Origin: Acrocarpospora corrugata
GTDB taxonomy: Bacteria; Actinomycetota; Actinomycetes; Streptosporangiales; Streptosporangiaceae
Reading direction: 5' to 3'
NCBI RefSeq assembly: GCF_009687845.1
Contig: NZ_BLAD01000048.1
Coordinates: 123,358-186,055 of the forward strand
Length of the DNA stretch: 62,698 bases
Part shown: in pieces, positions 1 to 62,698 of the stretch
Layout: each line of letters starts with the position of its first letter
Numbering within the stretch: position 1 is the first letter of the stretch
Position numbers and translations under genes: made by a program
The notes under the pieces: generated by a model
Databases searched by the model: none
What the model was told of the DNA's origin: nothing
What the model saw: the letters and a program-made list of their open reading frames with translations, nothing else

Positions 1-1369
1 GGGAGGCGAGGTCGTCGGGGGTGACGCCGGGGAGGGGCTGGCGGGTGCGGAGGTATTCGGCGAAGGCGGCGGCCAGGACGTCGATCTGGAAGCGGGGGGA
101 GGTGGCGGTCCAGAGGTCGGCGGCGAGGGTGGCGCTGTCGAGGGAGTGGGTGGTCTCCGCGGGGCGGCGGGTGTCGGGGTCCTGCCAGCGGACGGTCACG
201 GTGGCGAGCTGGCCGGCGGCGCCAGTGCGCAGGCGGACGCGGTAGAGAGCGGTGACCGAGTGACCGGGGCCGATCTCGCCGCCGTCGCGGGAGTCGTCGC
301 GGAACTCTTCGGGGGCGAGGGCGCGGTTCTCGTAGCCGAGCAGGTGGTAGGTCTCGACGACGCCGGGGTTGAAGACGACCTGGGCTTTGGCGTCGCGGGC
401 GCGCAGGTCGAGGGTGGCGGGGAGCTGTTCGACGAAGGCTTTGCGCGCCTGTTCGAGGGAGCTGACGTAGATGGCGGCGCCGTCGCCGTTGTCGGCGAGC
501 TGTTCCATCAGGTCGTCGCCGTAGTCGCGGCCGACGCCGACGGAGAGCAGGGTGATCTGCTTGGCGGCGTGTTCGGCGACCCGGTCGAGGATGGTCTGCC
601 AGGAGGTGGAGCCGGTGTTGGCGAGGCCGTCGGAGAGCAGGATGACGCGGTTGGTGGCGACGGAGCGGAACGACCGGGACGCCTCCTGGTAGCCGGTGAT
701 CAGCCCGTCTTCCAGGTTGGTCGAGCCGTCCACGGCGAGGCGGTCGATGGCGGCGTGCAGGCCGGAGCGTTCGGCGACGGGGGTCATCGGGATGAGCAGT
801 TCCGCGGTGGTGCTGAACGGCACGATGGCGACCTGGTCGCCGGGCATGAGCTGGTCGACGAGGGTGTGCATGGCGTCGCGGACCAGGTCGAGCCTGCCCG
901 GCTCGTTCATCGAGCCGGAGACGTCCACGACGAAGGTGAGGTTGGCGGGGCGGCGCGCGCTGCTGTCGGTGGCCCGGGTCTGCAGGCCGATCCGGATCAG
1001 CGCCTCACCGCCGGGCGTCCGCGCCCCGTCGGCGTGTACGGCGAAGCCGTTGTCGGCCGGCTGCGGATAGTCCTGCGCGAACGCGTTGACGAACTCTTCG
1101 GTCCTGACCTGGCCGGGCTCGGGCAGCCGCCCGTCCTGGATGAGGCGGCGGGCGTACGCGTACGAGGCCGTGTCCACGTCGAGCGCGAAGGTGGACACCT
1201 GGTCGGTGAGCGTGTCCCGCTGCGCGGGCTGCTCCTGGGCCGCCCCGGCCAGCGGGTCGGGCGGGCGCTGCACCGGGTTGGGCGCCGTGGTGTTGTCGCT
1301 GGACCCGCCGCAGGCGGCGAGCAGCAGAGCGGAGATCGCGAGGACGAGGGCGTACGGTCGTGCTCTCAT
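1..1369 (-). CDS. vWA-domain lipoprotein (YfbK-like), C-terminus outside window
   Basis: The frame runs from the ATG at 1369 to the left edge without a stop, giving about 456 visible codons, so the C-terminus lies outside. GGAGG lies just upstream of the ATG. The N-terminus is a lipoprotein signal with lipobox LAAC ending at Cys20, so the protein should be exported and anchored to the outer face of the membrane. A von Willebrand factor A domain follows, with the metal-binding MIDAS motif DVSGSM at residues 149-154 preceded by the hydrophobic strand LTFVV. The layout (lipobox, short linker, N-terminal segment, vWA, C-terminal segment) matches the YfbK-like vWA family. The ligand is unknown. 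Confidence 0.85.
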   Translation of the reverse strand, partial: MRARPYALVLAISALLLAACGGSSDNTTAPNPVQRPPDPLAGAAQEQPAQRDTLTDQVSTFALDVDTASYAYARRLIQDGRLPEPGQVRTEEFVNAFAQDYPQPADNGFAVHADGARTPGGEALIRIGLQTRATDSSARRPANLTFVVDVSGSMNEPGRLDLVRDAMHTLVDQLMPGDQVAIVPFSTTAELLIPMTPVAERSGLHAAIDRLAVDGSTNLEDGLITGYQEASRSFRSVATNRVILLSDGLANTGSTSWQTILDRVAEHAAKQITLLSVGVGRDYGDDLMEQLADNGDGAAIYVSSLEQARKAFVEQLPATLDLRARDAKAQVVFNPGVVETYHLLGYENRALAPEEFRDDSRDGGEIGPGHSVTALYRVRLRTGAAGQLATVTVRWQDPDTRRPAETTHSLDSATLAADLWTATSPRFQIDVLAAAFAEYLRTRQPLPGVTPDDLAS

Positions 1370-1472
1370 TGGTCGCCTCCATAGGAATGGTGCTCTTCCC
1401 GTACGACGACGCCCTGAGGTGATCGCGCCGAGCCCGTCACTCAAGCGACGGCAAACCGTACCCGCCGCGTTA

Positions 1473-1895
1473 CTAGCAGGCGCAGGCGACGCCGGGCGGC
1501 GCGGCGAGCGGGTCGGCGGGGAGTCGTTCGACGGTGCCGTCGGCGCGTTCGATCGGGAATCCTTCGCGGGCCCAGTATTCGAAGCCGCCGATCATCTCCT
1601 TGACCCGGTAGCCGAGTCTGGCGAATTCGAGCGCGGCCTTGGTGGCGCCGTTGCAGCCGGGGCCCCAGCAGTAGACGACGACGTTCGCGGCGGGGTCGAT
1701 CTCCTGGCGCGCCCGGCCGGCGATCTCGCGGGTGGGCAGGTGCCGGGCGCCGGCGGCGTGGCCGGCGTCCCAGGATTGGCGGCTGCGCGTGTCGATCAGG
1801 ACCACGTTCCCGAGGTCGTCGGCCACGTCGGAGGGGTCGGTCTCGAAGGCGAGCCGGCCGGCGAAGTGGGTCACGGCCGTGGAATTGCGCGACAT
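1473..1895 (-). CDS. Rhodanese-like domain protein
   Basis: A 140-residue single-domain rhodanese. The strand VVLIDTRS near residues 31-38 and the active-site loop YCWGPGCNGAT with candidate catalytic Cys76 identify the family, which carries or transfers sulfane sulfur. The C-terminus ends in a Cys-Ala-Cys pair that may bind metal or form a disulfide; that part is inference. There is no signal peptide, so it is cytoplasmic. It is divergent from the FtrA-type regulator at 1989, with 93 bases between the start codons. This pairing recurs in actinobacteria and suggests that the regulator controls this gene. The true substrate cannot be read from the sequence. Confidence 0.85.
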   Translation of the reverse strand: MSRNSTAVTHFAGRLAFETDPSDVADDLGNVVLIDTRSRQSWDAGHAAGARHLPTREIAGRARQEIDPAANVVVYCWGPGCNGATKAALEFARLGYRVKEMIGGFEYWAREGFPIERADGTVERLPADPLAAPPGVACAC

Positions 1896-1976
1896 GTCGG
1901 CTCCGATCTGAAGGGGTTGCGACGATCCTCGCGGCTGACGCCGTTACCAACGAGTGGCGTGAATGCCCTATACCGC

Positions 1977-1982
1977 TAATAT
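1977..1982 (+). promoter_or_regulatory. Candidate -10 box of the FtrA-type regulator gene (leaderless)
   Basis: TAATAT ends six bases before the ATG at 1989, the usual spacing for an actinobacterial leaderless message starting at the A of the ATG. No convincing -35 element lies 17-18 bases upstream. No Shine-Dalgarno sequence precedes the ATG, which fits a leaderless transcript. This is a motif-based inference. Confidence 0.4.
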
Positions 1983-1988
1983 CCAGCC

Positions 1989-2936
1989 ATGCGGGTATCC
2001 GTCGTCGCCTTCGATGGCATGGCGCCCTTCGAGCTCGGCTGCGTGGTCGAGATCTTCGGGCTGCCCCGGCCAGAACTGAACGTGCCCTGGTACGACCTGC
2101 GGGTCTGCTCGGAGACCACCGGAGCGCTGCGCGTCGTCGGCGGATTCACCATGCGCACGGAGCACGGCCTGGAAGCCCTCGAAGACGCTGAAACCGTGAT
2201 CATCCCGGCCGTGCCCCGCCTCGGCGACGCCATCACGCCGGCGCTCCGCGACGCCCTCCGGGCCGCGCACGGCAGGGGCGCCCGGATGGTCGCCATCTGC
2301 TCGGGCGCGTTCGTGCTGGCCGCCGCCGGACTGCTGGACGGCCGCCCGGCCACCACCCACTGGAAGTACGCCGACCAGCTCCAACTCCGCTTCCCCACCA
2401 TCCGGGTCACCCCCGACGTCCTGTACGTCGACGACGGCGACATCCTCACCAGCGCCGGCAGCGCCGCCGGACTCGACCTCATGCTGCACCTCATCCGCAA
2501 GGACCACGGCCCGTCGATCGCCAACGCGGTCGCCCGCCGGCTGGTGATCCCGCCGCACCGGGAGGGCGGCCAGGCCCAGTTCATCGAGGCCCCGATCACC
2601 GTCACCGACGACGACTCGATCAGCCGGGCGATGGAGTGGGCGCTCGCCAACCTGGCCCAGCCGATCACCGTGGCCGCGCTGGCCCGGCGGGCGGCCATGT
2701 CGCCGCGCTCGTTCCTGCGCCACTTCCACCGCAAGACCGGCACCAGCCCGCTCCGCTGGGTGATCGCGCAGCGCGTCGCCGCGAGCCTGGCCCTGCTCGA
2801 AGGGACGTCGGTCCCGGTCGAGGAGGTCGCCCAGGCGGTCGGCTTCGAGAGCCCGGTGACGTTCCGGCACCACTTCGGCCGCGCGATGCACACCTCGCCG
2901 TCGTCCTACCGGCGGACGTTCAGCCGCAGTATTTGA
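1989..2936 (+). CDS. GlxA/FtrA-type AraC-family transcriptional regulator
   Basis: A 315-residue two-domain regulator. The N-terminal half is a DJ-1/PfpI (class I amidotransferase-like) fold; the segment MVAICSGAFVLAAAGLLDG carries the nucleophile-elbow Cys typical of the family. The C-terminal hundred residues are an AraC helix-turn-helix pair, seen in ITVAALARRAAMSPRSFLRHF and in the closing AVGFESPVTFRHHFGRA. Such proteins are cytoplasmic DNA-binding regulators whose PfpI domain senses an unknown signal rather than acting as a protease. It is divergent from the rhodanese gene at 1473-1895, its most likely target. The APH-like gene follows 49 bases downstream. Confidence 0.88.
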   Translation: MRVSVVAFDGMAPFELGCVVEIFGLPRPELNVPWYDLRVCSETTGALRVVGGFTMRTEHGLEALEDAETVIIPAVPRLGDAITPALRDALRAAHGRGARMVAICSGAFVLAAAGLLDGRPATTHWKYADQLQLRFPTIRVTPDVLYVDDGDILTSAGSAAGLDLMLHLIRKDHGPSIANAVARRLVIPPHREGGQAQFIEAPITVTDDDSISRAMEWALANLAQPITVAALARRAAMSPRSFLRHFHRKTGTSPLRWVIAQRVAASLALLEGTSVPVEEVAQAVGFESPVTFRHHFGRAMHTSPSSYRRTFSRSI

Positions 2937-2985
2937 GTACGCCCTACTCATGCGAGCCCACCGAACCGCCCGCCAGGATCAGGTC

Positions 2986-4038
2986 ATGGACCTGACGGAT
3001 CTCGTACGAACCAGCCTCGGCGCCCCGGAGGCGGAAATCGCCGAACAGCGGGTCGAACCGATCCACCACCCGACCGGCATGCTGTCGACCGCCGGGCTCT
3101 CCCGCGTGCGCGGCACCACCACGACCGGCCGGACGTGGTCGTTCGTGGTCAAGTCCATCCACTCCGTCAAACACTGGCCCGGCCTGGACACGGTGCCGAA
3201 AGAGCTCCAGGACGATTTCATCGCGGGCTTCCCGTGGCGCACCGACGTGGACGCCTACCTGGCGGACGAGCCGCTGCCGGAGGGTCTGCGCCTGCCCCGG
3301 CTCTACCATCTCGACGATCTGGGCGACGACCGCCTGGTCGCCTGGATGGAGGACGTCGACGCCTGCGCCAAACCCTGGGACCTGGATCGGTATCGCACCG
3401 CGGCCAGGCTGCTCGGCGAGCTGGCGGCAAGCCGGCCGGCCGCGCCTGGCACGAACCTCGGCCTGCACGCGGTGTACCAGGGCCCGACGCTGCACCTCTT
3501 CATCCCGACGCTGGCCGACCCGGCGACCTGGCGGCATCCGCTGCTCCCCGGCCCTGACGACCCGCTGCGCGCGGACCTGCTGACCGTCGCCGAGTATTTC
3601 CCGGCCCTGCTCGCAGGACTTGACCGCCTCCCGTTCACCCGCTGCCACGGCGACGCCAGCCCCGCCAACCTGCTGGTCCCGATGGACGGATCGGCCGAGT
3701 TCGTGGCGATCGACTGGAGCTGGGGCTGCCCCACCGGCATCGGCTTCGACCTCGGCCAACTCCTGGTGGGCCAATCCCACGACGGCGTCACCGAACCGGA
3801 GGACCTGCCCGCGATCCACGAGACGATCCTCACGGCGTACTCAGACGCGATCGGCACCGACGCGAGCTTCGGATACATCGGCGCGCTGCTCGTGCGCTCC
3901 CTGTTCACCGCCATCCCGGTGGAACGCCTGGGCGAGGACCCGACCCCCGAACTGGCCGACCTGTTCCGCAAACGGATCGGCCTGGCGCGCTTCGCCGTCG
4001 AACTCTTCACCCGGCACGTACGGCCGCACCTGGCCTAG
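2986..4038 (+). CDS. APH-family phosphotransferase
   Basis: A 350-residue aminoglycoside phosphotransferase/choline kinase-like protein. The kinase signature HGDASPANLL (catalytic Asp) is followed about 20 residues later by IDWSWG, the metal-binding Asp segment. I chose the ATG at 2986 because AGGATCAGG precedes it; an in-frame ATG at 2950 lacks a binding site. The stop overlaps that of the convergent SpoIIE gene by four bases. This fold phosphorylates many small molecules, so resistance should not be assumed. Its position after the AraC-type regulator may mean co-transcription. Confidence 0.75.
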   Translation: MDLTDLVRTSLGAPEAEIAEQRVEPIHHPTGMLSTAGLSRVRGTTTTGRTWSFVVKSIHSVKHWPGLDTVPKELQDDFIAGFPWRTDVDAYLADEPLPEGLRLPRLYHLDDLGDDRLVAWMEDVDACAKPWDLDRYRTAARLLGELAASRPAAPGTNLGLHAVYQGPTLHLFIPTLADPATWRHPLLPGPDDPLRADLLTVAEYFPALLAGLDRLPFTRCHGDASPANLLVPMDGSAEFVAIDWSWGCPTGIGFDLGQLLVGQSHDGVTEPEDLPAIHETILTAYSDAIGTDASFGYIGALLVRSLFTAIPVERLGEDPTPELADLFRKRIGLARFAVELFTRHVRPHLA

Positions 4039-5483
4039 ATCGCCAGCGAGAACCACACGGTCTTCCCGCCCGCCACCCGGCTGGTCCCCCACCGCGCCGA
4101 CAGCTGGCTGACCAGATAGAGCCCGCGCCCCTCCTCGTCCAGCCCGCCGGGCTCGCGCAGCACCGGCATCCGGTGATCGTCGTCGCTGACCTCACAGAGC
4201 AGCACATCGGTGCGCAGCAGCCGGATCGTGATCGGCCGCGGGGTGGTGCGCACCGCGTTGGTGACCAGTTCGGAGGCGAGCAGCTGCGCGGCCGGGACCA
4301 GATGGCCGAGCCCCCAGCTCTCCAGCGTCCGCCCCACCAGCCCGCGCACCCGCCCCGGCGTGGTCACCTGCGGCTCCAGCATCCACTGCGCCACGTCCTG
4401 GCTGGGGATGCCCTTGAACCGGATCGCCAGCAGAGTCACGTCGTCGCCGTGCCCGTCCGGGATCAGGCTGTCGCACAGGTCCTCGATCGGCTCGCCGTCC
4501 GACAGCCGGCGGCGCAGCCGCTCCACCCCCACCAGGATGTCCTCGCCGCGCTCCTCCACCAGCCCGTCGGTGTAGAGCACCAGCATGCTGCCGTCCTGGG
4601 CGGCGATCTCGGTGGTCTCGAAGGGGGTGCGCCCCAGCCCGATCGGCGCGCAACTCGGCGGCGCGAGCACCTCGGCCTTGCCGTCCGAGGCGACCAGAAT
4701 CGGCGGGAGATGCCCGGCGCTGGCGATCGTGCACCGCCGCAGCACCGGGTCGTACACGCAGTAGACGCAGGTGGTGATGGTCTGCGCGGCCAGCCGCTGG
4801 GCCATCTCGTCCAGCGAGTGCAGCACCTGCTCGGCGGGCAGATCAAGCGAAGCCAGGGTCTGTACGGCGGTGCGCAGCTGCCCCATGATCGCCGCCGCGT
4901 CCAGGCCGTGGCCCATGACGTCCCCCACGACCAGAGCCACCCGGCTGCCCGGCAGCGGGATCACGTCGAACCAGTCACCCCCGACCCTGGCGGCGGCCGG
5001 CTGGTAGCGGAAGGCGATCTCCAGCCCGGGTAACTCCGGCGGGCGTCCGGGACGCATCCCCCGCTGCAGCGTCTCCACCGTCTCCAGCTGCTGCCGGTGC
5101 AACCGGCCGTGGTAGATGGTCAGCGCCGCGGGCACCCCGAGCTGCCCCGCCAAGTGCAGATCCGCCTGGTCGAACGGCGGGCGTTCACGCTCCCGCGCGA
5201 GCACGGCCCAGCCGATCGCCTTGCCGTACGCGCGAAGCGGGACCACCAGCACGCCACCGGCCGTCACGGCCGGTTTGAGCAGGCTGTCGTCCTCGGCCCA
5301 CCGCGCGGGCAGCCGCCCGCGCGGGTCGATCCGGTGCAGCGCGCCGCCGTCCAGGTAGACGGCGGCGGCGTCGGCCAGCCACGGTACGGCGGCCTCGCAC
5401 CACAACCGGGTGGCCTGCTCGGGATCGAGGCTGTCCCCGATCGCGCGCATGGCCTCATACAGAGTCTCCCCGTCCCATGACAC
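4035..5483 (-). CDS. GAF-like/SpoIIE PP2C phosphatase with C-terminal RsbW-like ATPase domain
   Basis: A 482-residue soluble regulator. Residues 1-130 form a divergent GAF-like sensor. A SpoIIE-type PP2C phosphatase domain follows, with its metal ligands visible in GGDWFDV, GDVMGHGLDA, YTDGLVEE and GDDVTLLA. The last 110 residues are a GHKL ATPase with N-box ELVTNAV and G2 box GRGLYLV, as in RsbW anti-sigma kinases. Such fusions act in partner-switching control of sigma factors, dephosphorylating an anti-sigma antagonist and possibly rephosphorylating it. No partner STAS protein is encoded nearby. It lies 13 bases downstream of the methyltransferase gene, so the two are probably one operon. 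Confidence 0.88.
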   Translation of the reverse strand: MSWDGETLYEAMRAIGDSLDPEQATRLWCEAAVPWLADAAAVYLDGGALHRIDPRGRLPARWAEDDSLLKPAVTAGGVLVVPLRAYGKAIGWAVLARERERPPFDQADLHLAGQLGVPAALTIYHGRLHRQQLETVETLQRGMRPGRPPELPGLEIAFRYQPAAARVGGDWFDVIPLPGSRVALVVGDVMGHGLDAAAIMGQLRTAVQTLASLDLPAEQVLHSLDEMAQRLAAQTITTCVYCVYDPVLRRCTIASAGHLPPILVASDGKAEVLAPPSCAPIGLGRTPFETTEIAAQDGSMLVLYTDGLVEERGEDILVGVERLRRRLSDGEPIEDLCDSLIPDGHGDDVTLLAIRFKGIPSQDVAQWMLEPQVTTPGRVRGLVGRTLESWGLGHLVPAAQLLASELVTNAVRTTPRPITIRLLRTDVLLCEVSDDDHRMPVLREPGGLDEEGRGLYLVSQLSARWGTSRVAGGKTVWFSLAI

Positions 5484-5496
5484 GGGCTTCCTCGGC

Positions 5497-6162
5497 TCAG
5501 AACTGGTTACGGCGGCAGTTGAGGAACAGCTGGATCTCCGGCGGCGCCTGGGTGGTGGCCGGGGCGTAGGAGATGTCGGTCTCCAGCACGACGGTGAACC
5601 CGGCCTCCTCGATGACGGCGCGCAGGTCGTCCCGGAGGTAACCGGTCACCCGTACGGGGGCGCCGAGGAACTGGAAGGGCACGTCGTCCAGGTCGATCTC
5701 GACCATGCTCAGCGCGAGCACGCCGCCCGGGACGAGCACGTCGTGGATCCTCTTGAGCGCGGTCGCGATCTGCTCGCGCGGCAGCATGAGCAGCACGAAG
5801 AAGGCGACGACCGCGTCGAACCGGCCGAGCGAGTCGTCCAGCTCGGTGATGTCGCGTTCGAGGAAGGTGCCCTCGGGGACGTTCTTGCGCGCGATGTCGA
5901 GCATGACCGGCGAGATGTCGATCCCGACCACCTCGCAACCGGCCTCGGCGAACTGCTGCGAGGTGGGCGAGCCCGTGCCGCAGCCCACGTCCAGGACGCG
6001 GGCGCCCGGCTGGAGCTGTTTGATCAGCCACTCACCTGCCGCGATCTGGCCTTCCTTGTGCGGGAACGCGTCGTCGTAGCGGGAGCCGATACGGTTGAAG
6101 GCCTCAGCCTGCAGCGCACGGTACTCCTCGCGGGAGCTTCCGGACTCGGATTCAGTTGTCAT
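5497..6162 (-). CDS. Class I SAM-dependent methyltransferase
   Basis: A 221-residue methyltransferase. Motif I, VLDVGCGTGSPT, binds S-adenosylmethionine; VVGIDISPVML supplies the acidic ribose-binding residue; the later VLVPGGVLALSMVEID is the usual post-motif strand. Nothing indicates the substrate, which could be a small metabolite. It starts the two-gene unit with the SpoIIE phosphatase. The 226-base region upstream is AT-richer than its surroundings and contains a 15-base palindrome at 6280-6294. Confidence 0.85.
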   Translation of the reverse strand: MTTESESGSSREEYRALQAEAFNRIGSRYDDAFPHKEGQIAAGEWLIKQLQPGARVLDVGCGTGSPTSQQFAEAGCEVVGIDISPVMLDIARKNVPEGTFLERDITELDDSLGRFDAVVAFFVLLMLPREQIATALKRIHDVLVPGGVLALSMVEIDLDDVPFQFLGAPVRVTGYLRDDLRAVIEEAGFTVVLETDISYAPATTQAPPEIQLFLNCRRNQF

Positions 6163-6279
6163 CTATGCCGCCATTGTGATCAGCCGTCATCTGCCCACTC
6201 TTAGATAGGGGCACATCGTACACAAGTCAAGATATATCGGCGTAAATTCGTCGTTTCCGGGCCGCGACGTGGGAGATTA

Positions 6280-6294
6280 CCGGCAACTTGCCGG
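6280..6294. repeat. 15-base perfect palindrome CCGGCAA-C-TTGCCGG
   Basis: A seven-base perfect inverted repeat around a single central C lies upstream of the methyltransferase gene (start 6162) and downstream of the SCO6745-type gene (stop 6389). It could be an operator for the methyltransferase/SpoIIE unit or a short hairpin. It lacks a T-run, so it is not an obvious terminator. Confidence 0.45.
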
Positions 6295-6388
6295 AATTGG
6301 ACAGTCAAGTTCACCGTCAAGCGGCAACTTTGCTACTGTGCACTACTTTCCCATCATTTTCCGGGACAGCCGACAGGGTGGCGCCAAC

Positions 6389-7225
6389 TTAACCGAAGTT
6401 CAGTAGCCCCGCTCCGACGACGGCCCGCCCGAAAACCCGAGCCAGCTCGGCCAGCCGCTCACATTCCTGATCGTCCAGTACGGCATACGCCGGGAACGCC
6501 AGCACATCCGTCCGGTCCTCGATGCCCTGGCGGAACGCCTGCCCGCGCTCGGTCAGGGTGAGCCCGTCGCCGAGCAGTCCGCGGGCGCGAAGATCCTCCT
6601 CGGCCGCCGCCCAGACCTCCCTGGGCCAGCCGCGGGTGGCTCTGAGCAGGTCCACCATGCCTTTGGTGGTCGCCGCGTAGAGGACGAGGGCTTCGAGTCC
6701 GGTGAGTCCTTCGGTCACGAGGGCGGCGATGTGCCCGTCGCCCCGGTACTCCCGCAGCAGGGTCTGCGCGTGCCACAACCGCAGCAGCGGCTCATCCGGC
6801 CACGGCAGTGCCGCGTGCGCGGCGAACAGCGCGCGTCCCTGCACGTGCCGGCAAGCCTCCAGGGCTGCCCGAGTCGCCAATTCCAGCGTCTCCGGCAACT
6901 CCGGATACTCGTGGAATCCGGCCCTCCGTAATGCGGCCCCCGCCGCGTCCAGGCGTGCTTCCAGCAGTTTCTCCGGCGTCACCACATCCCAGACCGCGGG
7001 AATGCCCTCCCGTACCAGGTCAGGACAGAAGTTGAAAAATGTGGCTATGACCACCTCGGCCGGGACGGCCCCCATAGCCGCCACCCGGGAAGCGAAATAA
7101 CCCGCCTGCCGATCCTCGACTCCCAGGGCCCGATACCGCTCCGGCGCCTCCGGCACGAAGTAGACCATCGCGTGCAACGGCTCCAGCCGCCGCCAAGCCT
7201 GCCGCGCCGCCCCAACCGAAGCCAT
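6389..7225 (-). CDS. SCO6745-type protein (helical, winged-helix-like)
   Basis: A 278-residue protein resembling the actinobacterial SCO6745 family: an N-terminal helical part with the ARRALEPLHA-like segment (here AWRRLEPLHAMVYF), a central helical region, and the C-terminal segment LTLTERGQAFRQGIEDRTD, which looks like the wing of a winged helix. I chose the ATG at 7225 because GGAGG precedes it at good spacing; an in-frame TTG six codons upstream has none. The molecular function is not established to my knowledge. It could be a regulator of redox or aromatic metabolism, but that is speculation. Confidence 0.65.
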   Translation of the reverse strand: MASVGAARQAWRRLEPLHAMVYFVPEAPERYRALGVEDRQAGYFASRVAAMGAVPAEVVIATFFNFCPDLVREGIPAVWDVVTPEKLLEARLDAAGAALRRAGFHEYPELPETLELATRAALEACRHVQGRALFAAHAALPWPDEPLLRLWHAQTLLREYRGDGHIAALVTEGLTGLEALVLYAATTKGMVDLLRATRGWPREVWAAAEEDLRARGLLGDGLTLTERGQAFRQGIEDRTDVLAFPAYAVLDDQECERLAELARVFGRAVVGAGLLNFG

Positions 7226-7309
7226 CCCAGCCCTCCAACCCAAGGTGACCGAACATTATTCGGCGACACCCGGACCGTCAATCTCCGGCCCGGGATCCTC
7301 AACATCGCC

Positions 7310-8422
7310 CTACGGCAGCAGCGACCCCGTGAACAGCGCGGGCCCGGCGGGATAGATATCCGACAGAAGCCAGAGGCGCGAGGTGGTGAGTTCGATGCCC
7401 AAGTTGTCCCGCCCCTCATGATGGACGGCGAACTCGCCAGAGCTGGGAACCTCCTGGACAGTCCAGGCGATGGAGTCGGGAGACGTGCCGATGACCACCG
7501 GCCGCTGCTGCGCGCCCTCCGCGGGCGAGAGCGCCAGAGCCGAGATCCAGACCTTGCCGGAGGCGTCCTGCGCGATCGACTGCAGGCCGATGATCTCGGG
7601 CGGAAGCGCCACCGTGGTCCACGTACTGCCGTCGTAGCGGCTCAGCAGGGGCTCGGTAGGCCGGGGTTCCCCCCGCGTGTAGTTGGTGCCGACGACCCAG
7701 ATGTCATCGGAGGTACGCGGAAGGACGTCCTCCAGCGTGGACCCCTCGCTGAACGGGGCCGGGTAGGGAACGTTCTCCCAGGCCGACCCGGTGTAGTGCG
7801 CAACCCCGGGGACCGAGTCATCCTCGCCCGGGGCGTTACCCACCGCCCACGCCTCGGCGGAGATGCCCTTGAGGGCCAGAACCCGCTGCATCGGCATGGA
7901 GTGCGGCACCCACGCAGTGCCCTCCAGCCGCCAGATCGTGCTCGCGCCGGGCTGCGTGCGGATCCCAGGAACCCACAGCCCCGAAGGGGTGTGCTCAGGC
8001 GCGGCCGACGTCAGCCCGGGAGGTGCCGGGACCTGCACGAACGCGCCGTTGACGAGGTGAGCCATATAGGCCGCGCCGTTCTTGGTGCCACCGATCCACA
8101 CCTCACCACCGGTGGTGGCATTCACGCTGCTGAGAACACCCCGACTGGAGAAGTTGGGAATCGTGAACCCGGCCCACCGTCTGCCGTTCCAGCGATGGAC
8201 CACGGGATTGCCGGGATAGCCAGGCTTGAGCGCCTGATACCCGACGATCCAGATCTGATTCTGCTCCGGCGCGGCCAGATCCAGAAGCGCCGCCTTGGGC
8301 CGGAGTTCCGGCAGCGGATGACTTTGCAGGACCGGATCCGCAGCCAGCACGGGCGAAGGCACCATGACGGCTGCCGCCAGAACGAGGAAGGCCGCCGCGG
8401 CCCGGCCGATAAAGGGGCTCAT
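7310..8422 (-). CDS. Secreted beta-propeller protein
   Basis: A 370-residue exported protein. I place the start at the ATG at 8422, where a signal peptide begins (MSPFIGRAAAAFLVLAAAVM, then an Ala-x-Ala-like cleavage region near LAA). The mature protein has repeated blades with the pattern hydrophobic-W-x-V/I-G followed by a Trp-rich HRWNGRRW or YDGSTWTTV strand, as in IWIVGYQAL, VWIGGTKNG, AWAVGNAPG and IWVVGTNYT. This is a galactose-oxidase/kelch-like propeller without visible catalytic residues. It probably binds a polymer or surface partner; the ligand is unknown. The next two genes upstream are also exported. Confidence 0.7.
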   Translation of the reverse strand: MSPFIGRAAAAFLVLAAAVMVPSPVLAADPVLQSHPLPELRPKAALLDLAAPEQNQIWIVGYQALKPGYPGNPVVHRWNGRRWAGFTIPNFSSRGVLSSVNATTGGEVWIGGTKNGAAYMAHLVNGAFVQVPAPPGLTSAAPEHTPSGLWVPGIRTQPGASTIWRLEGTAWVPHSMPMQRVLALKGISAEAWAVGNAPGEDDSVPGVAHYTGSAWENVPYPAPFSEGSTLEDVLPRTSDDIWVVGTNYTRGEPRPTEPLLSRYDGSTWTTVALPPEIIGLQSIAQDASGKVWISALALSPAEGAQQRPVVIGTSPDSIAWTVQEVPSSGEFAVHHEGRDNLGIELTTSRLWLLSDIYPAGPALFTGSLLP

Positions 8423-8564
8423 ATGCCAAGCTTCCCGGACTTCACAGCAAATGATCTCGTTTGTCCCGCTCTTTTCACGGCGAGTTCCAGAGAATCGGTC
8501 AAGAATGGAACAAAGCCTACAAATGCCATTTTCCGGCGACGTACGGACATGCTTGGTAGTGGGT

Positions 8565-9431
8565 TCACGACCGGCAGCCTTGTGCGGCCCAGGCCAGGTA
8601 GGCGGGAGTCTGGTCGGTGACGATCCGGTGCACGCCGTAGTCGCCCAGGCGTTGCCACGCGCTGGGGTTGTTGGGAGTCCAGGCGTAGATCGTCGCGTCC
8701 GCCGCGCGGTATTCGCGGACCCGCGCACGGCTCAGATTGTCGTAACGGACTGCGACGAAGGAGAACTCCTTGGCCAGCGCGACTCGGGGTGCGGATACCG
8801 ACAGCAGGCCCTTGCGGGCCGGGATGGAACGCACGGCGCGCAGCGCCGAGGGAGAGAACGAGGTCAGGCTCGCCCAGGTCGAGGCCGACAGCCGCCGGTA
8901 GAGGTCCTGCAGAGAGCGCCGGTCGGCCGCGTCGGGCACCTGCTTCAGCTCTACCAGGGTCTCCTCGGTCTTGCCCCGCAGCAACCGCAGGGCTTGGCCG
9001 AGGGTCGGCGGGTGCCGGCCGTCGGCGGTTCGCAGCGCGCGGAACTGTGCCAGTGTCATGTCGGCGACCCGGCCGGTCGCCGTGGTGGTGCGGTTGACCG
9101 TGGCGTCGTGCATCAGCACCGGGCGGTGATCCTTGGTGAATCGCACATCCAGTTCGACGCGGTCGGAACCCGCCTCCAGGGCGCGCTGGAACGCCGGCAG
9201 GGTGTTCTCCGTTCCCGTGGCGGCCGGGTAGCCCCGATGGGATATCAGGCCGGGCACCGTACAGGTCGCCGGCGCAGCTTGGGCGAGGTCGTGCGCAACG
9301 GCGCTCGAGCTCAACAGGAGAGGCGCCAGCGAGGAGATCGCCAACACTCCCCGAACGACCGCAGGCGCAGCCTGCGGAGCGGGTGACCCGCCTCCGGCCG
9401 GCAGCGGCCGGAGGCGGGCAAGCAGAGTCAT
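8565..9431 (-). CDS. Secreted glycerophosphodiester phosphodiesterase (GDPD)
   Basis: A 288-residue GDPD-family enzyme that would hydrolyse glycerophosphodiesters to glycerol 3-phosphate and an alcohol. All key elements are visible: the catalytic HRG at residues 65-67, ENT at 75-77, metal ligands E93 and D95 in VELDVRF, and H108-D109 in VLMHD. A hydrophobic stretch near residues 29-47, with SSSAVAH after it, acts as an export signal, so it works outside the membrane, for example on teichoic acid or phospholipid debris. It lies between two other secreted-protein genes in the same orientation. Confidence 0.9.
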   Translation of the reverse strand: MTLLARLRPLPAGGGSPAPQAAPAVVRGVLAISSLAPLLLSSSAVAHDLAQAAPATCTVPGLISHRGYPAATGTENTLPAFQRALEAGSDRVELDVRFTKDHRPVLMHDATVNRTTTATGRVADMTLAQFRALRTADGRHPPTLGQALRLLRGKTEETLVELKQVPDAADRRSLQDLYRRLSASTWASLTSFSPSALRAVRSIPARKGLLSVSAPRVALAKEFSFVAVRYDNLSRARVREYRAADATIYAWTPNNPSAWQRLGDYGVHRIVTDQTPAYLAWAAQGCRS

Positions 9432-9450
9432 GAGCGTCGTCCGGCGGTGG

Positions 9451-10017
9451 TTACTTCCCGCTCACTTTGCGCAGATACTTGGCCGAAGACCAGCCGACCT
9501 TTCCGTTGGAGGCCTTCACCTTGATCCAGCCCTTGACCGGCGCGCACTCACCGGACGCGGCCCCGCCGGCCACCGTCAGCCTGCCGATCGGGCGGAAGCG
9601 CAGCCCGGCGCCGGAACGGACGTTGAGGTAGCTGGCGGTCCGCACGTGCGTGAGCCGGTAGGTGCAGGCCAGGTTAGGAGGGCTCGTCTTGTACAGGTTC
9701 ACCGCCGGCACCCAGCCGGCCTTGCCGTTGGAGGCCTTGACTTTGGTCCAGCCGTTGACCGGGGTGCAATCTCCGGATGTGCGCCCGTCGGCCGTCAGCG
9801 TGCCGATCCGGGGAAACTGCCATCCGGCACCGGAGTAGACGTCGAGTTGGCTGCCCGCCCGCACGCCGGTGACCTGGTGCGTGCAGACCGGGGCGAAGCT
9901 GCTGGCAGAGCTGTCGGCGGTGCGGGCGGCGGCCTGGGCGGGCAGGCCGGTGCCCAGCAGCCAGCCGATGGTGGCGCACACGGTGAGCGCGGGGGTGATC
10001 CGCTCGGCGAGGGTCAT
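9451..10017 (-). CDS. Secreted protein with two bacterial SH3 domains
   Basis: A 188-residue exported protein with a signal peptide ending near GLPAQAAA. Two SH3b repeats of about 65 residues follow, each with a LxVYSGAG or LNVRSGAG core, a WTKVKASNGKAGWV or WIKVKASNGKVGWS strand, and paired cysteines (VCTHQV...DCTPV and ACTYRL...ECAPV) that may form one disulfide per repeat. SH3b domains usually bind peptidoglycan. No catalytic domain is attached. It ends 20 bases before the start of the GDPD gene and is probably co-transcribed with it. Confidence 0.8.
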   Translation of the reverse strand: MTLAERITPALTVCATIGWLLGTGLPAQAAARTADSSASSFAPVCTHQVTGVRAGSQLDVYSGAGWQFPRIGTLTADGRTSGDCTPVNGWTKVKASNGKAGWVPAVNLYKTSPPNLACTYRLTHVRTASYLNVRSGAGLRFRPIGRLTVAGGAASGECAPVKGWIKVKASNGKVGWSSAKYLRKVSGK

Positions 10018-10393
10018 GATGTCGTCCCTTCCTCTGCATGTCCCGCGGCCTGAAGGCCAGCGGGTGAGGTCAAGTTCGAGGCCCTTGACCTGCGATGCTT
10101 ACGGAAAGTAGATATCCGATTACTTTACGCTTACACACGGGAACGATTGCTCAATCATTCTTTACTCTGGCCGTGGCGGTCAGAGCGACGACCTCATCCA
10201 GGGTGAAGCCAGCCGCTGCGCGGCATTGATCACGTTCAGCAGGACCACGGCCTCGGGCCGGGCGGAGATCGACGCCGGGCAGCGGGGTTACGTCCAGCGA
10301 AGTGGACAAGCGGCCTGACACCACCCGGGCCTTCCGCAACCTACACAGCAAGGCCCAAACCAGGCAGAACCGAGCTCGGAATCCCCTGAAACG
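10018..10393. other. Intergenic region without a supported gene
   Basis: About 375 bases between the SH3b gene and the tRNA terminator. The part near 10100-10165 is AT-richer and probably holds the promoter of the SH3b gene. Short minus-strand frames continue across the tRNA and are not credible genes. One stretch reads AAGFTLDEVVAL on the minus strand, vaguely MerR-like, and may be a degraded remnant; I do not call it. Confidence 0.4.
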
Positions 10394-10430
10394 ACAAAAT
10401 CCCGCCCGATCAGCAAGATCAGACGGGATC
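10394..10430 (-). terminator. Rho-independent terminator of tRNA-Ala
   Basis: Downstream of the tRNA on the minus strand, ATCCCGTCTGATC, a five-base loop and GATCGGGCGGGAT form a 13-bp stem (with two G-U pairs), followed directly by TTTTGT. This is a textbook intrinsic terminator. Confidence 0.85.
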
Positions 10431-10471
10431 CCGGTCAACTTCAATCGAACCGTCTCAAGAACGGCCCTGAG

Positions 10472-10544
10472 TGGAGCTATGGGGATTCGAACCCCAGACC
10501 CCCTCCATGCCATGGAGGTGCGCTACCAGCTGCGCTATAGCCCC
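10472..10544 (-). tRNA. tRNA-Ala (GGC anticodon)
   Basis: A 73-base cloverleaf on the minus strand. The acceptor arm pairs GGGGCTA with TAGCTCC, including the G3-U70 wobble that is the alanine identity element, with discriminator A73. The anticodon stem CCTCC/GGAGG holds loop ATGGCAT with anticodon GGC. The T arm contains GGTTCGAATCC. CCA is not encoded. A terminator follows at 10394-10430, so it is a single-gene unit. Confidence 0.95.
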
Positions 10545-10598
10545 TTGCGGTGTGTGTGAGTGTATCGGACCTCGGGGGTGAAGAGGTAACCGTAGGAA

Positions 10599-10625
10599 TG
10601 TCACATCGGGTCGGTGCGGTGCGTC
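10599..10625 (+). promoter_or_regulatory. ECF41-type promoter of the sigma factor gene
   Basis: TGTCACA at 10599-10605 and CGTC at 10622-10625 are separated by exactly 16 bases. This is the consensus I recall for promoters recognised by ECF41 sigma factors (TGTCACA-N16-CGTC). It lies directly upstream of an ECF41 gene, implying autoregulation. Only nine bases separate CGTC from the ATG at 10635, so transcription would start at or within a few bases of the ATG. Confidence 0.75.
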
Positions 10626-10634
10626 TGGAGGGTC

Positions 10635-11531
10635 ATGGGTGTGGAGGCGTTTCTGGAGCATCGGTCGGTTCTGGTCGGGGTGGCGTACCGGATCCTGGGG
10701 AGTGCGGCGGACGCCGAGGACATCGTGCAGGAGGCGTGGGTGCGGTGGTCCGAGGTGGAGCGGGGGGAGGTGGCGGATGCGCGGGCGTTTCTGGTGCGGG
10801 TGACGACGAATCTGGCGATCGATCGGCTCCGGCGGTTGAAGGTGCGGCGGGAGTCGTATGTGGGGGATTGGCTGCCCGAGCCGGTGAGCACGGGGCCGGA
10901 GGTGGCGGAGCGGGCCGAGCTGGCGGACAGCGTCGAGCTGGCGATGCTGGTGGTGCTGGAGACCTTGTCGCCGTTGGAGCGGGCCGTGTTCGTGCTGCGG
11001 GAGGTCTTCGGGTTCTCGCACGCGGAGATCGGGGAGACGATCGGGCGCGCGGAACCCGCGGTGCGGCAGCTGGCGCGGCGGGCCCGGGAGCATGTGCGGG
11101 AGCGGCGGCCACGCTTCGACGTCGATCGGCGGGAGCGGCGGGAGGTCACCGAGCGGTTCATCGGCGCCTGTACGGGCGGCGACCTGCGGGCGCTGATGGA
11201 ACTGCTGGCCAAGGACGTGACCCTGGTCTCGGACAGCGGCGGAAAAGCGCGGGCACCACGACGGATGCTGGTTGGCGTCGATCACGTGTGCCGTTTCCTG
11301 CTCGCGGTCACCCGCCCAGAAGGGGTCGCGGCCTTCCTCGCCCACGCGGGGATGCCGCCGGACACCGCGTTCGACCTGGAGATCTCGGAAGTGAACGGCG
11401 GACCGGCGATCGTGGCTTCCACGGGAGGTACGGCCTTCACAGTGATCTCGTTGCTGGTCGTGGACGGAAGGATCGAAACCATCTACTTGCTGGCCAATCC
11501 CGAGAAGCTCGCGCATATCGTGAGTGAGTGA
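10635..11531 (+). CDS. sigJ: ECF41-group RNA polymerase sigma factor (SigJ-like) with fused C-terminal SnoaL-like domain
   Basis: A 298-residue sigma factor. Region 2 contains AYRILGSAADAEDIVQEAWVRW and the DRLRRLKVRR segment; region 4 contains LSPLERAVFVLREVFGFSHAEIGETIG. Between them is YVGDWLPEPV, the linker motif typical of ECF41. The last 120 residues are a SnoaL-like domain ending in DGRIETIYLLANPEKL, close to the NPDKL signature by which ECF41 proteins are regulated without a separate anti-sigma. I chose the ATG at 10635, preceded by GGAGGGTC; an earlier in-frame ATG at 10614 would overlap the promoter. The promoter at 10599 suggests autoregulation, and the same element precedes the oxidoreductase gene at 11854. 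Confidence 0.93.
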   Translation: MGVEAFLEHRSVLVGVAYRILGSAADAEDIVQEAWVRWSEVERGEVADARAFLVRVTTNLAIDRLRRLKVRRESYVGDWLPEPVSTGPEVAERAELADSVELAMLVVLETLSPLERAVFVLREVFGFSHAEIGETIGRAEPAVRQLARRAREHVRERRPRFDVDRRERREVTERFIGACTGGDLRALMELLAKDVTLVSDSGGKARAPRRMLVGVDHVCRFLLAVTRPEGVAAFLAHAGMPPDTAFDLEISEVNGGPAIVASTGGTAFTVISLLVVDGRIETIYLLANPEKLAHIVSE

Positions 11532-11739
11532 TCACGGTCGGGGTCGATCTGGCGACTGGGGACCGCGCCCTGGTTGGGCGCGGTCGAGCTGGTTTGCCGT
11601 ACTTCCGATGACGTAGTTACGGCGCGGGCGGCGGCGCTGGGTCTGGTCAGCGTGCCGACGCCTGAGCAGACGGCGCGCACCGAAGGGTGGATCGCGGTTT
11701 CTCGTGACATCGCTGAACGAGTTGATGTCACGTTCTGAA
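11529..11739 (+). pseudogene. Possible frameshifted remnant after the sigma factor
   Basis: A GTG overlapping the sigJ stop opens VITVGVDLATGDRALVG. A one-base frame change near 11577 would continue into AVELVCRTSDD and ARAAALGLVSVPTPEQTA, up to a stop at about 11737. The opening resembles the first strand of FGGY or ASKHA kinases (GVDLATG). No full-length gene is present, and the similarity is short and from memory. It may be non-coding. Confidence 0.25.
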
Positions 11740-11824
11740 GGTGAATCACGGTCCCGGTGACGTCGCTGGACGGGTTGGCGTCACCTCTCGGTCCCGGTGA
11801 CGTCGCCGGATCGGTTGATGTCAC
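11704..11824 (+). repeat. Three 28-base inverted-repeat units upstream of the oxidoreductase
   Basis: Units at 11704-11731, 11757-11784 and 11797-11824 share the plan GTGAC(A/G)TC-N12-G(A/G)(T/C)GTCAC. The first has perfect eight-base arms; the second and third each have one mismatch. The second and third units also share the flank CGGTCCC. The right arm of the third unit supplies the TGTCAC of the ECF41-type promoter at 11819. They look like a set of operator sites or amplified copies of a promoter segment. Confidence 0.7.
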
Positions 11825-11845
11825 GTTTTGAGGATGGGTTGCGTC
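11819..11845 (+). promoter_or_regulatory. ECF41-type promoter of the FAD oxidoreductase gene
   Basis: TGTCACG at 11819-11825 and CGTC at 11842-11845 are separated by exactly 16 bases, the same geometry as the promoter before sigJ. CGTC is eight bases from the ATG at 11854, so the message should be leaderless or nearly so. This links the oxidoreductase to the sigma factor 0.3 kb upstream. Confidence 0.7.
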
Positions 11846-11853
11846 CAGGGGGC

Positions 11854-13035
11854 ATGGATGAAATCACCGTAATCGGAGGCGGGCTTGCCGGGCTGACGGC
11901 TGCCATCGCCTGTGCGGAAGAAGGTGCGCGGGTCGTCCTTCTCGAAGGGCACCGGGCGCTCGGAGGGCGGGCGCGGTCGTCGGCGGAGCCGTACGTCGCG
12001 AATGATGGGACTCACGTCTTCTACTCGGATGGGGAGCCGTTTCGGTGGCTTGCCCGGCGGGGGCTGGTGCAGCCGTATCGGCGGCTGGGCCTTCGTGAGG
12101 GGCGGAGGGCGCGAGTCCGGCATGACGGGAAAGTGAAGGCGTGGGTGCCTCGGCCGTTGCTGGTGGCGATCGCGAAGCGGGGGCTGACGGCGCCGGTGGC
12201 GGAGGACTTCCGGTCGTGGGGGGTCAGGCGGCTGGGCGTCGACGCCACCGATGCGGTGGCGGGGGCGCTGGGAGTCGTCACGTACGACGCAGATCCGGGG
12301 CGGCTGTCGGCCGGGTTCGTGTGGGAGCGGTTCCGGCGGGCGCTCGCGCCGAAGTTCCCCTCGCCCAGGTATGTCGTCGGCGGCTGGGGCCGGGTCATCG
12401 ACCGGATGGCCGCGCACGCCCGTGAGCTGGGCGTCCGCATCGAGACCGGGAGCCGGGCCGACGCGCTGCCGGCGGGGCCCACCATCGTCGCGACCTCGCT
12501 CGACGCCGCCCGCGTGCTGCTCGCCGACGACTCGCTGCGCTGGGAGAGCGGCCGGGCCGTCCTCCTCGATCTCGGCGTACGGCGGGACGAGCGCGACCTG
12601 TTCCTCCTCTCCGACCTGGACGAGGGCGGCTTCCTGGAGCGCTACTCCTCCCCCGACCCGACGCTGGCGCCGGACGGGGAGAGCCTGGTCCAGCTCCAGC
12701 TGCCGATGCGCCCGTCAGAGTCCAAAGCCGACGCGCTGGTACGGCTGGAGCGGATCGCCGACCTCGGGCTGCCCGGGTGGCGGGACCGGGTCACCTGGCG
12801 GCGGGACGCGCTGGCCAACGGGCGGACCGGCGCGCTCGACCTGCCGGGCACGAGCTGGCGGGATCGGCCGGCCATCGAGCGCGGCGACGGCGTCTGGTTG
12901 GCCGGGGACAGCGTTGCCGCCCCCGGCCTGCTCAGTGAGGTGGCGATGCACAGCGCGCTGATCGCCGCCGGGCACGCGCTGGCAGCCGTCACCCGTTCGG
13001 CGACTTCCTCGCGGAGATCGCCCGCTGCAGGATGA
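11854..13035 (+). CDS. FAD-dependent oxidoreductase (amine oxidase/phytoene desaturase-like)
   Basis: A 393-residue flavoprotein. The N-terminal dinucleotide-binding motif VIGGGLAGLTAAIACAEEGARVVLLE is followed by GGRARS, as in protoporphyrinogen oxidase, phytoene desaturase and monoamine oxidase relatives. The C-terminal GVWLAGDSVAAPGLLSEVAMHSALIAAGHA is the second FAD-contacting segment. The start at 11854 leaves the Rossmann fold at the very N-terminus. The substrate is unknown. ECF41 factors usually control a neighbouring carboxymuconolactone decarboxylase, oxidoreductase or epimerase gene, and this gene fits the oxidoreductase role. Its last 47 bases overlap the convergent permease gene. 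Confidence 0.85.
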   Translation: MDEITVIGGGLAGLTAAIACAEEGARVVLLEGHRALGGRARSSAEPYVANDGTHVFYSDGEPFRWLARRGLVQPYRRLGLREGRRARVRHDGKVKAWVPRPLLVAIAKRGLTAPVAEDFRSWGVRRLGVDATDAVAGALGVVTYDADPGRLSAGFVWERFRRALAPKFPSPRYVVGGWGRVIDRMAAHARELGVRIETGSRADALPAGPTIVATSLDAARVLLADDSLRWESGRAVLLDLGVRRDERDLFLLSDLDEGGFLERYSSPDPTLAPDGESLVQLQLPMRPSESKADALVRLERIADLGLPGWRDRVTWRRDALANGRTGALDLPGTSWRDRPAIERGDGVWLAGDSVAAPGLLSEVAMHSALIAAGHALAAVTRSATSSRRSPAAG

Positions 13036-14293
13036 TGAAGACGAACAGCAGCACGCCTGTGACGATCTTGATCCACCAGGAGCTGAGCGTGCCCTCGAAT
13101 CGGATCAGCGTCTGAATCGATCCGAGGAGGAGCACGCCCAGCAGGGTGCCGAGGACATATCCGGAGCCTCCGGTCAGCAGGGTGCCGCCGATGACGACGG
13201 CGGCGATCGCGTCGAGTTCCATGCCGACCGCGTGCACGCCGGTGCCCGACAGGGTGTAGGTGGCGAACAGGATTCCGGCCAGCGCCGAACAGGTCCCGCT
13301 CACAACATACGCGCCGATCTTGGTACGGGCGACGGGTAGGCCCATCAGCAGCGCGGACTGCGCGTTGCCGCCGATCGCGTAGACGCCCCGGCCGAACCGG
13401 GTGTAGTGCAGCCCCCAGAACGCCAGGCCGAGCACGGCCAGCGCGACGAACACGGTCGGTTTGACGAACATGTCCCCGGGGAGCTGGATCGGGATGTGCG
13501 GCCACTCGGCGAAGAGCGGATGCTTGATCGAGATCTGGTCGATGCTGATCACGAAGCAGAGGCCGCGGGCCAGGAACATGCCGGCCAGAGTGGCGATGAA
13601 CGGCTGGATCTCAAAATGATGGATCACATACCCCATCGCGAACCCGAGCGCCGCTCCGACGCCCATCACGATGGGAATGCATAACCACCCGACGTGCTCG
13701 ACCAGCGAAGCCGACAACATCGCTGACAGCGCGATCACCGCTCCCACCGAAAGGTCGATCCCACCGGTGAGAATGACGAACGTCATACCGATCGCCGCAA
13801 CGAGCAAGAACCCATTGTCAATGAACAGATCAATGACAACCTGCCCCGACCCGAACGCCGGATAAACCGCCGACCCAGTCCCAAACAACACAACAAACAA
13901 CGCCAGCGTCACCAGAACCGGCAAATACTCCCGCCGAACAACCCGCGCCACGCCCAGCTTCAAGTGGTTCTCTCCACCCACCCGCCCTTTGGGACGCTCG
14001 CGCTCGGCCCCACCCAGCCCACGCTCCCGCTCGGCACCACCCAGTTCGCCTTCGCGCTCGGCCGCCCCCGACTCGGCCCCGACATTCCCTCCGCCAAGCT
14101 CGGCTGCGCCGGACCCGTGGCCAGATTCGGCCCCACCCGACGCACGCCCGGAATCCACTCCTCCGGACGAGCCGCGCTCACCCTCGGCCCCGCCCGCCCC
14201 TGGCCCCTGCCCACCGCCGGGCTCAGCGCCACCCTTACCCGCGACGGCACCTCCAGCCCCAGGAACCGAAGAGTCCTTCGACGTGCGCTTCAT
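12989..14293 (-). CDS. yjfF: Sugar ABC transporter permease (YjfF type) with long Gly/Glu-rich N-terminal extension
   Basis: A 434-residue inner-membrane permease of the ribose/galactofuranose family; the signature GMTFVILTGGIDLSVGAVIALSAM is in the membrane domain. The start is the ATG at 14293, overlapping the TGA of the upstream permease gene as ATGA with GGAGG inside that gene. Before the first membrane helix (LPVLVTLALFVVLFG) lie about 110 residues of low-complexity Gly, Ala, Ser, Glu and Arg with repeats such as GGAERERG and GGAESGHGSG. Family members are normally about 320-345 residues, so the extension is unusual. It would face the cytoplasm. Last gene of the arabinose operon, convergent with and overlapping the oxidoreductase. 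Confidence 0.85.
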   Translation of the reverse strand: MKRTSKDSSVPGAGGAVAGKGGAEPGGGQGPGAGGAEGERGSSGGVDSGRASGGAESGHGSGAAELGGGNVGAESGAAEREGELGGAERERGLGGAERERPKGRVGGENHLKLGVARVVRREYLPVLVTLALFVVLFGTGSAVYPAFGSGQVVIDLFIDNGFLLVAAIGMTFVILTGGIDLSVGAVIALSAMLSASLVEHVGWLCIPIVMGVGAALGFAMGYVIHHFEIQPFIATLAGMFLARGLCFVISIDQISIKHPLFAEWPHIPIQLPGDMFVKPTVFVALAVLGLAFWGLHYTRFGRGVYAIGGNAQSALLMGLPVARTKIGAYVVSGTCSALAGILFATYTLSGTGVHAVGMELDAIAAVVIGGTLLTGGSGYVLGTLLGVLLLGSIQTLIRFEGTLSSWWIKIVTGVLLFVFIILQRAISARKSPNG

Positions 14294-15324
14294 GCTGGAA
14301 CCTCCGCTTCGCTTGGAGCAGGAGTAGACGGCCGGCTCCGATGGAACGCTTTCGCCCGGAACGCCGGTGACTGGATCAAACACACGACCGTCACCACGAC
14401 CGCCTTGAAAACGAGCGTGATCTGGGGCGGAACCCCGGTCGTGTAGATCGTCGTGGACAGGGTCTGAATGATCAGCGCCCCCAGCACGGTCCCGGCGAGC
14501 GAGAACCGCCCGCCCATCAGCGACGTCCCGCCGATGACCACCGCGAGAATCGCGTCCAGTTCGATCCAGAGCCCGGCGTTGTTGCCATCCGCCGCCCGGA
14601 TATTCGAGCTGATCATCAACCCGGCGATCCCCGCGCAGAACGCGCAGAACACATAGGCCAGCACCAGCAGCCGCCGCGCCCGGATACCCACCAGCCGCGA
14701 CGCCTCCGCATTGCCGCCCACAGCTTCCAGCAGCAACCCGAGCGCCGTCCGCCGGATGAGAACCGCCGTAGCCGCGAACACCACGACAACGACAAGCACC
14801 GCGAACGGGAACCCGAACAGATACCCGCCGCCGATCAGCTCATACGGATCACTGTTGATCGTGATGATCTGCCCATCGGTGATGAGCTGCGCCACTCCCC
14901 GACCGGCGACCATGAGAATCAACGTCGCGATGATCGGCTGAATCCCGGTCCGGGCCACCAACAGCCCATTCCAGAACCCGAGCACCAACGACAGGCCGAG
15001 CGCCAGCCCAACCGCCGTCAGCACTCCTCCGACGGCCTCCTGATCCGCCTGCTCGGCGATGATCGAACAGGCCAGCGCCCCGGAGATCGCCACGGTCGCG
15101 CCGACCGACAGATCGATCCCCCCGGTCGCGATCACCATCGTCATCCCCAGCGCGATGAGAATCAGCGGCGCCCCGTACAACAGGATGTCGATCAAGCTTC
15201 CATACAGGTGCCCGTTCTTCAACTCGATCCGGAAGAACGTCGGCGTGAAGATCAGATTCGCCAGCAACATGACCACCAAAATCGCAGCCGGCCAGAACAG
15301 CCGATGCCGGGTCAGTTCTCTCAT
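14290..15324 (-). CDS. ytfT: Sugar ABC transporter permease (YtfT type)
   Basis: A 344-residue permease with about ten hydrophobic helices. The conserved loop MTMVIATGGIDLSVGATVAISGAL identifies the ribose/arabinofuranose-type branched permease family, and ARRLLVLAYVFCAFCAGIAGLM is the later conserved region. It overlaps both neighbours by ATGA junctions (15321-15324 upstream and 14290-14293 downstream), which implies translational coupling. With the YjfF-type permease it would form the heterodimeric channel fed by the binding protein at 16886-17845. YtfT/YjfF of E. coli move galactofuranose; here araA and araD in the operon point to L-arabinose. Confidence 0.9.
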   Translation of the reverse strand: MRELTRHRLFWPAAILVVMLLANLIFTPTFFRIELKNGHLYGSLIDILLYGAPLILIALGMTMVIATGGIDLSVGATVAISGALACSIIAEQADQEAVGGVLTAVGLALGLSLVLGFWNGLLVARTGIQPIIATLILMVAGRGVAQLITDGQIITINSDPYELIGGGYLFGFPFAVLVVVVVFAATAVLIRRTALGLLLEAVGGNAEASRLVGIRARRLLVLAYVFCAFCAGIAGLMISSNIRAADGNNAGLWIELDAILAVVIGGTSLMGGRFSLAGTVLGALIIQTLSTTIYTTGVPPQITLVFKAVVVTVVCLIQSPAFRAKAFHRSRPSTPAPSEAEVPA

Positions 15325-16829
15325 CTCGCGACTCCGTTCGCGATGATCTCCAGGAGGCGTTCCGGGGTGGCGTCGGCCTCGTTGGCGATCTCGGCGATCA
15401 CTTCCCGGTCCCGGAGCACTTCGATCTTGTGGCTGATCCGGAGGACCTCTTCGAGTTCGGCCGAGATGAACACCACGCCCATCCCGTCCCCGGCGAGCGA
15501 AACCACCAGCTTCTGGATCTCCGCCTTCGCCCCCACGTCCACCCCACGGGTCGGCTCATCCAGGATGAGCAGCCGAGGTTGCGTGATCAGCCAGCGGGCG
15601 AGCAGCACCTTCTGCTGGTTCCCCCCGCTGAGGTTGCGCGCGGGCATCTCCGGATCCCCAGGCCTGATGTTGAGCGCCTTGATGTACTTCCCGACCAGTT
15701 CTGCCCGCCGGGAGGCCGACAACGGCCGCAGCCACCCCCGGGCCGCCTGCAGGGCCAGCACGATGTTCTCCCCCACCGTCAGATCCTCGACCAGCCCTTC
15801 GCTCTTGCGATCCTCAGGGCAGAACGCGATTCCACGCCCGATAGCCGCCCCGGGCGTCCGCAACACGGCCGCGGCTCCGCCGATCTCAAGCGTCCCGCTG
15901 TCGGCCCCGTCCGCCCCGAACAGCAATCGGGCGGCCTCGGTCCGCCCGGAACCGAGCAGTCCGGCGAACCCCACCACCTCACCCGGATGCACATCCAGAT
16001 CGAACGGCGCGACTCCGCCCTTGCGCCCCAGCCCCCGCGCGGCCAGCACCGGCTCCCGGCTCGCGATCGCGTCCCGGACGTCCTCGCGCGGCGCGTGCAG
16101 TTCCTCCAGGGTGCGCAGCACCCGCCCCGTCATGTGCCCGACCAGCTCAACCCGGCTCAGCGCCCGCGTCTCGTACTCCCCGACCAGCCGCCCGTTCCGC
16201 AGCACCGTCATCCTATCCGAGATCTCGAACACCTGGTCGAGAAAATGCGAGACGAACAGCACGGCCACCCCGTCATCCCGCAACCGGCGCATGAGCCTGA
16301 ACAGCCGCTCCACCTCATCCCGGTCCAAACTCGACGTCGGCTCGTCCAGGACGAGCACTTTCGCCGAAATATCCACCGCGCGAACGATCGCCACCAGTTG
16401 CCGTACGGCCAGCGAATAGGACCCCAGCGGCGCACCCGGATCGATGTCCAGCTGGAACCGCTCCAGCAGCTCCGCCGCCCGCCGCCGTGCCTCTTTCCAC
16501 TGGATCCGCCCGAACCGGTACGGCTCCCGCCCGATGAACACGTTCTCCGCCACGGTGAGGTTGGAGCAGAGATTCACCTCCTGGTAGACCGTGCTGATCC
16601 CGGCCGCCTGAGCCTGTTTCGGGCTGCCGATCACGACCGGCGCCCCGTCCAGCCGCACCGAGCCGGAATCAGCCGTATGCACTCCGGTGAGCACTTTGAT
16701 GAGCGTGGACTTGCCCGCGCCGTTCTCCCCCATCAGCGCGTGCACCTCGCCGGGAAGCAGCCGGAAGTCCACGCCGTCCAGCGCCCGTACCCCCGGAAAG
16801 TTTTTCGTGATGCCCGTCATCCGCAGCAC
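15321..16829 (-). CDS. ytfR: Sugar ABC transporter ATP-binding protein (two NBDs, YtfR/AraG type)
   Basis: A 502-residue double ATPase. The first NBD has Walker A GENGAGKST and Walker B VLVLDEPTSSLD; the second has a degenerate GLLGSGRTEAARLL, an intact signature LSGGNQQKVLLARWL and LLILDEPTRGVD, as is normal for this family. I set the start at the GTG at 16829, with AAGGAGG eight bases upstream; the frame stays open much further but that part is not conserved. It powers the two permeases encoded directly downstream and overlaps the first by four bases. A 56-base gap separates it from the binding-protein gene. Confidence 0.92.
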   Translation of the reverse strand: MLRMTGITKNFPGVRALDGVDFRLLPGEVHALMGENGAGKSTLIKVLTGVHTADSGSVRLDGAPVVIGSPKQAQAAGISTVYQEVNLCSNLTVAENVFIGREPYRFGRIQWKEARRRAAELLERFQLDIDPGAPLGSYSLAVRQLVAIVRAVDISAKVLVLDEPTSSLDRDEVERLFRLMRRLRDDGVAVLFVSHFLDQVFEISDRMTVLRNGRLVGEYETRALSRVELVGHMTGRVLRTLEELHAPREDVRDAIASREPVLAARGLGRKGGVAPFDLDVHPGEVVGFAGLLGSGRTEAARLLFGADGADSGTLEIGGAAAVLRTPGAAIGRGIAFCPEDRKSEGLVEDLTVGENIVLALQAARGWLRPLSASRRAELVGKYIKALNIRPGDPEMPARNLSGGNQQKVLLARWLITQPRLLILDEPTRGVDVGAKAEIQKLVVSLAGDGMGVVFISAELEEVLRISHKIEVLRDREVIAEIANEADATPERLLEIIANGVAR

Positions 16830-16885
16830 GGCGAGCCCTCCTTCGGGGCCGGGCGGCCGTGCAGACGGCCGCCCGGCGAACGGGG

Positions 16886-17845
16886 TCAGTACTGACGCGT
16901 GGACAGGGCCTCGGCGGCCTGCTTCGGGGTGAAGGTGGTCTCCTTCGTGACGATGCGCTTCTCCAGCGCCTCGCCGGCCGCGGCCTTCTTGGTCAGCTCC
17001 ATCAGCTGGTCGCCCAGGAGCGGGCTGCACTCGGCGATGAAGTTGATCTCATTGGCGGCCAGCGCGGTCATGCCGTCCTTGACCGCGTCGATGGTCGCGA
17101 TCTTGATGTCGACGCCGGGCTTGAGACCGGCGGCCTTGATCGCCTCGATCGCGCCCAGGCCCATGTCGTCGTTGTGCGCGAACAGCAGGTCGATCTTCGG
17201 GTTGGCCTGCAGCAGGGCCTGCATGACCTCCTTGCCCTTGGCCCGGGTGAAGTCGCCGCTCTGCGAGGCGATCACCTTCATGTTGGGGTTGGACGCGATG
17301 GTGGCCTCGAAGCCCTTCTTGCGGTCGATCGCCGGCGCCGAGCCGACGGTGCCCTCCAGCTGGACGATGTTGACCGGGCCGGTGGCGGAGGTGAACTCGG
17401 CCAGCGCCCACTTGCCGACCTCCTCGCCCTCCTTGACGAAGTCGGAGCCGATGAAGGTGGCGTAGAGGGAGGCGTCGGAGTCGACGGCCCGGTCGGTCAG
17501 AATTACCGGGATCTTGGCGGCCTGAGCCTCTTTGAGCACCGCGTCCCAGCCGGTGACGACCACCGGTGAGAAGGCGATCACGTCCACCTTCTGCTGGATG
17601 TAGGAGCGGATGGAGGCGATCTGGTTCTCCTGCTTCTGCTGCGCGTCGGAGAATTTCAGGTCGATCCCGGCTGTCGCCGCCGAATCCTTGACCGACTTGG
17701 TGTTGGCGGCGCGCCAGCCGCTCTCCGAGCCGACCTGGGAGAAACCGAGCACGATCTTCCCTGATCCGGCGTCGTCACCGCCGCAGGCGGTGAGTACCGT
17801 CGCCAGCAAACCGGTGGCGACTACCGCCGATAATTTCCTCAACAT
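16886..17845 (-). CDS. ytfQ: Sugar ABC transporter substrate-binding lipoprotein (YtfQ-like)
   Basis: A 319-residue periplasmic-binding-protein-1-type lipoprotein. It starts at the ATG at 17845 with a signal ending in the lipobox LTAC (Cys21). IVLGFSQVGSESGWRAANTKSVKD, then PVVVTGWDAVLKEAQAAKIPVILTDR and LFAHNDDMGLGAIEAIKAAG are hallmark segments of the YtfQ/ribose-binding family. It would capture a pentose, probably L-arabinose in furanose form, on the outer face of the membrane and deliver it to the YtfT/YjfF-type channel. It is the third gene of the operon, 29 bases downstream of araA. Confidence 0.92.
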   Translation of the reverse strand: MLRKLSAVVATGLLATVLTACGGDDAGSGKIVLGFSQVGSESGWRAANTKSVKDSAATAGIDLKFSDAQQKQENQIASIRSYIQQKVDVIAFSPVVVTGWDAVLKEAQAAKIPVILTDRAVDSDASLYATFIGSDFVKEGEEVGKWALAEFTSATGPVNIVQLEGTVGSAPAIDRKKGFEATIASNPNMKVIASQSGDFTRAKGKEVMQALLQANPKIDLLFAHNDDMGLGAIEAIKAAGLKPGVDIKIATIDAVKDGMTALAANEINFIAECSPLLGDQLMELTKKAAAGEALEKRIVTKETTFTPKQAAEALSTRQY

Positions 17846-17874
17846 GAACTGTCTCCTTCGGGTGTTGGGGGGTG

Positions 17875-19356
17875 TCAGAGGCCCTGAGCCAGCCGGTAAT
17901 ACGCCTGGTTCCAACGGAGCTCCTTGGTGAACTGCCTGGTCGTGGTGGTCTCGTCGATGAGGAGCAGCTCGGTCCCCGCCATGTCGGCGAGGTCGGTCAG
18001 CTCCTCGGCCCCGATCGCCGCCGACATGGCGGTGTGATGCGGGCCGCCGGCCATCAGCCAGGTCTCGGCGGCGGTGCGGAAGTCCGGTGCGGGCTTCCAC
18101 ACCGCGCGGGCCACCGGCAGCCGCGGCAGCGGCTCGGTGGGCGCGACCAGTTCGACCCGGTTGGCGACCAGCCGGAACCGGTCCCCCATGTCAGCCAGGC
18201 CAACCACGACGGCGCCCCCCGGCGCCGCGTCGAAGACGAGCCGCACCGGGTCTTCCCGGCCGCCGATGCTCAGCGGGTGAATCTCGCAGGACGGTACGGC
18301 GGCCGCGATGCTCGGGCAGACCTCGAGCATGTGCGCGCCCAGCACGCGTTCCTGTCCTGGTTCGAGGTGGTAGGTGTAGTCCTCCATGAACGAGGTTCCG
18401 CCCGGGAGACCTACCGCCATCGTCTTCAGGGTGCGGACCAGCAGGGCGGTCTTCCAGTCGCCCTCGCCGCCGAAGCCGTACCCGTCGGCCATCAGCCGCT
18501 GCACGGCCAGGCCCGGCAGCTGCCGCAGGCCGCCGAGGTCCTCGAAGTTGGTGGTGAACGCGCCGAAGCCGCCGTCGGTGAGGAAGCCGCGCAGGCCGAG
18601 CTCGATCCTGGCCGCGTACCGCAGCGAGTCGAGCCGCTCCCCGAGCAGCTCAGCCGCCACCTGGTAGCTGTCCGCGTACTCCTTGACCAGGGTCGTCACC
18701 TCGGCGTCGGCCACCGCGTCCACGGCCTCGACCAGTTCGTTGACGCCGTAGGTGTTGACCGAGACGCCGAACCGCAGCTGCGCCTCGACCTTGTCGCCCT
18801 CGGTCACGGCCACGTCGCGCATGTTGTCGCCGAACCGGGCCAGCCGGAGCGAGCGCATCTCGGCCAGGCCGAGCGCGGCGCGGGCCCAGGAGGCGACGCG
18901 GCCGACCACGACCGGGTCGGTGACGTGCCCGGCCACCGTCTTGCGTGGCACGCCAAGGCGGGACTGCACGTAGCCGAACTCGCGGTCGCCGTGGGCGGCC
19001 TGGTTCAGGTTCATGAAGTCCATGTCGATGGAGTGCCACGGCAGCGCGACGTTGGCCTGGGTGTGCAGGTGCAGCAGCGGGGTGCGGAGCGCGTCCAGGC
19101 CGGCGATCCACATCTTGGCGGGTGAGAAGGTGTGCATCCAGGCGATCACCCCGACGCAGTCGTCGTCGGCGTTGGCGTCCAGGCAGATCCGCCGGATCGC
19201 GCCGGCGTCGGTCAGCACGGGCCGCCAGAGCACCTGGACCGGCAGGCCCGAGTCGCCCAGCGTCTCGGCGATCAGCCGGGACTGGTCGGCGACCTGGGCC
19301 AGGGTGTCCTCGCCGTACAGGCCCTGGCTGCCGGTGAGGAACCACACTTGCTTCAT
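17875..19356 (-). CDS. araA: L-arabinose isomerase
   Basis: A 493-residue enzyme of the usual AraA length that converts L-arabinose to L-ribulose in the cytoplasm with Mn2+. It begins [19 protein letters not shown]. The metal ligands can be placed in [11 protein letters not shown] (Glu), [12 protein letters not shown] (Glu and His) and [10 protein letters not shown] (His). Its start overlaps the stop of araD by four bases (19353-19356), so the two are translationally coupled. Confidence 0.97.
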
Positions 19357-20006
19357 CGGACTCCCTGTCCGTAGACGTTCTGGTAGCGGTCGTAGAGCCG
19401 GTCCACGTCGTCCGGCGCGATCTTGTCCGGCGTGCCGAGCTGCCGGGAGATGTGCACGGTTCTGGCCACGTCCTCACACATCACGGCGGCCTTGACGGCC
19501 TCCCGGGCGGTACGCCCGATGGTGAACACGCCGTGGTTGCGCATCAGCACGGCGGGCGAACGATGCCCGGCCAGCGTGGCCACGATGCCCCGCCCGATGT
19601 CGTCCCCGCCGATCAGCGCGAACGGCCCGACCGGGATCTCACCGCCGAACTCGTCGGCCATCGCGGTGAGCACACACGGAATCGGCTCCCCGCGCGCGGC
19701 CCAGGCGGTCGCGTAGGTGGAATGCGTATGCACAACCCCGGACACATCCGGCCGTTGCCGATACACGTACGCGTGCGCGTACACATCACTGGAGGGTTTC
19801 AACCCGTCCTGTACGGGTTTCCCGTCCAGATCACAGAGCACCATCGACTCGGCAGTCAGGTCCTCGTACGGCACGCCGCTCGGCTTGATCAGAAGCAGAT
19901 CCTCCCCGGGAACCCGCGCGGAGACGTTGCCCGCCGTCCAGACCACCAGTCCCGAGGTCACAAGTAATTGATGCAGGTCGGCGAGTTGCTGCCGGAGTTC
20001 GATCAT
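19353..20006 (-). CDS. araD: L-ribulose-5-phosphate 4-epimerase
   Basis: A 217-residue class II aldolase-family epimerase that converts L-ribulose 5-phosphate to D-xylulose 5-phosphate. Zinc ligands H93 and H95 lie in [10 protein letters not shown] and H158 in [10 protein letters not shown]; the catalytic Asp74 equivalent is in [11 protein letters not shown] chose the ATG at 20006, where the AraD alignment begins ([12 protein letters not shown]); upstream in-frame starts would run through the promoter. It is the first gene of the arabinose operon. A LacI-type operator and promoter lie just upstream. Its substrate needs ribulokinase, which is not encoded in this locus. Confidence 0.95.
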
Positions 20007-20010
20007 AATC

Positions 20011-20039
20011 AACCTAGCAATAGTTTGTGATTGCGCTAA
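20011..20039 (-). promoter_or_regulatory. Candidate promoter of the arabinose operon
   Basis: On the minus strand, TTAGCG (20034-20039) and TAGGTT (20011-20016) are separated by 17 bases. TAGGTT ends four bases before the araD ATG, so the transcript would be nearly leaderless. The -35 box lies inside the operator at 20028-20041, a simple arrangement for repression. Inferred from motifs. Confidence 0.45.
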
Positions 20040-20041
20040 CA
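20028..20041. promoter_or_regulatory. LacI-type operator upstream of araD
   Basis: On the minus strand TGTTAGCGCAATCA, an imperfect palindrome with the central CG typical of LacI-family sites. It shares the core TGTTA(G/T)CG with the two sites near the regulator gene and overlaps the candidate -35 box of the operon. Confidence 0.55.
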
Positions 20042-20099
20042 TCACGGACCTCACGAGGCTCATGAGACCCTGCTTGCTCTCTGAACGGCTTGCTGTGCT

Positions 20100-21137
20100 C
20101 TATCGGCGTTGCGCGGTGGACTCGCGGACGACGAGCTCGGGCTCGACCATCCGCCGGACGTCTCCCTCGACACCCCCGATTCGGTCCAGGAGGAGTTGCA
20201 GGGCCTGGCCGCCGACCTCGCCGAAGTTCTGCCTGACCGTGGTCAGCGGCGGCCAGAAGTACGCGGCCTCCGGAACGTCGTCGAAGCCGACGATGCTGAC
20301 GTCCTCCGGCACCCGCTTACCCGCCTCGCGCAGCGCGCGCAGCAGGCCCAGGGACATCGGGTCGTTGGCGGCGAAGACGGCCGTGATCTCGGGATCGTGG
20401 GCCATCCGCCGCCCGTGCTCGTAACCGGACTGCGCGCTCCAGTCGCCGACCAGCGGCTCCGGGATCTCGCACCCCTCCGCCTCCAGGGCCGACCGCCAGC
20501 CCCGGATCCGGCCGCTGGCGTCTATCCAGTTGGCCGGGCCGGACAGGTGCCAGACCGTCCGGTGCCCGAGGCTGAGCAGATGCCTGGTCGCGCGGGCCGC
20601 ACCGGACGCCTGGTCCACCGCGGCCACCGGAACAGGGACACCCTCGCCGCCGCCCACGTCGACCACCGGGAGGTCCTTCGGCAGGTGCCTGAGGCCCTCG
20701 GCGGCCGACTCGTGCGGGGCGATGATGATGACGCCGTCCACCGACTGGGAGCGCAGGCGTTCGACGCCCTCGGCGATGGAACGGCGGGTGAGCGCCTGCA
20801 GGCTGGCGATGCTCACCAGGTAGTCGTGCTGGCGGGCGGCGCGCTCGATGCCGTAGAGGGTGGAGGCCGGACCGTACAGCGTGGTGTCCATGCTGACCAC
20901 GCCGAGGACGCCGGAGCGGCCGGTGACCAGGGAACGGGCGGCGAAGTTGGGGCGGTAACCGAGTTCCTGGACGGCCGCGAGGACGCGGGCCCTGGTCTCC
21001 GGCCGCACCTTCTCCGGCGCGTTGAGCACCCGGGAGACGGTCATCGCCGAGACACCGGCGAGCCCGGCGACATCCTCCATGACGGCCGCCCTGGGGCGGT
21101 CGGCCGGAGAGTCAGCCGTCGGGTTGCTCGATGTCAT
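20100..21137 (-). CDS. LacI-family repressor of the arabinose operon
   Basis: A 345-residue regulator. The N-terminal helix-turn-helix and hinge helix are seen in MEDVAGLAGVSAMTVSRVLN and GYRPNFAARSL. The rest is a periplasmic-binding-protein-like sugar domain with VFAANDPMSLGLLRALRE and VPEDVSIVGFDDVPEA. I chose the ATG at 21137; an earlier in-frame start would run across the operator at 21193. It lies just upstream of araD in the same orientation, separated by the operon promoter, and probably binds arabinose or a derivative as inducer. The operator upstream of its own gene suggests autoregulation. Confidence 0.9.
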   Translation of the reverse strand: MTSSNPTADSPADRPRAAVMEDVAGLAGVSAMTVSRVLNAPEKVRPETRARVLAAVQELGYRPNFAARSLVTGRSGVLGVVSMDTTLYGPASTLYGIERAARQHDYLVSIASLQALTRRSIAEGVERLRSQSVDGVIIIAPHESAAEGLRHLPKDLPVVDVGGGEGVPVPVAAVDQASGAARATRHLLSLGHRTVWHLSGPANWIDASGRIRGWRSALEAEGCEIPEPLVGDWSAQSGYEHGRRMAHDPEITAVFAANDPMSLGLLRALREAGKRVPEDVSIVGFDDVPEAAYFWPPLTTVRQNFGEVGGQALQLLLDRIGGVEGDVRRMVEPELVVRESTAQRR

Positions 21138-21192
21138 CGTCCGCGATCCGTTCTCGTGGTGCGTCGTAACCTGTGTTGCGGATTGGTTTCCG

Positions 21193-21210
21193 AGTGTTTG
21201 CGATAACACT
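21193..21210. promoter_or_regulatory. LacI-type operator, probable autoregulatory site
   Basis: AGTGTTTGCGATAACACT has perfect six-base arms (AGTGTT/AACACT). It lies 56 bases upstream of the regulator's ATG. On the minus strand the core reads TGTTATCGCAAACA, matching the araD site at the key TGTTA-x-CG positions. Confidence 0.65.
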
Positions 21211-21307
21211 GCCGCTGTCAATACCTCGTTAGTACCTATCACGAAGAATCAACGATCCCACAGCTGAGACCGGATTGTTATGGGGCCAGCGGCTTGACCG
21301 GATGGCT

Positions 21308-21321
21308 TGGTAACGCTAACA
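21308..21321. promoter_or_regulatory. Third LacI-type operator
   Basis: On the minus strand TGTTAGCGTTACCA, sharing TGTTAGCG with the araD operator. It lies 98 bases from the 21193-21210 site, far enough that two sites could be bridged by one tetramer. Confidence 0.5.
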
Positions 21322-21450
21322 GTGACGAACCCTGACCGAGCTTTTACCTGTGTGAAGGCGGGGTCCTTCGCCGGTTTGAGGTGAGATGGCCTACTCTTGA
21401 TCTGTGGTCGCCCGAGGCGAGGTCAGGTCGCCTCGGGTGGCCACCCTTAT

Positions 21451-22731
21451 TCAGGCCCGATCCGGCACCAGATCCTCCGCCGGAACGCGGGGCGGGAGCT
21501 CGTCTTCGAGGACGCGATCGGCGCCCGCGTACCAGCCGCTCAGCAGTTGGCCCGCGACCACGACGAGCAGGACCACGAACGGCCACGTCCAGCCGCCGGT
21601 GGCGCCGTAGAGCAGCCCGACCACGAGTGGTCCGACGCCCGCGACGAGGTATCCGGTGCTCTGCGCGAACGCCGACAGCGCGGCCGTGCCCTCCGGGGTG
21701 CAGGTACGCAGCGGGAGCAGCGCCAGCGCCAGCGGGAACCCGGCCATCGCGGCGCCCACCACGATCGCCCAGACCCACAGCCCCTGGCCGCTGAGCAGGC
21801 CGAGGAAGCCCACGACGTACATGCCGCAGAACAGGACCACCAGCGGGCGGACGTTCCGCATCCGGGCGGCCAGGGCCGGCACCACCAGCGAACTCGGGAT
21901 CGACAGCGCCGTGAACACGCCGAGCACGAGCCCCGCCTGATCCTCGCTGTAGCCGCCGTCCAGCAGAACCTGGAGCAGCCAGCCGAACATCACGTACGCG
22001 AGCGTGCTCTGGCTGCCGAAATATCCGGCCAGCGACCAGGCCAACCGGCTGCGGACCATCGCGCGCGGCCCCGCGTACGCCTTCGGCCCGTCCTGCTTCG
22101 GATCCTCCCGCAGTACGGCCAGCCACGGCACCGCCGCGATCACCGCCAGCGACGCCCAGACGCCGATGGCCACCCGCCAGTTCCCGCCCGCCGCCCGGTC
22201 GATCGGCAGCGTGAACGCCGCCCCCAACACCGTCCCCACCGAGAGCGCGGTCGTGTAGACGGTCATCATGACGCCGGTCCGGCCGGGAAAATGCCTCTTG
22301 ATCAGCGTCGGAATCAGCACATTGCCGAGCGCGCCCCCCGCCAGCGCCACCGCGCTCCCCACCAGGAACAGCCACGCCGACCCCACCAGCGCCCGCCCCA
22401 CCAGCCCCACCGCCAGCAGTCCCAGCGCCGCCACCAGCAGCCGATGCTCCCCCATCCGCCGCGCCAGCCACGGCGTCGCCGCCCCGAACACCGCGAAACA
22501 CAGCACCGGCAACGTGGTCAGCAGCCCCGAGACGAGCCCCGACATCCCCAGCCCGGAGTTGATCTCGTGCAGCACCGCCCCCACGCTGGTGACCGCCACC
22601 CGCAGGTTCAGCGCGGCCAACACCACACCCAACAAGACCAGCCGAGTAACCGCCCCAGCCCTCCGGGCCTTGACCGATCCCCCGCTCACCGAATCATCGA
22701 ATGAGTCCACCCCGTTACCCACACCACTCAC
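21451..22731 (-). CDS. MFS transporter, CynX/NimT type
   Basis: A 426-residue membrane protein with about twelve hydrophobic helices. The opening LVLLGVVLAALNLRVAVTSVGAVLHEI and the loop LAGGALGNVLIPTLIKRHFPGRTGVMMTVYT are typical of the CynX/NimT (cyanate/2-nitroimidazole) branch of the major facilitator superfamily. The start at 22731 is followed by a 25-residue soluble N-terminus. The substrate cannot be deduced; these proteins usually export small organic compounds. No close partner gene is apparent. Confidence 0.85.
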   Translation of the reverse strand: MSGVGNGVDSFDDSVSGGSVKARRAGAVTRLVLLGVVLAALNLRVAVTSVGAVLHEINSGLGMSGLVSGLLTTLPVLCFAVFGAATPWLARRMGEHRLLVAALGLLAVGLVGRALVGSAWLFLVGSAVALAGGALGNVLIPTLIKRHFPGRTGVMMTVYTTALSVGTVLGAAFTLPIDRAAGGNWRVAIGVWASLAVIAAVPWLAVLREDPKQDGPKAYAGPRAMVRSRLAWSLAGYFGSQSTLAYVMFGWLLQVLLDGGYSEDQAGLVLGVFTALSIPSSLVVPALAARMRNVRPLVVLFCGMYVVGFLGLLSGQGLWVWAIVVGAAMAGFPLALALLPLRTCTPEGTAALSAFAQSTGYLVAGVGPLVVGLLYGATGGWTWPFVVLLVVVAGQLLSGWYAGADRVLEDELPPRVPAEDLVPDRA

Positions 22732-22812
22732 AACGGGACAGAACGCCCGAGAACCCCCACGTAGTCCCTCAGCGGGCCAGCCACGCTGGCAACCCTCGAT
22801 GGGACTGACCGT

Positions 22813-23247
22813 CTATGTGCTGATATTTCCGGGGCGTGCGCGGTTTCTGAGCAGCCACACCAGGCCGACTATCGGCAGCACGAGCGGGATGAACAGGTAA
22901 CCGCTGCCGTAGCCCGACCACACGGTCGCGCGGGGGAACGCCTCCGGGTCCAGGAGGCTGAGGGTTCCCACGATGAGGACGCCGGCGAGTTCGATCCCGC
23001 AGGCGATGAAGGCGAGGATTCGGTGTTCCTTCGCCAGGGCGACCGTCAGGACGATGTAGACGACCGCCGCGAGGGCCGACAGCAGGTAGGCGAGGGGTGC
23101 TTCGCTGAACCGGGTGGCGATCTGCACGGCCGCCCGGGACGTGGCGGCGATCGCGAAGACCGCGTAAACGGCGACCAGGACACGGCCGGGGCCGCCGCGC
23201 AGCGTAGGTGTCTGGCTTTCGCCCTCGCCGAGGTGGTTCTGGCTCAT
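22813..23247 (-). CDS. Small four-helix membrane protein, unknown function
   Basis: A 144-residue protein with four hydrophobic segments (RVLVAVYAVFAIAATSRAAV, AYLLSALAAVVYIVLTVAL, ILAFIACGIELAGVLIVGTL and YLFIPLVLPIVGLVWLL). The layout is that of a small actinobacterial integral membrane protein with no assigned role. Its start overlaps the stop of the next upstream gene by four bases, so the two are translated together. The pair may be subunits of one complex. Confidence 0.65.
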   Translation of the reverse strand: MSQNHLGEGESQTPTLRGGPGRVLVAVYAVFAIAATSRAAVQIATRFSEAPLAYLLSALAAVVYIVLTVALAKEHRILAFIACGIELAGVLIVGTLSLLDPEAFPRATVWSGYGSGYLFIPLVLPIVGLVWLLRNRARPGNIST

Positions 23248-23597
23248 GAGATGCCATTCCAGATCTGGAGCAACCGGCCGGTCATGACCGCGACCGTGAA
23301 CGCGCCGACCGCGATGACCCCGGGCCCCCAGCGGGTGCGCTCCGCCTTACCCCACCACAGCGCCACCAGCGGGATGACCAGCGTTCCCGCCAGATAGCCG
23401 ATGAACGTCGCCCGCTCGGTCACCTTGTCCAGCTGGGTGAACGCCATCACCGCCTGCACGATCAGGGCGATCTCCAGCACCGCGACGGCCGCCAGCAGAC
23501 TGATCCCCATCGGCCGGTTGCGCCCCGCCGTGATGAGACAGGCCAGCGCCAGAACCAGCGCCCCGCCGATAACCCACCCCGAATACGCCCCGGACAT
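23244..23597 (-). CDS. Small membrane protein, partner of the downstream gene
   Basis: About 117 residues with four hydrophobic segments (WVIGGALVLALACLITAG, GISLLAAVAVLEIALIVQAVMAF, FIGYLAGTLVIPLVALWW and GPGVIAVGAFTVAVMTGRLLQ). I chose the ATG at 23597; an in-frame TTG at 23612 is possible, and neither has a strong ribosome site. The two overlapping small membrane proteins have similar topology and share VIPLVALWW/IPLVLPIVGLVWLL-like segments, perhaps an old duplication. Function unknown. Confidence 0.6.
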   Translation of the reverse strand: MSGAYSGWVIGGALVLALACLITAGRNRPMGISLLAAVAVLEIALIVQAVMAFTQLDKVTERATFIGYLAGTLVIPLVALWWGKAERTRWGPGVIAVGAFTVAVMTGRLLQIWNGIS

Positions 23598-23668
23598 CAC
23601 CGACCACCCCAAGGAGACATGGCCAGAAGGCTATCGTCCCCCCCACCCCGCCCTTGATCCCGGTCAGC

Positions 23669-24304
23669 TCAGGTGAGGTCGTGCTGGAACGCCAAGATGG
23701 CCAGCCGAATACGATTCGAACACCCCGTCTTGATCATCACGCTGGAAACATGCGTCTTGACCGTGGTGATCCCGACATTGAGCCGATGAGCGATCTCCGG
23801 ATTCGACAGCCCCTCCCCGATCAAAGCGAGCACCTCCCGCTCCCGCCGAGTCAACGGAAGCGGCGCCGGAACCACCGGAGCCCGCGTGCCCACCGCCCGA
23901 TCGACAAGCCGCGCCAGAGCATTGGAACTGAAGGCACGATCCCCCTCCGCCGCCCGCCGCACCGCATCCAGCAACTCACCCGGTTCGGTGTCCTTGACGA
24001 GAAACCCACACGCCCCAGCCGACAGCACCGGATAAAGATGATCGTCATCATCGAACGTGGTCAGCGCGATGACCCGAGTCGAAGGCCGCGCCGACATGAT
24101 CCTCTTCGTCGCCGCCACCCCATCCAACCCCGGCATCCGCAAATCCATCAACACCACATCCGGCACGGTGTCATCGACCAACCGCACCGCATCCGCCCCA
24201 CTCGCCGCCTCCCCCACCACCTCCATATCCACCACAGACTCAAACAACATCCTCAACCCCATCCGCACCAATTGCTGATCATCCACCAGCAAAACCCGAA
24301 TCAC
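23669..24304 (-). CDS. NarL/LuxR-type response regulator
   Basis: A 211-residue two-component regulator. The receiver domain has acidic pocket residues in LLVDDQ, the phosphoacceptor Asp54 in VVLMDLRMPGLDG and the Lys in CGFLVKDTEPGE. The C-terminal LuxR helix-turn-helix is LTRREREVLALIGEGLSNPEIA with recognition segment TTVKTHVSSVMIKTG. It starts at a GTG. The histidine kinase gene lies upstream on the same strand but 241 bases away, which is wider than usual for such pairs. Confidence 0.92.
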   Translation of the reverse strand: MIRVLLVDDQQLVRMGLRMLFESVVDMEVVGEAASGADAVRLVDDTVPDVVLMDLRMPGLDGVAATKRIMSARPSTRVIALTTFDDDDHLYPVLSAGACGFLVKDTEPGELLDAVRRAAEGDRAFSSNALARLVDRAVGTRAPVVPAPLPLTRREREVLALIGEGLSNPEIAHRLNVGITTVKTHVSSVMIKTGCSNRIRLAILAFQHDLT

Positions 24305-24545
24305 CCTCCACCTCCCGTCCTACAACCAACCCCCACCGCCACCCAACGCTCTCGCCGCCCGCGCAGATCACCAGCACGAGTTCCGGCTCGAGACGTTCCC
24401 CTCCGATTCCGGCGATACGGAGATCGGCCTGACCCCACCCACCACTCCAAGTCCGACCGGACGGAGACGGCTCGGCACACCCGCAACTCAAGCGCCCTTC
24501 CAGAACCCGCACCTCCGGATCCCCTCCGTCTGACCGGCAGCACGG

Positions 24546-25739
24546 TCAAACCACCCCCGCCTCGCGTCTCCCCGTGAGCTCTCTCCGCTCGGCGGGTAAT
24601 ACCGCAGCCAAGCGCCAGCCCCGGCCCATCGGGCCGACGGACAGGGCACCGCCCAATAGCTCGACGCGCTCTCTCATCCCGACCAAACCGTGCCCCATAC
24701 CTGACCCGGCGCCCCGGGCCGCGGCCGGTTCTGAGGGGTCCGCTGGCGTGCGGCCGCTGTCCTCGATCTGGATTCGGACCGAGTCGTCGGATGTCACGGC
24801 GACGTCGAGGGTCACCCGCGCGGACGGGCCGGCGTGGCGGATCGTGTTGGCGAGGGCCTCCTGGGTGAGGCGGAGGACGGTGATGCCCCGGAGTGGGTCC
24901 AGGTGGACGGCGGACGGGTCGATGGTGGCGTCGACGCGGAGGCCGGTGGCTCTGGCGCGGTCGATGACGACGGTGAGTGCGTCGGGGAGGCCGCCGGGGT
25001 CGACGAAGGCGGTGGCCGGGAAGGGGGTGGGGTCGCGCAGGATGCCGACGAGTTTGCGCAGGTCGGCGAGGGCGGCGGTGCTGGAGGTGTGGAGGTCGTC
25101 GAGGACTTCGGTGAGGCGCGGGTCGGTGCCGGCGGGGAGGACGTGCCGGGCGATGCCGACGCGCAGGACCATGGAGGAGACGTGGTGGGCGACCAGGTCG
25201 TGCAGTTCTCTGGCGATGGCGGTGCGTTCCGCGGCGCGGGCGGCGGCGATGCGTCCGGCCGCGCTGTCCCGCTCCCGCCGGGCGGCATCCCGCTCAAGCC
25301 GGACATATCCCCCGAGTAGCAGCGGCAGCCCGACCATGATGACCATGCGGAACCCGGCCGCGCCGATGGTGGCGGGCAGCTTGTCGAGCAGGTTGAAGCA
25401 GACGACCGCACCGAGCACGACCGCCCCCACCGCGACCTGCCGCCCGCTCACCCGCACGGCCAGCTCGAACAGCAGCACGCAGGCCAGCACCTTGAGCACG
25501 GGCGCGACCGCGAAGCCGTACTGATCGGCGACCAGGAGCAGGCCCGACTGGACGAGCAGGGCGGACAGCGGCGACCAGCGGCAGAGCCCGCTGAGCACGA
25601 GCGCGGCGAGCGCCTGGACCCAGTCGCGCGCCGTCACTCCGGGCACGAGCCAGAGCAGATCGCCCACCAGCGCGGCGAGCAGAATCGCCAGCCGCGCCAG
25701 CAGGTAATCCGGCTCGAAGATGCGCTCGATCCACGCCAC
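24546..25739 (-). CDS. Membrane sensor histidine kinase (NarL/DesK family)
   Basis: About 397 residues. An N-terminal membrane region of five or six helices (through MVIMVGLPLLLGGYV) lacks an extracellular sensor domain. The HisKA_3 dimerisation helix has the phosphoacceptor His in ARELHDLVAHHVSSMVLRVG near residue 180, and the ATPase domain has LTQEALANTIRHAG and GSGMGHGLVGMRERVELLGG. I set the start at the GTG at 25739; the frame remains open into a 31-base tandem repeat upstream, and this start has no clear ribosome site, so it is uncertain. It presumably phosphorylates the response regulator at 23669. The signal is unknown. Confidence 0.87.
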   Translation of the reverse strand: MAWIERIFEPDYLLARLAILLAALVGDLLWLVPGVTARDWVQALAALVLSGLCRWSPLSALLVQSGLLLVADQYGFAVAPVLKVLACVLLFELAVRVSGRQVAVGAVVLGAVVCFNLLDKLPATIGAAGFRMVIMVGLPLLLGGYVRLERDAARRERDSAAGRIAAARAAERTAIARELHDLVAHHVSSMVLRVGIARHVLPAGTDPRLTEVLDDLHTSSTAALADLRKLVGILRDPTPFPATAFVDPGGLPDALTVVIDRARATGLRVDATIDPSAVHLDPLRGITVLRLTQEALANTIRHAGPSARVTLDVAVTSDDSVRIQIEDSGRTPADPSEPAAARGAGSGMGHGLVGMRERVELLGGALSVGPMGRGWRLAAVLPAERRELTGRREAGVV

Positions 25740-25804
25740 GCCCGCAGCGTAAACGCCGCCACCGACAGAAACCTCCTCCACCGGGAGGAGGCCGCCGGGA
25801 GTCA

Positions 25805-25911
25805 AGGGCACCCGGAAGGAGGGCACCCCCGAGGCGAGAGCACCCGTAGGAGGGCACCCCGGAGGCGAGAGCACCACGAGCAGGGCACCGCGAGGCGAGA
25901 GCACCGCGAGG
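25805..25911. repeat. 31-base tandem repeat upstream of the histidine kinase
   Basis: Three units at 25821-25844, 25852-25875 and 25883-25905 share GGGCACC(C)-CGAGGCGAGAGCACC and recur every 31 bases, with a partial copy at 25805. The array lies between the carboxylate-amine ligase stop (25929) and the kinase start. It may be a minisatellite or a set of binding sites. Confidence 0.7.
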
Positions 25912-25928
25912 ACGCTCCAGGGGAAGCG

Positions 25929-27023
25929 TCAGCCTACGGCGGTCTCCTTCAGGACCAGGTCCACCACGTCGGTGAGCTGGCCCCGCTGGTTGAAGGCGGC
26001 CCGTTGCCGGGCGGCCGAACTCCCCCGGGCCAGCGCGTCCGCCGCGAGGGCCGCCACCGTCGGCCAGTCCTCCAGCTGTTCCAGGGTCGGCCGCAGATCC
26101 TCCAGCAGCCACTCGATCAGCCCGGGGGCCGGCACCGGCTTGCCGTCGACCGGCGAGATCAGGTCGCCCTCCAGGCCCGACCGCGCGGCCCGCCAGTGCC
26201 CCGCGCGCAGCAGCGTGGGCCGGACGTCGCCACGCGGCGGCGAGCCGGCCTCGATCGCGGCCGTCTCCCTGACGACCAGGGCGCGGAACAGCCCGGCCAG
26301 CAGGATGACATCGTCCACCAACGGGCAGGCGTCACAGATCCGGAGTTCCATCGTTGGCACATGTGTGGACAGCCGGATGTCGAAATAGACCATGCCCGCG
26401 TCGTCGATGACCCCGGCGGTGACCAGGTCGGCGACGGCCTGGTCGTACTCGGCCGCGCCCGAGAACGGCCCGACCATGCCGGCCGTCGGCCAGCGCTGCC
26501 AGGCCACCGCGCGGCTGCTCGCGTAGCCGCTGTCGGCCTCGAACCAGTACGGCGAGCTGGCGCTCAACGCGAGCAGGGCGGGCAACCACGGCTCCACCCG
26601 CTGGGCCACCAGCACCGCCAGATCCCGGTCATCGATGTCCACATGGACCTGCGCCCCGCAAATCAGCTGTTCCCTGGCGATGAACTGATAGGTGTCGTGC
26701 AGATACTGGTAGCGGTCGTCGGCGGTGAGCGAGAACCCGCCGGCGCCGTGCAATGGGGAGGTGCCGGCGCTGGAGATGCCCAGGCCGTGCGGCGCCGCGG
26801 ACGCCATCAGGCGGCGCCGCAGGCCGACCAGGTCGGCCCGGAGCGCGGCCAGGTCGGTGGTGGGCTCGCTGTTGGTCTCCACCACCGCCCGTTGCAGCTC
26901 GGCGGAGAATGCGGCCTCGGGCAACCCGTCCAGCACCACGTGCGCCTGCGGGGTCAACCTCCGGCTCACGAGATCGACGACGTGGAACTCCTCTTCGACG
27001 CCTAGTGCCACCTTGTGAGTCAT
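25929..27023 (-). CDS. Carboxylate-amine ligase (YbdK/GCS2 family)
   Basis: A 364-residue ATP-grasp-like ligase of the glutamate-cysteine ligase GCS2 family. The opening VALGVEEEFHVVD carries the metal-binding glutamates; HGAGGFSLTADDRYQYLHDTYQF and AQVHVDIDDRDLAV are further conserved segments. The start ATG at 27023 gives the usual N-terminus. Family members join a carboxylate to an amine using ATP; weak glutamate-cysteine ligase activity is known for YbdK. Because actinomycetes use mycothiol, the physiological product is probably not glutathione. It is divergent from the DyP peroxidase gene, with 131 bases between the starts. Confidence 0.85.
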   Translation of the reverse strand: MTHKVALGVEEEFHVVDLVSRRLTPQAHVVLDGLPEAAFSAELQRAVVETNSEPTTDLAALRADLVGLRRRLMASAAPHGLGISSAGTSPLHGAGGFSLTADDRYQYLHDTYQFIAREQLICGAQVHVDIDDRDLAVLVAQRVEPWLPALLALSASSPYWFEADSGYASSRAVAWQRWPTAGMVGPFSGAAEYDQAVADLVTAGVIDDAGMVYFDIRLSTHVPTMELRICDACPLVDDVILLAGLFRALVVRETAAIEAGSPPRGDVRPTLLRAGHWRAARSGLEGDLISPVDGKPVPAPGLIEWLLEDLRPTLEQLEDWPTVAALAADALARGSSAARQRAAFNQRGQLTDVVDLVLKETAVG

Positions 27024-27154
27024 GCAAGGGGATTTACCCACTTGCCCCGGTATGCAGCGCGCGAATTCCATTGACCGGCAAATGAAACATTTCACACTTC
27101 TCGCGACTCAAAGCAGTGGGGACCACTTACACCCACGAAACGGGGATAGACCAC

Positions 27155-28531
27155 ATGGCGGTAGAGCTCTTCAACCCGAAACCGCTCGCCTGGGACTCGG
27201 CCGATCTGGACGCCGACACCCGCGAGATGCTGGCCACGCTCCAGCCCAACATTCTCCGCGCTCACGTGCGGGAACACCTGTCGGTGCTGTTCGTCCGCTT
27301 CGCCGTACCAGACGACGGGCGGCGCTTCGTCCGGGGCCTGGTCCCGCTGATGAAGTCGGCCAGGCGGCACCTGGAGGAGGTCCGCCGCTTCGACCAGTCC
27401 CGCACCCAGGGCAGCCCCTACGTCGGCCTCGGCCTAAGCAGATCCGGTTACCGCCACTTAGGTCACGATATTTCGGATTTGCGGAAATTTGGGGATTTGG
27501 CCTTCCGGGAGGGGATGAAGAAGCGGGCGGTGGTCCTGGACGATCCGCCGAGCCACGAGTGGGACGCGGCCTACCAGCGGGACATCCACGCCGTCGTGCT
27601 GGTCGGGGACTCCGACCCGGAGGCGTACCGGGCGACCCTGGCGAGGGTGCGCGCGCTCATCCCGCCGGACGCCCGGATCCTCGGCGAGGAGACCGGCGTC
27701 GCGCAGCGGAACAAGGCCGGTGAGGGGATCGAGCACTTCGGCTACGTGGACGGCCGCAGCCAGCCCCTGTTCCTGGCCGACCAGGTCAGCAAGGAGCCCG
27801 GCCGCAACTGGGATCCGTTCTTCCCGCTCTCCCAGATCCTGGTCCCCGACCCGCTGGCCCCCGACCCCGACCGCCATTTCGGCAGCTATTTCGTCTTCCG
27901 CAAGCTGGAGCAGAACGTCCGCGCCTTCCAGCGCGCCGAACAGGACCTGGCCGACGCCCTCGGCCTGTCCGGACCGGCCAGGGCCCGCGCCGGCGCCCTC
28001 CTGGTGGGCCGGTTCAGGAACGGTACGCCCCTGCTCCTGCACCCCGACCCCAGCTCGGACGGCTGGGCGGTGCAGAACAACTTCAACTACACCCGCGACC
28101 CTGGCGGCAAGTGCCCGATGGCCGCGCACATCCGCAAGACCAACCCCCGCGACGGCCTGGAGCGCGGCGTCATGATGGCCCGCCGCGGCCAGACCTACGG
28201 CGTGCGCACCGACCAGCCCTGGGACGACGCCTCCCCGGAGACCCGCCCGACCGGCGGTGTCGGCCTGCTCTTCATGGCCTTCAACTCCAGCCTGGAGGCC
28301 CAGTTCGAGTTCACCCAGCAGAGCTGGGCCAACAACCCGGACTTCCCCGACGGGAGCGTCGGCCACGACCCGGTGATCGGCCAGGGCCCGCGCGACATCC
28401 AGGTCACCCACCCGGACTCCTGGGGCTCCGACACGCTCACCCCCGAGGTCCGCCAGATCCCGCAGACCGTCACCATGCGCGGCGGCGAGTACTTCTTCAT
28501 GCCCTCCCTGGCCTACCTGAAGAAGGTCTAG
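27155..28531 (+). CDS. DyP-type peroxidase
   Basis: A 458-residue dye-decolorising-type haem peroxidase. The family signature GxxDG is GYVDG at residues 196-200, with catalytic Asp199. The proximal haem His is H325 in PMAAHIRKTNPRD, and the distal Arg is R343 or R344 in MARRGQTYG. The ATG at 27155 is preceded by ACGGGGATAGACC; an earlier in-frame GTG at 27116 is less likely. There is no Tat signal and no encapsulin-targeting tail, so I predict a cytoplasmic enzyme. At 458 residues it is longer than the 300-residue B type. It converges on the ABC exporter with a four-base overlap. Confidence 0.9.
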   Translation: MAVELFNPKPLAWDSADLDADTREMLATLQPNILRAHVREHLSVLFVRFAVPDDGRRFVRGLVPLMKSARRHLEEVRRFDQSRTQGSPYVGLGLSRSGYRHLGHDISDLRKFGDLAFREGMKKRAVVLDDPPSHEWDAAYQRDIHAVVLVGDSDPEAYRATLARVRALIPPDARILGEETGVAQRNKAGEGIEHFGYVDGRSQPLFLADQVSKEPGRNWDPFFPLSQILVPDPLAPDPDRHFGSYFVFRKLEQNVRAFQRAEQDLADALGLSGPARARAGALLVGRFRNGTPLLLHPDPSSDGWAVQNNFNYTRDPGGKCPMAAHIRKTNPRDGLERGVMMARRGQTYGVRTDQPWDDASPETRPTGGVGLLFMAFNSSLEAQFEFTQQSWANNPDFPDGSVGHDPVIGQGPRDIQVTHPDSWGSDTLTPEVRQIPQTVTMRGGEYFFMPSLAYLKKV

Positions 28532-30348
28532 GACGAGAGGCTGTCCAGCCAGGCGTTGCGCAGCCCGGCGAACCGCCCGGCCGCCGCGACCAGCTGGTCC
28601 GGCGGCCCGTCCTCGACCACCCGCCCGTCGTCGACCACGAGCACCCGGTCGGCGATCTCCACGGTGGACAGCCGGTGCGCGATGATCAGGGCGGTCCGGT
28701 CCGCCAGGATGGTCCGCAGCGCCCGCTGGACCAGGCGTTCGCTCGGCACGTCCAGGCTGGAGGTGGCCTCGTCCAGGATCAGCACGGCCGGGTCCGCCAG
28801 GAAGGCGCGGGCGAAGGCGACCAGCTGGCGCTGCCCCGCCGACATCCGCCCGCCGCGTTTGCCCACCTCGGCCTCGTAGCCGCCGGGCAGGCTCCGCACG
28901 AACTCGTGCGCGCCGATCGCCCGGGTCGCGGCGATCACGTCGCCCATCGGCGCGCCCGGCCGCCCGAGCCGGATGTTGTCCGCGACCGTGCCGCTGAACA
29001 GGAAGTTCTCCTGGGTGACCATGACCACGGCCTGCCGCAGCGTGGCCTCGTCCAGATCGCGCAGGTCCACCTCGTCGAGCAGCACCCGGCCGGTGACCGG
29101 GTCGTAGAAGCGGGAGATCAGTTTGGCCAGGGTGGTCTTGCCGGCGCCGGTCGCGCCGACCACGGCGACGGTCTGCCCGGCCGGGATGTCCAGGTCCAGG
29201 CGGTGCAGCACGGGAACGTCGGCCTTGTAGGAGAAGCGGACGTCGTCGAAGCGCACCGCGCCCCTGGCCGCGTCGAGCGGGACCGGCCGCTCCGGCTCGG
29301 CGACGGCGGGCGGCTCCTCCAGCACGCCGGACAGCTTCTCCAGGGCCGCGCCCGCCGACTGCAGGGTGTTGTAGAACTGGCTGATCTCCTGCATCGGCTC
29401 GTAGAACTGCCGCAGGTACAGCAGGAAGGCCGCGACCACGCCGGCGGTGACCTCGCCGTGGAAGGCCAGCCAGCCGCCGTACACCAGGACCAGCGCGATC
29501 GTCACGTTGCCGATCAGTTTGATGCCCGGCATGAAGATCGCGACCAGCTGCATGCTGCGGTGGTTGGCGGCCCGGTAGTCCTCGTTCAGCTCCTCGAAGA
29601 TCTCCTGGTTGCGAGGTTCGCGGCGGAAGGTCTGGGCCGCCTTGATCCCGGTCATCGACTCGACGAAATGCACGATGACCAGGGCGACCGTCTCCCTGGT
29701 CCGGCGGTAGGCGAGGCTCGACGCGCGCCGGAACCAGCGCGTCGCCAGCAGCAGCAGCGGCAGCGGCGCCAGCGCCACCAGGCCCAGCTGCACGTCCAGG
29801 ACGAGCAGCACCACCGCGGTCCCGGCCAGCGTCAGCACCGCCGTCACCAGGCCGTCGAACCCGGCCTGCAGCAGCTCGGCGATCGCCTCCACGTCCGAGG
29901 TGAGCCGCGAGATCACCCGGCCGGAGGTGTACTTCTCGTGGAACGACAGCGACAGCCGCTGGAAGTGCGTGAACACCCGCCGCCGTAACTCCAGCAGGAT
30001 GTCCTGCCCGATCCGGCCGGAGGTGCGGAGAAACGCCTGCCGGGTCAGCGCCTGCACCAGCGCCGTCACCAGGATCGCCGCCACGATCACGACCAGCGTC
30101 CTGGCGCCCTCGCCGCGCGTCATCGGCGGGATCCCGGCGTCGATGCCCACCCCCACCAGGTACGGAATGGCGAGCCCGGCCGCGTTGGACACCACGATGA
30201 CGGCGATCATCCCGCCGATGGCCCGGCGGTGCGGGCGCATCAGATCGCCCAGCAGCCGGCGGGAACGCTCGCGCAGCAGCAGCGAGATCCGCTCCGGCAT
30301 GCCGTCCTGGTTCTCGGCGGCGACCCCGCGCCAGTCCTGGACCGTCAT
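28528..30348 (-). CDS. ABC exporter half-transporter (consensus Walker B, variant signature)
   Basis: A 606-residue type IV ABC exporter subunit with six membrane helices followed by an NBD. Walker A is VGATGAGKTT, Walker B ends AVLILDEATSSLD with the catalytic Glu, and the H-loop is IIAHRLST, but the signature is MSAGQRQ rather than LSGGQ. It overlaps the other half-transporter gene by ATGA, so the two form a heterodimer. In such pairs the degenerate site uses the variant signature of one subunit and the altered Walker B of the other, which is what this pair shows. Substrate unknown (drug or lipid). Confidence 0.92.
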   Translation of the reverse strand: MTVQDWRGVAAENQDGMPERISLLLRERSRRLLGDLMRPHRRAIGGMIAVIVVSNAAGLAIPYLVGVGIDAGIPPMTRGEGARTLVVIVAAILVTALVQALTRQAFLRTSGRIGQDILLELRRRVFTHFQRLSLSFHEKYTSGRVISRLTSDVEAIAELLQAGFDGLVTAVLTLAGTAVVLLVLDVQLGLVALAPLPLLLLATRWFRRASSLAYRRTRETVALVIVHFVESMTGIKAAQTFRREPRNQEIFEELNEDYRAANHRSMQLVAIFMPGIKLIGNVTIALVLVYGGWLAFHGEVTAGVVAAFLLYLRQFYEPMQEISQFYNTLQSAGAALEKLSGVLEEPPAVAEPERPVPLDAARGAVRFDDVRFSYKADVPVLHRLDLDIPAGQTVAVVGATGAGKTTLAKLISRFYDPVTGRVLLDEVDLRDLDEATLRQAVVMVTQENFLFSGTVADNIRLGRPGAPMGDVIAATRAIGAHEFVRSLPGGYEAEVGKRGGRMSAGQRQLVAFARAFLADPAVLILDEATSSLDVPSERLVQRALRTILADRTALIIAHRLSTVEIADRVLVVDDGRVVEDGPPDQLVAAAGRFAGLRNAWLDSLSS

Positions 30349-32102
30349 CGCAGCGCCTCCTCGGCGGCCAGCAGCGACCGGTACTCCGGCACCCCGTCGA
30401 GCAGTTCGTGGTGGGTGCCGACGTGCGCGATCGTCCCGTTCTTCAGCAGCGCGACCCGATCGGCCAGCAGCACGGTGGAGGCCCGGTGCGCCACCACCAG
30501 GCCGGTCGCGTCCGCGAGCACCCGCCGCAGCGCCTCCTCCACCAGCGCCTCGGTCTCCACGTCCAGCGCCGACAGCGTGTCGTCCAGCACCAGGATCTTG
30601 GGCCGGCCCAGCACCGCGCGGGCCAGCGCGAGCCGCTGCCGCTGCCCGCCGGACAGCGACATGCCCTGCTCGCCGATCCGGGTGTCCAGACCCCAGGGCA
30701 GCTCGTACGCGAAGGTGGCCTGCGCGATCTCCAAGGCGGCCCGGACCTCGGCGTCACCGGCGTCGCCGTGGCCGAGCGTGATGTTCTCCCGCACGCTCAT
30801 CGAGAACAGCGTCGGCTCCTCGAACGCGGTCGCCACCACCGACCGCAGCGCGGGCAGCGTGAGCTCCCGCACGTCCTGCCCGTCGATCGTGACCCGCCCG
30901 GCGGTGGCGTCGATCAGCCGCGGCACCAGCGCGGTGAGCGTGGTCTTGCCGGAACCGGTGGCCCCGACGATCGCCACCGTCTCCCCCGGGCGCACCTCCA
31001 GCGACAGCTCCCGCAGCACCGGCTCGGCGGCCCCGGGGAAGCGGAACTCCACCCCCTCGAAGCGCAGCAGCCCGCGCGGCCGGTCGATGACCGCGTGACC
31101 GCCGACGATCGAGGGCGGGGTGTCGAGCACCTCCATCACCCGGTCGGCCGAGGTCATCGCCTCCTGGCCCATGGCCAGGATGTAGCCGAGAGAGGCGACC
31201 GGCCAGACCAGCTGCAGGACGAACGTGGTGAAGGCCACCAGCGTGCCCACAGTCAGCCCGCCGCCGCCGACCGCGACCGCGCCGAGCAGCAGCACCAGGG
31301 CGAGCGTGACGTTGGGGATCACCTCCAGGAAGGTGAAGAAGCGGGAGGCCAGCCGTACCTTCGTCATCGAGGTGCGGTGGACCTTCAGGGCCTGCTCGTC
31401 GTAGCCCTCGAAGACGTGGCGGCCGCGGCCGAAGGCCTTGATGGTGCGGATGCCGAGGGCGGACTCCTCCACCGTGGTGGCGAGATCGCCCTGCTCGTCC
31501 TGGACCTGGCGGGAGACCACCATGTAGCGGCGTTCGAACCGGACCGAGACGTAGACGATCGGCACCACCGACGCGGCCACCAGCAGGCCGAGCGGCCAGA
31601 ACAGGTGCAGCAGCACGATCGTGACCGTGGTCAGCTGGAGGATGTTCATGACCAGGAACAGGGCGCCGAAGCCGAAGAAGCGGCGGATCGTGGACAGGTC
31701 GGTGGTGGCCCGGGAGAGCAGCTGGCCGGACTGCCACTCGTCGTGGAAGCTCATCGGCAGGCGTTGCAGGTGGGCGTACAGGTCGTTGCGGATCGCGGTC
31801 TCCACGCCGAAGACCACCGAGCCCTGGCACCACCGGCGCAGGAAGGTCAGGAACGCCTCGACGACCCCGAGCCCCAGCGCCAGCAGGCCCAGCCAGTAGA
31901 GCTGCCCGAGATCACGGTGAACCACCGCGCCGTCGATGATCTCCCCGCCGACCAGCGGGATGACGACCCCGGCCGCGATCCCGACGACCGCGGCCACCCA
32001 GACGACAATCGTGACACCGACGTAAGGCCGAAGGTAGGACTTCAGCCGCCAGAGCGAGTTGGAGGCGGACGGAGGATTGGGTCTTTCGCCAGCTGCGGAC
32101 AT
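30345..32102 (-). CDS. ABC exporter half-transporter (Asp-substituted Walker B, consensus signature)
   Basis: A 585-residue exporter subunit. The membrane domain starts near RPYVGVTIVVWVAAVVGIAAG. The NBD has Walker A VGATGSGKTT and an intact signature LSGGQRQRLALARAVL, but Walker B reads KILVLDDTLSALD, with Asp in place of the catalytic Glu. The H-loop AHRAST is intact. It pairs with the overlapping downstream gene to give one competent and one degenerate ATP site. I use the ATG at 32102; a GTG five codons upstream abuts GAGGA with no spacing. It starts the two-gene unit. Confidence 0.9.
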   Translation of the reverse strand: MSAAGERPNPPSASNSLWRLKSYLRPYVGVTIVVWVAAVVGIAAGVVIPLVGGEIIDGAVVHRDLGQLYWLGLLALGLGVVEAFLTFLRRWCQGSVVFGVETAIRNDLYAHLQRLPMSFHDEWQSGQLLSRATTDLSTIRRFFGFGALFLVMNILQLTTVTIVLLHLFWPLGLLVAASVVPIVYVSVRFERRYMVVSRQVQDEQGDLATTVEESALGIRTIKAFGRGRHVFEGYDEQALKVHRTSMTKVRLASRFFTFLEVIPNVTLALVLLLGAVAVGGGGLTVGTLVAFTTFVLQLVWPVASLGYILAMGQEAMTSADRVMEVLDTPPSIVGGHAVIDRPRGLLRFEGVEFRFPGAAEPVLRELSLEVRPGETVAIVGATGSGKTTLTALVPRLIDATAGRVTIDGQDVRELTLPALRSVVATAFEEPTLFSMSVRENITLGHGDAGDAEVRAALEIAQATFAYELPWGLDTRIGEQGMSLSGGQRQRLALARAVLGRPKILVLDDTLSALDVETEALVEEALRRVLADATGLVVAHRASTVLLADRVALLKNGTIAHVGTHHELLDGVPEYRSLLAAEEALR

Positions 32103-32220
32103 AGGCAGGCAGGTCACTCCTCAGGCCGGGGGAACCAGGGGGACCCACCCAGCCTAAGCAACCGCATCAACCGATTTTCGGCGTGCGGCACCGAATCCGC
32201 GTTTCCAGCCGAACCGGAAA

Positions 32221-32841
32221 CTACGCCTGGGTGTCGTCGCTGCTGACCGGAGTCGGCAGGGTGCCGGCGTTGTGCTCGGTCAGCCGCCAGCCCCGGTGCG
32301 ACTCCTCCAGGATGGACCAGGAACAGTTCCCGAGGCTGCCCAGCGCGGGCCAGAGCGGCTCAGGAAGCCCCAGAACGGCCGCTATGCCGAGCCGGATGGC
32401 CGCGCCGTGCGAGGCGACGACCAGCAGCCCGTCCTCGTCCAGGACGGCGGCCCAGCGGCGGATCGCGGCGCTGACGCGGCGGGCCACGTCGGGGACCGGC
32501 TCGCCGTTGGGCGCCTGCCAGGCCTGGAACTCGACCGGCCAGCCGGCCCGGATCTCCTCCCGGGTCAGGCCCTCCCAGGCGCCGCCGCCGCGTTCCCGCA
32601 GCTCCTTGTCGACGGTGACGTCGAGACCGGTGAGGCGGGCCAGCGCCTGAGCGGTCTCGAACGCGCGCTGGAGATCCGAGGAGACGATCATCGTCGGCTT
32701 GAGCGCGGCGAGCAGCGACGCCGCCCGCGCGGCCTGGGCGACGCCGACCTCGTCGAGGGGGATGTCGGTGTGGCCCTGGAAACGGTGCTCCACGTTCCAG
32801 CGCGTCTGCCCGTGCCGGAGGCAGACGATCCTTCTGGTCAC
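32221..32841 (-). CDS. Histidine phosphatase family protein, glucosyl-3-phosphoglycerate phosphatase-like
   Basis: A 206-residue phosphatase of the phosphoglycerate-mutase superfamily. The phosphohistidine motif LRHGQTRWN holds catalytic His10, and VVASHGAAIRLG supplies the second His. FQGHTDIPLDEVG is typical of the mycobacterial GpgP relatives that dephosphorylate glucosyl-3-phosphoglycerate; that assignment is by context and similarity. It overlaps the rsfS stop as ATGA and follows nadD-rsfS, a common actinobacterial order. Confidence 0.85.
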   Translation of the reverse strand: MTRRIVCLRHGQTRWNVEHRFQGHTDIPLDEVGVAQAARAASLLAALKPTMIVSSDLQRAFETAQALARLTGLDVTVDKELRERGGGAWEGLTREEIRAGWPVEFQAWQAPNGEPVPDVARRVSAAIRRWAAVLDEDGLLVVASHGAAIRLGIAAVLGLPEPLWPALGSLGNCSWSILEESHRGWRLTEHNAGTLPTPVSSDDTQA

Positions 32842-33242
32842 TCAACCGCCCCGCGGGAGCGCTGGGCCGCGACCTTGGTCACGCTGTCGGGCAGGGCGAT
32901 GGCGGGGCAGTCCTTCCACAGGCGCTCCAGGCCGTAGAAGGTGCGCTCCTCCTCGTGCTGCACGTGCACGACGATGTCGATGTAGTCGAGGAGGACCCAG
33001 CGGCCCTCCCGCTCGCCCTCGCGGCGGACCGGCTTGGCGGCGGCGTCCACCCGCAGGCGCTCCTCGATCTCGTCCACGATGGCGCGGACCTGGCGGTCGT
33101 TGGCGGCGGAGCAGACGACGAAGGCGTCGGTGATGACGAGCCGGTCGCTGACGTCGTAGGCGATGATGTCGTCGGCCAGTTTGTCGGCCGCGGCCTCGGC
33201 GGCGACCTGGACCAGCTGGATGGATCTCTCGGATGCGGTCAC
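32838..33242 (-). CDS. rsfS: Ribosome silencing factor RsfS
   Basis: A 134-residue protein of the RsfS/DUF143 family, which binds ribosomal protein L14 and blocks subunit joining in starvation. VCSAANDRQVRAIVDEIEERL and WVLLDYIDIVVHVQHEEERTFYGLERLWKD are the conserved segments. The start is a GTG at 33242; GGAGG lies 13 bases upstream, a little far. The frame is open further upstream but only reads an nadD shadow. It is the middle gene of nadD-rsfS-gpgP. Confidence 0.94.
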   Translation of the reverse strand: MTASERSIQLVQVAAEAAADKLADDIIAYDVSDRLVITDAFVVCSAANDRQVRAIVDEIEERLRVDAAAKPVRREGEREGRWVLLDYIDIVVHVQHEEERTFYGLERLWKDCPAIALPDSVTKVAAQRSRGAVE

Positions 33243-33325
33243 GATGCGGTTCTGTCCTCCATTGATAGGGATGGGGCAGTTCCAGTCCCCTCCCAGGGTG
33301 CCGACCGGACGGCGGCCCTTCAAGC

Positions 33326-33949
33326 CTATTCGCCGCCGCCGACAATCTCTCCCTGGTAAAGCGCCCGCTTGCCGATGTACTGCACGATGCCGTCGGGCAC
33401 CAGGTACCAGATCGGCTGCCCCGCCTGGACCCGGTCGCGGCACTCGGAGGAGGAGATGGACAGGGCCGGGATCTCGATCAGGCTGATCATGCCTTCGGGC
33501 AGGCCGGGATCCTGCAGCGTGTGCCCCGGCCGGGTGCAGCCGACGAAATGGGCGATGGTGAAGAGTTCATCGACGTCCCGCCAGCTCAGGATCTGCGCCA
33601 GCGCGTCGGCGCCGGTGATGAAGTAGAGCTCCACCCCGGGCCCGTAGACGCGGTGTATGTCGCGCAGTGTGTCGATGGTGAAGGTCGGCCCCGACCGGTC
33701 GATGTCCACCCGGCTGACCGAGAACCGAGGGTTGGAGGCGGTCGCGATGACCGTCATGAGATACCGGTCCTCGGGCGCGGAGACGATCTTGTCCGCCTTC
33801 TGCCACGGCTGGCCGGTGGGGACGAAGACCACCTCGTCCAGGTCGTAGTGGTGCGCGACCTCACTCGCCGCCACCAGGTGCCCGTGGTGGATGGGATCGA
33901 ACGTGCCGCCCATGATGCCAAGCCGCCTGGTGGCAGCCCCGTTCCTCAT
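33326..33949 (-). CDS. nadD: Nicotinate-nucleotide adenylyltransferase
   Basis: A 207-residue NadD that makes deamido-NAD from nicotinate mononucleotide and ATP. The nucleotidyltransferase motif [12 protein letters not shown] lies near residues 14-25, and ISSSECRDR near the C-terminus stands in for the usual ISST-x-x-R motif. I chose the ATG at 33949; others lie four codons upstream and twelve codons downstream. It is the first gene of the nadD-rsfS-phosphatase run, divergent from the M48 peptidase gene. Confidence 0.93.
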
Positions 33950-34034
33950 AAGACGGACCATAACCTGGGGACCGTGCCCGTCCTGAAAGCGGGTTCATGC
34001 GCATCAGAAGAAACACCGACGTAGCATGCCCAGC

Positions 34035-35045
34035 ATGACCACTCCCGATCGCAACCGCGTCCAGCTACCCGGAATAAGCTCCCGCGCGTATGAACACCCC
34101 GCGGACCGGTCCGCCCTGGTCGCGATGCGCTCGCTGTCCGGGTTCGACTCGGTGTTGAAGCGCATGTCCGGGCTGTTCAGCGAGCGCCGCCTGCGCCTGA
34201 TGTTCCTGGCCTCCGCGGTTCGCACGTCCGAGACCCAGTTCCGCGCGCTGTACGACATGGGCCGCGACAGCGCCTACATCCTCGACCTGCACCGCATCCC
34301 CGAGATCTACGTCCAGCAGAGCCCCAGGGCGACCGCGATGGCGATCGGCTTCGACGAGCCGTTCATCGTGGTGTCCACCGGCCTGCTGGACCTGATGGAC
34401 GAGGAGGAGCTCCGCTTCGTCATCGGCCACGAGACCTCACACATCCTGTCCGGCCACGCTGTGTACGGCACGATGCTGCAGATCCTGACCCAGCTCGCCA
34501 CCCGGGTGGCCTGGATCCCGCTCGGCTACATCGGCCTGCGCGTGATCGTCGCCGCCCTGGAGGAATGGGCCCGCAAGGCCGAGATGTCCGCCGACCGTGG
34601 CGGCCTGCTCGCCGGCCAGGACCCCGACGCCGCGCTCCGCGCCCTGATGAAGCTGGCGGGCGGCTCCCGCCTGCACGAGATGAACATCGAGGCGTTCCTG
34701 GACCAGGCCCGGGAGTACGACACGGCCGGCGACGTCCGCGACGGCCTGCTCAAGGTCCTCAACCTGCTCGGCACCACCCACCCGTTCGCGGTCACCCGGG
34801 TCGCCGAACTCGACCGCTGGCGCCGGGCCGGCGAATACGACGCGATCCTGGCCGGGAACTACCCGCGCCGCGAGGACGACGGCAACGCCAAGATCTCCGA
34901 GGAGGTCAAGGCCGCCGCCAACTCCTACCGCGAGTCGTGGGCCCAGTCCCAGGACCCGTTCATCGGCGTGCTCCGCGACGTCGCCGAGGGCGCGGTGAAC
35001 GCGGGTGAGCGCATCTTCAACCGCTTCGCCCGCCGGGAGAACTAG
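34035..35045 (+). CDS. M48-family metallopeptidase
   Basis: A 336-residue zinc peptidase of the HtpX/M48 type. The motif HETSH in FVIGHETSHILSGHAVYG supplies two zinc ligands and the catalytic Glu; the third ligand Glu is in EEWARKAEMSADRGGL. A hydrophobic stretch WIPLGYIGLRVIVAAL may associate with the membrane. I prefer the ATG at 34035 because TAGCAT ends seven bases before it and no ribosome site exists, which suggests a leaderless message; an ATG at 34026 is also in frame. The first residues (GISSRAYEHPADRSALVA) recur in actinobacterial homologues. The substrate is unknown. Confidence 0.87.
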   Translation: MTTPDRNRVQLPGISSRAYEHPADRSALVAMRSLSGFDSVLKRMSGLFSERRLRLMFLASAVRTSETQFRALYDMGRDSAYILDLHRIPEIYVQQSPRATAMAIGFDEPFIVVSTGLLDLMDEEELRFVIGHETSHILSGHAVYGTMLQILTQLATRVAWIPLGYIGLRVIVAALEEWARKAEMSADRGGLLAGQDPDAALRALMKLAGGSRLHEMNIEAFLDQAREYDTAGDVRDGLLKVLNLLGTTHPFAVTRVAELDRWRRAGEYDAILAGNYPRREDDGNAKISEEVKAAANSYRESWAQSQDPFIGVLRDVAEGAVNAGERIFNRFARREN

Positions 35046-35089
35046 CCGGAGGGAGCTCCCCGCGGGGCTCCCTTCCTAGCCGAACGTTT

Positions 35090-36949
35090 CTAGACGAACA
35101 GCGCGATGGCCCGTACGGCGGCGGCGCACAACGCCACGAACCCGCCCAGCACAGCGAGCGCCCGGAGCCCTTCCCGCCGCATGTCGGGCAGCTCAGCCCC
35201 GATCCGCTCGACCTCGCGCCCGATGATACCGCCGCACACCACCCCGAACACCACCCCCGCCACCGTGACCGGCACCGGCTGATTCCACCAGTCCGGCGCC
35301 AGCCGCCCGCCCCCGGTCAGCCAGAGCGTGGCGAACGCGGCCACCCCGGCCGGTACGCCCGGCCAGGCCAGGGCGGCGAGCAGCGACCCGGCCAGGGTCA
35401 GCGGGAACGACGCCACCCGGAGCACGCTGCGGACCTTCGCGGACCGCCGCCTCCGGACCAGCCAGTGCCCGCTCCACAGCGCCCTGGTCAGCACCACGAA
35501 CGTCCCGGTGATCGCGAAGGTGGACACCGGGTAGACGACGGACACCACCACGCACGGCACCGCCAGCGTGGCCAGCACGGCCAGGGCCGCGTTCCCGGTC
35601 GGAATCCCCGAGCCCACCTCGACGACCGCCTCGGCGGCGAGCGCGGACTCGGCCTCCGCACCGGCCCGGCTCCGGCCACCGGCGGCGCGGGACCCCGATT
35701 CGGGCTCCGCCGCCGCCCGGCCCCGGCCACCGGTCGCGCGGGCGGCCGATTCGGGCTCCGCGTTGCCCCGGCCCCGGGTCGGGCGGGCATTCGATTCCGG
35801 CTCGGTGGCGGCCCGGCCCCGGGTCGCGCGGGCGTTCGATTCTGGCTCGGTGGCGCCCCGGCCACGACCGCCGGTCGCGCGGGCGTTCGCTTCAGGTTCC
35901 GTGGCGCCCCGGCCCCGGGTCGTGCGCGAGGCGGATTCGGACTCCCCGGCCGCCCGGTTCCGGCCCCCGGTCGCGCGGGAAGCCTTCCGGTTCGCCGGGC
36001 CGGAGGGCTTGGCCGCCTCCGAGGGGCCTTCGGCTTCGTCCCCTCTTGGGGATTTCTTGACGTCCTTCTTCCGCCCGAACAAGCGGAATCCCGGCTCGTC
36101 CTCTTCCTCTTCCGGCTCTTCGGGCTCCGGCTCGTCCGCCTCGGCTGGGGCGATCGCCCGCGCCAGGCGGTGCAGCCGGTCGGCGAGCAGGGCGGCGGTC
36201 GGGCGCTTGGCCGGTTCCCGGTTGAGAGCGGCCCTGATCAGTGGCAGCAGCGCCGCCGGCACGCCCTTGAGGTCGGCCTGACCGTGCAGGATCGCGTACA
36301 TCTGGGACTCGACCGTCCCCCGCCCGAAAGTGGGCCGCCCGGTCGCCGCGAAAGCCACCGTCGCCGCCCAGGCGTGCACATCGGCGGGCTCCCCCACCAC
36401 CTCATCGGCGAACAACTCGGGGGCCGCGTAACCCGGAGTGCCGAGAAAGGTGCCGGTCCTGGTGAGCCGGGTCGCGTCCAGAACCTGCGCGATCCCGAAG
36501 TCGATCAGAACCGGGCCGTCCTCACCGATCAGCACATTGGCCGGTTTGAGGTCCCGATGCACCACCCCGGCCGCGTGAATGATCGCCAGCGCCGTCGCCA
36601 GCCCCTGCGCGACCGAGACCAGCTCACCCTGGGCCAGCGGCCCGCGCCGCCGGACCGCGTCGAGCAGCGTCTCCCCCTTGATGTGCTCCATCACCAGATA
36701 CGGCCGATCACCGGACAGATCGGCGTCCAGCACCTGGGCCACGTAGGGGCTCTCGACCCGGCGCAGCGCGCGCACCTCACGGTCGAGACGTAATCGGGCC
36801 TCCGCGTCGTCCTCGATCGGATCGCGGAGCATCTTCAGGGCGACCTGCTCGCCGCGCCGGGTGGACGCGAGGTAGACCTCGCCCATGCCGCCACGGCCCA
36901 GCCGCTCCAGCAGCGCGTACGGGCCGACCCGCCCCAGACGTCCACCCAT
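35090..36949 (-). CDS. Membrane Ser/Thr protein kinase with repeat-rich linker
   Basis: A 619-residue Pkn-type kinase. The catalytic domain (1-265) has glycine loop GRGGMGEV (18-25), Lys39, HRDLKPANVL (131-140), DFG (150-152) and APE (176-178), so it should be active. Residues 267-325 are acidic then basic. Residues 325-437 consist of seven degenerate units of 15-17 residues such as RATGGRGRGATEPESNA. The C-terminal 165 residues contain four or five hydrophobic helices. There is no PASTA domain. The kinase would sit in the cytoplasm on a flexible arm. The sensor and target are unknown. Start at the ATG at 36949. Confidence 0.88.
   Translation of the reverse strand: MGGRLGRVGPYALLERLGRGGMGEVYLASTRRGEQVALKMLRDPIEDDAEARLRLDREVRALRRVESPYVAQVLDADLSGDRPYLVMEHIKGETLLDAVRRRGPLAQGELVSVAQGLATALAIIHAAGVVHRDLKPANVLIGEDGPVLIDFGIAQVLDATRLTRTGTFLGTPGYAAPELFADEVVGEPADVHAWAATVAFAATGRPTFGRGTVESQMYAILHGQADLKGVPAALLPLIRAALNREPAKRPTAALLADRLHRLARAIAPAEADEPEPEEPEEEEDEPGFRLFGRKKDVKKSPRGDEAEGPSEAAKPSGPANRKASRATGGRNRAAGESESASRTTRGRGATEPEANARATGGRGRGATEPESNARATRGRAATEPESNARPTRGRGNAEPESAARATGGRGRAAAEPESGSRAAGGRSRAGAEAESALAAEAVVEVGSGIPTGNAALAVLATLAVPCVVVSVVYPVSTFAITGTFVVLTRALWSGHWLVRRRRSAKVRSVLRVASFPLTLAGSLLAALAWPGVPAGVAAFATLWLTGGGRLAPDWWNQPVPVTVAGVVFGVVCGGIIGREVERIGAELPDMRREGLRALAVLGGFVALCAAAVRAIALFV
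35639..35977 (-). repeat. Coding repeat array in the Ser/Thr kinase linker
   Basis: Seven imperfect units of about 45-51 bases encode R-x-T-x-G-R-x-R-x-x-x-E-P/S-E-S-x-x. The DNA copies are similar enough (recurring GGGCGTTCG and GGCTCGGTGGC-type blocks) to allow recombination and length change. Confidence 0.75.
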
Positions 36950-37002
36950 AGGGTCGCCCACGCTAGTGGACCCTCCCGGCAATTCGCGGGAGGCACGCCG
37001 TG

Positions 37003-37446
37003 TCACGCGGGTTGCGGCACCGACGCGCCCGATTTGGCCTCCCGGCGACGCCCGAAAAGCAGGTAGTCGAGGCTGATCCGGCCCGGCCCGGCCACCGCCA
37101 GCAGCAGCGCGACCGCGCCGAGCGCCAGCACCAGTTCGAAGCCGGAGTTGGCCAGCAGGATGCCGTTGCCAGCGTGCACGAAGATGAGCGCGCCCGCCAT
37201 CAGCACGAACAGCGCGGTCCCGGCCAGCATGGTCAGCAGCCCCAGCACCAGCAGGATCCCGCCGCCCAACTCGGCGATGATCGCGAAATAGGCCGAGATC
37301 CGCGGCGCCGGAATGCTCCAGTCCGCGAAGCCCTTCGCCGTCGCCTCCACCCCCCGCTGGTATTTGGCCCACCCGTGCCCGATGAAGACGACCCCCAGCG
37401 CCACCCGCCCGACCAGCGCGGCCAGGTCGTAGAGGGCGCGTCTCAC
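37003..37446 (-). CDS. DoxX-family membrane protein
   Basis: A 147-residue protein with four hydrophobic helices. The opening ALYDLAALVGRVALGVVFIGHGWAKYQ and the helix ISAYFAIIAELGGGILLVLGLLT are typical of the DoxX/SURF4-like family, implicated in redox and thiol homeostasis in actinobacteria. The start is a GTG at 37446 that overlaps the TGA of the small upstream gene, so the two are coupled. The kinase gene follows downstream after 53 bases, on the same strand. Confidence 0.85.
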   Translation of the reverse strand: MRRALYDLAALVGRVALGVVFIGHGWAKYQRGVEATAKGFADWSIPAPRISAYFAIIAELGGGILLVLGLLTMLAGTALFVLMAGALIFVHAGNGILLANSGFELVLALGAVALLLAVAGPGRISLDYLLFGRRREAKSGASVPQPA

Positions 37447-37625
37447 CGGCTTTCCCCGACCGGCTCGTCGAGCAGCCTTTCCAGGTCGACGCCCGGTTCC
37501 GCGGGCAGTTTCTTCCGGCCGTTCCTGCGCCAGTTCAGGTGGCCGTGACTCTCCAGCAGCAGCAACAGCCGGTCGGCGATGACCAGTACCACCACCGCGA
37601 AGCCCAGTGCGATAAGTACATCCAT
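37443..37625 (-). CDS. Small single-pass membrane protein
   Basis: A 60-residue protein with one hydrophobic helix (VLIALGFAVVVLVIADRLLLLLE), followed by a basic stretch and an acidic tail. No family is recognised. The coupling to the DoxX gene by a GTGA overlap supports it being real and perhaps a DoxX partner. The start is the ATG at 37625, or a GTG two codons upstream. Confidence 0.6.
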   Translation of the reverse strand: MDVLIALGFAVVVLVIADRLLLLLESHGHLNWRRNGRKKLPAEPGVDLERLLDEPVGESR

Positions 37626-37755
37626 AACCACAAGTGAAGGTGACGCTACGGAAAGCCACCGGTAGCGACACGCGCCCAGGCGCTAGTGACCGCCAAGTCG
37701 TTCCCAAGCCCATTACGTCACTCTTTGATCAGGCCGTCGTCGGTTGGAGGAACAC

Positions 37756-38403
37756 ATGAGCGGGACCATCACCGCGGTCGTGGCGGACCAGCATCCGCTG
37801 TACGCGGAGGGAATGCGCTTCGCGCTGGAGCGCGAGACCGGCATCACCGTGATCGGGACCGCCAGTGACGCCCTCGACGCGCTCCGGCTCGCCGTCCGCC
37901 TGCACCCGGATGTAGTGCTCATCGATCTGGGCATGCTGGACGCGCTGGACTACCTGAGCCGTCGCTGCCCGGACGTCCGGGTGCTGGCGCTGGGGAGCTC
38001 CGACGAGGGCGACCTGGTCACGGCCCTGCGCGCGGGCGCCCAGGGTTACCTGCTGAAGGGCACCAGCCCCGGCGAGATCGCGGCGGCGGTGCGCTCGGTG
38101 GCGCTCGGCCACATGGTGTTCGGCCGGGGGCTGGGGCCGAGTGTGCTGACCCGGATGACCAGCCGGGGCCAGAGCAGCCCTTTTCCCGGCCTGACCCAGC
38201 GTGAGCACGAGGTGCTGGAGCGGCTGGCGGACGGCCGCTCCAACGCCGAGATCGCCCGCGAACTACACCTGGCGCCCAAGACGGTGCGCAACCACGTCAG
38301 CAACGTGCTGACCAAGCTGGAGGCGGCCAGCAGGGTGGACGCCGCCCTGCTGGCCCGAGACGCGGGCCTGGGCTCCCGGCGGCTGGTGGGGGCGGCGGTC
38401 TAG
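37756..38403 (+). CDS. Orphan LuxR-type response regulator
   Basis: A 215-residue regulator. The receiver has candidate phosphoacceptor Asp57 in [11 protein letters not shown] and Lys in GYLLKGTSP, but its acidic pocket reads VADQHP, with one Asp where most receivers have two. The LuxR domain is [22 protein letters not shown] with [17 protein letters not shown]. The ATG at 37756 follows GGAGGAACAC. No histidine kinase gene is adjacent. The reduced acidic pocket may mean it responds to another signal. It converges on proA with a four-base overlap. Confidence 0.9.
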
Positions 38404-39647
38404 GCCCGGATGTGCCCGTCCCCCGTGAAGATCCACTTGGTGGAGGTCAGCTCGGGCAGGCCCATCGGGCCGCGCGAGTGCAGTTTCTGGGTGGAGATGC
38501 CGATCTCCGCGCCGAACCCGAACTCGCCGCCGTCAGTGAAGCGGGTGGACGCGTTCACGGCCACCGCCGCCGAGTCGACCAGTGCCACGAAGCGGCGGGC
38601 GGCCGGCTGGGAGCGGGTGATGATGGCGTCGGTGTGCCCCGAGCCGTATCGGCGGATGTGGGCGACGGCGTCGTCCAGGGAGCCGACCACGGCCGCCGCG
38701 ATGTCCAGGGACAGGTATTCGGCGAAGAAGTCCTCTTCCGTGGCGGGAACCACGTCAGGACTGTACGCGGCGACCGCCATGTCACCGTGCACGGTGACGC
38801 CCTCGTTCTTGAGAACCGCCAGCGCCTTCGGCACGAACTCGTCGGCGATGTCGGCGTGCACCAGGAAGGTCTCGGCCGCGTTGCAGACCGAGGGGCGCTG
38901 GACCTTCGCGTTCACCAGGATCGACAGCGCCATGTCCTGATCGGCGTCAGCGTCCACGTACACGTGGCAGGTGCCGACGCCGGTCTCGATCACGGGGACG
39001 GTGGACTCCTCCACCACGCTGCTGATCAGGGACGCGCCGCCGCGCGGGATCAGCACGTCCACCAGGCCGCGCGCCCGCATCAGCTCCTTGACCGAGTCCC
39101 GGGTCAGGCCGGGCACCAACTGCACCGCCCCGGCGGGCACCTCGGTCCCGGCGAGAGCCTCCTGCATGATCCGCACCAGCACCGTGTTGGACTCGTACGC
39201 GCTCGACGAGCCGCGCAGCAGCACGGCGTTGCCGCTCTTCAGGCAGAGCGCCGCCGCGTCCACGGTCACGTTCGGGCGGCCCTCGTAGATGATGCCGATC
39301 ACGCCCAGCGGCACCCGCAGCTGCCGCAGTTCGAGGCCGTTGGGCAGGGTGCTGCCGCGGACCACCTCGCCGACCGGGTCCGGCAGGTCGGCCACCTCGC
39401 GGACCGCGTCCGCGATCTTCGCCACCCGGGCCACGTCCAGCCGCAGCCGGTCGATCATCGCCTCGGACGTGCCGCCCTCGCGGGCCTTGGCGACGTCCTC
39501 GGCGTTGGCGGCCACGATCTCGTCCGCCCTGGCCACCAGTGCGTCCGCGAGGGCGCGCAGGGCACGGTCCTTCGGGGCGCGCGGCAGCGGAGCCAGCAGC
39601 TGGGCGGCGTCCTTCGCCGCCTGGGCGACCTTCAGAAACTCACTCAT
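38400..39647 (-). CDS. proA: Gamma-glutamyl phosphate reductase
   Basis: A 415-residue enzyme of the usual ProA length that reduces glutamyl 5-phosphate to glutamate semialdehyde in proline synthesis. The catalytic Cys lies in [47 protein letters not shown] is the NADPH-binding region. The ATG at 39647 is preceded by GGAGGTATCCGCG. It lies directly downstream of proB in the same operon. Confidence 0.96.
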
Positions 39648-39661
39648 CGCGGATACCTCCA

Positions 39662-40768
39662 TTACAGGATGACGATGTCGTCACGGTGGATCAGTTCGCG
39701 TTCGTATTCGGGGCCGAGGGCGCTGGCCAGTTCGCGGGTGGATCGGCCGAGCAGGTCGGGGATCTCCGCGGCGTCGAAGTTGACCAGGCCGCGGGCCACC
39801 GGGTGGCCGTGCGGGCCGTACAGGTCGACGGGGTCGCCGGCCGCGAAATCGCCCTCAACCTTCAGTACACCGGCGGGCAGCAGCGACATACGGCGCTCGA
39901 CAACCGCCTCGACCGCTCCGGAGTCCAGGTGCAGCCGCCCCCGGCCGGTGGCGGCGTGCGCCAGCCAGAGCAGCCGGGTGCCGGGGTGCCGGCCGCCCGG
40001 ATGGAAGTAAGTGCCGACGTCGGCGCCGGCCAGCGCGTGCGCGGCGTGCGCGGCCGCGGTGAGCACCACGGGGACGCCCGCACCTGTGGCGATCTTGGCG
40101 GCCTGCACCTTCGTGACCATGCCGCCGGTGCCGACGCTGCCGCCGCTGCCGAGCTCCACACCGTCCAGGTCCTCAGGGCCGCGCACTTCCGCGATCCTGG
40201 CCGAGCCGGGCTTGCGCGGGTCGCCGTCGTAGAGCGCGTCCACGTCGGAGAGCAGGACCATCGCGTCCGCGTGGGTCAGGTGCGCGACCAGGGCGGCCAG
40301 GCGGTCGTTGTCGCCGAACCGGATCTCGTCGGTGGCCACCGTGTCGTTCTCGTTGACCACCGGCACGATGCCGAGCTCCAGCAGCCGGGCCAGGGTGCGC
40401 TGGGCGTTGCGGTGGTGCGAGCGGCGCATCATGTCGTCGGCGGTGAGCAGGACCTGGCCGACGCGCAAGCCGTACCGGGCGAAGGAGGAGGTGTAGCGGG
40501 CGATCAGGACGCCCTGGCCGACCGAGGCGGCGGCCTGCTGGGTGGCCAGGTCCTTGGGCCGGGCCCGCAGGCCGAGCGGGCCGAGCCCGGCCGCGATCGC
40601 GCCGGACGAGACCAGGACGACCTGGGTGCCCGTCTGGCGGCGGGCGGCCAGCACGTCGACCAGTGCGTCCACCCGGTCGACGTCGATCATGCCCTGCGGG
40701 GTGGTCAGCGAGGACGAGCCCACTTTGACCACCATCCGCGCCGCGGTGCGGACCCTGTCCCTGGCCAC
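39662..40768 (-). CDS. proB: Glutamate 5-kinase
   Basis: A 368-residue ProB with an N-terminal amino-acid kinase domain ([49 protein letters not shown]) and a C-terminal PUA domain. It phosphorylates glutamate in the first step of proline synthesis and is normally feedback-inhibited by proline. The GTG at 40768 follows AAGGAGTCAC. Its stop lies 14 bases before the proA start. It follows obg by eight bases. Confidence 0.96.
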
Positions 40769-40776
40769 GTGACTCC

Positions 40777-42126
40777 TTACAGTCGGCTGTCGGAGCCCCG
40801 GGGGCCGCCGATGCGGGTCTGAGCGGCCTCCGAGGGCCGCCAGTCGAAGATATAGCCGTTCTCCATGGACCCGATGACGACCTCCACCCCCACCTCGGCG
40901 CCCGCCTCGATGAGCGCCTCCTCGACGCCGAGCCGCTCCAGCCGATCGGCCAGGTAGCCGACGGCCTCGTCGTTGGTGAAGTCGGTCTGCCGGATCCAGC
41001 GCTCCGGCTTCTCGCCGGTGAGCTGGAACATGACGTCGTTGACCCGGCGCAGCTTGAACCCGGTGTCGCCGAGCTGCTTGGGCCGGATGACCAGCCGGGT
41101 GGGCTCCTCGACCGGCTTCTCGGCGCGGGCCCGCGTCACCATCTCCCCCATCGCGTACGCCAGGGGCGTCAGCCCCTCATGCGACGCGGCGGAGATCTCG
41201 AACACCCGCAGCCCACGCTCGGCCAGCAGCGGCCGGACCAGATCGGCGAGCTCCCGCGCCTCCGGCACGTCCACCTTGTTGAGCACGACCATGCGCGGCC
41301 GATCCTGCAACGACCCGTACGCCTCCAGCTCCGCCTCGATGACGTCGAAGTCGGTGAGCGGATCACGGCCAGGATCCATGGTCGCGCAGTCCAGCACGTG
41401 CACGATCGTGGAGCAGCGCTCGACGTGCCGCAGGAACTCGTGCCCGAGCCCCTTGCCCTCGGACGCTCCGGGGATCAGGCCGGGCACGTCGGCCACCGTG
41501 TAGATGACCTCGCCCGCCGTGACCACGCCCAGGTTCGGGATCAGCGTGGTGAACGGATAGTTGGCGATCTTCGGCCGGGCCGCCGAGAGCGCCGCGATCA
41601 GCGAGGACTTGCCGGCGTTCGGGAAGCCGACCAGCGCGACGTCCGCGACGGTCTTCAGCTCCATCACGATGTCGGACGCGTCGCCCGGCTCGCCCAGCAG
41701 CGCGAACCCGGGCGCCTTGCGCTTGGAGGAGGCCAGGGCCGCGTTGCCAAGACCCCCGAAACCGCCCTGAGCGGCCACGTAACGGGTGCCGGCGCCGATC
41801 AGGTCGACCAGCACCTCCCCGGTCGCCGCGTTCTTCACCACGGTGCCGTTGGGGACCGGCAGGACCAGGTCCTCGCCGTGCGCGCCGTCCCGGTTGGAAC
41901 CCGCGCCCTGCTTGCCGTTGCCCGCCTTGCGGTGCGGCCGGTGGTGGTACTCCAGCAGCGTGGAGGTGTTGGCGTCCACCTCCAGGATCACGTCACCGCC
42001 GGGGCCGCCGTTGCCGCCGTCGGGGCCGCCGAGGGGTTTGAACTTCTCCCGGTGGACGGAAGCGCAGCCGTTGCCGCCGTCACCCGCCTTGATGTGCAAG
42101 ATGACGTGGTCGACGAAATCAGCCAT
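40777..42126 (-). CDS. obg: Obg-family GTPase
   Basis: A 449-residue essential GTPase associated with the 50S subunit and stress signalling. The glycine-rich Obg fold ([20 protein letters not shown], then [14 protein letters not shown]) is at 1-158, followed by a G domain with [11 protein letters not shown] and NKVDVPE, and a C-terminal OCT domain with [20 protein letters not shown]. It is separated from rpmA by a terminator and a second hairpin, so it probably has its own promoter in that gap. obg-proB-proA are then co-transcribed. Confidence 0.97.
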
Positions 42127-42165
42127 GGCCTGCTTCCTTTATTAATGAGAAATTCGTGATCTGGG

Positions 42166-42207
42166 CAGCCGCAGCGGTGAGTCGCCTGGTCGGCAGCTGT
42201 GCGGCTG
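42166..42207 (-). promoter_or_regulatory. Hairpin in the obg leader
   Basis: CAGCCGCA and TGCGGCTG form a perfect eight-bp stem around a 26-base loop, in the 5' region of obg downstream of the rpmA terminator. It could be leader structure for obg or a regulator site. Confidence 0.4.
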
Positions 42208-42231
42208 TCTATGGAACGGGTTTCTCGTTAA

Positions 42232-42275
42232 TAGAAACGAAACGAGGCGGATCGGAACTCACCGACCCGCCTCGT
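42232..42275 (-). terminator. Rho-independent terminator after rpmA
   Basis: On the minus strand ACGAGGCGG pairs with CCGCCTCGT around a loop that itself contains TCGG/CCGA, followed by TTCGTTTCTATT. It lies 19 bases after the rpmA stop and 106 bases before obg. Confidence 0.75.
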
Positions 42276-42294
42276 CCTCCGGTATGTGCGGGAT

Positions 42295-42552
42295 TTACTC
42301 CGCGACCGGGATGATGCTCACCGCGCGACGTCCGCGCCTGCGACCGAACTGCACGTGGCCCGCGACGAGCGCGAACAGCGTGTCGTCGCCGCCACGGCCG
42401 ACGTTGTCGCCCGGGTGGTGGTGGGTGCCGCGCTGCCGGATGATGATCTCACCGGCGTTCACGAGCTGCCCGCCGAAACGCTTGACTCCCAGACGCTGGG
42501 CGTTGGAGTCGCGGCCGTTCCGGGTGGACGAGGCGCCCTTCTTGTGTGCCAT
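42295..42552 (-). CDS. rpmA: 50S ribosomal protein L27
   Basis: An 85-residue L27. It opens [21 protein letters not shown] directly, without the cleaved N-terminal extension found in firmicutes. [21 protein letters not shown] is the conserved core. It lies six bases downstream of rplU and is followed by a terminator. Confidence 0.98.
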
Positions 42553-42558
42553 GACTCC

Positions 42559-42873
42559 CTACTTCCCAGGGTTGATGCCGGTGACCTTCACCTGGGTGTA
42601 CCGCTGGCGGTGCCCCTGGCGCTTCTTGTAACCGGTCTTGTTCTTGTACTTGAGGATGCGGATCTTAGGACCCTTGGTCGCGCCGAGAATTTCGGCGGTC
42701 ACCTGGAACTTGCCGAGCACGGCCGGGTCGGTGGTGACATCGCCGTCGTTGACGACGAGAATCGCCGGCAGCGCAAACGTGGATCCGATCTCACCGGCGA
42801 CCGTGTCCACTTCGATGATGTCTCCCACGGAGACCTTCTGCTGCCTGCCGCCGCAACGAACGATCGCGTACAC
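42559..42873 (-). CDS. rplU: 50S ribosomal protein L21
   Basis: A 104-residue L21. The GTG at 42873 gives the standard N-terminus VYAIVRCGGRQQKVSVGD; an upstream in-frame extension of 14 residues is not typical. KIRILKYKNKTGYKKRQGHRQ is the signature C-terminal region. First gene of the L21-L27 pair. Its leader of about 180 bases separates it from the RNase E/G stop at 43054 and presumably carries the promoter. Confidence 0.97.
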   Translation of the reverse strand: MYAIVRCGGRQQKVSVGDIIEVDTVAGEIGSTFALPAILVVNDGDVTTDPAVLGKFQVTAEILGATKGPKIRILKYKNKTGYKKRQGHRQRYTQVKVTGINPGK

Positions 42874-43053
42874 CGCGGAAACCCTTCTTGTCTGCTGGAT
42901 GCTGCGCCTCGACACCCGATCGCTGGATACGTTGCCGGCGGACCAGGGGAGCGCGCGAAGCCAGGCACGCCACCAGGCGCACCGATTGACAAGGGTACCG
43001 GATTAACGGGACCGAGGTCGAACCGGGCGGAACACCGGAGCTAGGAAGTCTGT

Positions 43054-45915
43054 CTAATCCGCCGATCTGGACCGCCGGGAGCGTCGCCGCCCACGTGGCT
43101 GTCCCTCGTCGAAACTGTCGGTCACGCTGTCCCGGCCGTCGTCGGCGGCGACCGCCGAACCTTCGCCGAGCTTCTCGGCGACGGTCTTCTCGATGGCCAT
43201 CTTGCCCTGGGTGCCGCGCGGCTCAGGCTTGTTCTCGACCGGCTCGGTCGAGACGATCAGGCCGCGGCCGTGGCAGCAGTCGCAGGGCGTGGAGAACGCC
43301 TCCAGGAGGCCCTGGCCGACCCGCTTGCGGGTCATCTGCACCAAACCGAGCGAGGTGACCTCGGCCACCTGGTGCTTGGTCCGGTCCCGGGCCAAGCACT
43401 CCAGCAGCCGCCGCAGCACCAGGTCCCGGTTGTTCTCCAGCACCATGTCGATGAAGTCGATGACGATGATGCCGCCGACGTCGCGGAGCCGGAGCTGACG
43501 CACGATCTCCTCGGCCGCCTCCAGGTTGTTCCTGGTGACGGTCTCCTCCAGGTTGCCGCCGTGGCCGGTGAACTTGCCGGTGTTGACGTCGACGACGGTC
43601 ATCGCCTCGGTCCTGTCGATCACCAGCGAGCCGCCGGACGGCAGCCAGACCTTGCGCTCCATCGCCTTGGAGATCTGCTCGTCCACCCGGTAGGCGGCGA
43701 ACACGTCCCCCGGCTCGTCCCACTGGGACAGCCGCTCGGCCAGGTGCGGGGCGACATGGCTGACATAGTCGTCCACGTCCTCCCAGACCTCGTCGCCGGA
43801 GACCACCAGCGAGGCGAAGTCCTCGTTGAAGACGTCCCGGACCACCCGCACGGTCAGGTCGGGCTCGCCGGACAGCAGCTCCGGCGGGCTGGCCGACTTG
43901 GCCTTGCGCTGGATCGCCTCCCACTGCGCCGACAGCCGTGCCACGTCCCGGCCCAGCTCGTCCTCGGAGGCGCCCTCGGCGGCGGTGCGCACGATCACGC
44001 CCGCGTTCTCCGGCATCACCTTGCGCAGGATCTGCTTGAGCCGGGTGCGCTCCTTGTCCGGGAGCTTGCGCGAGATGCCGGTCATGGAACCGTCGGGCAC
44101 GTAGACCAGGTAACGGCCGGGCAGGCTGATCTGGGAGGTCAGCCGGGCGCCCTTGTGGCCCATCGGGTCCTTGGTGACCTGCACCAGCACCGGCTGGCCG
44201 GACTTGAGCGCCGCCTCGATCCGGCGCGGCTGGCCTTCCAGACCGGCGGTGTCGAAGTTCACCTCACCGGCGTACAGCACCGCGTTGCGGCCCTTGCCGA
44301 TGTCCACGAACGCCGCCTCCATCGACGGCAGCACGTTCTGCACCTTGCCCAGGTACACGTTGCCGACGTAGGACTGGCTGGCCTCGCGGTCCACGTAGTG
44401 CTCGACCAGGACGCCGTCCTCCAGCACCGCGATCTGGGTGCGGCCGCCGTGCCTGCGCACGACCATGACCCGCTCGACCGCCTCGCGCCGGGCCAGGAAC
44501 TCCGACTCGGTGATGATCGGCGGGCGGCGGCGGCCCATCTCGCGGCCCTCGCGGCGGCGCTGCTTCTTCGCCTCCAGGCGGGTGGAGCCGCGGAAGCCCT
44601 GCACCTCGTCCACGGACGTGGTGGTGGACAGGGCGGTCCGCCCGGCGCGGGGCGCGCGGATCCGGACCACCGTGTTCGGCGGGTCGTCGGCGATCGGCTC
44701 GGCCTCGTCGGCGCCCCGCCTGCGCCGCCGGCGGCGACGCCGGGAACCGGTCTGCTCGCCGTCCTCGTCGGCGGACGCGGCCTGCGCGTCCTCCTCCTCG
44801 GCGGGTTCCTCGTCGCCGCTCTCGTCCTCGCCCTGCTCGTCGTTCTCGCGGGCCCGGCCACGGCCGCGGCCGCCCCGGCGGCGACGCCGGCGGCGGGAGC
44901 CGTCCTCGCCCTGCTCGTCGTCGCCGTCCTCGGCCTCCTCGGCCTCGGCGGTGACCGGCTCCGGCTCCTCGACCGGCTCGACCGGCACGGGTACGGCGGG
45001 CTTGGCCGGCGCCTGCTTCGCCGGGACCTGCTTGGCCGCGAACGGGTCCGGGGCCTGGAACAGCGGCTGGAAGACGGCGGCGGGCGGCTGGAAGGGCACC
45101 GGCGGCAGATCGGCCTGCCGGGCCGCGGACAGCCCGAACGGGTCGGCCACCAGCCGCGCCTGCGGGGTCAGATCCTCGTCCAGGTCCTCCCCGGCGGGCT
45201 CGTCGTCCAGCGGCTCCTCGGCGGGCATGGCCAGCAGCATCGCGGCGGCCACCTGGGCTTCGGCGGCGCTCATCGCGCTGGATCGTTCCGGGTGATGATC
45301 TGCGTCGTCGGCCTTCTTGCGGGTCCGGCGGCGGGTGACCGGGGCCTCCTCGACCGGCGCCTTCTCCTCCGATGCCGCGGCAACAGGCGTCTCGGCGGGT
45401 TCGACCTTCTTGCGGGTCCTGGTCCGGCGGACCGGCTTGACCGGCTCCTCCGTGACCGCCACGGCCTCGGGCGCCGCCGGGGCCTCAACGGCCGCAGCCG
45501 TCTCAACGGCCTCAGGGGCCTCAGGGGCCTCAGGGGCCTCAGGGGCCTCAGGGGCCTCAGGGGCCTCGTCCGTGACCTTGGTCCGGCGGCGGGTGGCGCG
45601 CTTCGGCTTCTCCGCGACGGCCGCGACCTCGGCGACCTGCGCGACCTCGGCCGCCTCGGTCTCCGGCGCGGCAGCGGCAGGTTCGGCCGGCGTCCGCCTG
45701 GTGCGGGTGCGCTTGGGCTTCTCGGCGACCGCCGTACCCACGCTGGCACCGGCCAGCGCCTGGGCGGCGGCAGCCTGAATCGCCGGCGCCGGCGGGAGGT
45801 CGTCGGGCTCGGGCGGAGGCCCGGCCGGACGACTGGCGCGGCGGCGCACGGTCTTCGTCTCGTTGGTGTGCTGTTCTGTTGTCGTATCGCCGACAGTGGG
45901 CTCGTTGTCGAGCAT
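43054..45915 (-). CDS. rne: Ribonuclease E/G with long disordered N-terminal region
   Basis: A 953-residue endoribonuclease. The catalytic part (about residue 470 onward) has an S1 domain (YVGNVYLGKVQNVLPSMEAAF), metal-binding Asp in VVDVNTGKF and VIDFIDMV, and a Zn-link-type CDCC motif in FSTPCDCCHGRG. The N-terminal 450 residues are low complexity: Lys/Arg-Thr blocks, six EAP repeats, acidic stretches and two arginine runs (RRRRRRGG and RRRRRRRRR). Actinobacterial RNase E is known to carry such flanking regions, often as degradosome or RNA scaffolds. A basic C-terminus (GRRRSRRSRS) closes it. Confidence 0.95.
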   Translation of the reverse strand: MLDNEPTVGDTTTEQHTNETKTVRRRASRPAGPPPEPDDLPPAPAIQAAAAQALAGASVGTAVAEKPKRTRTRRTPAEPAAAAPETEAAEVAQVAEVAAVAEKPKRATRRRTKVTDEAPEAPEAPEAPEAPEAPEAVETAAAVEAPAAPEAVAVTEEPVKPVRRTRTRKKVEPAETPVAAASEEKAPVEEAPVTRRRTRKKADDADHHPERSSAMSAAEAQVAAAMLLAMPAEEPLDDEPAGEDLDEDLTPQARLVADPFGLSAARQADLPPVPFQPPAAVFQPLFQAPDPFAAKQVPAKQAPAKPAVPVPVEPVEEPEPVTAEAEEAEDGDDEQGEDGSRRRRRRRGGRGRGRARENDEQGEDESGDEEPAEEEDAQAASADEDGEQTGSRRRRRRRRRGADEAEPIADDPPNTVVRIRAPRAGRTALSTTTSVDEVQGFRGSTRLEAKKQRRREGREMGRRRPPIITESEFLARREAVERVMVVRRHGGRTQIAVLEDGVLVEHYVDREASQSYVGNVYLGKVQNVLPSMEAAFVDIGKGRNAVLYAGEVNFDTAGLEGQPRRIEAALKSGQPVLVQVTKDPMGHKGARLTSQISLPGRYLVYVPDGSMTGISRKLPDKERTRLKQILRKVMPENAGVIVRTAAEGASEDELGRDVARLSAQWEAIQRKAKSASPPELLSGEPDLTVRVVRDVFNEDFASLVVSGDEVWEDVDDYVSHVAPHLAERLSQWDEPGDVFAAYRVDEQISKAMERKVWLPSGGSLVIDRTEAMTVVDVNTGKFTGHGGNLEETVTRNNLEAAEEIVRQLRLRDVGGIIVIDFIDMVLENNRDLVLRRLLECLARDRTKHQVAEVTSLGLVQMTRKRVGQGLLEAFSTPCDCCHGRGLIVSTEPVENKPEPRGTQGKMAIEKTVAEKLGEGSAVAADDGRDSVTDSFDEGQPRGRRRSRRSRSAD
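45514..45567 (-). repeat. Six copies of a 9-base repeat within rne
   Basis: AGGGGCCTC (plus strand) is repeated six times without interruption and encodes EAP x6 in the disordered N-terminal part of the RNase. Perfect DNA repeats in coding sequence are prone to slippage, but nine-base units keep the frame. Confidence 0.9.
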
Positions 45916-46018
45916 GCGGGCGCTCTCCCGTCAGCCCCCGGGCGCGTTTCCGCGCCGCGCGGGAGCATTCGTCTCTCGCGGTCCGCCTGGCCTCCTCACG
46001 GGGCCGCGGCGGCAAGTC

Positions 46019-46753
46019 CTATAGGTCTCCACCAACCCGGTCGGCTTCGAGCGGGTCGGCGGGCTCACCGGTCATCGCGTCGAGCGGCCCCTGCGCCAGC
46101 CTGGTCACCGCGGGGGGTGACGGCGGCGCGAAGCCTGCCACGAGACGCAAACCCATGAGCACGTCATCGGGCCGAACGGCAGGAGTTTCGTGCCGAACAA
46201 CCATGCGAAGTATGACACACGAGTGAATCGGCTCCTGACCTGCCGTTCCATCCGCGTCAGTCACCACGGTGAGGGTCTGGACCGCCTGGCGTGCGTCGAA
46301 CGCACGCATCCCCTTCTTGGTCAGGCGCTCCACGGCCACACTCGCCGCGGCCAGAAACACCGCCACCGCCGATGCGGCCTCGGCCGGGTCCACCCCGGTC
46401 AGCCGCACCTCCCACATCGATCCTTCCAGCCGGTCGGCCAGGCTCCCCGCGCGTGCCTCGACCACGTCGAGCACGTCCAAGCCCGGCGGAAGCGAGGCGT
46501 CCAGGTCGGCGCGGAGCCGGAGCGGATCACACGCGCGGCTCACCCCGATCTCCAGGTACTCGGCCTCACTCGCCACCCCGGTCGGGGCGGCTCCGGCGTA
46601 AGAGATCTTCGGATGTGGACTGAACCCCGCGCTGTACGCCACCGGAATGCCAGCCCGCCGCACCGCTCGTTCGAGCGCGCGGGAGATGTCGCGGTGACTG
46701 GTGAAGCGCAACCGTCCACGCTTGGCGTAACGCACACGAAGGCGCTGCACCAC
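46019..46753 (-). CDS. TIGR03936-family radical SAM-associated protein
   Basis: A 244-residue protein of the TIGR03936/DUF2344 family, seen in RVRYAKRGRLRFTSHRDISRALERAVRRAGIPVAYSAGFSPHPKISYA. It is always found next to, or fused with, the TIGR03960 radical SAM protein, as here. It is often between that gene and rne. It may assist a tRNA or rRNA modification, but the reaction is not established. Start ATG at 46753. A 140-base gap separates it from the upstream partner. Confidence 0.88.
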   Translation of the reverse strand: MVQRLRVRYAKRGRLRFTSHRDISRALERAVRRAGIPVAYSAGFSPHPKISYAGAAPTGVASEAEYLEIGVSRACDPLRLRADLDASLPPGLDVLDVVEARAGSLADRLEGSMWEVRLTGVDPAEAASAVAVFLAAASVAVERLTKKGMRAFDARQAVQTLTVVTDADGTAGQEPIHSCVILRMVVRHETPAVRPDDVLMGLRLVAGFAPPSPPAVTRLAQGPLDAMTGEPADPLEADRVGGDL

Positions 46754-46893
46754 GGGCGCGGGCGGGGGCCCATCGGGAACGGGTTTCAGTGTTCCGTCGT
46801 CCTTCCGGTCTCGTCTTTCCTGTTATCGATGGTCTTTCGATGTTGTACTAGTCAGAAATTCTTCTCTCAGCATATGCCGCCCCCACGCGTCGT

Positions 46894-48804
46894 TCACACG
46901 ACGGTCAGCGGCAGCAACTTCCGCCCGGTCGGCCCGATCTGAATCTCGGTCCCCATGGTCGGGCAGACGCCGCAGTCGTAACACGGCGTCCAGCGGCAGT
47001 CCTCGACCTCGACGTCGTTGACGGCGTCCTGCCAGTCCTGCCAGAGCCACTCGCGGTCGAGGCCGGCGTCGAGGTGGTCCCACGGGAGCACCTCGTGCTC
47101 CTCGCGTTCGCGGACGGTGAACCAGTCCACGTCCACGCCGACTTCGGCGGCCGACTTCATCCAGAGTTCGTAGGAGAAGTGCTCGCTCCAGCCGTCGAAC
47201 CGGCCGCCGGCCGCCCAGACGGCCTCGATCACCGCGCCGACCCGCCGGTCCCCCCGGGAGAGCAGGCCCTCCACGATGGACGGCTTGCCGTCGTGGTAGC
47301 GGAATCCGATGGCCTTGCCATACTGCTTGTCGTTGCGCAGGCTGTTGCGGAGTTCGCGGAGCCGCCGGTCCACCGTCTCGTGGTCGCACTGGGCGGCCCA
47401 CTGGAACGGGGTGTGCGGTTTGGGGACGAAGCCGCCGATGGAGACCGTGCAGCGGATGTCCCGGGAACCGGTGGCCTCACGGCCGGCCTTGATGACCTTC
47501 TTGGCCAGGTCGGCGATGCCGAGGACGTCGATGTCCTCCTCAGTGGGCAGGCCGCACATGAAATACAGCTTCACCTGCCGCCACCCCTGCGTGTAGGCGG
47601 TGGTGACGGTGCGGATCAGGTCCTCCTCGGTGACCATCTTGTTGATCACCTTGCGCATCCGCTCGGAGCCGCCTTCGGGTGCGAAGGTCAGGCCGGAGCG
47701 GCGCCCGTTGCGGGAGAACTCGTTGGCCAGGTCGATGTTGAACGCGTCGACCCGGGTGGACGGGAGGGACAGCGACGTGTTGGTGCCCTCATACCGGTCC
47801 GCGAGGCCCTTGGCGACCTCGGCGATCTCGGAGTGGTCGGCGCTGGACAGCGACAGCAGGCCGACCTCGTTGAAGCCGGACTCCCTGACCCCGTTGGCCA
47901 CCATGTCGCCGATGACGGTGATCGACCGCTCCCGCACCGGGCGGGTGATCATCCCCGCCTGGCAGAACCGGCAGCCCCGGGTGCAGCCGCGGAAGATCTC
48001 CACGCTGAACCGCTCGTGCACGGTCTCGGCCAGCGGGACCAGCGGCTTCTTCGGGTACGGCCACTCGTCCAGGTCCATCACGGTGTGCTTGAACACCCGG
48101 GAGGGAACGCCGGGACGGTTGGGCACCACCCGCTTGATCCGGCCGTCGGGCAGATACTCCACGTCGTAGAACTTGGGCACGTAGACGCCGCCGGTCTCGG
48201 CGAGGCGCAGCAGCACCCCGTCCCGGCCGCCCGGCTCACCCTCGGCCTTCCACTCCCGGACCAGTTCGGAGATGGCGATCGCGATCTGCTCGCCGTCGCC
48301 GAGCACGGCGGCGTCGAGGAAGTCGGCGACCGGCTCCGGGTTGAACGCGGCGTGCCCACCGGCCAGCACGATCGGATCGTCGTCGGTCCGATCGACCGCG
48401 TGCAGCGGGATCCCCGCCAGGTCGAGCGCGGTCAGCATGTTGGTGTAGCCGAGTTCGGTGGAGAAGGACACCCCGAGCACGTCGAAGGCGCGCACCGGCC
48501 GGTGCCCGTCCACGGTGAACTGGGGCACGCCCTCGGCGCGCATCAGCGCCTCCAGGTCGGGCCACACCGCGTAGGTGCGCTCGGCCATGGTGTCCGGGAG
48601 CTCGTTGAGGATCTCGTACAGAATCTGCACGCCCTGGTTGGGCAGGCCGACCTCGTAGGCGTCCGGATACATCAGCGCCCAGCGGACTGTGGCCTCATCC
48701 CAATCCTTGACGGTCGAGTTCAGCTCACCCCCCACATACTGGATCGGCTTCTGCACTTTGGGCAGCAGCGGTTCCAGGCGGGGGAACAGGGACTCGACAG
48801 ACAT
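46894..48804 (-). CDS. TIGR03960-family B12-binding-domain radical SAM protein
   Basis: A 636-residue protein. The radical SAM cluster motif C-x3-C-x2-C is in RGCTRGCRFCQAGMITRP. An N-terminal cobalamin-binding-like region (ALMYPDAYEVGLPNQGVQILYEILNEL, FDVLGVSFSTELGYTNML) precedes it. A C-terminal cysteine-rich stretch (CRWTPCYDCGVCP) may bind another metal. It forms the first gene of the pair with TIGR03936. Substrate unknown; a tRNA or rRNA modification role is inferred from family context. Confidence 0.92.
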   Translation of the reverse strand: MSVESLFPRLEPLLPKVQKPIQYVGGELNSTVKDWDEATVRWALMYPDAYEVGLPNQGVQILYEILNELPDTMAERTYAVWPDLEALMRAEGVPQFTVDGHRPVRAFDVLGVSFSTELGYTNMLTALDLAGIPLHAVDRTDDDPIVLAGGHAAFNPEPVADFLDAAVLGDGEQIAIAISELVREWKAEGEPGGRDGVLLRLAETGGVYVPKFYDVEYLPDGRIKRVVPNRPGVPSRVFKHTVMDLDEWPYPKKPLVPLAETVHERFSVEIFRGCTRGCRFCQAGMITRPVRERSITVIGDMVANGVRESGFNEVGLLSLSSADHSEIAEVAKGLADRYEGTNTSLSLPSTRVDAFNIDLANEFSRNGRRSGLTFAPEGGSERMRKVINKMVTEEDLIRTVTTAYTQGWRQVKLYFMCGLPTEEDIDVLGIADLAKKVIKAGREATGSRDIRCTVSIGGFVPKPHTPFQWAAQCDHETVDRRLRELRNSLRNDKQYGKAIGFRYHDGKPSIVEGLLSRGDRRVGAVIEAVWAAGGRFDGWSEHFSYELWMKSAAEVGVDVDWFTVREREEHEVLPWDHLDAGLDREWLWQDWQDAVNDVEVEDCRWTPCYDCGVCPTMGTEIQIGPTGRKLLPLTVV

Positions 48805-48822
48805 GGTCCAAGGGTATCCGCT

Positions 48823-49707
48823 TCAGAAGGCGTGCCAGGTACGGTCGTCACCCGCCCGTAACGAAGCGAGCCGGAATCGTAGCTCCGCCCGCGATCCGGG
48901 ATCCCGGTGCGCGTTCCTGAGCACGGCCGTCAGCGTCTGGAGCTCCCGGGTGTCGCGCAGCACGCCGTACCCGGGCCAGTTCCTGGCGTCATACCCGTAC
49001 GACTCCACGAATCCATCCCGTTCCGCCTCGGTCAACCCGAACCGGGCCCCCACCAGCGTGGGCACCAGGTCGATCTCGCGAGGCCCGGCGCTCACCGAGT
49101 CCCAGTCGCACAGCAGGAGTCCCTCAGGTGTACGGAGCAGGTTGCCCCGGTGCGCGTCACCGTGCACCAGCCCGTACGGCAGAGCGAACTCCAGCCGCTC
49201 GTAGTAGGCGTCGGAGAGCGCCGAGCACCGTTCGGTCAGCCACTCGCGCTCCTCGTCGTCGATCGCCCGGCTGGCCGCGATGGCCCGCCTGATCGTGCCG
49301 AAAGGGTCGAAGGTCGGCAGGTCGAACGGCACCGGCGGCAGCGCGTGCAGCCGCCGGAGCATCAGGCCGAGCGGCGCCGGGTCCGGGGGCGGCCCGGCGT
49401 GCTCCTCGTAGTGCCAGAAGGTGGCCAGCGCGCCGTCCACGGCCAGCGGCTGCTTGACGTCGAGCGGCAGGGTGGCGGGGAAACCCTGCTCGACCAGCCA
49501 GCGGGTGACCTTGAGCGAGGTGACCAGGCGGTCGTACTTGCCGAGCGCGTTCGCGTCCGACAGGCGTACCACCACGGCCTCGCCCGGCAGCAGGTAGACG
49601 GCGTTGGCGAAGCTGCGCAGCAGGCGGGCGCCTGCCGGGTCGAGTCCGGCGGCGAGGCAGGCTTGCGCGAGCGCCGCGGGAACCCCGGCGACAGTGGGAG
49701 CGCTCAT
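48823..49707 (-). CDS. APH-family phosphotransferase
   Basis: A 294-residue kinase-fold protein. GLVHGDAHRGNLL and LLLCDWDSVSAGPREIDLV are the catalytic and metal-binding motifs. It overlaps the upstream HTH-TPR regulator gene by ATGA (49704-49707), so the two form one unit. This coupling suggests that the kinase acts in a pathway linked to the regulator, not simple antibiotic resistance. The substrate is unknown. Confidence 0.82.
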   Translation of the reverse strand: MSAPTVAGVPAALAQACLAAGLDPAGARLLRSFANAVYLLPGEAVVVRLSDANALGKYDRLVTSLKVTRWLVEQGFPATLPLDVKQPLAVDGALATFWHYEEHAGPPPDPAPLGLMLRRLHALPPVPFDLPTFDPFGTIRRAIAASRAIDDEEREWLTERCSALSDAYYERLEFALPYGLVHGDAHRGNLLRTPEGLLLCDWDSVSAGPREIDLVPTLVGARFGLTEAERDGFVESYGYDARNWPGYGVLRDTRELQTLTAVLRNAHRDPGSRAELRFRLASLRAGDDRTWHAF

Positions 49708-51122
49708 GTGTTCAGCGCCCGGGCCGGGGCGTCGAAAGTGGGGAAGAGGTCGCGGTTCTGGGCCAGGCCGACCGAGCAGAATCCCTCGATCTGCTGGGCC
49801 ATCCGGTCCGACACCAGCGCCCTGCTGGCGGCCAGGGTGGCGCCCAGGCTGTCGATCCTGCGTTCAGGTGGCAGTTCGAGTAAAGGCGCCACCGCGCGTT
49901 CGGCGCCGTCCTGGTCGTCCTCCAGGACGTAGGCGATGGCCAGGTGGGCGCGGGCCATCGCCTCGCAGCCGTAGGAGCGGTTCTCCCGCTCGTCGGCGGA
50001 GTAGAGCTGGATGGCGGCTCTGGCCTCCTCGATCGCCCGGGGAGCCTGGCCGAGGTGCAGGTGGGTGACGGCCGCGTAGTAGTGCTCCTTGGCGGGCCGG
50101 AAGGCGAATTCGCCGGCGATCTCGTCGTGCAGTTCGTCGTGACGGCCAGACGCGCGGGCTTCCGCGGCCTTGCGCAGCTCGTCCTTGGCTTCGGCGGAGC
50201 GGCCCAGCATCGCGCTGGCGCGCGCCCTGAGCATGTGCAGCCTGGCGCCCCCGCTGCCGGTGGACAGGTGGGTGAGGGCGTCTCCCGCGTACCGGGCCGC
50301 GTCCTCGTAGCGGCGGTCCCAGAGCGCCACCGACGCCTGCATGCCGCGGGCCCAGCCCATCAGCGACGGATGCCCGGAGATCCGCCCATACGTCCAAGCC
50401 GCCCTGGCCAGTGTGTCGGCGGGGATCCGGCGGCCCATGTCCATGCTGGCGTTGGCCATCAGCCCGCACAGCGCGCCCGTCAGGAAATAAAGCTCGCCCG
50501 CCTGGGTCGGATGGATCCGGCGGTCCAGCGCCTTCCTGGTCTGCTCCTGCAACGCCCGCATCTCCACGAACAGCGGCAGCGGCGTCTCCCACACGTACCT
50601 CCGGCCGACCCACACCACCTGGGTGCGCAGCCGTTCCAGCGCGCCAGAGCCGAGCTCGCTGGTCTCGGCCTCCTCGGCGTGCTCGCTGGCCTCCAGGGCG
50701 GCGTCCGCGATCGGGTCGCCCGCCCCCGCCTGGGCCCGGCGGGCCTCCTCCGGCGTGTAGTCGCGGGCGAAGCCCAGCTGGACCGGGCCGGTCTCGAACA
50801 GGCGGCAGAGCAGGTCGGTGTACTCGCGGTCCGGGCGGGCGCCGGCCTCCCACTCGCGCCAGGAGCGCTCGGTCAGGCCGCGGCGCTTGATCCCGGAGCT
50901 GTCGCACATGTGGTGGAACCGGTCGATCGCCTCCTCCACCGTCCAGCCGTTGGCCAGCCGCATGCATTTCAACCGGGAGGTCTGGGGGGAGCTGAGGTGG
51001 ATCTCCTCGGCGATCTGATGGATGACGGCGGTCGACGGCGCTTCACCCAGGGCCGCGAGGGTGCGGTCCCGGATGGCGCCGGCGAACTGGATGGCCGAAC
51101 GGTCACGGGCGGAATGGCTCAT
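49704..51122 (-). CDS. HTH regulator with TPR-like C-terminal domain
   Basis: A 472-residue protein. The N-terminal part, with RLKCMRLANGWTVEEAIDRF and GLTERSWREWEAGARPDREYTDLLCRLF, is an atypical xre-like helix-turn-helix. The rest is a run of helical TPR-like repeats (YAGDALTHLSTGSGGARLHM, EHYYAAVTHLHLGQAPRAIE, EAMARAHLAIAYVLEDDQDG). This plan is common among actinomycete regulators of development and secondary metabolism. The ATG at 51122 follows TTGGAGAGTCA. It overlaps the APH-like gene. Confidence 0.75.
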   Translation of the reverse strand: MSHSARDRSAIQFAGAIRDRTLAALGEAPSTAVIHQIAEEIHLSSPQTSRLKCMRLANGWTVEEAIDRFHHMCDSSGIKRRGLTERSWREWEAGARPDREYTDLLCRLFETGPVQLGFARDYTPEEARRAQAGAGDPIADAALEASEHAEEAETSELGSGALERLRTQVVWVGRRYVWETPLPLFVEMRALQEQTRKALDRRIHPTQAGELYFLTGALCGLMANASMDMGRRIPADTLARAAWTYGRISGHPSLMGWARGMQASVALWDRRYEDAARYAGDALTHLSTGSGGARLHMLRARASAMLGRSAEAKDELRKAAEARASGRHDELHDEIAGEFAFRPAKEHYYAAVTHLHLGQAPRAIEEARAAIQLYSADERENRSYGCEAMARAHLAIAYVLEDDQDGAERAVAPLLELPPERRIDSLGATLAASRALVSDRMAQQIEGFCSVGLAQNRDLFPTFDAPARALNT

Positions 51123-51176
51123 TGACTCTCCAAGAGGGGGCACTACCACGCTAGCCCGGCGCTCGTTACGAAACGG

Positions 51177-51452
51177 TCACCGGGCGCACTGCGAGTCGCT
51201 CTCCGCGCGGAACGGTCCCACCGTGCCGCCGTTGCGCAACTGGGCGAGGAAGAGCTGACCGCACAGGCTGCTCGCCGTCTGGGCGAACCACACCGTGGGG
51301 GGGTTCCCGGCCGCCGCGGCTGCCCAACGGCCGCCGCCGTACACGATCCGGTAGTCGGGAAATGCCTTTCGGAGCAGGTCCAAAGCGCGCCCGCGCTCCT
51401 GCACCTCGTCGTCCGGAGTCACCGTTCCTCCGTCTTCGCGAAATGGCGTCAT
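51177..51452 (-). CDS. Small hypothetical protein
   Basis: A 91-residue protein with no family I recognise. DLLRKAFPDYRIVYGGGRWAAAAAG and PTVWFAQTASSLCGQLFLAQLRNGG suggest a small alpha/beta fold with a single Cys pair. It lies 54 bases upstream of the HTH-TPR gene on the same strand and could be its first partner. Codon use looks coding. Confidence 0.5.
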   Translation of the reverse strand: MTPFREDGGTVTPDDEVQERGRALDLLRKAFPDYRIVYGGGRWAAAAAGNPPTVWFAQTASSLCGQLFLAQLRNGGTVGPFRAESDSQCAR

Positions 51453-51503
51453 CGCACATTCAGTGGACGTTCCCAGATTGTTCGCTTGACGAGGGTCGCG
51501 CCA

Positions 51504-51541
51504 GTGAGAGCGGGTCGCAGGATCCTGCGACCCGCTCTCAC
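51504..51541. terminator. 38-base perfect palindrome at the rodA stop, probable terminator
   Basis: Two 18-base arms (GTGAGAGCGGGTCGCAGG and its complement) with only a central AT/TC turn form a perfect 38-base palindrome. It begins inside the TGA stop of rodA. No T-run follows on either strand. As RNA it would be a very stable hairpin. Confidence 0.65.
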
Positions 51542-52710
51542 CCCATGTAACTACGCTCTCTGATGTGGATGGCCTGCAGAAACCCGATTCCGATCATGTT
51601 CGCGAAGGTCGCCGTGCCGCCGTAGGAGACGAACGGCAAGGGCAGGCCCGTGATCGGCATGATGCCAATCGTCATCCCCACGTTAATGAACATCTGGAAT
51701 GCGAACCAGCAGACGACCCCGCCGGCCACCAGCGCCCCGAACCGGTCCTCGCACGCGCGGGCGATCCGCAGCCCGCGCAGCAGCACCACGCCGAGCAGCG
51801 CGATCACCGTCGCGGCGCCCAGGAAGCCGAACTCCTCCCCCGCCACGGTGAAGATGAAGTCGGTGTGCTGCTCCGGCACGAACCGCCCGGTGGTCTGCCC
51901 GCCGTGGAACAGGCCCTTCCCGTAGACCTCGCCGGAACCGATCGCGATCAGCGCCTGGGTGCTGTTGTAGCCCACCCCGCGCGGGTCGCTGGCCGGATTC
52001 AGGAACGCGGTGAACCGCGCCACCTGGTACGGCTGCAGCAGCCCCAGCGACCACACCAGCCCCGCCCCGATCACCGCAGCCGCCAGCACCAGGCCGATCC
52101 AGCGCTTCCGGACCCCCGAGAAGATCAGGACCCCGCCGGTGATCACCGACAGCACCATGGTGGTGCCCAGGTCGGGCTGGAGCATCACCAGCGCCATCGC
52201 CAGCCCGGCCGCCGCCAGCCCGAACATGATGTCCAGCGTCTTGGGCCGGTCGGTGCCCTCGGCCGGTTCGGCCAGCAGCATGGCCAGCAGCAGGATCAGC
52301 GCCGGTTTGGCCAGCTCGGACGGCTGCATGGCGAAACCGCCGCCGAGCATGATCCACGAGTGCGAGCCGTTGACCGTGGTGCCGATCGGGGTGACCACGA
52401 CGATCAGGGCGAGCATCGCGACCGCGTACACCACCGGCGCGTACGCCCGCAGCCGGTGCGGGTCGACCAGCGCCACCGCGCTGAGCAGGGCGGAGCCGAT
52501 GCCCAGGTTGAGCACGTGCTTCTTGACCAGTCCGGTCGGCTCCACCGAGGCCCAGGTCCGGGTGGACGACCAGACCAGCATGGTGCCGATCACGCACAGC
52601 GCGGCCACCGCGACCAGCAGGATGCCGTCCATCCGGCGGAGCGCGGAGCCCTCGCCGACCGCGCGGCTCGCCAGCGACCTGCGGCGGGGCACCGCCGATA
52701 CGGGGATCAT
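51538..52710 (-). CDS. rodA: RodA-type peptidoglycan glycosyltransferase
   Basis: A 390-residue SEDS-family enzyme with about ten membrane helices that polymerises lipid II. HTDFIFTVAGEEFGFLGA and IGIMPITGLPLPFVSYGGTA are signature SEDS segments. It overlaps the PBP2 gene by four bases, matching the functional SEDS-PBP pair. In filamentous actinomycetes such mre-linked enzymes serve spore-wall rather than tip growth; that is family knowledge. Its last codon overlaps a 38-base palindrome. Confidence 0.95.
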   Translation of the reverse strand: MIPVSAVPRRRSLASRAVGEGSALRRMDGILLVAVAALCVIGTMLVWSSTRTWASVEPTGLVKKHVLNLGIGSALLSAVALVDPHRLRAYAPVVYAVAMLALIVVVTPIGTTVNGSHSWIMLGGGFAMQPSELAKPALILLLAMLLAEPAEGTDRPKTLDIMFGLAAAGLAMALVMLQPDLGTTMVLSVITGGVLIFSGVRKRWIGLVLAAAVIGAGLVWSLGLLQPYQVARFTAFLNPASDPRGVGYNSTQALIAIGSGEVYGKGLFHGGQTTGRFVPEQHTDFIFTVAGEEFGFLGAATVIALLGVVLLRGLRIARACEDRFGALVAGGVVCWFAFQMFINVGMTIGIMPITGLPLPFVSYGGTATFANMIGIGFLQAIHIRERSYMG

Positions 52711-54752
52711 CGCTTCACCGTCCCGTCGGGCTTGATCACCGGTGGGTTCTTGGCGGGTTCGGTGAGGACGGGGGGCGCGTGGTCCTTGCCGAAGCCGTAC
52801 ATGCCTTCGTAGATCTCGCGGACCGCCGGGGCGGCGGCCGAACCGCCCATGCCGCCCTGGGAGACCATGACGACGACCACGAAACGCGGCTTCTCCGCGG
52901 GCGCGAATGAGGCGAACCAGGAGGTGTCGGTTTTGCCGTACACCTCGGCCGTGCCGGTCTTGCCGCCGATGCGGACCAGGTTCATCGGGAAGCCGCCGAA
53001 CGCCCCGGCCGCAGTTCCGTCCGAGGCCACCTGGCTGAGCGCGTTCTTGATGTAGGCCCGGGTCTCCTCGTTGATCGACAGCTTGCCGATCACCGGCGGC
53101 TTGATCTCCTTGACCCTGGTGCCGTCCGGCCGGACCAGCGCCCAGGCGATCCGCGGGCTGCGCACCTTGCCGTCCCCGACCAGCGCCGCGTACGCGTTGG
53201 CCAGTTGCAGCGGCGTCACCAGCACGTCGCCCTGCCCGATCGAGAAGTTGGCCGCGTCACCCGCCCGCCACTGGAAGCCCTCCAGGCAGTTCTCGTACGC
53301 CAGCCGCTTCAGGAACGCCGCCCTGCTCGCGTCCTTGACCTCCGGATATCCGGACTTGGCCCGGATGCAGTTCGTCGCCCGGGTGGCCGCCCACAGGTTC
53401 TTCTTCCAGTACCGGTCCGGAATCCGCCCCGGCGACTCGCCGGGAATGTCGATCCCGGTGACCTTCCCGAACCCGTACGCCCGGGACATCGCCGCCATCG
53501 GATCCTTGGTCTTGGCCTTCGGCTTCATGCCGCCGTCGCGCAGCCACATCTCGTACGCGGCCCGGTAGAAGATCGTGTCGCACGACTTCACCAGCGCGGT
53601 GTGCAGGTTCATCGGGCCGAGCCCGATCCCGCGGAAGTTGTGGAACGGCCGGCTGCCGACCATGAACGCCCCCGGGCAGTCGTAGATGCCCTTCAGCGGA
53701 TACCCGTCCTTGACCATCGCCGACACCGAGGTGACCTTGAACGTCGAGCCGGGCGCGAAGGTGCCCTTGATCGCGCGGGACACCAGCGGACGGCCGGACT
53801 TGTCCGACAGCAGCCGCTGATATTCGTTCTCGGAGATCCCGCCCGTCCACACCGAAGGGTCATAGGTGGGCATGCTGCCCATCGCGATCACCCGCCCGGT
53901 CCGCACGTCCAGCACCACCCCGGCCGCGCCGTCCGCCTGCGGCGCCCGCTTCATCGCCCCGGCCAGCGCCTTCTCCACCAGGCCCTGCACCCCGGCGTCG
54001 ATGCTGGTGATCAGCGTGTCCCCCGGCACCGGCGCGACCTGCTGCTCGATCCCGATGACCTTGCCCATCCGGTCGACCTGCACCCGCCGCAGCCCCGGCT
54101 TCCCGCGCAGCGCCTGGTCGTAGACCGACTCAAGTCCGTCCCGCCCGACCAGGTCCACACCCGAATAGCTGGTCTTCAGCCCTTTACGCTTCTCCAGCTC
54201 GTGCTCGGTGACCGGCTGCAGATACCCGAGCACCTGCGCCGCGTGGCTCCGCCCCGGATACTCCCGCACCGCCTGCACCTCGGCCGTCACACCCGGAAAA
54301 TCCTCCTGACGCTCCAGAATCTGGAGCGCCTCCCTGGTGGTCACCGCGTCATCCACCGGAATCGGCTGGTACGGCGAGCCCGTCCAGCACGGCCGCGTCA
54401 CCCCCGGCCCGCAGGCGCGGATCCGCTCCCGCAACGTCTCCGGCGTCGACCCGAGCACGGCCGCCAGCCTCGCCAGCACCCCCGCGCCCTTGTCCCGCAT
54501 GCGTTCCAGCCGGGTCCTGTCGATCGACACGACCAGCCCGGACCGGTTACGCACCAGCGGCCGACCGGCCGAATCCAGGATCTGCCCCCGGATGGCCGGC
54601 ACCACCACATCCCTGGTCCGCGTCTCGGTCGCGACCGCGACGAACTCGGGCCCGCGCACCACCTGGACCTGCCAGAGCCGCACGGCCAGCACCGCCAGCA
54701 ACGACAGCACCATCACGTGCAGGACCACGAAACGGGTACGCATCCGGCTCAC
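52707..54752 (-). CDS. mrdA: Penicillin-binding protein 2, class B transpeptidase
   Basis: A 681-residue class B PBP. After a short cytoplasmic tail and one membrane helix (VLHVMVLSLLAVLAVRLWQV), a pedestal domain leads to the transpeptidase with STFK active-site motif (FAPGSTFKVTS), SCD in place of SxN, and KTG (GGKTGTAEVYG). The GTG at 54752 overlaps the mreD stop and follows GGAGGCGGCC. It cross-links the strands made by RodA. Confidence 0.95.
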   Translation of the reverse strand: MSRMRTRFVVLHVMVLSLLAVLAVRLWQVQVVRGPEFVAVATETRTRDVVVPAIRGQILDSAGRPLVRNRSGLVVSIDRTRLERMRDKGAGVLARLAAVLGSTPETLRERIRACGPGVTRPCWTGSPYQPIPVDDAVTTREALQILERQEDFPGVTAEVQAVREYPGRSHAAQVLGYLQPVTEHELEKRKGLKTSYSGVDLVGRDGLESVYDQALRGKPGLRRVQVDRMGKVIGIEQQVAPVPGDTLITSIDAGVQGLVEKALAGAMKRAPQADGAAGVVLDVRTGRVIAMGSMPTYDPSVWTGGISENEYQRLLSDKSGRPLVSRAIKGTFAPGSTFKVTSVSAMVKDGYPLKGIYDCPGAFMVGSRPFHNFRGIGLGPMNLHTALVKSCDTIFYRAAYEMWLRDGGMKPKAKTKDPMAAMSRAYGFGKVTGIDIPGESPGRIPDRYWKKNLWAATRATNCIRAKSGYPEVKDASRAAFLKRLAYENCLEGFQWRAGDAANFSIGQGDVLVTPLQLANAYAALVGDGKVRSPRIAWALVRPDGTRVKEIKPPVIGKLSINEETRAYIKNALSQVASDGTAAGAFGGFPMNLVRIGGKTGTAEVYGKTDTSWFASFAPAEKPRFVVVVMVSQGGMGGSAAAPAVREIYEGMYGFGKDHAPPVLTEPAKNPPVIKPDGTVKR

Positions 54753-55252
54753 GGCCGCCTCCATCCCATTACCAGGACGTCCTTGGACCGGCGCGGCCGG
54801 AAGAGCGCGTGCACCGCCCACACCACGAACGGCGCGGCCACCAGGTTGCACAGCGCCGCGCCCGGCCAGACGGCCACGAACGTCGACCAGTCCACGCCGG
54901 GATCGCCCAGCAGCGACCCGACCGCCACCGCCAACGCGGGCGCGCCCACGGCGCAGGCGGCCACCGACAGCATCGGCGCCCGGTCCGCCCCCCGCCCGGC
55001 CAGGTATCCGGTCAGGCACATCACCAGCGCGTACTGCCCCAGCACGTGGTCGGTGGGCGGGGCGAGGTCGGCGGCGAGCCCGGCCAGGAACCCGATGACC
55101 GCGCCCGCCGTCGGGCCGCGCAGCGCGGCCAGCGCGATCACCGCCAGCAGCACCAGATCAGGCGCGACCGCGAAACCCATCCGGTTGATCAAGGTCATCT
55201 GCACCACCAGCGCGCCGAAGATCAGCGCCGCGGTGCCGAGGTTCCGGCCCAT
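54749..55252 (-). CDS. mreD: Rod-shape protein MreD
   Basis: A 167-residue membrane protein with about five helices (LIFGALVVQMTLINRM, DLVLLAVIALAALRG, AVIGFLAGLAADLAPP). Its length and place between mreC and mrdA fit MreD, which bridges the MreB filament to the wall enzymes. It follows mreC after one base and overlaps mrdA by four. Confidence 0.9.
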   Translation of the reverse strand: MGRNLGTAALIFGALVVQMTLINRMGFAVAPDLVLLAVIALAALRGPTAGAVIGFLAGLAADLAPPTDHVLGQYALVMCLTGYLAGRGADRAPMLSVAACAVGAPALAVAVGSLLGDPGVDWSTFVAVWPGAALCNLVAAPFVVWAVHALFRPRRSKDVLVMGWRRP

Positions 55253-55253
55253 G

Positions 55254-56174
55254 TCAGACCTTCGGGTCGCGTTTTTTGCGCGGCTTCTGCACGTCCGGCT
55301 GCCCGCCCGGCAGGACCGAGTCGCGGGGCGCCCTGGCCGGGGCCTGGACCACCACGCCGACCACGTCCAGCGAGGTCAGATCGGCGAACGGCCGCGCGTA
55401 GGCGGTGCGGGTGAGCTCGCCTGGCGTGGCCTCCACCCGCTCGATCACGCCGACCGGGACACCCGCCACATACGGCGTGCCCTGCAGCGAACCGAAACTG
55501 ACGATCCGGTGCCCGACCGTCAGCGGCGCCGCCGAGTCCAGCAGCCGGAACCGGACGAACCGCCCGTCGCTGCCGTTCTGCCCCAGGCCGCTGACCACGC
55601 CGAGCTCGTTGCCGCCCTCCAGCCGCGCCCCCGCCGAGGAGGCCGGATCCGACAGCAGCACCACGGTCGCGGTATGCGCCTGCGCCTGCACCACCCGGCC
55701 GACCAGGCCGTCGGCGTTGAGCACCGTCATGTCGCGCCGGAGGCCGTCCTTGGCGCCCGCGTCGATCTCCACGGCCTCCTCGAACCCGGGCGCCGACCGC
55801 CGCGCGATCACCTGCGCCGGGACGACCCGGTAGCCGCCCCGGCCGGCCAGGCCCAGCATGCCCTGCAGCTGCGTAGCCCGCGTCTTGTCCAGCCGCTGCG
55901 CGGTCAGCTCGCCGCGCAGCCTGCCGTTCTCGGCGGACAGCTGCTGGATCTGCCGCTGCGCCGTCGACGCGCCCGCCAGCGCCCCGAAGAACGCGCCGAC
56001 CGGTTCGGTCACCGCCGCCGTGGCGCGTTCGGCCGCGCCGAACGCCCCCGCGACCACCCCCCGGATCGGCCCGAGCACCGGTACGTTCTCGCTGCGGTGA
56101 TCCAGCGTGATCAGCACCAGTGAGCCCGCCAGCAGCGTGCCCACCACGATCCGCGTCCGCCGTGTGTCCCTCAT
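55254..56174 (-). CDS. mreC: Rod-shape protein MreC
   Basis: A 306-residue protein with an N-terminal membrane helix (IVVGTLLAGSLVLITLD), a coiled coil (RQIQQLSAENGRLRGELTAQR) and an extracytoplasmic beta domain (VLNADGLVGRVVQAQAHTATVVLLSDP). This is the MreC layout. The start at 56174 matches family N-termini; the open frame runs on into mreB. It lies 11 bases downstream of mreB. Confidence 0.94.
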   Translation of the reverse strand: MRDTRRTRIVVGTLLAGSLVLITLDHRSENVPVLGPIRGVVAGAFGAAERATAAVTEPVGAFFGALAGASTAQRQIQQLSAENGRLRGELTAQRLDKTRATQLQGMLGLAGRGGYRVVPAQVIARRSAPGFEEAVEIDAGAKDGLRRDMTVLNADGLVGRVVQAQAHTATVVLLSDPASSAGARLEGGNELGVVSGLGQNGSDGRFVRFRLLDSAAPLTVGHRIVSFGSLQGTPYVAGVPVGVIERVEATPGELTRTAYARPFADLTSLDVVGVVVQAPARAPRDSVLPGGQPDVQKPRKKRDPKV

Positions 56175-56185
56175 CGCCAGTGCCC

Positions 56186-57217
56186 TCAGTGCCTCGGTTC
56201 GGGGACCAGAACCTGCTGGAGCGCGTCGAAGTCCTCCACACACCGGCCCGACCCGAGCGCGACCGAGTCGAGCGCGTTGTCGACCAGGTGCACCGGCATG
56301 CCGGTCTCGTCACGGAGTCGTTCGTCCATGCCCTTCAGCAGCGCGCCGCCGCCGGTCAGCGCGATCCCCCGGTCCATCAGGTCGCCGGACAGCTCGGGCG
56401 GGCACTTGTCCAGGGTGGCTTTGACCGCGTCCACTATCGCGTTGAGCGGCTCCTCGATCGCGCCGCGGATCTCGTCGGCGGACACCACGATCGTCTTCGG
56501 CAGGCCGCTGACCAGGTCACGGCCGCGGATCTCGGCGTGATACTGCTCCGGGACCGCGCACGCGGTGCCGATCGCGATCTTGACCTCTTCCGCGGTCCGC
56601 TCGCCGAGCATCAGCGAATGCTCCTTCTTCGCGAAGGTGATGATCGCCTGATCCAGTTCGTCGCCGCCGACCCGGATCGACTGGCTGGTCACGATGCCGC
56701 CCATCGAGATGATCGCCACCTCGGTGGTGCCGCCGCCGATGTCGACGACCATGTTGCCGGTCGGCTCGTGCACCGGCAGGCCGGCCCCGATCGCGGCGGC
56801 CATCGGCTCCTCGACGATGTAGACGCGGCGCGCGCCCGCCTGATAGCCGGCTTCCTTCACCGCGCGCTGCTCGACCCCGGTGATCCCACTGGGCACGGCG
56901 ACGATGATGCGCGGTTTGGCGAAGTGGCGGCGCTTGTGCACCCGTTGAATGAAATAGCGCAACATGCGCTCAGTGACGTCGAAGTCGGCGATCACGCCGT
57001 CCTTCAGCGGCCGGACCGCCACGATGTTGCCCGGCGTCCGGCCAATCATACGTTTGGCCTCGACGCCGACGGCGACGATCCGCCCGGTGGTGGTGTTGAT
57101 CGCGACCACCGACGGTTCATTGAGCACGATGCCACGCCCGCGCACGTATACCAGAGTGTTTGCCGTGCCAAGATCGACCGCCATATCACGGCCGAGAAAC
57201 GCCAGCTTGCTGCCCAT
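56186..57217 (-). CDS. mreB: Actin-like rod-shape protein MreB
   Basis: A 343-residue actin homologue. Phosphate motifs [11 protein letters not shown] and [12 protein letters not shown] bind ATP; the connecting [11 protein letters not shown] and the C-terminal [11 protein letters not shown] complete the fold. It would polymerise at the membrane to direct wall synthesis; in mycelial actinomycetes this affects spore walls. The ATG at 57217 lies downstream of a self-complementary GGAGGCCTCC. First gene of mreBCD-mrdA-rodA. Confidence 0.97.
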
Positions 57218-57223
57218 GGGGAA

Positions 57224-57233
57224 GGAGGCCTCC
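57224..57233 (-). promoter_or_regulatory. Self-complementary Shine-Dalgarno region of mreB
   Basis: GGAGGCCTCC is a perfect ten-base palindrome whose GGAGG half is the likely ribosome site of mreB, 11 bases from the ATG. The flanks extend the pairing (AAG/CTT), so the site could be hidden in a hairpin or by dimerisation. Confidence 0.45.
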
Positions 57234-57350
57234 CTTCAGGTGGTCCGCAGGTGATAACGCATCGCATTCGAATCGTAACGTGTAGTACCCAACGCCGAGC
57301 ATGCTGACCCTTAGAAATCTCACGTTTATCCCTATCTACCTGCGGAAACA

Positions 57351-57380
57351 CGAAAAGCCCCGGATTTCCGGGGCTTTTCG
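57351..57380 (-). terminator. Rho-independent terminator after ndk
   Basis: On the minus strand CGAAAAGCCCCGG, a four-base loop AAAT and CCGGGGCTTTTCG form a 13-bp stem whose 3' arm contains the T-run. It lies 12 bases past the ndk stop and separates ndk from mreB. Confidence 0.9.
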
Positions 57381-57392
57381 CGGGTGACCTGT

Positions 57393-57803
57393 CTAGAAAC
57401 GGTCGGGGAAGAAGATCTTGATCTCCCGGGCCGAGGAGTCGGTCGAGTCGGAGCCGTGCACGACGTTCTCGCCGATCTCCAGGGCGTGGTCGCCGCGGAT
57501 GGTGCCGGGGGCCGACTTGACCGGGTCGGTGAGACCGGCCAGGGCGCGGAACGCCTCCACGGCGCGCGGACCCTCGACCACCAGGGCGACCAGCGGCGCG
57601 GAGGTGATGAACTCCACCAACTCGCCGAAGAACGCGCGCTCGGCGTGCTCGGCGTAGTGCGCCTTGGCGGTGTCGGCGTCCAGCGTACGCAGCTCCATCG
57701 CCACGATCTTGAGGCCCTTACGCTCGATACGGCCGATGACATCACCGACGAGGCCACGACGGACACCGTCCGGCTTGATCAGGACAAGCGTACGCTCGGA
57801 CAC
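57393..57803 (-). CDS. ndk: Nucleoside diphosphate kinase
   Basis: A 136-residue Ndk, the normal length. It transfers phosphate between NTPs and NDPs. The phosphohistidine is in [13 protein letters not shown]; the opening [17 protein letters not shown] is canonical. A terminator follows it. The MFS-like gene lies 88 bases upstream on the same strand. Confidence 0.98.
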
Positions 57804-57891
57804 GGGTTTCTCCTTTGATGCGATCCGCGGCCGTTCTCAGCGACGACCGGGAAAGGAAGACTCGGGGGCGCGCACGCGCGCAAGCCGAAGT

Positions 57892-59421
57892 TTACCGGTC
57901 GGCCCCGGGCTCGTCGGCCGCGTCCTCGGTCATATCCTCGGTGTCTTCCGGAGAAGGCGTCGGCGCGGGCACCACCGGCACGGGCTGCCCAACCTCCGGC
58001 ACGTCCGTCGCCGTCGCCGAACGGCGGGCCAAGAAGGACGCCAGCAGCAGCACGACCACCACGACGAACCCGCCGATCAGCGCCCACAGGTGCAGCGCCC
58101 CCACGAACCCGTCCACCATGGCCTGCCGGGTGGCGTTGCCCGACTGACTGACCGCGCGAAGCCGGGTCACCTGGATGCCGGTGCCGAGCAGGAACCCCGC
58201 CAGCACGGCCGGGAACAGCAGGGACAGCCCGAACAGGGCCGCCACCTGACCGGCCAGCCGGAGCGCGCTCACCAGCGCCACGGCCGCCCCGGTGGCCAGC
58301 AGGACGAACGGCACCACCAGCAACGAGCCGCCCATCGTGGGCACCAGCAGCCGTACCGCGCAGAGCCCGACGACGACCGTCACCAGCCCGGCGGCGGTCA
58401 GCCGTGCAGCCAGTTCCTCGTTAACCCGCATCGCCGCGTACGCGGCCAGCAGCGCCGCCAGCACGGCCACCCCGAACGGCGCCCACATCCCGGTCAGCCC
58501 GGGACCGCCCAGCCCGCCCAACTCCACATACGTGAGCTGCGCCGCCGTCGGCAGTACAACCAGCCCGATCCCCACATTGGTGAACGCCAGCGCCCGGCCG
58601 CCGGGCCCCTCAAAGGTCGCCACCGACCCCAAGCCCAGCATCGCCACCACGGCCACCGACGCGACCGCGATCACCATCACCGGCGGCCAGTCGAACGTCG
58701 TCCCCACCGCCAGCAGCGCGATGCCCGCCGACGGCACCGCCGCCATGATCAGCCGGGTCCGCTCACTCGGGGACAGCCGCGTGCCGGCGGTCTCGTCCCT
58801 CTCGCTCACCATCCACAGCACCAGGAAGACCGCGGCCAGCGCCAGCGCCACCCCGGTCAGCAGCGGGTACGGCTGGAGCGTGACCTGCCACGAGGAGACC
58901 GCGTCCAGCGGCCACAGCGCGAGCGCCTGAGCCGCCAGCAGGCTGACCGCCAGCGAGCCGGCCCAGACCGGCAGCAGCACGCGCCGGGACCGGCGCTCCA
59001 TCGCCGCCACCAGAGTCGCCGGCACCAGCAGCCCCGCGCCGATCCCGTGCAGCACCCGCAGCACGGCCACCGCGGCGGGACCGCCCGCGAAACCGCCCGC
59101 CGCGTCCGCCAGCGCCAGCACGGTCAGTCCCGCGACCAGCACCGGCGCGGCCCGGAACCGCCGGACCGCGAGAGCGGCGGCCGGCACCGTGAGCAGCATG
59201 GCGGGCAGGGCCAGACCATGGGCGCGCATCATCGCGATCTGCGACACATCCGGCGGAAGCAGCGCCGCCACCACGGAGATCGTGTTGGGGATCGCCAGGA
59301 TCGCCAGCGGCAACGTGACCACGATCAGCAGGCCCACCAGGAGGTCGACCACGAGGGCCACCGCGGGCGCGCGGACGACGTCCAGTGGGGGGTGCAACGG
59401 CTGGATTGGGGGGACGGCCAT
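57892..59421 (-). CDS. MFS-like multi-spanning membrane protein
   Basis: A 509-residue protein with about fourteen hydrophobic helices and a disordered acidic C-terminal tail (TPSPEDTEDMTEDAADEP). The first helices and the motif VLRVLHGIGAGLLVPATLVAAMERRSRRVLLPVWAGS resemble the DHA2 branch of the MFS. Charged signature residues of active MFS antiporters are sparse, so transport is not certain. It sits between ndk and the folC-DUF4233 pair. The start is the ATG at 59421. Confidence 0.75.
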   Translation of the reverse strand: MAVPPIQPLHPPLDVVRAPAVALVVDLLVGLLIVVTLPLAILAIPNTISVVAALLPPDVSQIAMMRAHGLALPAMLLTVPAAALAVRRFRAAPVLVAGLTVLALADAAGGFAGGPAAVAVLRVLHGIGAGLLVPATLVAAMERRSRRVLLPVWAGSLAVSLLAAQALALWPLDAVSSWQVTLQPYPLLTGVALALAAVFLVLWMVSERDETAGTRLSPSERTRLIMAAVPSAGIALLAVGTTFDWPPVMVIAVASVAVVAMLGLGSVATFEGPGGRALAFTNVGIGLVVLPTAAQLTYVELGGLGGPGLTGMWAPFGVAVLAALLAAYAAMRVNEELAARLTAAGLVTVVVGLCAVRLLVPTMGGSLLVVPFVLLATGAAVALVSALRLAGQVAALFGLSLLFPAVLAGFLLGTGIQVTRLRAVSQSGNATRQAMVDGFVGALHLWALIGGFVVVVVLLLASFLARRSATATDVPEVGQPVPVVPAPTPSPEDTEDMTEDAADEPGADR

Positions 59422-59432
59422 GGTGGCCGACT

Positions 59433-59771
59433 TTAGCGCTTCGTCGCGCCCTCGACACGGCGAGCGACGAATATCGCTGTTATCCATAGAACGGCGAAGA
59501 TTGCCCCAAGGAAGAACATCGTGCCGACCAGGAACCCCGTCGCGATCGCCAGCACCTGGAGCAGACTGCCCGCGACGAAGGCGGCCGGATACCTGAGCAA
59601 CCCCGCGACGATCACGCAGAGCACCGCCAGACCGATGCCGACGGCGGCCGCGAGACCCGGCTCCACCTGCTGGATGGCGATGGCGACCGGAGTCGCCAGC
59701 GCCACCACGATCGCTTCCATGCCCAGCACGGTGGCGCCCAGGCGGCGCATGCCGGGAGTGACGTCGAACAT
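59433..59771 (-). CDS. DUF4233 membrane protein
   Basis: A 112-residue four-helix membrane protein (ATVLGMEAIVVALATPVAIA, VGIGLAVLCVIVAGLL, GSLLQVLAIATGFLVGTMFF, GAIFAVLWITAIFV). Its position right after folC and upstream of ndk is the typical actinobacterial place of DUF4233. The ATG at 59771 is two bases after the folC stop. A long open frame continues upstream in this register but only shadows folC. Function unknown. Confidence 0.88.
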   Translation of the reverse strand: MFDVTPGMRRLGATVLGMEAIVVALATPVAIAIQQVEPGLAAAVGIGLAVLCVIVAGLLRYPAAFVAGSLLQVLAIATGFLVGTMFFLGAIFAVLWITAIFVARRVEGATKR

Positions 59772-59773
59772 GA

Positions 59774-61096
59774 CTACCCGACCTTCAGGAGGACTCTGGC
59801 GTCGCCCGCCGTGACGACGGAGCCGGTGATGAGCACACCCGAACCGAACTCGTCGCCCTCGTCGGCGAGCGTGATCGCCAGATCGATGGCGTCGTCCAGG
59901 CGCGGCGCCAGGTGGACCCGGTCCTGACCGAAGACGCCCTCCGCGCGATCCGCCAGCTCTTCCGCGCTCATCGAACGGGGAGAGGAGTTCTTGGAGACCA
60001 CGATCTCGTCGACCAGTGGCTCCAGGAGTTCGAGAATGGAGTCGACGTCCTTGTCGGCCATCGCGGCGATCACCGCGATCAGCCGGGTGAAGCCGAACGA
60101 CTCGGTGATCGCGTCGGCGGAGGCTTCCATGCCGCCCGGATTGTGCGCGGCGTCGATGATGACGGTCGGGCCCCTGCGCACCACCTCCAGCCGGCCGGGA
60201 CTGCGCACCTGGGCGAACGCCTGACGCACCAGCTCGTCCGCGAGCGGCTCGCCGCCCCCGGTCATCGCCTCCACCGCGGCCAGCGCGGTCACCGCGTTCC
60301 CCGCCTGATGGGCGCCGTAGAGCGGCAGGAAAATCTCCTCGTACGCGCCCTTCAGCCCCTTCATGTTGATCAACTGCCCGCCCATGGCCAGCTCCCGGTG
60401 CATGACACCGAACTCCAGCCCTTCCCGCGCCACCGTGGCCCCGACCTCGCCCGCCCGCAGCATCAGCACCTCGGCGGCCCCAAGCGTCTGCTGCGCCAGT
60501 ACGGCTGTCGCGCCCGCCTTGATGATGCCCGCCTTCTCCCCCGCGATCGACTCGACGTCCGGGCCCAGATAGTCGGTGTGGTCGAGGGAGATGGGGGTGA
60601 TCACGGCCACCGCGCCGTCGGCGACGTTGGTGGCGTCCCAGGTTCCGCCCATGCCGGTCTCGATCACGGCCACGTCGACAGGAGCGTCGGCGAAGGCGGC
60701 GAAGGCCATCGCGGTGAGGACCTCGAAGAAGCTCAGCCGGCCGTACTTCTGGTCGACGATCGTGAAGACGGGTTCCAGTTCCTGGAACAGTTCGACGAAT
60801 CGTTCCTCGGTCAGGGGTTCGCCGTCGACACAGATGCGGTCGCGCATGGAGGCGAACTCGGGACTGGTGTAGCGGCCCACCCGCAGGTTTCGTTCGCGCA
60901 GCAGGGCTTCGACCATCCTGGCCGTGCTCGACTTGCCGTTGGTGCCGGCGATGTGGATCACGGGGAAGGTCGCCTGGGGCTGGCCCAGGAGATCGACCAG
61001 GCCGGCCATACGATCGAGCGTGGGGTCGATGTCCCATTCGACGCCGCGGGCACGGATCGCGGCCTCGACTGCGTGGATGTCCTGCGCTGCTGTCAC
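59774..61096 (-). CDS. folC: Folylpolyglutamate synthase / dihydrofolate synthase
   Basis: A 440-residue Mur-ligase-family enzyme that adds glutamates to folates. It has P-loop GTNGKSSTARM (51-61), EVGLGG-equivalent IETGMGGTWDATN, ISLDHTDYLG with GEKAGIIK, and the C-terminal IDAAHNPGGMEAS that positions the glutamate-ligase centre. These are all expected for FolC. A related but degenerate gene diverges from it at 61178. The usual valS neighbour is absent here. Confidence 0.95.
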   Translation of the reverse strand: MTAAQDIHAVEAAIRARGVEWDIDPTLDRMAGLVDLLGQPQATFPVIHIAGTNGKSSTARMVEALLRERNLRVGRYTSPEFASMRDRICVDGEPLTEERFVELFQELEPVFTIVDQKYGRLSFFEVLTAMAFAAFADAPVDVAVIETGMGGTWDATNVADGAVAVITPISLDHTDYLGPDVESIAGEKAGIIKAGATAVLAQQTLGAAEVLMLRAGEVGATVAREGLEFGVMHRELAMGGQLINMKGLKGAYEEIFLPLYGAHQAGNAVTALAAVEAMTGGGEPLADELVRQAFAQVRSPGRLEVVRRGPTVIIDAAHNPGGMEASADAITESFGFTRLIAVIAAMADKDVDSILELLEPLVDEIVVSKNSSPRSMSAEELADRAEGVFGQDRVHLAPRLDDAIDLAITLADEGDEFGSGVLITGSVVTAGDARVLLKVG

Positions 61097-61177
61097 TCAG
61101 TCAGCTTAGTGCTGCGGGAGGCAGGGTCTTTCTGCGGCGCTCGTAGGGGCTGTTCGGGGGCCGCGTAGGCTTGCGCG

Positions 61178-62431
61178 GTGAATTCTGACAGTGCCTTCTC
61201 CGCGGACTGGGCCTTCTTCGCGGACTGGCGGTCGCGTCCTGAGGGGTCGCGTCGGAGTCTGGATCGGGCGCGGTGGCTGCTCCGCCTGATCGGGCTTTCC
61301 GGGGCCGATGTTCCTGTCCTCACGGTGGTCGGCTCAAAGGGGAAGGGCACTGCGGCGACGTACGCGTCCGCGTTCCTGGCCGCCTCGGGTGGCCGGGTTG
61401 TCACGGTCACCAGTCCCGGCCTGCGCTCCAACCGGGAACGAATCAGACTTGATGGGGCCGCGATTTCCACAGCGGATCTCGAATCGCTTGGTGACCAGAT
61501 CAGCCGCGGCCTCTCCCTGTTGCCCGGTCGCGACCAGCTGCCAGGGCATCTCGCGCCCGCCGGGCTGTTCACCACCGCCGGTGTGCTGTACGCGCAGGCG
61601 GTCGAAGCCGACTATCTTGTGCTGGAAGCCGGAATGGGCGGCGGGTCGGATGAGGTGTCGTTGTTTCCGCCGTCGGTGGTGGCGATTGCGGAGATCTTCG
61701 CTGAGCATGTCGGAGTGCTCGGGGACTCGCCTGAAGAGATCGCGCGAGAGAAGGCATCCGTTGTGGCCGGCCAGACCGAGGCGGTGCTGTCGCTTCCCCA
61801 ACAGCCTTCGGTGCGAGAAGCCATTGAGTCGGTTGTCCGCGACAGGGCAGGTCTCGAACTCGATGTCCTCGACGCGGTGGGCGGCTCGCTGCCGATGCGG
61901 GTCCTGCCTCCTTCTTACGGAAGGTGGAATGCCGAGCTCGGCTGCGCGGCGGCGCGGAGGATGCTGGAGCTCCTCGACAGGGATCTCCCACAGCCGGGAG
62001 CGCTGGAGCGGGTGCTCGAATCCGTGCGGCTCCCAGGGCGAATGTCCCGGCATGTTGTTCCGGGCGGCGAGACGGAGGTCTGGATTGACTCGCCTATCAG
62101 CCAAGCGGGAATCGCCACCGCGTTGAAGATGACGCGGGAGCGTTGGAAAACGATTGACCATGTTCTGCTGTGTCTGCCTGACCACAAGGACGTGGCGGGG
62201 GCGATCATCGAACTCGCCGGCTATCCGGTGACGTTTGTACGCCTCGCCGACGCGCACTTCACATTCACCAAGTCACTGCCCGATGAATGGCCGGTCATTG
62301 ACGAGAGTGAGCTCACTCCGCAGTTCCTGAGTGGGCTGGGTAAACGTGTGCTCAGCCTGGGAACCGTGTTCTTCTCGGGCCGGATGCTCGATGTCCTGAA
62401 CGCTCAGACAGAACGACTCTTCGTCGCCTGA
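61178..62431 (+). CDS. Divergent FolC-like Mur ligase family protein
   Basis: A 417-residue Mur-ligase relative of FolC with P-loop VVGSKGKGTAATY (51-63), VTSPGLRSNRERIRLDG (cf. SPHL...ERI), LEAGMGGGSDEVSLF (149-163), AEHVGVLGDSPEEIAREKAS (175-194). In place of the FolC D-x-x-H-N-P motif it has WIDSPISQAGIATAL, so the His-Asn pair is missing. It starts at a GTG, divergent from folC with 81 bases between. It may ligate another substrate than folate, or be regulatory. Codon use is less GC-biased than in folC. I do not recognise an established function. Confidence 0.75.
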   Translation: MNSDSAFSADWAFFADWRSRPEGSRRSLDRARWLLRLIGLSGADVPVLTVVGSKGKGTAATYASAFLAASGGRVVTVTSPGLRSNRERIRLDGAAISTADLESLGDQISRGLSLLPGRDQLPGHLAPAGLFTTAGVLYAQAVEADYLVLEAGMGGGSDEVSLFPPSVVAIAEIFAEHVGVLGDSPEEIAREKASVVAGQTEAVLSLPQQPSVREAIESVVRDRAGLELDVLDAVGGSLPMRVLPPSYGRWNAELGCAAARRMLELLDRDLPQPGALERVLESVRLPGRMSRHVVPGGETEVWIDSPISQAGIATALKMTRERWKTIDHVLLCLPDHKDVAGAIIELAGYPVTFVRLADAHFTFTKSLPDEWPVIDESELTPQFLSGLGKRVLSLGTVFFSGRMLDVLNAQTERLFVA

Positions 62432-62454
62432 GTTTCGTGCCCTGAAAACACGAA

Positions 62455-62478
62455 AGCCCCAGCCAAAAGGCTGGGGCT
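62455..62478 (-). terminator. Terminator of the rrn operon
   Basis: AGCCCCAGCC-loop-GGCTGGGGCT forms a ten-bp stem. On the minus strand it is followed by TTCGTGTTTTC, so it ends the 5S transcript; on the plus strand no T-run follows, but it may also help end the FolC-like message, whose stop is 24 bases before it. Confidence 0.85.
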
Positions 62479-62491
62479 CCCGCAAAAGATT

Positions 62492-62610
62492 GTCCGGCGG
62501 CGTCCTACTCTCCCACACCGTCCCCGGTGCAGTACCATCGGCGCTGGAGGGCTTAACTTCCGGGTTCGGAATGTAACCGGGTGTTTCCCCACCGCTAAAA
62601 CCGCCGTAAC
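62492..62610 (-). rRNA. rrf: 5S ribosomal RNA
   Basis: About 118 bases on the minus strand. It opens GTTACGGCGGT and closes CGCCGCCGGA, which pair as helix I. The internal segments AACCCGGAAGTTAAGCCC and GATGGTACTGC are strongly conserved 5S sequence. The ends are accurate to a few bases. A terminator follows at 62455-62478. Confidence 0.95.
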
Positions 62611-62698
62611 ACTATGAAACAATCAACCAACTCAAGCGCCGCATGGGCGCGTGCCGGTTTGTTGTTTCTGAATCACATAGTGGACGCAAGCAGATTAT
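62611..62698 (-). other. 23S-5S spacer, to the right window edge
   Basis: The last 88 bases precede 5S on the minus strand and contain TGTCCACTATGTGATTC-like spacer sequence. The 23S gene itself is outside the window. Confidence 0.6.

Follow-up and report, generated by a model that had tools for sequence, protein, structure and literature searches.

A probable two-promoter ECF41 sigma factor module with putative leaderless messages at sigJ and a neighbouring flavoprotein gene of Acrocarpospora corrugata

The stress-type sigma factor gene sigJ of the soil actinomycete Acrocarpospora corrugata and the flavoprotein gene downstream of it appear to form a two-promoter ECF41 module, which is most simply driven by SigJ and makes two leaderless messages; on the basis of sequence comparison, we assign this reading a probability of about 0.8. 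In the stretch of 62,698 nucleotides analyzed here (hereafter the window; contig NZ_BLAD01000048.1), sigJ occupies positions 10635..11531 of the plus strand and encodes an ECF41 sigma factor of 298 residues with a SnoaL-like C-terminal domain, and the gene of an FAD-dependent oxidoreductase (393 residues) occupies positions 11854..13035 of the same strand. The messages of both genes are very probably leaderless. The ECF41 promoter as such is already known; its conserved leaderless geometry appears unreported, as we found no report of such a geometry for ECF41 targets in the open-access literature searched.

Each of the two genes is preceded by an exact copy of the promoter motif. Upstream of sigJ, the -35 element TGTCACA (10599..10605, plus strand) and the -10 element CGTC (10622..10625, plus strand) compose TGTCACA-N16-CGTC at 10599-10625 with 0 mismatches, leaving 9 nt between the end of CGTC at 10625 and the ATG at 10635-10637. 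Upstream of the oxidoreductase gene, the -35 element TGTCACG (11819..11825, plus strand) and the -10 element CGTC (11842..11845, plus strand) compose TGTCACG-N16-CGTC at 11819-11845, also with 0 mismatches, and 8 nt separate the end of CGTC at 11845 from the ATG at 11854-11856. A preliminary description of this DNA had placed the two motifs nine and eight bases before the start codons and assigned them to ECF41; the spacings were reproduced, and the motif agrees with the published one (PMC3426412). Moreover, the arrangement that marks an ECF41 promoter, TGTCACA-N16(+/-1)-CGTC upstream of an ECF and/or a COE gene, was found at the locus.

A search of the whole window with one mismatch allowed gave 3 matches compared to 3.7 expected from shuffled sequences, so the count alone is no proof. 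A scan of the 9.27-Mb genome for TGTCACR-N16-CGTC, which the preliminary description had proposed as a check, returned four exact sites (3 forward, 1 reverse), two of which are this pair, and the reversed-pattern control returned 1 and 1. Among 20 relaxed sites genome-wide with an RTG codon 6-11 nt downstream, only those of sigJ and the oxidoreductase open recognized conserved genes starting there, the frames at the other 18 being judged by eye from translations alone. The pair is non-random because both elements are conserved in 5/5 Acrocarpospora genomes and in short-gap homologues (see below) of nine genera. This conservation in relatives rules out a chance match and confirms the TGTCACA/TGTCACG pair as genuine conserved promoter-like elements.

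The sigJ product matches Pfam Sigma70_r2 and Sigma70_r4_2, with other sigma domains absent, and scores 309 bits against the NCBIfam SigJ model PRK09636 (cut-off 271) and 322.5 bits against TIGR02957 (SigX4), just under the cut-off of 323.25. A SnoaL_2 match at residues 173-264 (22.4 bits, E 0.0002) lies below the curated cut-off of 27. The motifs WLPEP and N-P-x-K (NPEK here) are invariant among 9 aligned homologues, and the DGGG motif reads DSGG in the window SigJ and in locus L006; we take DGGG and NPDKL to be the names of conserved ECF41 C-terminal motifs. WLPEP is the linker motif of ECF41 factors according to PMC3426412. The closest solved chain is SigJ 5xe7, aligned over residues 4-292, from Mycobacterium tuberculosis (organism as named in PMC8999054), which is likewise an ECF41 sigma factor with a SnoaL-type C-terminal domain; it belongs to a different genus from Acrocarpospora, and the likeness here is one at the protein level. 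Altogether, the SnoaL-like C-terminal extension of ~100 residues, WLPEP and a neighbouring COE gene are all present, and by its sequence the product is an ECF41/SigJ-type sigma factor. The first invariant residue of SigJ is F6, which fits the chosen start codon, the sole alternative being a GTG two codons in.

The oxidoreductase is amine-oxidase/phytoene-desaturase-like by profile, with Pfam hits to Amino_oxidase and FAD_oxidored and an N-terminal FAD/NAD-binding region; none of the NCBIfam models listed for it reached its cut-off. Its glycine-rich FAD-binding motif starts at residue 8, which fits the chosen start of this gene as well. Amino_oxidase falls within the definition of oxidoreductase used in the ECF41 paper PMC3426412.

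Published start sites of ECF41 promoters provide a ruler for the distance from the motif to the first transcribed base. At the SMb20029-rpoE9 promoter of Sinorhizobium meliloti, which has the same motif, the start was mapped 9 nt downstream of TGTCACA-N16-CGTC (PMC3616915), and in the S. meliloti sequence given in Table 1 of PMC6180224, 8 nt separate CGTC from the final base, taken here as the transcription start; this system differs from ours in being a COE-then-ECF operon. The two promoters of Wecke et al. 2012, B. licheniformis ydfG and R. sphaeroides RSP_0606, have TGTCACA with CGTC or TGTT and likewise belong to an ECF41 sigma factor beside a COE gene. They have leaders of 22/23 nt by 5'-RACE with a ribosome-binding site, whereas in the window the ATG stands at their +1 position. 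Table 5 of the same paper (PMC3426412) gives 31/32 and, if it counts from the -10 element, the difference of 9 is in our reading the motif-to-+1 distance; the merged pattern of these two promoters had no match in the genome collection. Applied to the window, the 9-nt ruler gives starts at 10634-10635 and 11854-11855, that is, at the ATGs to within a base. The sigJ message is thus predicted to start at 10635 or within 1 nt of it, and the oxidoreductase message at 11854 or 11855.

The distance from CGTC to the start codon is strongly conserved among relatives. In five Acrocarpospora genomes it is 9, 9, 8, 8 and 9 nt for sigJ, and 8, 9, 9, 9 and 9 nt for the oxidoreductase. Searching 121 genomes of the order with the oxidoreductase gave 57 matches at E<=1e-60, all 57 of which were examined; the initial reading of upstream sequence covered 55 loci, and three genomes were added afterwards. 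Of the 53 homologues with the motif, 24 have a gap of 8 nt, 16 one of 9 nt and 13 one of 29-67 nt, and none has a gap of 10-28 nt. The three genomes read later each have 8 nt, giving totals of 43 short (8-9 nt), 13 long (29-67 nt) and one without a motif (L093) for the 57 genomes. At 41 of the 55 loci the immediate upstream neighbour is sigJ; the motif was found before 37 of these sigJ genes, always with a gap of 8 or 9 nt (37/37), and no motif was found upstream of the other 4. In all 77 short cases (40 oxidoreductase and 37 sigJ genes) the -35-to-start distance is 35-37 nt. The elements themselves are equally constant, with TGTCAC and CGTC each in 36/37 sigJ promoters, and TGTCAC in 39/40 and CGTC in 40/40 short-gap oxidoreductase promoters; the seventh base of the oxidoreductase -35 element is G in the window and likewise in 28 of these 40.

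Short gaps occur in nine genera at the oxidoreductase and likewise in nine at sigJ, genus g64 being mixed for the oxidoreductase. These homologue counts are not independent because ancestry is shared, and a start 7-10 nt from the motif was given preference wherever several were possible, which affects L039, L053 and L056. The long-gap class is softer, because only 4 of its 13 -10 elements are CGTC (5 are TGTC and 4 poorer), so that some of these gaps may come from chance sites. A directly upstream sigJ gene is found at 38/40 short-gap loci versus 3/13 long-gap loci; at the short-gap loci L085 and L087 none was found upstream. Locus L075 (G011) is mixed, with a sigJ gap of 8 nt and an oxidoreductase gap of 51 nt with a Shine-Dalgarno (SD) word. 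The long-gap homologues correspond to the published leadered ECF41 type.

The two promoters of the module are not identical, since TGRTA stands directly before CGTC in 33/37 sigJ promoters (L040-L092) versus 0/40 short-gap oxidoreductase promoters; the window sigJ promoter is without it at 10617-10621. TGRTA is a possible extended -10 element or the mark of a second reader, and the sigJ and oxidoreductase promoters may differ in strength or in such a second reader.

Initiation signals of translation separate the two gap classes. SD words (GGAG, GAGG, AGGA or AAGG, counted from -16 to -5) are present in 0/40 short-gap oxidoreductase genes, 13/13 long-gap oxidoreductase genes and 2/37 sigJ genes, the two being those of the window and of L044. 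Pairing with the 16S tail has a mean energy of -2.4 kcal/mol in the short class, -10.0 in the long class and -2.1 for sigJ, with coding controls of -4.0 and -6.6 kcal/mol. In addition, the start codon is ATG in 76/77 short-gap genes versus 10/13 long-gap genes. This pattern of AUG without an SD word was seen at the window oxidoreductase and its relatives; the window sigJ is excepted by a GGAGG at 10627..10631 (plus strand), which stands before the predicted message start, with 3 nt between it and the ATG. GGAGG precedes the sigJ ATG in 5/5 Acrocarpospora genomes, the other four lying outside the 37 counted; at 3 nt it is too close for a normal SD sequence. Before the oxidoreductase, AGGGGG lies 1 nt from the ATG, and SD use at this gene was rejected; the 40 short-gap homologues have no SD words. 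The preliminary description had held that both messages begin at or near the start codons, leaving the GGAGG-like sequences unused by ribosomes. The first part is supported by the 8-9 nt gap, the absent SD words, the ATG starts and the S. meliloti start site; the second held for the oxidoreductase, and at sigJ the use of GGAGG stays a minor rival.

A further set of named loci comprised 70, of which 43 were read, some repeating genomes of the 57-genome set, and 27 partial matches were left out. The 43 loci include 11 with a short gap, 19 whose start is at least 30 nt distant (among them 5 with a -10 element other than CGTC/TGTC), one weak site at 3 nt and 12 without a motif; further candidate starts exist at L119, L134 and L143. 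Among the 20 Streptomyces loci of this set, 15 carry the motif 30-61 nt before the start, together with SD-like words judged by eye, and no motif was found in 5. About 4-5 of these 15 have a -10 element other than CGTC (AGTC in L134 and L139; CGGT in L140 and L141), and L134 also has an ATG 4 nt from the motif. At L155 (Dactylosporangium siamense), where the oxidoreductase gap is 8 nt, a divergent ECF41-like gene apparently starts at the oxidoreductase -35 element.

An unselected class-wide scan of 148 genomes for TGTCACA-N16-CGTC-N{4,34}-ATG, whose rows are not tied to genes, gave 85 rows (some sites giving several) versus 13, summed by eye, in the reversed control. The best-filled bin is that of 8 nt, with 11 rows versus 1.9 expected per bin (from bins 10-26; Poisson P 6e-6), and all 11 come from five other families and none from the family of the window organism; a second rise occurs at 27-34 nt. 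The corresponding N17 scan of 216 genomes gave 76 rows, again not tied to genes, with ~32 in the reversed control (summed by eye); 9 rows at 8-9 nt versus 4.2 expected represent a weak excess (P 0.03), and 6 of the 9 come from the family of the window organism. The leaderless ECF41 geometry therefore seems to extend beyond the family, without being universal. In the window's own genome, an ECF41-type promoter near an ECF41 paralogue (L100; G000 C47:18760-18796) has a gap of ~34 nt and AGGAG, judged by eye, and constitutes a leadered counterpart.

The oxidoreductase promoter overlaps coding sequence in many relatives. At 28 short-gap loci, its -35 element lies within the last sigJ codons, read as (M/L)-TCA-(CA/CG)N. 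The tail serine is encoded by TCA in 28/28 of these loci, versus 11 of 556 serines (2.0%) in the bodies of 41 sigJ genes. The four other Acrocarpospora have a DUF429 gene of 248-260 codons (assigned by Pfam for one congener's gene) between sigJ and the oxidoreductase promoter; in 3/4 of them its 3' end holds the promoter and its stop codon overlaps the oxidoreductase start, and in L009 the DUF429 gene ends at the -35 element. Correspondingly, the sigJ tail serine is lost in three of these congeners (KMAHV, KMAHV and KIAHL) and encoded by TCG in the fourth.

Alignment with the congeners revealed an internally deleted and frame-broken remnant of the DUF429 gene in the window (11528..11742, plus strand, end approximate), with a 509-bp internal alignment gap in addition to smaller ones, and 448 bp shorter overall than L006. 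Three inverted repeats GTGACRTC-N12-GRYGTCAC follow at 11704-11731, 11757-11784 and 11797-11824 (plus strand), which are explained as the 3' end of DUF429 repeated in tandem; the third contains the oxidoreductase -35 element. The region upstream of the oxidoreductase is thus the remnant of a deleted gene plus three tandem copies of its end, a feature that the preliminary description had missed. The minus strand of the first repeat was also considered as the site of a divergent ECF41 promoter, which was dismissed, as no CGTC stands at the proper spacing (by eye). On the other side of the locus, a tRNA-Ala gene (10471-10544, minus strand) precedes sigJ in divergent orientation; the segment between them, 10545-10598, is similar in five Acrocarpospora, and its minus strand holds a TTACCT...TACACT-like promoter for tRNA-Ala, judged by eye.

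Several other readings of the locus deserve consideration. Transcription might start a few bases before each ATG, leaving leaders of 1-5 nt rather than strictly leaderless messages, which we consider possible but on the unlikely side. The Sinorhizobium ruler, counted to the ninth nucleotide, has sigJ transcribed from 10634, a single base short of the ATG, and gaps of both 8 and 9 nt occur. However, purines are the usual transcription start bases, and the ninth base at sigJ is C and the tenth the A of ATG, whereas at the oxidoreductase the ninth is already the A of ATG. It is distinctly improbable, by comparison, that an upstream promoter supplies a conventional leader on which ribosomes use the GGAGG-like sequences, the near-ATG motifs being minor or decayed. 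The GGAGG conserved before sigJ throughout Acrocarpospora would fit it, as would readthrough from sigJ into the oxidoreductase, given that no terminator-like site was found in 10440-11900; the stop-start overlap of DUF429 and oxidoreductase in three congeners also makes coupled translation of a longer message conceivable. Yet a scan of 10440-11900 restricted to the sigma-70 type found no such site, and a housekeeping promoter for the locus was rejected on this ground; moreover, the SD-like sequences lie 1-3 nt from the ATGs, and SD words are nearly absent from the short-gap genes but present in every long-gap homologue.

Even if both promoters are leaderless, they could be read by one or more paralogous ECF41 factors, with SigJ not the sole or main activator. 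The genome encodes many ECF factors (32 matches to SigJ at E<=0.001), which could recognize these promoters too; the ECF41-type promoter on C47 (L100) lies near such a paralogue, and no sigJ was found upstream of two short-gap homologues. Nevertheless, we hold this unlikely, as only four exact sites exist genome-wide, two of them here, and sigJ adjoins nearly all short-gap loci; in addition, the neighbour is the only target detected in B. licheniformis and R. sphaeroides (PMC3426412) and in S. meliloti (PMC6180224). Very improbable is a further control layer in which the three repeats serve as the operator of a repressor or activator acting on the oxidoreductase promoter. The copies are well matched, the last overlaps the -35 element, and the array has no other exact match in the genome (one place matches with 2 mismatches), but they resemble the DUF429 3' end of the four congeners, in which the array is absent; tandem copies within a decaying gene are the preferred explanation, and an operator was set aside in its favour.

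Taken together, the evidence favours a SigJ-driven module with two leaderless messages. We infer the SigJ dependence of both promoters from the motif, the adjacency of the genes and precedent (PMC3426412), and likewise infer the exact start sites, the leaderless translation and the signal. An ECF41 holoenzyme, most simply with SigJ, would bind TGTCAC[A/G]-N16-CGTC before sigJ and before the flavoprotein gene, and transcription would start 9-10 nt past CGTC, which coincides with the A of each ATG give or take one base, so that both messages would be leaderless. Their translation would begin directly at the 5'-AUG, as it does for many actinobacterial genes, and would not involve Shine-Dalgarno pairing. 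In this way SigJ would amplify itself and produce the enzyme encoded next to it, and its SnoaL-like C-terminal domain would probably act as the sensor. For the gene order >ECF> >COE>, the motif stands before both genes in about 20% of cases according to PMC3426412.

The geometry resembles that of the actinobacterial leaderless genes with a TANNNT -10 element surveyed by Zheng et al. 2011 (PMC3160421), in which the -10 element also lies ~10 bp before the ATG. That large survey sought Pribnow-like boxes and, by its own statement, detects only these and misses other promoter types. The S. coelicolor sigJ cited there as a documented leaderless gene, which the cited title puts under sigma H, shares its name with the window gene, and orthology is not implied.

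A bolder proposition, which we regard as rather unlikely, is that a two-gene sigma regulon is locked by selection to leaderless translation throughout the family and favoured when SD initiation is impaired, with the -35 elements of many targets placed in the sigma tail. Should the embedded -35 reading be true, the gene for a promoter-reading protein would also contain a promoter element. The overlap of promoter and sigma tail means that the promoter may dictate part of the C-terminal sequence of such regulators. Moreover, the gap can serve as a simple rule to predict which ECF targets are leaderless in the genomes of actinomycetes, and the same rule is useful to check annotated start codons. 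One ECF group provides a natural contrast, in which the same enzyme gene is of the leaderless type in some genera and leadered with an SD sequence in others such as Streptomyces, so that the purpose of leaderless messages would become testable with matched promoter pairs.
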